From: an uncultured Flavobacteriales bacterium
GTDB lineage: Bacteria; Bacteroidota; Bacteroidia; Flavobacteriales; Crocinitomicaceae
DNA: 9,671 nucleotides
NCBI GenBank assembly: GCA_946479125.1
Contig: CAMLET010000084.1
Span: forward strand, 1-9,671
Direction: 5' to 3'
Part shown: positions 1 to 9,671 of the stretch, piece by piece
How positions within the stretch are numbered: the first letter of the stretch is position 1
Layout of the letters: every line of letters begins with the position of its first letter
Translations under genes and position numbers: made by a program
The notes under the pieces: generated by a model
What the model was told of the DNA's origin: nothing
Database searches by the model: none
What the model saw: the letters and a program-made list of their open reading frames with translations, nothing else

Positions 1-338
1 CGGAAGAAACCATCAATATTGTGATTTACTTTCCAATGCTAGCATTACCGATAACCGGAATCTGGTGTTTGTTCGAGGGCGTTTTCCCAAATGGAATTGA
101 GTGGTTACTTCTTCTACTGATTGGGATATTCACACAAATTGCTCAAGTATTGATGACACGGGCTTTTCTGGCAACGAACGCCTCAGTCATTGCGCCTTTT
201 CAATATTTAGGAGCGATATATGCACTGACTTTTGGATGGATTGTTTTTGGAGAACATTTAGAAATCATTCACCTGATTGGAATTTCATTGGTTATTGTGG
301 GAGTTGGTGTTGGAGCAGTTGTTGCTGGAAAGAAATAA
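1..338 (+). CDS. EamA/DMT-family transporter, C-terminal part (cut by window start)
   Basis: The reading frame is open from base 3 to the stop at 336-338, so about 111 C-terminal residues are visible and the true start lies to the left of the window. The peptide is almost wholly hydrophobic, with about four membrane segments. It has the late-EamA pattern: a helix ending in QVLMTRAFLATNASVIAPF, a glycine-rich helix, the conserved FGWIVFGEHL segment, then a final helix IGISLVIVGVGVGAVV and a short basic tail (AGKK). Family knowledge: EamA proteins are inner-membrane drug/metabolite transporters of ten helices built from two five-helix repeats, and this would be the second repeat. The substrate cannot be read from the sequence. 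The gene converges on the barrel gene that ends at 473. Confidence 0.85.
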   Translation, partial: EETINIVIYFPMLALPITGIWCLFEGVFPNGIEWLLLLLIGIFTQIAQVLMTRAFLATNASVIAPFQYLGAIYALTFGWIVFGEHLEIIHLIGISLVIVGVGVGAVVAGKK

Positions 339-465
339 CTTCGATTCTCGACTACGCTCGATAACCGAAGCTCAGTTACCTGACATTCTCTTTATTAATA
401 TAATTGTCACTTGGCGCAGTATTACAAATCCTTCACTGTAACTGGGTTGTGCTGGAAAGAAATAA
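323..465. repeat. 16-bp exact direct repeat of the transporter gene's 3' end
   Basis: The 16 bases TGCTGGAAAGAAATAA at 323-338, which encode the last residues (AGKK) and stop of the transporter, recur exactly at 450-465. The second copy also reads AGKK-stop in its own frame. The 111 bp between the copies include a hairpin (339-370). The arrangement looks like a short insertion or local duplication that copied the gene's end. It may instead be a remnant of an older gene terminus displaced by inserted sequence. Confidence 0.6.
339..370. repeat. REP-like imperfect palindrome between convergent genes
   Basis: Two 13-base arms (339-351 and 358-370) match as inverted repeats at 11 of 13 positions around a 6-base loop, and begin and end with CTTCG/CGAAG. 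It starts at the base after the transporter stop and lies between convergent genes. No good T-tract follows on either strand, so a terminator role is uncertain. Similar CTTCG...CGAAG palindromes recur between genes in many Bacteroidota, as far as I recall. Confidence 0.5.
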
Positions 466-472
466 AAGCTTT

Positions 473-1189
473 CTAAAACGAGACATGATAACTCAGATTC
501 AAACCACCACTAAAAAGTGTCGCTGAAATTGGTGCGTCAAGGATTTTTGTCAGACCATAACGAAAAGTCGGCTCTAAACGCAAAGTGTTAAATTCGTTCA
601 TTTGATAACTGATTCCAGCACTGATTGTTGCGGTTAGATTCACTTTCTTGAAATCGTAACCAGGCGAATTGGTAAAATACTCACGGTGATCTTGAAAGTA
701 AAGGACTGTTCTGTCCGTTTCTCCAATAAAGAAATTAGCAACAACTCCTGCTGCTCCCACAAAACGAATTTTCTTACTTCCGAATGATAGGTTAATGCTA
801 ACAGGAACATCGAAATATTGCATGTTGTAAAGTGTTTTGAGCTTCACAATTTCGGTTTGCTCACCACTTGAAAAAGTCAAGTTATCGATTTCCATTTTAT
901 AGCCTTTATTTGAATACAGAAAGCCGAATCCAAGCGCTATTTGGTTATTGAAATTGTAAAAGGCATTCACACCCGTTGTGTAGCTGTACTTGGGGGTTTC
1001 ATCTTTGTTTCGCTCATCAATAATACTCCCTAGTGCGCCATTCGTATCGTATAACTTTCGATAACAATAATCTCCAGAAAAACTATACCCGAATTGCCAG
1101 TTTTTAAGAACATTTGAAGAGTCAAGCTCTTCTTGAGCACTGGAACCGAAGAGGATAAAAAATGAAGTGGACAGCAGTAAGTATTTCAT
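473..1189 (-). CDS. Outer-membrane beta-barrel protein (PorT-like)
   Basis: The 238-residue product opens with a clear Sec signal peptide (residues 1-19, MKYLLLSTSFFILFGSSAQ). It continues with alternating amphipathic strands typical of Bacteroidota small barrels: YSFSGDYCYRKLY, YSYTTGVNAFYNFNNQIALGFGFLYSNKG, YFDVPVSINLSFG, KIRFVGAAGVVANFF, ATISAGISYQMN, LRLEPTFRYGL. It ends in a barrel-like strand with a terminal phenylalanine (GGLNLSYHVSF). Family knowledge: PorT/OMP_b-brl_2 proteins are about 200-250 aa eight-stranded barrels inserted by the BAM complex, mostly of unknown individual function. It is the last gene of the minus-strand cluster, 36 bp downstream of the Coq4-like gene. True PorT orthology (type IX secretion) is not implied. 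Confidence 0.8.
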   Translation of the reverse strand: MKYLLLSTSFFILFGSSAQEELDSSNVLKNWQFGYSFSGDYCYRKLYDTNGALGSIIDERNKDETPKYSYTTGVNAFYNFNNQIALGFGFLYSNKGYKMEIDNLTFSSGEQTEIVKLKTLYNMQYFDVPVSINLSFGSKKIRFVGAAGVVANFFIGETDRTVLYFQDHREYFTNSPGYDFKKVNLTATISAGISYQMNEFNTLRLEPTFRYGLTKILDAPISATLFSGGLNLSYHVSF

Positions 1190-1225
1190 TTGGCTATTTT
1201 GATTTCTACCGAACGTAAAACTCGC

Positions 1226-1720
1226 TTATAAATTGTATTTATGGATTATAACAGAGGTTTGTAAACCTAAACAGCTCTCTAACTCCAAAGCTAAAATTGA
1301 AGGCCCCAATTTTCCTCTCTTATATTCTGTGTACAACGTTTCCCATGAGCTTGGAAGAATCACTGCAGAAAGAAGAAACAGGACACAGAACACACTTCTA
1401 TTCCCATTTCCTAAAAGATATGCCTGCATTCGCAATTCGTCCAAAGACGACATTCCATAACCTAAAACAAGATGTTTCAAGTCGTGATTCTGAAATACCG
1501 GAATAAAATCCACATTTTCCTGAACAAGTATGTTCGCATAATCCTTTCCAATTGATCCTTCTGGACAACTATTCATCTCTTCGAGCTTCTGTTGTAAGAA
1601 TTTCTTCCCATAAAAAAGCTGCAGTGGTTTTATCACTAAACAGATCTTAAGTGACTCTATAATCTTCTCTGCTAAAACAGTTCTGAACAATTTATTTTGG
1701 GAGGTGATTGCAATTTCCAT
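1226..1720 (-). CDS. Coq4-like protein with intact HDxxHx11E motif
   Basis: The 164-residue protein has no signal peptide. The centre carries CPEGSIGKDYANIL (residues 52-65), then HDLKHLVLGYGMSSLDE (79-95), an exact HDxxH-x11-E motif with H79, D80, H83 and E95, followed by RMQAYLLGNGNRS (97-109) and a hydrophobic helix (110-122). This order matches the Coq4 family: a PxGSLG turn, the metal-binding HDxxHx11E, then a hydrophobic helix. Coq4 in proteobacteria and mitochondria helps ubiquinone synthesis. It is shorter than mitochondrial Coq4, as expected for bacterial relatives. Bacteroidota generally make menaquinone, so its substrate here is unknown. It lies between the acidic 131-aa gene (44 bp) and the barrel gene (36 bp), probably cotranscribed. 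The family call rests on motif reading, not on a profile search. Confidence 0.65.
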   Translation of the reverse strand: MEIAITSQNKLFRTVLAEKIIESLKICLVIKPLQLFYGKKFLQQKLEEMNSCPEGSIGKDYANILVQENVDFIPVFQNHDLKHLVLGYGMSSLDELRMQAYLLGNGNRSVFCVLFLLSAVILPSSWETLYTEYKRGKLGPSILALELESCLGLQTSVIIHKYNL

Positions 1721-1764
1721 GATTATCGATTTGATGAGTTATCTCCAAAATAATTATTCCAGTT

Positions 1765-2160
1765 TTAACGAGCTTTATACTTTTTTATTTCTTCCCGGAT
1801 TTCAAATGCTAAAGAACGAGCCTTTTTCCAATCTTCATCATTTTGAATGACTTCAACGGTTCGCTCTTTTTTGAAAAGCTCAATGGTTTTCTCTCGCAAA
1901 TCCAAAATACGCTCTTTCAATTCAGCTGGAATCAAACCTTTTTCAATCAACCTGTTTATCGAATTAGAATGCAAAAACGAAAATGCATCTCCATCAAGTT
2001 CTTCGAATATAATTCCAAGAAGTTCTTCTTCCGGCAATTCAAGATTCTTTTCATCATACCAGCCCAGTGTCATAATCACCAAATCAAAAGACTCATCAAC
2101 AGAAAGTTCATATTCTGAATGATTGGTTTCTGGCTTATTTCTTTTGAAAAATGAGAACAT
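1765..2160 (-). CDS. Hypothetical acidic cytoplasmic protein, 131 aa
   Basis: I do not recognise this family. The product has a short basic start (MFSFFKRNK), an acidic, mostly helical middle (SVDESFDLVIMTLGWYDE, then LPEEELLGIIFEELDGDAF) and a C-terminal half rich in alternating K/E/R helices that could form a coiled coil (residues 80-130). There is no signal peptide, membrane segment or catalytic motif. The start lies 10 bp after the stop of the DUF4180 gene, so the two are very likely translated from one mRNA. The small acidic helical build resembles some immunity or adaptor proteins, but nothing in the sequence establishes that. Confidence 0.7.
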   Translation of the reverse strand: MFSFFKRNKPETNHSEYELSVDESFDLVIMTLGWYDEKNLELPEEELLGIIFEELDGDAFSFLHSNSINRLIEKGLIPAELKERILDLREKTIELFKKERTVEVIQNDEDWKKARSLAFEIREEIKKYKAR

Positions 2161-2170
2161 ACTTTCTGAT

Positions 2171-2536
2171 TTAGATTGAAAAATAACTCAACGCATCAGC
2201 AATTGATTCTGAAAAATGAACGAGTTTACCTTTATTGCTCTCCCGAATGAAATCGGTCAAACTCTTCGAAGAAACAGAAGTAAATTCTCCAATGATAAAC
2301 AAACGCATTCGGTAATTGGAAAATTTCTGGAGGATCTCGCCAGCCATTCCGGTTTTCAAATCGAAGAAATCGGGTACAATATTTTGCTGATGAAGAACAA
2401 TCACATCGAAACCAGAGTAATAAAGATCTCCAAGAAGTTGTAACGCGTCATCGCTTGTATTAACCAAAATCTCATCGGTCATTACTTCAGCAATTTTGAC
2501 AGAAGCTATTTCGTGTTCCTGAATAGTGTAGTTCAT
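2171..2536 (-). CDS. DUF4180 domain-containing protein
   Basis: The 121 residues match the DUF4180 pattern along their whole length: SDDALQLLGDLYYSGFDVIVLHQQNI (residues 28-53), the most conserved block PDFFDLKTGMAGEILQKFSNY (55-75), RMRLFIIGEF (76-85), and SKSLTDFIRESNKG (90-103). This is the usual size for the family. DUF4180 proteins are small cytoplasmic proteins of unknown biochemistry that occur as single-domain genes in Bacteroidota, Firmicutes and others. The gene sits 12 bp downstream of the MORN-repeat gene and 10 bp upstream of the acidic protein gene, inside the presumed operon. The family assignment comes from remembered consensus. Confidence 0.85.
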   Translation of the reverse strand: MNYTIQEHEIASVKIAEVMTDEILVNTSDDALQLLGDLYYSGFDVIVLHQQNIVPDFFDLKTGMAGEILQKFSNYRMRLFIIGEFTSVSSKSLTDFIRESNKGKLVHFSESIADALSYFSI

Positions 2537-2548
2537 TCGTTCTTATTA

Positions 2549-3556
2549 CTAAAAATCAAGGATCAAATCCATATCAACGTAAGTCCCAACTGCTTCGTTG
2601 GAAAATGTTGCAGGGGGCCATCGTTTGATTTTCGCAATGCTTTTCTCAATTTGAGCCATAATATAATCATCAACGTAAAGTACTTCCTCTAGATTTATAT
2701 TCCCCTCACTGGTAATCACAAGAGAAATCACCGCCAATCCTTTCGCACAATTGCTTCCCTTATTTAGTTTCAGATGCTTTAATATCTCACGTTTCAAAAG
2801 AAGCATATTGTTTGCGTACGCTTCCTGATCTTTAAAAATACTTGCCGGATAGTTCCCATTCATCATGGTATCCGCATACACCATTACTTCATCCAGATGT
2901 TCCGTAGAAGTATAGAACCTATTGAAATCTACCGGGACCTCATTCCCCGATTCATCGAAGAACTTTTCACTCAGTAGCTTTGTCCTTTGATGGTCCACCA
3001 AACTGTCAGGCATTGAAAAGTTCAAGACACTTGAGATCTGTCCGTTCTGAAAATACTCCACACACTCACCCACAGAAATGGCATATGAAAACGTTTTATA
3101 GTGCGACTCTATTTTCCCATTGGCGTAATAAGTTTTTCTTTCCGAGAACGTTAACGATTGATATTCGTGTTCTTTTCTTACATTACCGTTTTCATAGAAC
3201 ACTGTCTGCTTACTATAGAAATACGGCGGATCATGGGAGTGTTTTTGTTTATCGATTGATTTTAATTTTCCCGATCTGTAATAACAAAGAATATGAATGG
3301 TATCATTCGCTTTCCATTCCTTACGAAGAACTTTATTATCAAGAGGATCAATATAAGTTAAGCAATACTCCACTTTCGATTGTAAGCCTCCTTTTTCAAA
3401 AACAGTATAAGAGGTATCAATATTCACATAGCTACAGTTTCTGTATTCCACATCTACACGTCTGTAGCAATTGTCCTTGGTAAGATAAATGGTATCACAG
3501 TTTTGCGCGGTGGAAAATATCGGGAAAAGCAAAACCAGCAACAAAAGGTGTTTCAT
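2549..3556 (-). CDS. Exported MORN/YwqK-type repeat protein with TonB-C-like end
   Basis: The 335-residue product has a signal peptide with probable cleavage at STAQ|N (residue 18) and a Cys-rich N-terminal domain. A run of YwqK/MORN_2-type repeats follows: YRSGKLKS (93-100), YENGNVRKEHEY (121-132), YANGKIESHYK (144-154), YFQNGQISSVLNF (168-180) and FDESGNEV (200-207). The C-terminal part (about 267-335) reads GLAVISLVITSEGNI, then a helix, then RWPPATFSN (312-320) and a final strand, matching the TonB C-terminal fold as used in many Bacteroidota periplasmic proteins. Likely periplasmic or surface-exposed. It is the first gene of the five-gene cluster, 112 bp from the DUF4403 gene upstream. 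Automated annotation often calls such repeats 'toxin-antitoxin YwqK antitoxin'; nothing here supports a toxin partner. Confidence 0.75.
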   Translation of the reverse strand: MKHLLLLVLLFPIFSTAQNCDTIYLTKDNCYRRVDVEYRNCSYVNIDTSYTVFEKGGLQSKVEYCLTYIDPLDNKVLRKEWKANDTIHILCYYRSGKLKSIDKQKHSHDPPYFYSKQTVFYENGNVRKEHEYQSLTFSERKTYYANGKIESHYKTFSYAISVGECVEYFQNGQISSVLNFSMPDSLVDHQRTKLLSEKFFDESGNEVPVDFNRFYTSTEHLDEVMVYADTMMNGNYPASIFKDQEAYANNMLLLKREILKHLKLNKGSNCAKGLAVISLVITSEGNINLEEVLYVDDYIMAQIEKSIAKIKRWPPATFSNEAVGTYVDMDLILDF

Positions 3557-3668
3557 GAATGAAATTCTATTTAATCAAAAGTTGATGGGATGAAGGTAAT
3601 GTAAAATTGTTGGACGGAATAAACTCCATACAAACTGGAATCAAATTTTTAATAACGTTATCCGTTAA

Positions 3669-5117
3669 TTACTTCGGGGGCAAGCCACGGAAACTTTCTT
3701 TTTTTAATGAAACATCAAAATCACCACTCCCAGAAATCAACAACTGAATGTTGTCTTTCCCCAGTTTAACTTCCAGATCTTCTATTACAATTCCCATTAC
3801 ACCAATGTCAGCCTTTTTTGCCAATTTGCTTTTGCTCAACGCTTTCTCGCTGAATTCAGGAATTGATTCGAGTAGTTCTCTAACGTCGATCGTAGTATAT
3901 TGTTTAACGAGGTTTGTCATTTGCTCATGCAACAAGTCCGTCACAGAGCCCAAAAATTGGTCATCCAGTTTGTTTTCGAAAGAAACTTTCCGAATTGCGA
4001 TTTGCTGGTCATCAGCAGAAAACTCTGGAAAACCTCGCATTAACAGTGTTCCACGTACTGTCCCACCATGTTTCACTTTCACATAAATGTTTTTTTTGCC
4101 ACTTAAAATTTCCACTTTTTTGATTAACAAATCGAGACCTTTAGCACTGAAGCGTTTACCTTGCAACTCTCGTCTTGCGATTTCATTCAACTTTTTTAGA
4201 GGAAAAAGACAGTGTACATGAATTTTACTTGACGCTGTAGTTTCTTTTTTAGAAATAAGTGAGATTGTTTTCGGAAATTTCACTTTTTGTATGGTTGCCG
4301 TATCTTCTCCAAATCGGAGGTAAACTTTTGCGGTAACAATCAAATCCAGTTTTAACGAATCACTAAGGCTTTTGTCTACATAAACCCCCAATGCTTTGGG
4401 TTGAATCCGTACAAAAAGGTCCTTTTGTTTTTTGGTTGCCTTGATTGAATATTGAATTCTATTCCAAATTTTAACCGTTTGTTTTTTGATGTTGATCTTT
4501 TTCGACATCAAACTATCTAGTTTATGCGTTATCTCTGGTGATTTTTCTTCTAGTAATCCATTTATTTTTTCTTTCAGATTAATATCGAAACCCAACAACT
4601 TTACATTTGGTTCTTCAACCCATATAACTTCTTTCAGTCTACTTTTGGTTTTCAATTTCATGTTGCGGGTTACTCCAAAAGAAGATTCCAAAGAGGCATC
4701 AATAAGAAAGTTGAGCGGTTCTTCTTTGAATAACAGAACATTTTTCTTTCCAATAACACGTTTAATGATTTGTACTTCAACTTTCAAAGGAACAGAAGAT
4801 TGAAAGCAACCATTTCGAAGTTTAATATCGATATCTCCAAGACGTGTAATTTTCAATATCAGTGTATCATTCTGGTTTTTCATTGGAAAACGGCTATCCA
4901 CCAAAACCCTTTTTATTTTCCTATTGGCCAATTTCTCAATATCATTCATTGAAATAAGCAAGGGGAAATTGAACTTCGTTATTTCTGGTTCATAAACTGT
5001 TTCACTCGTATTTTTGGTCACTTTCAGCTTTTTATGACGTGCAACCAAAACTATAGTCAGAACGCTCAATAACACGAGCACAACAAAAGCCAATAATATC
5101 TTAAGAAAACGTTTCAT
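3669..5117 (-). CDS. DUF4403 family protein, membrane-anchored
   Basis: The 482-residue product starts with a basic cap and one long hydrophobic helix (about residues 4-26, ILLAFVVLVLLSVLTIVLVA), read as an uncleaved N-terminal anchor. After it comes the DUF4403 layout: FNFPLLISMNDIEKLANRKIKR (49-70), a 'TLILKITRLGDIDIKLRNG' strand pair, and several later beta-rich blocks with the repeated pattern of a target strand followed by charged helix. The C-terminal half repeats a similar 'FPLKKLNEIARRELQGKRF' element, consistent with the internal duplication in this family. Length fits the usual 450-500 aa. DUF4403 proteins are common in Bacteroidota and of unknown function; their strand pattern resembles lipid-binding tubular proteins, which is an inference. 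It is the first gene of the minus-strand block, and its upstream region (5118-5193) is plain AT-rich DNA. Confidence 0.8.
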   Translation of the reverse strand: MKRFLKILLAFVVLVLLSVLTIVLVARHKKLKVTKNTSETVYEPEITKFNFPLLISMNDIEKLANRKIKRVLVDSRFPMKNQNDTLILKITRLGDIDIKLRNGCFQSSVPLKVEVQIIKRVIGKKNVLLFKEEPLNFLIDASLESSFGVTRNMKLKTKSRLKEVIWVEEPNVKLLGFDINLKEKINGLLEEKSPEITHKLDSLMSKKINIKKQTVKIWNRIQYSIKATKKQKDLFVRIQPKALGVYVDKSLSDSLKLDLIVTAKVYLRFGEDTATIQKVKFPKTISLISKKETTASSKIHVHCLFPLKKLNEIARRELQGKRFSAKGLDLLIKKVEILSGKKNIYVKVKHGGTVRGTLLMRGFPEFSADDQQIAIRKVSFENKLDDQFLGSVTDLLHEQMTNLVKQYTTIDVRELLESIPEFSEKALSKSKLAKKADIGVMGIVIEDLEVKLGKDNIQLLISGSGDFDVSLKKESFRGLPPK

Positions 5118-5193
5118 AGCTTGCGGCTGTTACAATATAAAGCCTGCTGATTTTACTTTGAAGATAGCTGAAATAAAGAACTATACAAAACAG

Positions 5194-5231
5194 AAAAGCC
5201 TCACAAACTTGCAAAGTTTTGGGGTGGAGGA
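5194..5231 (-). repeat. Degenerate copy of the tRNA-end/terminator sequence, left flank of GIY-YIG gene
   Basis: The segment opens with AAAAGCCTCACA, identical to the terminator part of the 129-bp repeats (for example from 5896). It continues with a recognisable but diverged copy that ends in GGGGTGGA against GTGGGGAA in the repeats. It lies just downstream of the GIY-YIG stop codon. The internal AAACTT/AAGTTT pairing could still form a weak hairpin in the minus-strand transcript. Confidence 0.5.
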
Positions 5232-5238
5232 AAATCTG

Positions 5239-5487
5239 CTAAATAATTCCGTTTTTTCTTAAAAAATTCTTTCCTGCTGTTGATTTAAGATATTTCTCAC
5301 GTTTTCGCGCTTCAATAGCCTCACCTATTTCTTCAGCATAAATCAACTTCCAAGGCATAAAAGTTTTGGTGTAAGTTGACTTTCCCGCATTATGCTCTTT
5401 CAACCTTGCATGAACATCCATTGCCATTCCAACATAATAAGACTGATTCGATTCACTTTGGATGATATAGACGAAATATATTTTCAA
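5239..5487 (-). CDS. Small GIY-YIG nuclease (UvrC-N/URI-like)
   Basis: The 82-residue single-domain protein shows the family landmarks in order: a VYI strand replacing GIY (residues 6-8), YYVG (17-20) replacing YIG, the catalytic arginine in HARLKEHN (R28, with H32-N33), PWKLIYAE (45-52), and EARKREKYLKS (59-69) with the metal-binding glutamate E64. It closes with AGKNFLRKNG. This is the full length of stand-alone URI-like members. GIY-YIG domains cut one DNA strand with a single metal ion; cellular roles of these small versions are unknown. The gene is isolated, and degenerate tRNA-end sequences flank it on both sides (5194-5231 and 5553-5652). That suggests it travelled as a unit or inserted beside a tRNA. 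Start ATG at 5487 fits the domain's N-terminus. Confidence 0.9.
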   Translation of the reverse strand: MKIYFVYIIQSESNQSYYVGMAMDVHARLKEHNAGKSTYTKTFMPWKLIYAEEIGEAIEARKREKYLKSTAGKNFLRKNGII

Positions 5488-5683
5488 AATAGTAAGGATT
5501 AGATCATACTTGAATATAGGAAAAAAATAATCCTTTTGATAAACTCAGATTTTTCAACGGAATGATGGATTAGATTTAGCCAAGACACTAAGGGAAACGC
5601 AAATAACAATACTCTTATTCAGGTTGTCAACAGGAAGTTCATAAAACAAAATCTGTAAGGCTTTCGTGGGGAATGACGGATTC

Positions 5684-5712
5684 CCTGTCTGCCTGTCGTC
5701 AGAACAGGCAGG
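5684..5712. repeat. REP-like palindrome inserted in tRNA T-loop sequence, copy 1
   Basis: This 29-bp insert interrupts GGATTC|GAACCGCC, which is continuous at 5936-5949. It contains the stem CTGCCTGT (5689-5696) / ACAGGCAG (5704-5711) with a 7-base loop. It is far richer in GC than the surroundings. No obvious target-site duplication is visible; the insertion point is the middle of the palindrome TTCGAA. Confidence 0.75.
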
Positions 5713-5764
5713 GAACCGCCTAGACAATACTCTTAGCAGGATGTCGGCGGAAAGTTTGTGAAAC

Positions 5765-5793
5765 AAAAAAGCCTCACATCTCTGTAAGGCTTT
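5765..5793 (-). terminator. Rho-independent terminator inside repeat unit 1
   Basis: Same hairpin as at 5894-5922, one repeat period to the left. In minus-strand RNA it is AAAGCCT / AGGCUUU with an inner ACA/UGU pairing, then six U. Its only use now would be to stop readthrough from the right. Confidence 0.7.
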
Positions 5794-5812
5794 CGTGGGG
5801 AATGACGGATTC

Positions 5813-5841
5813 CCTGTCTGCCTGTCGTCAGAACAGGCAGG
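5813..5841. repeat. REP-like palindrome inserted in tRNA T-loop sequence, copy 2
   Basis: Identical to the insert at 5684-5712 and exactly 129 bp away, so it was copied as part of the tandem unit and was not inserted independently. Confidence 0.75.
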
Positions 5842-5893
5842 GAACCGCCTAGACAATACTCTTAGCAGGATGTCGGCGGAAAGTTTGTGAAAC

Positions 5894-5922
5894 AAAAAAG
5901 CCTCACATCTCTGTAAGGCTTT
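5894..5922 (-). terminator. Rho-independent terminator downstream of the tRNA-Val fragment
   Basis: In minus-strand RNA a 7-bp stem AAAGCCU/AGGCUUU (5916-5922 and 5897-5903) encloses a loop with a further ACA/UGU pairing. Six U (5894-5899) follow at once. It starts two bases after the tRNA discriminator base, the usual position of a tRNA terminator, so it was probably the original terminator of the tRNA-Val transcript. Confidence 0.8.
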
Positions 5923-5924
5923 CG

Positions 5925-5979
5925 TGGGGAATGACGGATTCGAACCGCCGACATCCTGCTTGTAAGGCATGTGCACTCA
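5925..5979 (-). pseudogene. tRNA-Val(UAC) 3' half, 5' half missing
   Basis: On the minus strand the sequence reads, in order, anticodon loop CTTACAA (5960-5966, anticodon TAC), stem GCAGG, variable ATGTC, T-arm GGCGG-TTCGAAT-CCGTC (one G-T pair), acceptor strand ATTCCCC (5926-5932) and discriminator A (5925). CCA is not encoded. Toward the 5' side, AGTGCACATGCC still resembles a D-arm/anticodon-stem junction but has an A-G mismatch in the anticodon stem. No GGGGAAT acceptor strand or D-stem partner is present upstream. It is therefore a broken tRNA or an attachment-site remnant, not a working gene. The anticodon call follows from the loop position. Confidence 0.8.
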
Positions 5980-6195
5980 CCTTCTACTTTGTAGATATAG
6001 CAATGAATGTAGACGTTTGTGTAAATTATTTGCAGGTAAATTGACAATAAAAAACTGGATTAATAAATACTTTTTTGAATTTTATTTAGCTTGTGCATGA
6101 AGCAGACAAACACAAATCCAATTTAACCAAAACTCAAGGAATTCAGAAAGTACAATTTACTCTTGAATCCCCTAAGCTTGGTCTTTTTGGCATTT

Positions 6196-6633
6196 TTAAA
6201 GTTGTCCTTTATCAGCAAAACTATAATAACCCGATGCAGTTAGAATTACATGGTCAAGTACATCTATTTGCAACATTGCCCCTGCTTTTGCAAGTCTTTT
6301 AGTTAGGGTTATATCAGCATCACTAGGTTTTAATTTACCTGATGGATGGTTGTGAGCCAGTATAATTCCCGACGCCATGGTTTTAAGTGCAACGGAGAAG
6401 ATCAATTTTGCATCTGCAATTGTCTCAGACACCCCACCAATGGAAACTGGATAAATTCCTAAGACATTGTTTGCACGGTTAAGCAGGATGATTTTAAACT
6501 CTTCAAAAAGCTCAATGGTATTCTTGTTCCATGTTTGTTTTAATAAGTCAAAGGCATCAAAGCTACAACCTATTGTTTTGCTTGGAAGTTTTGTCCTTCT
6601 GTATGAAACTTTTATCTCTGAAATGTTTTCCAT
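6196..6633 (-). CDS. RadC-like JAMM/MPN-domain protein
   Basis: The 145-residue protein is a compact RadC-type JAB domain without the N-terminal helix-hairpin-helix part of full RadC (about 225 aa). The metal site is complete: a glutamate in LFEEFKIILLNRANNVLG (E44 or E45), then HNHPSGKLKPSDAD with H94, H96, S104 and D107, an exact HxHx7SxxD. It ends DHVILTASGYYSFADKGQL, the usual RadC ending. Short RadC-like genes are typical of plasmids, integrative elements and genomic islands in Bacteroidota. RadC's old link to DNA repair is disputed and its substrate is unknown. The gene is divergent from the polymerase-like gene across a 244-bp region. It lies next to the tRNA fragment, consistent with an element edge. 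Confidence 0.92.
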   Translation of the reverse strand: MENISEIKVSYRRTKLPSKTIGCSFDAFDLLKQTWNKNTIELFEEFKIILLNRANNVLGIYPVSIGGVSETIADAKLIFSVALKTMASGIILAHNHPSGKLKPSDADITLTKRLAKAGAMLQIDVLDHVILTASGYYSFADKGQL

Positions 6634-6663
6634 GGGTGTAGATTTTAGTGATAATATTTTAAT

Positions 6664-6710
6664 GGGGTGCGGGGACTTTCCCCTTCCAAAATCATGCGGG
6701 GGTCGCCGAG
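6664..6710. promoter_or_regulatory. GC-rich palindromic island between RadC-like and polymerase-like genes
   Basis: A short G/C-rich stretch stands out in otherwise AT-rich DNA. It holds the hairpin GGGGA-CTT-TCCCC (6671-6683), two copies of TGCGGGG 27 bp apart (6668-6674 and 6695-6701), and GTCGCCGAG. No reading frame uses it. It could be an origin of replication or transfer, or the 5' region of a structured transcript. The sequence alone does not choose between these. Confidence 0.4.
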
Positions 6711-6759
6711 TTAGTCACTCTTGTCTGAAATATTCTCAGAAAATTTTTGTGAAGATATT

Positions 6760-6778
6760 CGTAATGGAAATGATTACG
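6760..6778. promoter_or_regulatory. Perfect inverted repeat CGTAAT-N7-ATTACG
   Basis: Six-base arms at 6760-6765 and 6773-6778 surround seven bases in the divergent promoter region, about 100 bp upstream of the polymerase-like gene. A protein-binding site is plausible. The spacing also allows a small hairpin, but no T-tract follows. Confidence 0.35.
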
Positions 6779-6785
6779 TCTTAAC

Positions 6786-6804
6786 TAATTCCATGAATTA
6801 ATTC
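6786..6804. promoter_or_regulatory. Candidate operator with three GAATTA/TAATTC half-sites
   Basis: TAATTCcatGAATTAATTC contains a 6-bp inverted repeat with a 3-bp spacer and an overlapping 10-bp perfect palindrome (6795-6804). The same half-sites recur at the XRE gene promoter (8656-8675). That suggests a shared regulator, though AT-rich DNA makes chance matches possible. Confidence 0.35.
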
Positions 6805-6865
6805 ACCCTATAATCCTTGATTTTACTGGTGATTCTTAAAAAGGAGAAACATAGGGGAGATATAT

Positions 6866-6873
6866 TAGATTTG
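6866..6873 (+). promoter_or_regulatory. -7 promoter element TAGATTTG for the polymerase-like gene
   Basis: An exact match to the Bacteroidota -7 consensus TAnnTTTG, four bases before the annotated ATG at 6878. No clear -33 TTG is seen at the right distance. If the element is real, transcription starts at about the ATG. The mRNA is then leaderless, or translation begins at the in-frame ATG at 6920 (residue 15) or 6938 (residue 21). Confidence 0.45.
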
Positions 6874-6877
6874 TAGA

Positions 6878-8260
6878 ATGGTTATAAAGTTGGTAGTACC
6901 TGATATAGATATTGAATCTATGTTGGGGGTTGACGGTATGGATTTTAAAACTGATGGCAAACGTCAGAAATATGTTGATTGCATCTATTATGTTTTGTAT
7001 TCAATAGTCAATCAATGCAATGTCCAGAGAAGTAAATTTTTAGCAAGTGGCTATGTCCCTTTGTATTCTGTACTACTTAAAGAAGCGTTAGGTAAAAATT
7101 ACAAGCGTTATTTAATGGACTTAGTTGATAATCATATTATTGATGTACGTAAACGAATTCTAAACGGAAATGAGGTTTGGGATTATTCAATGAGGAAGAG
7201 TTTTAGTTTTAGATTGGGTCAGGAATATTCTGGTGTCGGGACAAAAATATATGAGGTCAATGATTGGGTATTACGCAAATTTCTAATTGGTCATCGCTTA
7301 CGGGTAGTCAATGAAAAATACACAGATAAAGCTATAGAAGATAGAGCTCTAATTGATTTCTTTGACAATTGCTTTAATGATTTAACCATAGAGTATGAAC
7401 CTGCGGTTGAGAAGTTGAATGAGTTAAAACAAGCTATTCAGAGTGATGAAAGCGTCAGTATTGATGAGCGTGAAGCAAAGGCAAATGATATGTTTGTATC
7501 AACAAAAGCTACATTGGATCTATTACACTTTAAGACATATAGAACGCTTTTTAGAGATGATCTGACCAAAAGAATATATTCACCTATCACGAGCTTAAAA
7601 AGAGAGTTAAAAGTGTATCTGAGATATAAAGGTGAACCTCTTGTAGTAATGGATATAGCTAATTCACAGCCATTTTTCGTGAATTATATATTTAGAGATC
7701 GGTTTGTTGAGGTTTTAGAAAATAATGCTCTTTTACAAGATTTTTTACCACCTGATAGATTTAAAACAATTAAGAAATTCTGTGATCAGAATCCTTCTAA
7801 CATAGATTTATACAGGCAACTTACTTCAGAAGGAACACTTTACGATTACCTAATGGTTGAACTTGGTAAATTGGACATAAATTTTAAGGATAGGAATAGG
7901 TTTAAGGATTTCTTTTTTAGAATGTTTTACTCACTAAACAATCAAAATTCTGGGGACATTGGTACAGTGAAAAAATTGATGACTAAAACATTTCCTTTAG
8001 TAATGCTGTATGTAGTGATGATTAAGGATTTCAATTACAAAGTATTCCCTATTCTGATGCAGAATATAGAATCCTTCATTATGATAGATAAAATCTCCAA
8101 AACTATTAGAGAAAGACATCCAGAACTACCATTTTTTACTATTCATGACAGTATCTTGTGTTTAAGAGAGCATGCTGAACTCCTGAAAGAAATAATGGAG
8201 AATCAAATTATTGAACACACGGAAGTTGCACCTACTATAGCTATTGAAGTTCCGAGATAA
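6878..8260 (+). CDS. Orphan family-A polymerase-like protein (Pol I/T7 RNAP-type palm and fingers)
   Basis: The 460-residue protein matches no named gene I know, but its C-terminal half carries family-A polymerase landmarks in the right order. KRIYSPITSLKRELKVYLR (231-249) resembles the segment before motif A. Motif A is VVMDIANSQP with D259. The O-helix signature is R339-x3-K343-x3-F347-x3-Y351, the same spacing as E. coli Pol I R754, K758, F762 and Y766. LMQNIESFIMIDKI (393-406) resembles the Pol I MQGTAADIIK helix. Motif C is FFTIHDSILC with H423-D424; Pol I has HDE, while single-subunit RNA polymerases have HDS. The N-terminal 150 residues look like a winged-helix module (YVPLYSVLLKEALGKNYKRYL...). 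No 3'-5' or 5'-3' exonuclease domain is present. It is divergent from the RadC-like gene. Whether it makes DNA, RNA or a primer, or is inactive, is unknown. Confidence 0.65.
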   Translation: MVIKLVVPDIDIESMLGVDGMDFKTDGKRQKYVDCIYYVLYSIVNQCNVQRSKFLASGYVPLYSVLLKEALGKNYKRYLMDLVDNHIIDVRKRILNGNEVWDYSMRKSFSFRLGQEYSGVGTKIYEVNDWVLRKFLIGHRLRVVNEKYTDKAIEDRALIDFFDNCFNDLTIEYEPAVEKLNELKQAIQSDESVSIDEREAKANDMFVSTKATLDLLHFKTYRTLFRDDLTKRIYSPITSLKRELKVYLRYKGEPLVVMDIANSQPFFVNYIFRDRFVEVLENNALLQDFLPPDRFKTIKKFCDQNPSNIDLYRQLTSEGTLYDYLMVELGKLDINFKDRNRFKDFFFRMFYSLNNQNSGDIGTVKKLMTKTFPLVMLYVVMIKDFNYKVFPILMQNIESFIMIDKISKTIRERHPELPFFTIHDSILCLREHAELLKEIMENQIIEHTEVAPTIAIEVPR

Positions 8261-8389
8261 CAAACTCTATTACGTCCATACACTCTCCCTATGTTGATTG
8301 AAACTTCTGTAGGTCAATTATTTCAAGTGTTTCATCAATACGATTATTTTGAATAATTGAATGTATTACATTTTTGCACCATCCAATTA

Positions 8390-8644
8390 CTACTCAAATC
8401 CTTCTGAGAAAAACTCTTCTACAGTAATACCAAGAGCCTTTATCACTTTTATTAGACTAGAGTATCTTAAATCCTGCCCATTCTCGTAGCGCCCAAATTG
8501 TGCACGAGGAATATCATGGTCAAAGGCGAAATTCTCGTAATTGGAATAGCCTTTCTTAATGCGAAGTTGTTTTATACGATCTGCCAGTTTTTGCAACTCT
8601 ATTTTTTGCAACTGTTTCTCTATGTCTTCTCCCTTCTTTGGCAT
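8390..8644 (-). CDS. XRE-family helix-turn-helix regulator
   Basis: The 84-residue protein has a lysine/glutamine-rich N-terminal helix (about 7-20) followed by a five-helix XRE domain: LADRIKQLRIKKGYS (20-34), NYENFAFDHDIPRAQFGRYENG (35-56) holding the turn and recognition helix, and LIKVIKALGITVEEFF (64-79). The ending 'LGITVEEFFSEGF' is characteristic of small Cro/C1-type regulators in Bacteroidota mobile elements. It probably binds DNA as a dimer and controls its own promoter, where a palindrome sits directly upstream (8656-8675). It is divergent from the membrane-protein operon starting at 8730 and convergent with the polymerase-like gene. Targets beyond itself are inferred only from shared half-sites. 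Confidence 0.88.
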   Translation of the reverse strand: MPKKGEDIEKQLQKIELQKLADRIKQLRIKKGYSNYENFAFDHDIPRAQFGRYENGQDLRYSSLIKVIKALGITVEEFFSEGFE

Positions 8645-8648
8645 GAAG

Positions 8649-8656
8649 CAAAGATG
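8649..8656 (-). promoter_or_regulatory. -7-like element CATCTTTG for the XRE gene
   Basis: On the minus strand CATCTTTG matches TAnnTTTG except for the first base and is separated from the XRE start ATG by four bases. The polymerase-like gene has the same spacing. The last base overlaps the adjacent palindrome, so a bound repressor would cover the promoter. Confidence 0.35.
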
Positions 8657-8675
8657 AATTAGTTAAAATTAATTC
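8656..8675. promoter_or_regulatory. Candidate XRE operator, imperfect palindrome
   Basis: GAATTAgttaaaatTAATTC has 8 of 10 arm positions paired (six outer pairs perfect). It lies 11 bp upstream of the XRE start codon, overlapping its putative -7 element. This is the classic layout of autorepression. Confidence 0.45.
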
Positions 8676-8695
8676 GTTACTATTTATTGGATACC

Positions 8696-8705
8696 ACTTA
8701 TAAGT
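8696..8705. promoter_or_regulatory. Perfect 10-bp palindrome ACTTATAAGT before the membrane-protein operon
   Basis: A perfect palindrome 24 bp upstream of the ATG at 8730, in the divergent region shared with the XRE gene. It may be a second operator. In AT-rich DNA this could occur by chance. Confidence 0.25.
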
Positions 8706-8729
8706 AGTTATATGTATTATTTTTATTGA

Positions 8730-9215
8730 ATGAAAACACTCTTAAAAATTCTAATTGTTATAGCTGTACTGGGGTTTGTGGGAAATCTACTAAATGAGAA
8801 AGTAAATGTCCCTCTAATAGCCTTTATTTTCATTTTGGGAGTTGCACTAGTTCTTTTGGAGCATTATAAGCCTCTTGACATGAAGAAGAAACATAAGGAG
8901 GTTATCATATTGGTAGTTTACAATATAGTTTCAAATGAAATGAATACTAAAGACATTCCTAAGTTGATTGATCAATTAATGAAAATCCTGAAATATAGAA
9001 ACAGTATAGGTTTTACAACCGCTGATACTTGTGGTATGTTGATAGAAGATTCAGATTTGAAGTTTAAGGTGTTTTCTGAATTTGATGAACACCAAATAGA
9101 ATATTTTCAGCAAACGTTGAATGAGCTTATGAAGTTCAAACTGTTTCCAGAACAAGTTACTATTTCCAAAGTCAACGATTATCTAAAACGCATATCAACC
9201 ATACAAATAGATTGA
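8730..9215 (+). CDS. Hypothetical membrane protein with cytoplasmic domain, 161 aa
   Basis: I do not recognise this family. Two hydrophobic helices open the protein (about residues 4-19, LLKILIVIAVLGFVGN, and 28-44, PLIAFIFILGVALVLLE). A basic loop (HYKPLDMKKKHKE) and a soluble, mainly helical domain of about 100 residues follow, with no cysteine cluster or catalytic motif I can name. The basic stretch after helix 2 predicts that the domain faces the cytoplasm. The next gene starts 3 bp after its stop and the one after that 2 bp further on, so this is the head of a tight operon divergent from the XRE regulator. Gene order resembles small accessory or immunity cassettes, but function is unknown. 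Confidence 0.75.
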   Translation: MKTLLKILIVIAVLGFVGNLLNEKVNVPLIAFIFILGVALVLLEHYKPLDMKKKHKEVIILVVYNIVSNEMNTKDIPKLIDQLMKILKYRNSIGFTTADTCGMLIEDSDLKFKVFSEFDEHQIEYFQQTLNELMKFKLFPEQVTISKVNDYLKRISTIQID

Positions 9216-9218
9216 TTT

Positions 9219-9599
9219 ATGAGAACACTAAGCATTTTAATCATCCTCTTTTTTTCTTCATCAGCAAAATGTCAATTATCAGAAGTTACTTATGATATAG
9301 AAACTCATGATACTCTTTCCGTTAACAACTATAGTACAGATTGGGCGGAATGGACAGTTGAGGATAATGTTATAACTTGGAGAATGTATGATAAAGACTC
9401 AATCCCTCTCTTAGTAGAACAGTACACAATCGTCTCTAGTCAGGCTACGGAAACAGGCTTTGTTTGGTCGTACGTAGTTAATACTGAAACTGGAGGAATG
9501 ATAACTATTGAATTTTGGATTTATGAGGACAGAAGTAAGGCTGTATCTCACAGGTATGATGACGGAGTAGTGCGTTATTCAGGCAATGTATATTTTTGA
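9219..9599 (+). CDS. Hypothetical exported protein, 126 aa
   Basis: The product begins with a Sec signal (MRTLSILIILFFSSSAKCQ, likely cleavage near residue 19). The cysteine at 18 lacks a proper lipobox, so it is probably a soluble exported protein. The mature part is acidic and beta-rich, with many aromatic residues (DWAEWTVEDNVITWRMYDKDS, GFVWSYVVNTETGG, IEFWIYEDRS), a pattern like small lipocalin-like or beta-sandwich proteins. No family is recognised. It sits between two genes spaced 3 and 2 bp away. Confidence 0.7.
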   Translation: MRTLSILIILFFSSSAKCQLSEVTYDIETHDTLSVNNYSTDWAEWTVEDNVITWRMYDKDSIPLLVEQYTIVSSQATETGFVWSYVVNTETGGMITIEFWIYEDRSKAVSHRYDDGVVRYSGNVYF

Positions 9600-9601
9600 T
9601 T

Positions 9602-9671
9602 ATGCAACGGCTTATTGTTCAATTAAAAGAGCCTTTAAACGCTGAATTTTGCGAGGCTGTAGTGACGTTAT
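9602..9671 (+). CDS. Start of a third operon gene, cut by window end
   Basis: An ATG two bases after the preceding stop opens 23 codons without a stop up to the window end (MQRLIVQLKEPLNAEFCEAV...). The spacing matches that between the two genes before it, which is the main support. There is no signal peptide, and too little is visible for a family. Confidence 0.5.
   Translation, partial: MQRLIVQLKEPLNAEFCEAVVTL

Follow-up and report, generated by a model that had tools for sequence, protein, structure and literature searches.

A winged-helix, family-A-type polymerase as a candidate copying enzyme of tRNA-integrated islands in Bacteroidota

The window analyzed in this study (the whole stretch of DNA, 9,671 nucleotides) contains an open reading frame, 6878-8260 on the forward strand with an ATG start, whose 460-residue product, hereafter POL, represents a large and apparently undescribed family, a new one inside a known superfamily. 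POL is a backbone gene of tRNA-integrated islands in Bacteroidota genomes. Our preferred reading, which taken as a whole we hold with about equal confidence and doubt, is that POL belongs to the polymerases of the Pol A / single-subunit RNA polymerase (ssRNAP) superfamily, has catalytic competence but no exonuclease, carries a winged helix and acts as the copying enzyme of these islands. Given its position beside an integrase in tRNA-inserted islands and its occurrence in very large phages, such islands may carry an unusual copying enzyme of their own. The searched open-access literature yielded no description of the POL family, which a 2023 reclassification of family-A polymerases may mention.

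The POL family and its active site

The domains and motifs of POL discussed below are as follows:
6878..8260 (+): POL, winged helix plus family-A-type polymerase, 460 aa (ORF call, family alignment, predicted fold)
6878..7264 (+): N-terminal domain, residues 1-129, winged-helix-like
7559..7585 (+): DxxGR-like motif DLTKRIYSP, residues 228-236, R232 at 7571-7573 (R232 in 197 of 197 sequences)
7640..7675 (+): motif A, residues 255-266, D259 at 7652-7654, then IANSQP (D259, S263, Q264 and P265 in 197 of 197, motif partly selected)
7892..7930 (+): motif B or O-helix, R339-Y351 (K343 in 197 of 197; residues 339-351 form a helix in the structure model)
8057..8074 (+): MQNIES, residues 394-399, counterpart of Pol I MQGTAAD (Q395 in 196 and E398 in 197 of 197; aligned to Pol I MQG within an overall match that is insignificant)
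8138..8152 (+): motif C TIHDS, residues 421-425 (H423 and D424 in 197, S425 in 190 of 197)

A protein search found 59 relatives of POL among approximately 5.8 billion proteins, ranging in identity from 75% to about 20% and none of them with a Pfam domain; a second search returned at least 70 proteins among the matches listed, also free of Pfam domains and, where named, all called hypothetical. Candidate loci were located by pattern scans and confirmed by tblastn, which left 77 viral loci and 80 out of 132 in genomes, in partial overlap with the protein search matches, and a profile search of 198 Bacteroidota genomes (one per species drawn) matched POL in 12, among them the centre genome. Diversity within the family is very high, the 197 compared sequences forming 95 groups at 45% identity. 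POL itself matched no Pfam family at E values up to 10 (RNA_pol included) and nothing in PADLOC; its single match in PHROGs, to PHROG 4756 of unknown function (E 5e-4), and an NCBIfam sigma-factor match (E 0.011, 16 bits vs. a cut-off of 211) were set aside as uninformative.

The residues that a preliminary description had picked out from the DNA are located as claimed: D259 in LVVMDIANSQPFF, R339, K343, F347 and Y351 in RNRFKDFFFRMFY, MQNIES at 394-399, and the run T-I-H423-D424-S425. The Pol I O-helix spacing that it emphasized is present, although as sole evidence it is weak (shuffling POL 20,000 times produced RxxxKxxx[FY]xxx[YF] in 2.8% of cases), and it is the family-wide conservation that makes this spacing more than chance. 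Thus, R232, D259, S263, Q264, P265, Y322, K343, Q395, E398, T421, I422, H423, D424 and S425 are invariant in 60 aligned proteins, and R232, D259, S263-Q264-P265, Y322, K343, E398, H423 and D424 remain so in all 197 sequences (exact duplicates and members shorter than 350 aa excluded). R232, Q395 and E398 are additions to the residues listed earlier, and the serine noted after HD in motif C proved to be a family feature. The conservation anticipated for D259, K343 and D424 is complete in this set; Y351 and F347 turned out to be softer, with F in 146 and Y in 49 sequences at the former position and F in 99, Y in 52, L in 26 and M in 12 at the latter. Position 339 is R in 163 and K in 31 sequences, and residue 266 is L in 96, Y in 56 and F in 43. 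Since most of these sequences come from loci picked via a motif-A DNA pattern, the conservation of motif A is partly selected, the other motifs being unselected; in an unselected check of 11 loci from 9 profile-found genomes, D...SQ and motif-C HD were each kept in 10.

Synonymous changes dominate the divergence of POL (dN/dS 0.08-0.19 in 66 usable of 78 pairs), which is under strong purifying selection. A non-catalytic DNA-binding relic or regulator could account for the insignificant sequence links to Pol I and for the few copies that are broken or split (e.g., in loci L155 and L096), but the two catalytic aspartates, K343 and E398 show no variation across the 197 sequences and dN/dS is low, and we consider a relic highly improbable. 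POL is very probably an active polymerase.

Predicted fold and relation to known polymerases

Pol I, T7 DNA polymerase and single-subunit RNA polymerases have a common palm and fingers. The palm fold, on which the preliminary description had staked its assignment, is indeed seen in the predicted POL structure as part of a thumb-palm-fingers arrangement, and with the fold come the other marks of the superfamily, a catalytic aspartate in motif A, a lysine in motif B and HD in motif C. Mitochondrial RNA polymerase (6ymv) aligns to the POL model with a VIA Z of 14.2 (rmsd 4.0, 269 aligned), tied with DNA polymerases. The closest viral folds in BFVD are A0A8D9FR19 (E 5.6e-16, TMq 0.64) and A0A516L5C2 (E 1.8e-20, TMq 0.71), and one relative is entered in the database as Putative DNA polymerase I (uncultured marine phage), a name only. 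An attempt at sequence proof of kinship to Pol I or T7 RNAP failed (hhalign probabilities of 2.5%, 11.8% and 0.2%), and a PDB profile search with POL returned only a winged-helix regulator (E 0.015), or nothing when a wider alignment was used. It is the modeled fold that points to kinship of POL with the Pol A / ssRNAP superfamily.

POL differs from the family-A DNA polymerases (Pol I Klenow fragment, KlenTaq, T7 gp5) in lacking both an exonuclease domain and a PF00476 match above the curated threshold; a PF00476 search of 22 host genomes picked up a single PolA in every one of them and never POL. Its hhalign probability to Pol I is 2.5%, whereas a true short phage PolA (c84) reaches 98%; the gap from K343 to Q395 is 52 residues vs. 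93 in T7 DNAP, and DIANSQP and HDS stand in place of DYSQIELR and HDE. In the accessible part of PMC12926913, bacterial family-A groups are named PolA1, PolA2 and PolA3 together with a PolA1-like group, the 3'-5' exonuclease domain being intact in PolA3 and inactivated in PolA2; by the same account PolA3 enzymes are, like POL, extra and partly phage-linked, whereas POL has neither an intact nor an inactivated exonuclease and is invisible to the PolA profile.

Single-subunit RNA polymerases (T7, mitochondrial) resemble POL in structural score (14.2) and in motif-C HDS, and differ from it in other respects: T7 RNAP has 883 aa, H784 and Y639, in contrast to 460 aa, Q395 and mostly F at 351, and by direct counting (Q264) POL has no glycine at the putative motif-A gate. 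The candidates for a counterpart of the glutamate steric gate of Pol I (E710) are Q264, P265 or residue 266, the motif-A alignment being unsure; none of the three is Gly, and residue 351 is Y or F in the proportions given above.

These features bear on whether POL makes RNA, in which case islands or phages would encode in it a primase or single-subunit RNA polymerase capable of a primer-free start. The tie between 6ymv and DNA polymerases, the HDS of motif C, a weak profile match that favors T7 RNAP (P 0.0025) slightly over Pol I (P 0.019), and a Toprim_2 primase in only 3 of 16 phage records (fragments, in which the Toprim_2 type alone was sought) would fit such an enzyme, but Q395 is as in Pol I, F prevails at 351 vs. 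Y639 of T7 RNAP, F or Y at 347 (151 of 197) is DNA-polymerase-like, no promoter-reading part is recognized in a protein about half as long as T7 RNAP, and the RNA_pol match in Pfam is missing. We therefore regard an RNA product as unlikely and DNA, favored by Q395 and by F/Y at 347, as the probable product.

Islands, phages and the proposed role of POL

Among clustered neighbor genes, a tyrosine integrase (PF00589, with SAM-like and arm domains) is the commonest companion of POL, lying by profile within 3 kb in 55 of 80 genome loci and missing in 21, some of them short contigs; in the control, an integrase was near host polA in 1 of 22 loci (flanks of approximately 1.5 kb). A small HTH_17 protein occurs in 34 loci, in 24 of them directly upstream of POL on the same strand. 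The integrases adjoin tRNA genes, and the POL stretch is bordered by repeated pieces of tRNA sequence. Integrase, tRNA site and flanking direct repeats, as in a tRNA-targeted integrative element, characterize 14 of the 80 loci, which are islands of 5.4-15.2 kb bounded by tRNA-derived direct repeats (20-68 nt) spanning POL; 13 have integrase c1, and L106 has a 385-aa gene in that place. We counted only repeats that enclose POL and measure 20 nt or more, leaving out L132, L145 and L149, with repeats of 15-17 nt, and L082, with tandem tRNA genes; the less sure of the 14 are L091, whose repeat may be an ordinary tandem because it has two whole tRNA-Asn genes, and L092 and L153, with short repeats (23 and 20 nt). 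The repeat derives from the 5' part of the tRNA in L080, L100, L106, L127 and L141 and from its middle in L084.

The cargo is varied, the Pfam matches of the 118 other island genes covering restriction-modification, SIR2, TIR, SEFIR, AAA, MerT, RadC, DUF3871 (5 genes) and AAA_24 (3 genes). The matches listed for these genes (in one batch, 25 of 33 families) include no relaxase, primase or helicase and, as regards phage-satellite packaging or capsid-hijacking genes, one Peptidase_S78. In 13 Flavobacteriaceae loci at tRNA-Ser(TGA), the DNA common to pairs starts at the tRNA; of the 78 pairs, 35 cease to share sequence no more than 5 nt from the POL stop codon, 13 do so 6-42 nt short of it and 2 do so 102-105 nt beyond it, and in the other 28 the common DNA continues through cargo that both loci have. 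Ending of the common DNA at the POL stop delineates a core of tRNA, integrase, HTH and POL of approximately 3.5 kb, the cargo being exchanged just after POL. POL of Psychroserpens L111 and Algibacter L114 have 0 synonymous-site differences, a sign of a recent move between these genera.

Several side observations concern the same loci. DUF3871 genes (c32) recur near POL within delimited islands (L080, L092, L100, L122, L127), and in L091 and L120 an AAA_24 gene (c307, approximately 245 aa) follows a 215-aa gene downstream of POL, perhaps as a replication or recombination partner pair. Locus L096 and genome G110 each have more than one POL gene, complete copies occurring alongside broken ones. 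In Lutibacter litoralis L155, POL is split into two overlapping frames (37% identity to the window POL in the best segment) adjoining an integrase and HTH_17, with a RadC gene in the same locus.

POL is also present in viral contigs of up to 476 kb and in uncultured phage records of 595-735 kb, which we take to be published huge phages; phage rows are scattered in the POL tree, with at least 9 label changes on well-supported branches. PolB was found in 12 of 16 viral records, PolIII alpha in 1, PF00476 PolA in 2 and a Toprim_2 primase in 3, absences proving little as the records are fragments. With another replicative polymerase in most records, POL is usually a second polymerase there, and its candidacy as the phages' replicase was rejected for most of them. 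A further candidate, an intron or insertion in a phage capsid gene, considered because of a Gp23-like ORF (67 aa) ahead of POL, was rejected as well, POL being a separate gene among structural and glycosyltransferase genes (three loci); an Rfam intron search in six viral loci found none. Such a small ORF (60-95 aa), part of which resembles the Gp23 capsid protein, directly precedes POL in 28 of the 77 viral loci (e.g., L033:9489-9692). In L001, L002, L003 and L007, POL is followed by the short true PolA c84 (429-435 aa; hhalign 98% to Pol I), placing two different Pol A-fold genes close together.

A fixed active site, strong purifying selection and a constant place beside the integrase amid changing cargo argue for an enzyme serving the element, and we consider it very probable that POL works for the mobile element itself. 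Of the two settings proposed in the preliminary description, an integrative element and defence, the former gained support from the integrases and the 14 repeat-bounded islands. A defence polymerase, similar to abortive-infection reverse transcriptases, would suit the defence-like cargo (Eco57I, SIR2_2, TIR_2, SEFIR, AAA_21), but POL has no PADLOC match, stays constant while this cargo comes and goes, and is carried by phages, making such a role very improbable.

The most economical job for POL would be replication or completion of the excised island, and replication or maintenance of that form may well be its main role, a judgement about evenly balanced. In such a scheme, the integrase and its small HTH partner would excise the island, the winged helix of POL would bind a site in it (possibly an origin), and the thumb-palm-fingers part would synthesize DNA there using the metal-binding D259 and D424 and the fixed K343, with Q395 and R232 contacting the primer end. 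This synthesis would either start island replication or complete island strands, enabling the excised element to survive and spread. A narrower function, gap filling or strand completion in aid of integration, excision or post-transfer recovery and not a start of replication, is suggested by the constant proximity of the integrase, by phages with PolB that keep POL as a second polymerase, and by a 35-kb Hymenobacter plasmid that encodes, besides POL, a replication initiation protein of its own, an argument against POL as the sole initiator there. Host Pol I, one ordinary PolA per genome in 22 of 22 tested, could nevertheless do this job, and a winged helix would fit an enzyme with a defined binding site; we find the narrower function improbable.

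A bolder version of the replicative reading, possible but doubtful, would make POL a self-sufficient initiator-replicase, in which one chain finds the origin by its winged helix, and primes and copies the 5-15 kb island by its family-A palm, doing what AEP-type Rep primases do elsewhere; the islands (core of tRNA, integrase, HTH and polymerase, approximately 3.5 kb) would then form a self-replicating, cargo-swapping class in Bacteroidota, whose genes moved repeatedly between them and huge phages. According to the accessible part of PMC5862659, PolpTN2-like proteins and ColE2 Rep of mobile elements combine a primase-polymerase with a winged helix or HTH for which origin recognition is proposed; they are, like POL, single-chain polymerases with a winged helix, by analogy only, theirs being the archaeo-eukaryotic primase fold and that of POL the Pol A fold.

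If the copying role holds, a Pfam-invisible polymerase family drives a common type of genomic island (profile match in 12 of the 198 Bacteroidota species drawn) by which genes for restriction, immune-like functions and metal resistance pass from genus to genus, and the family is met again in some of the largest phages. POL would also represent a deeply diverged Pol A / ssRNAP branch in which features of DNA polymerases and RNA polymerases occur together (Q395 with HDS). Such a branch would help in studying how the two types parted, and POL provides a handle for finding such islands.

The element in the window

The neighborhood of POL in the window comprises:
5924..5988 (-): tRNA-Val-like fragment without the 5' acceptor strand, putative attR (Rfam tRNA model, anticodon loop)
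6196..6633 (-): RadC-like JAB protein, a recurrent companion in such elements (PF04002, E 1.3e-36)
8390..8644 (-): XRE/Cro-type regulator, 84 aa (HTH_3, E 1.6e-5)
8730..9215 (+): 161-aa ORF, no Pfam match, possible cargo
9219..9599 (+): 126-aa ORF, possible cargo

The RadC-like gene and the XRE regulator reported earlier near POL are thus both borne out by profiles. Five of the 80 genome loci have a gene of RadC cluster c58, which in two cases lies within a delimited element, and the window regulator falls outside XRE cluster c28 of other loci. The tRNA fragment covers positions 9-63 of 71 in the Rfam model with 27.4 bits (cut-off 29, E 1.3e-3), ARAGORN found no complete tRNA in the whole window, and DNA composition of the window has no sharp border. 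The anticodon loop of the fragment (CTTACAA) is the same as in the tRNA-Val(TAC) that bears a 45-nt att repeat in L079, among the closest genome loci. The orientation of the fragment indicates an element extending to the right over RadC, POL and XRE and past 9671, where the window ends. The profile search found no integrase in the window and, because the integrase is not in view, we infer the element from these features; the window appears to show one end of a tRNA-integrated element.

Beside the putative att site, at 5652-5941, a 129-bp unit occurs in tandem, and a 32-nt stretch made up of the tRNA 3' end and the flank downstream of it is present in three identical copies; this arrangement may be the residue of repeated insertion and excision. 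Perfect inverted repeats of 16 nt (5735-5750 and 5864-5879 vs. 5945-5960) match part of the tRNA fragment.
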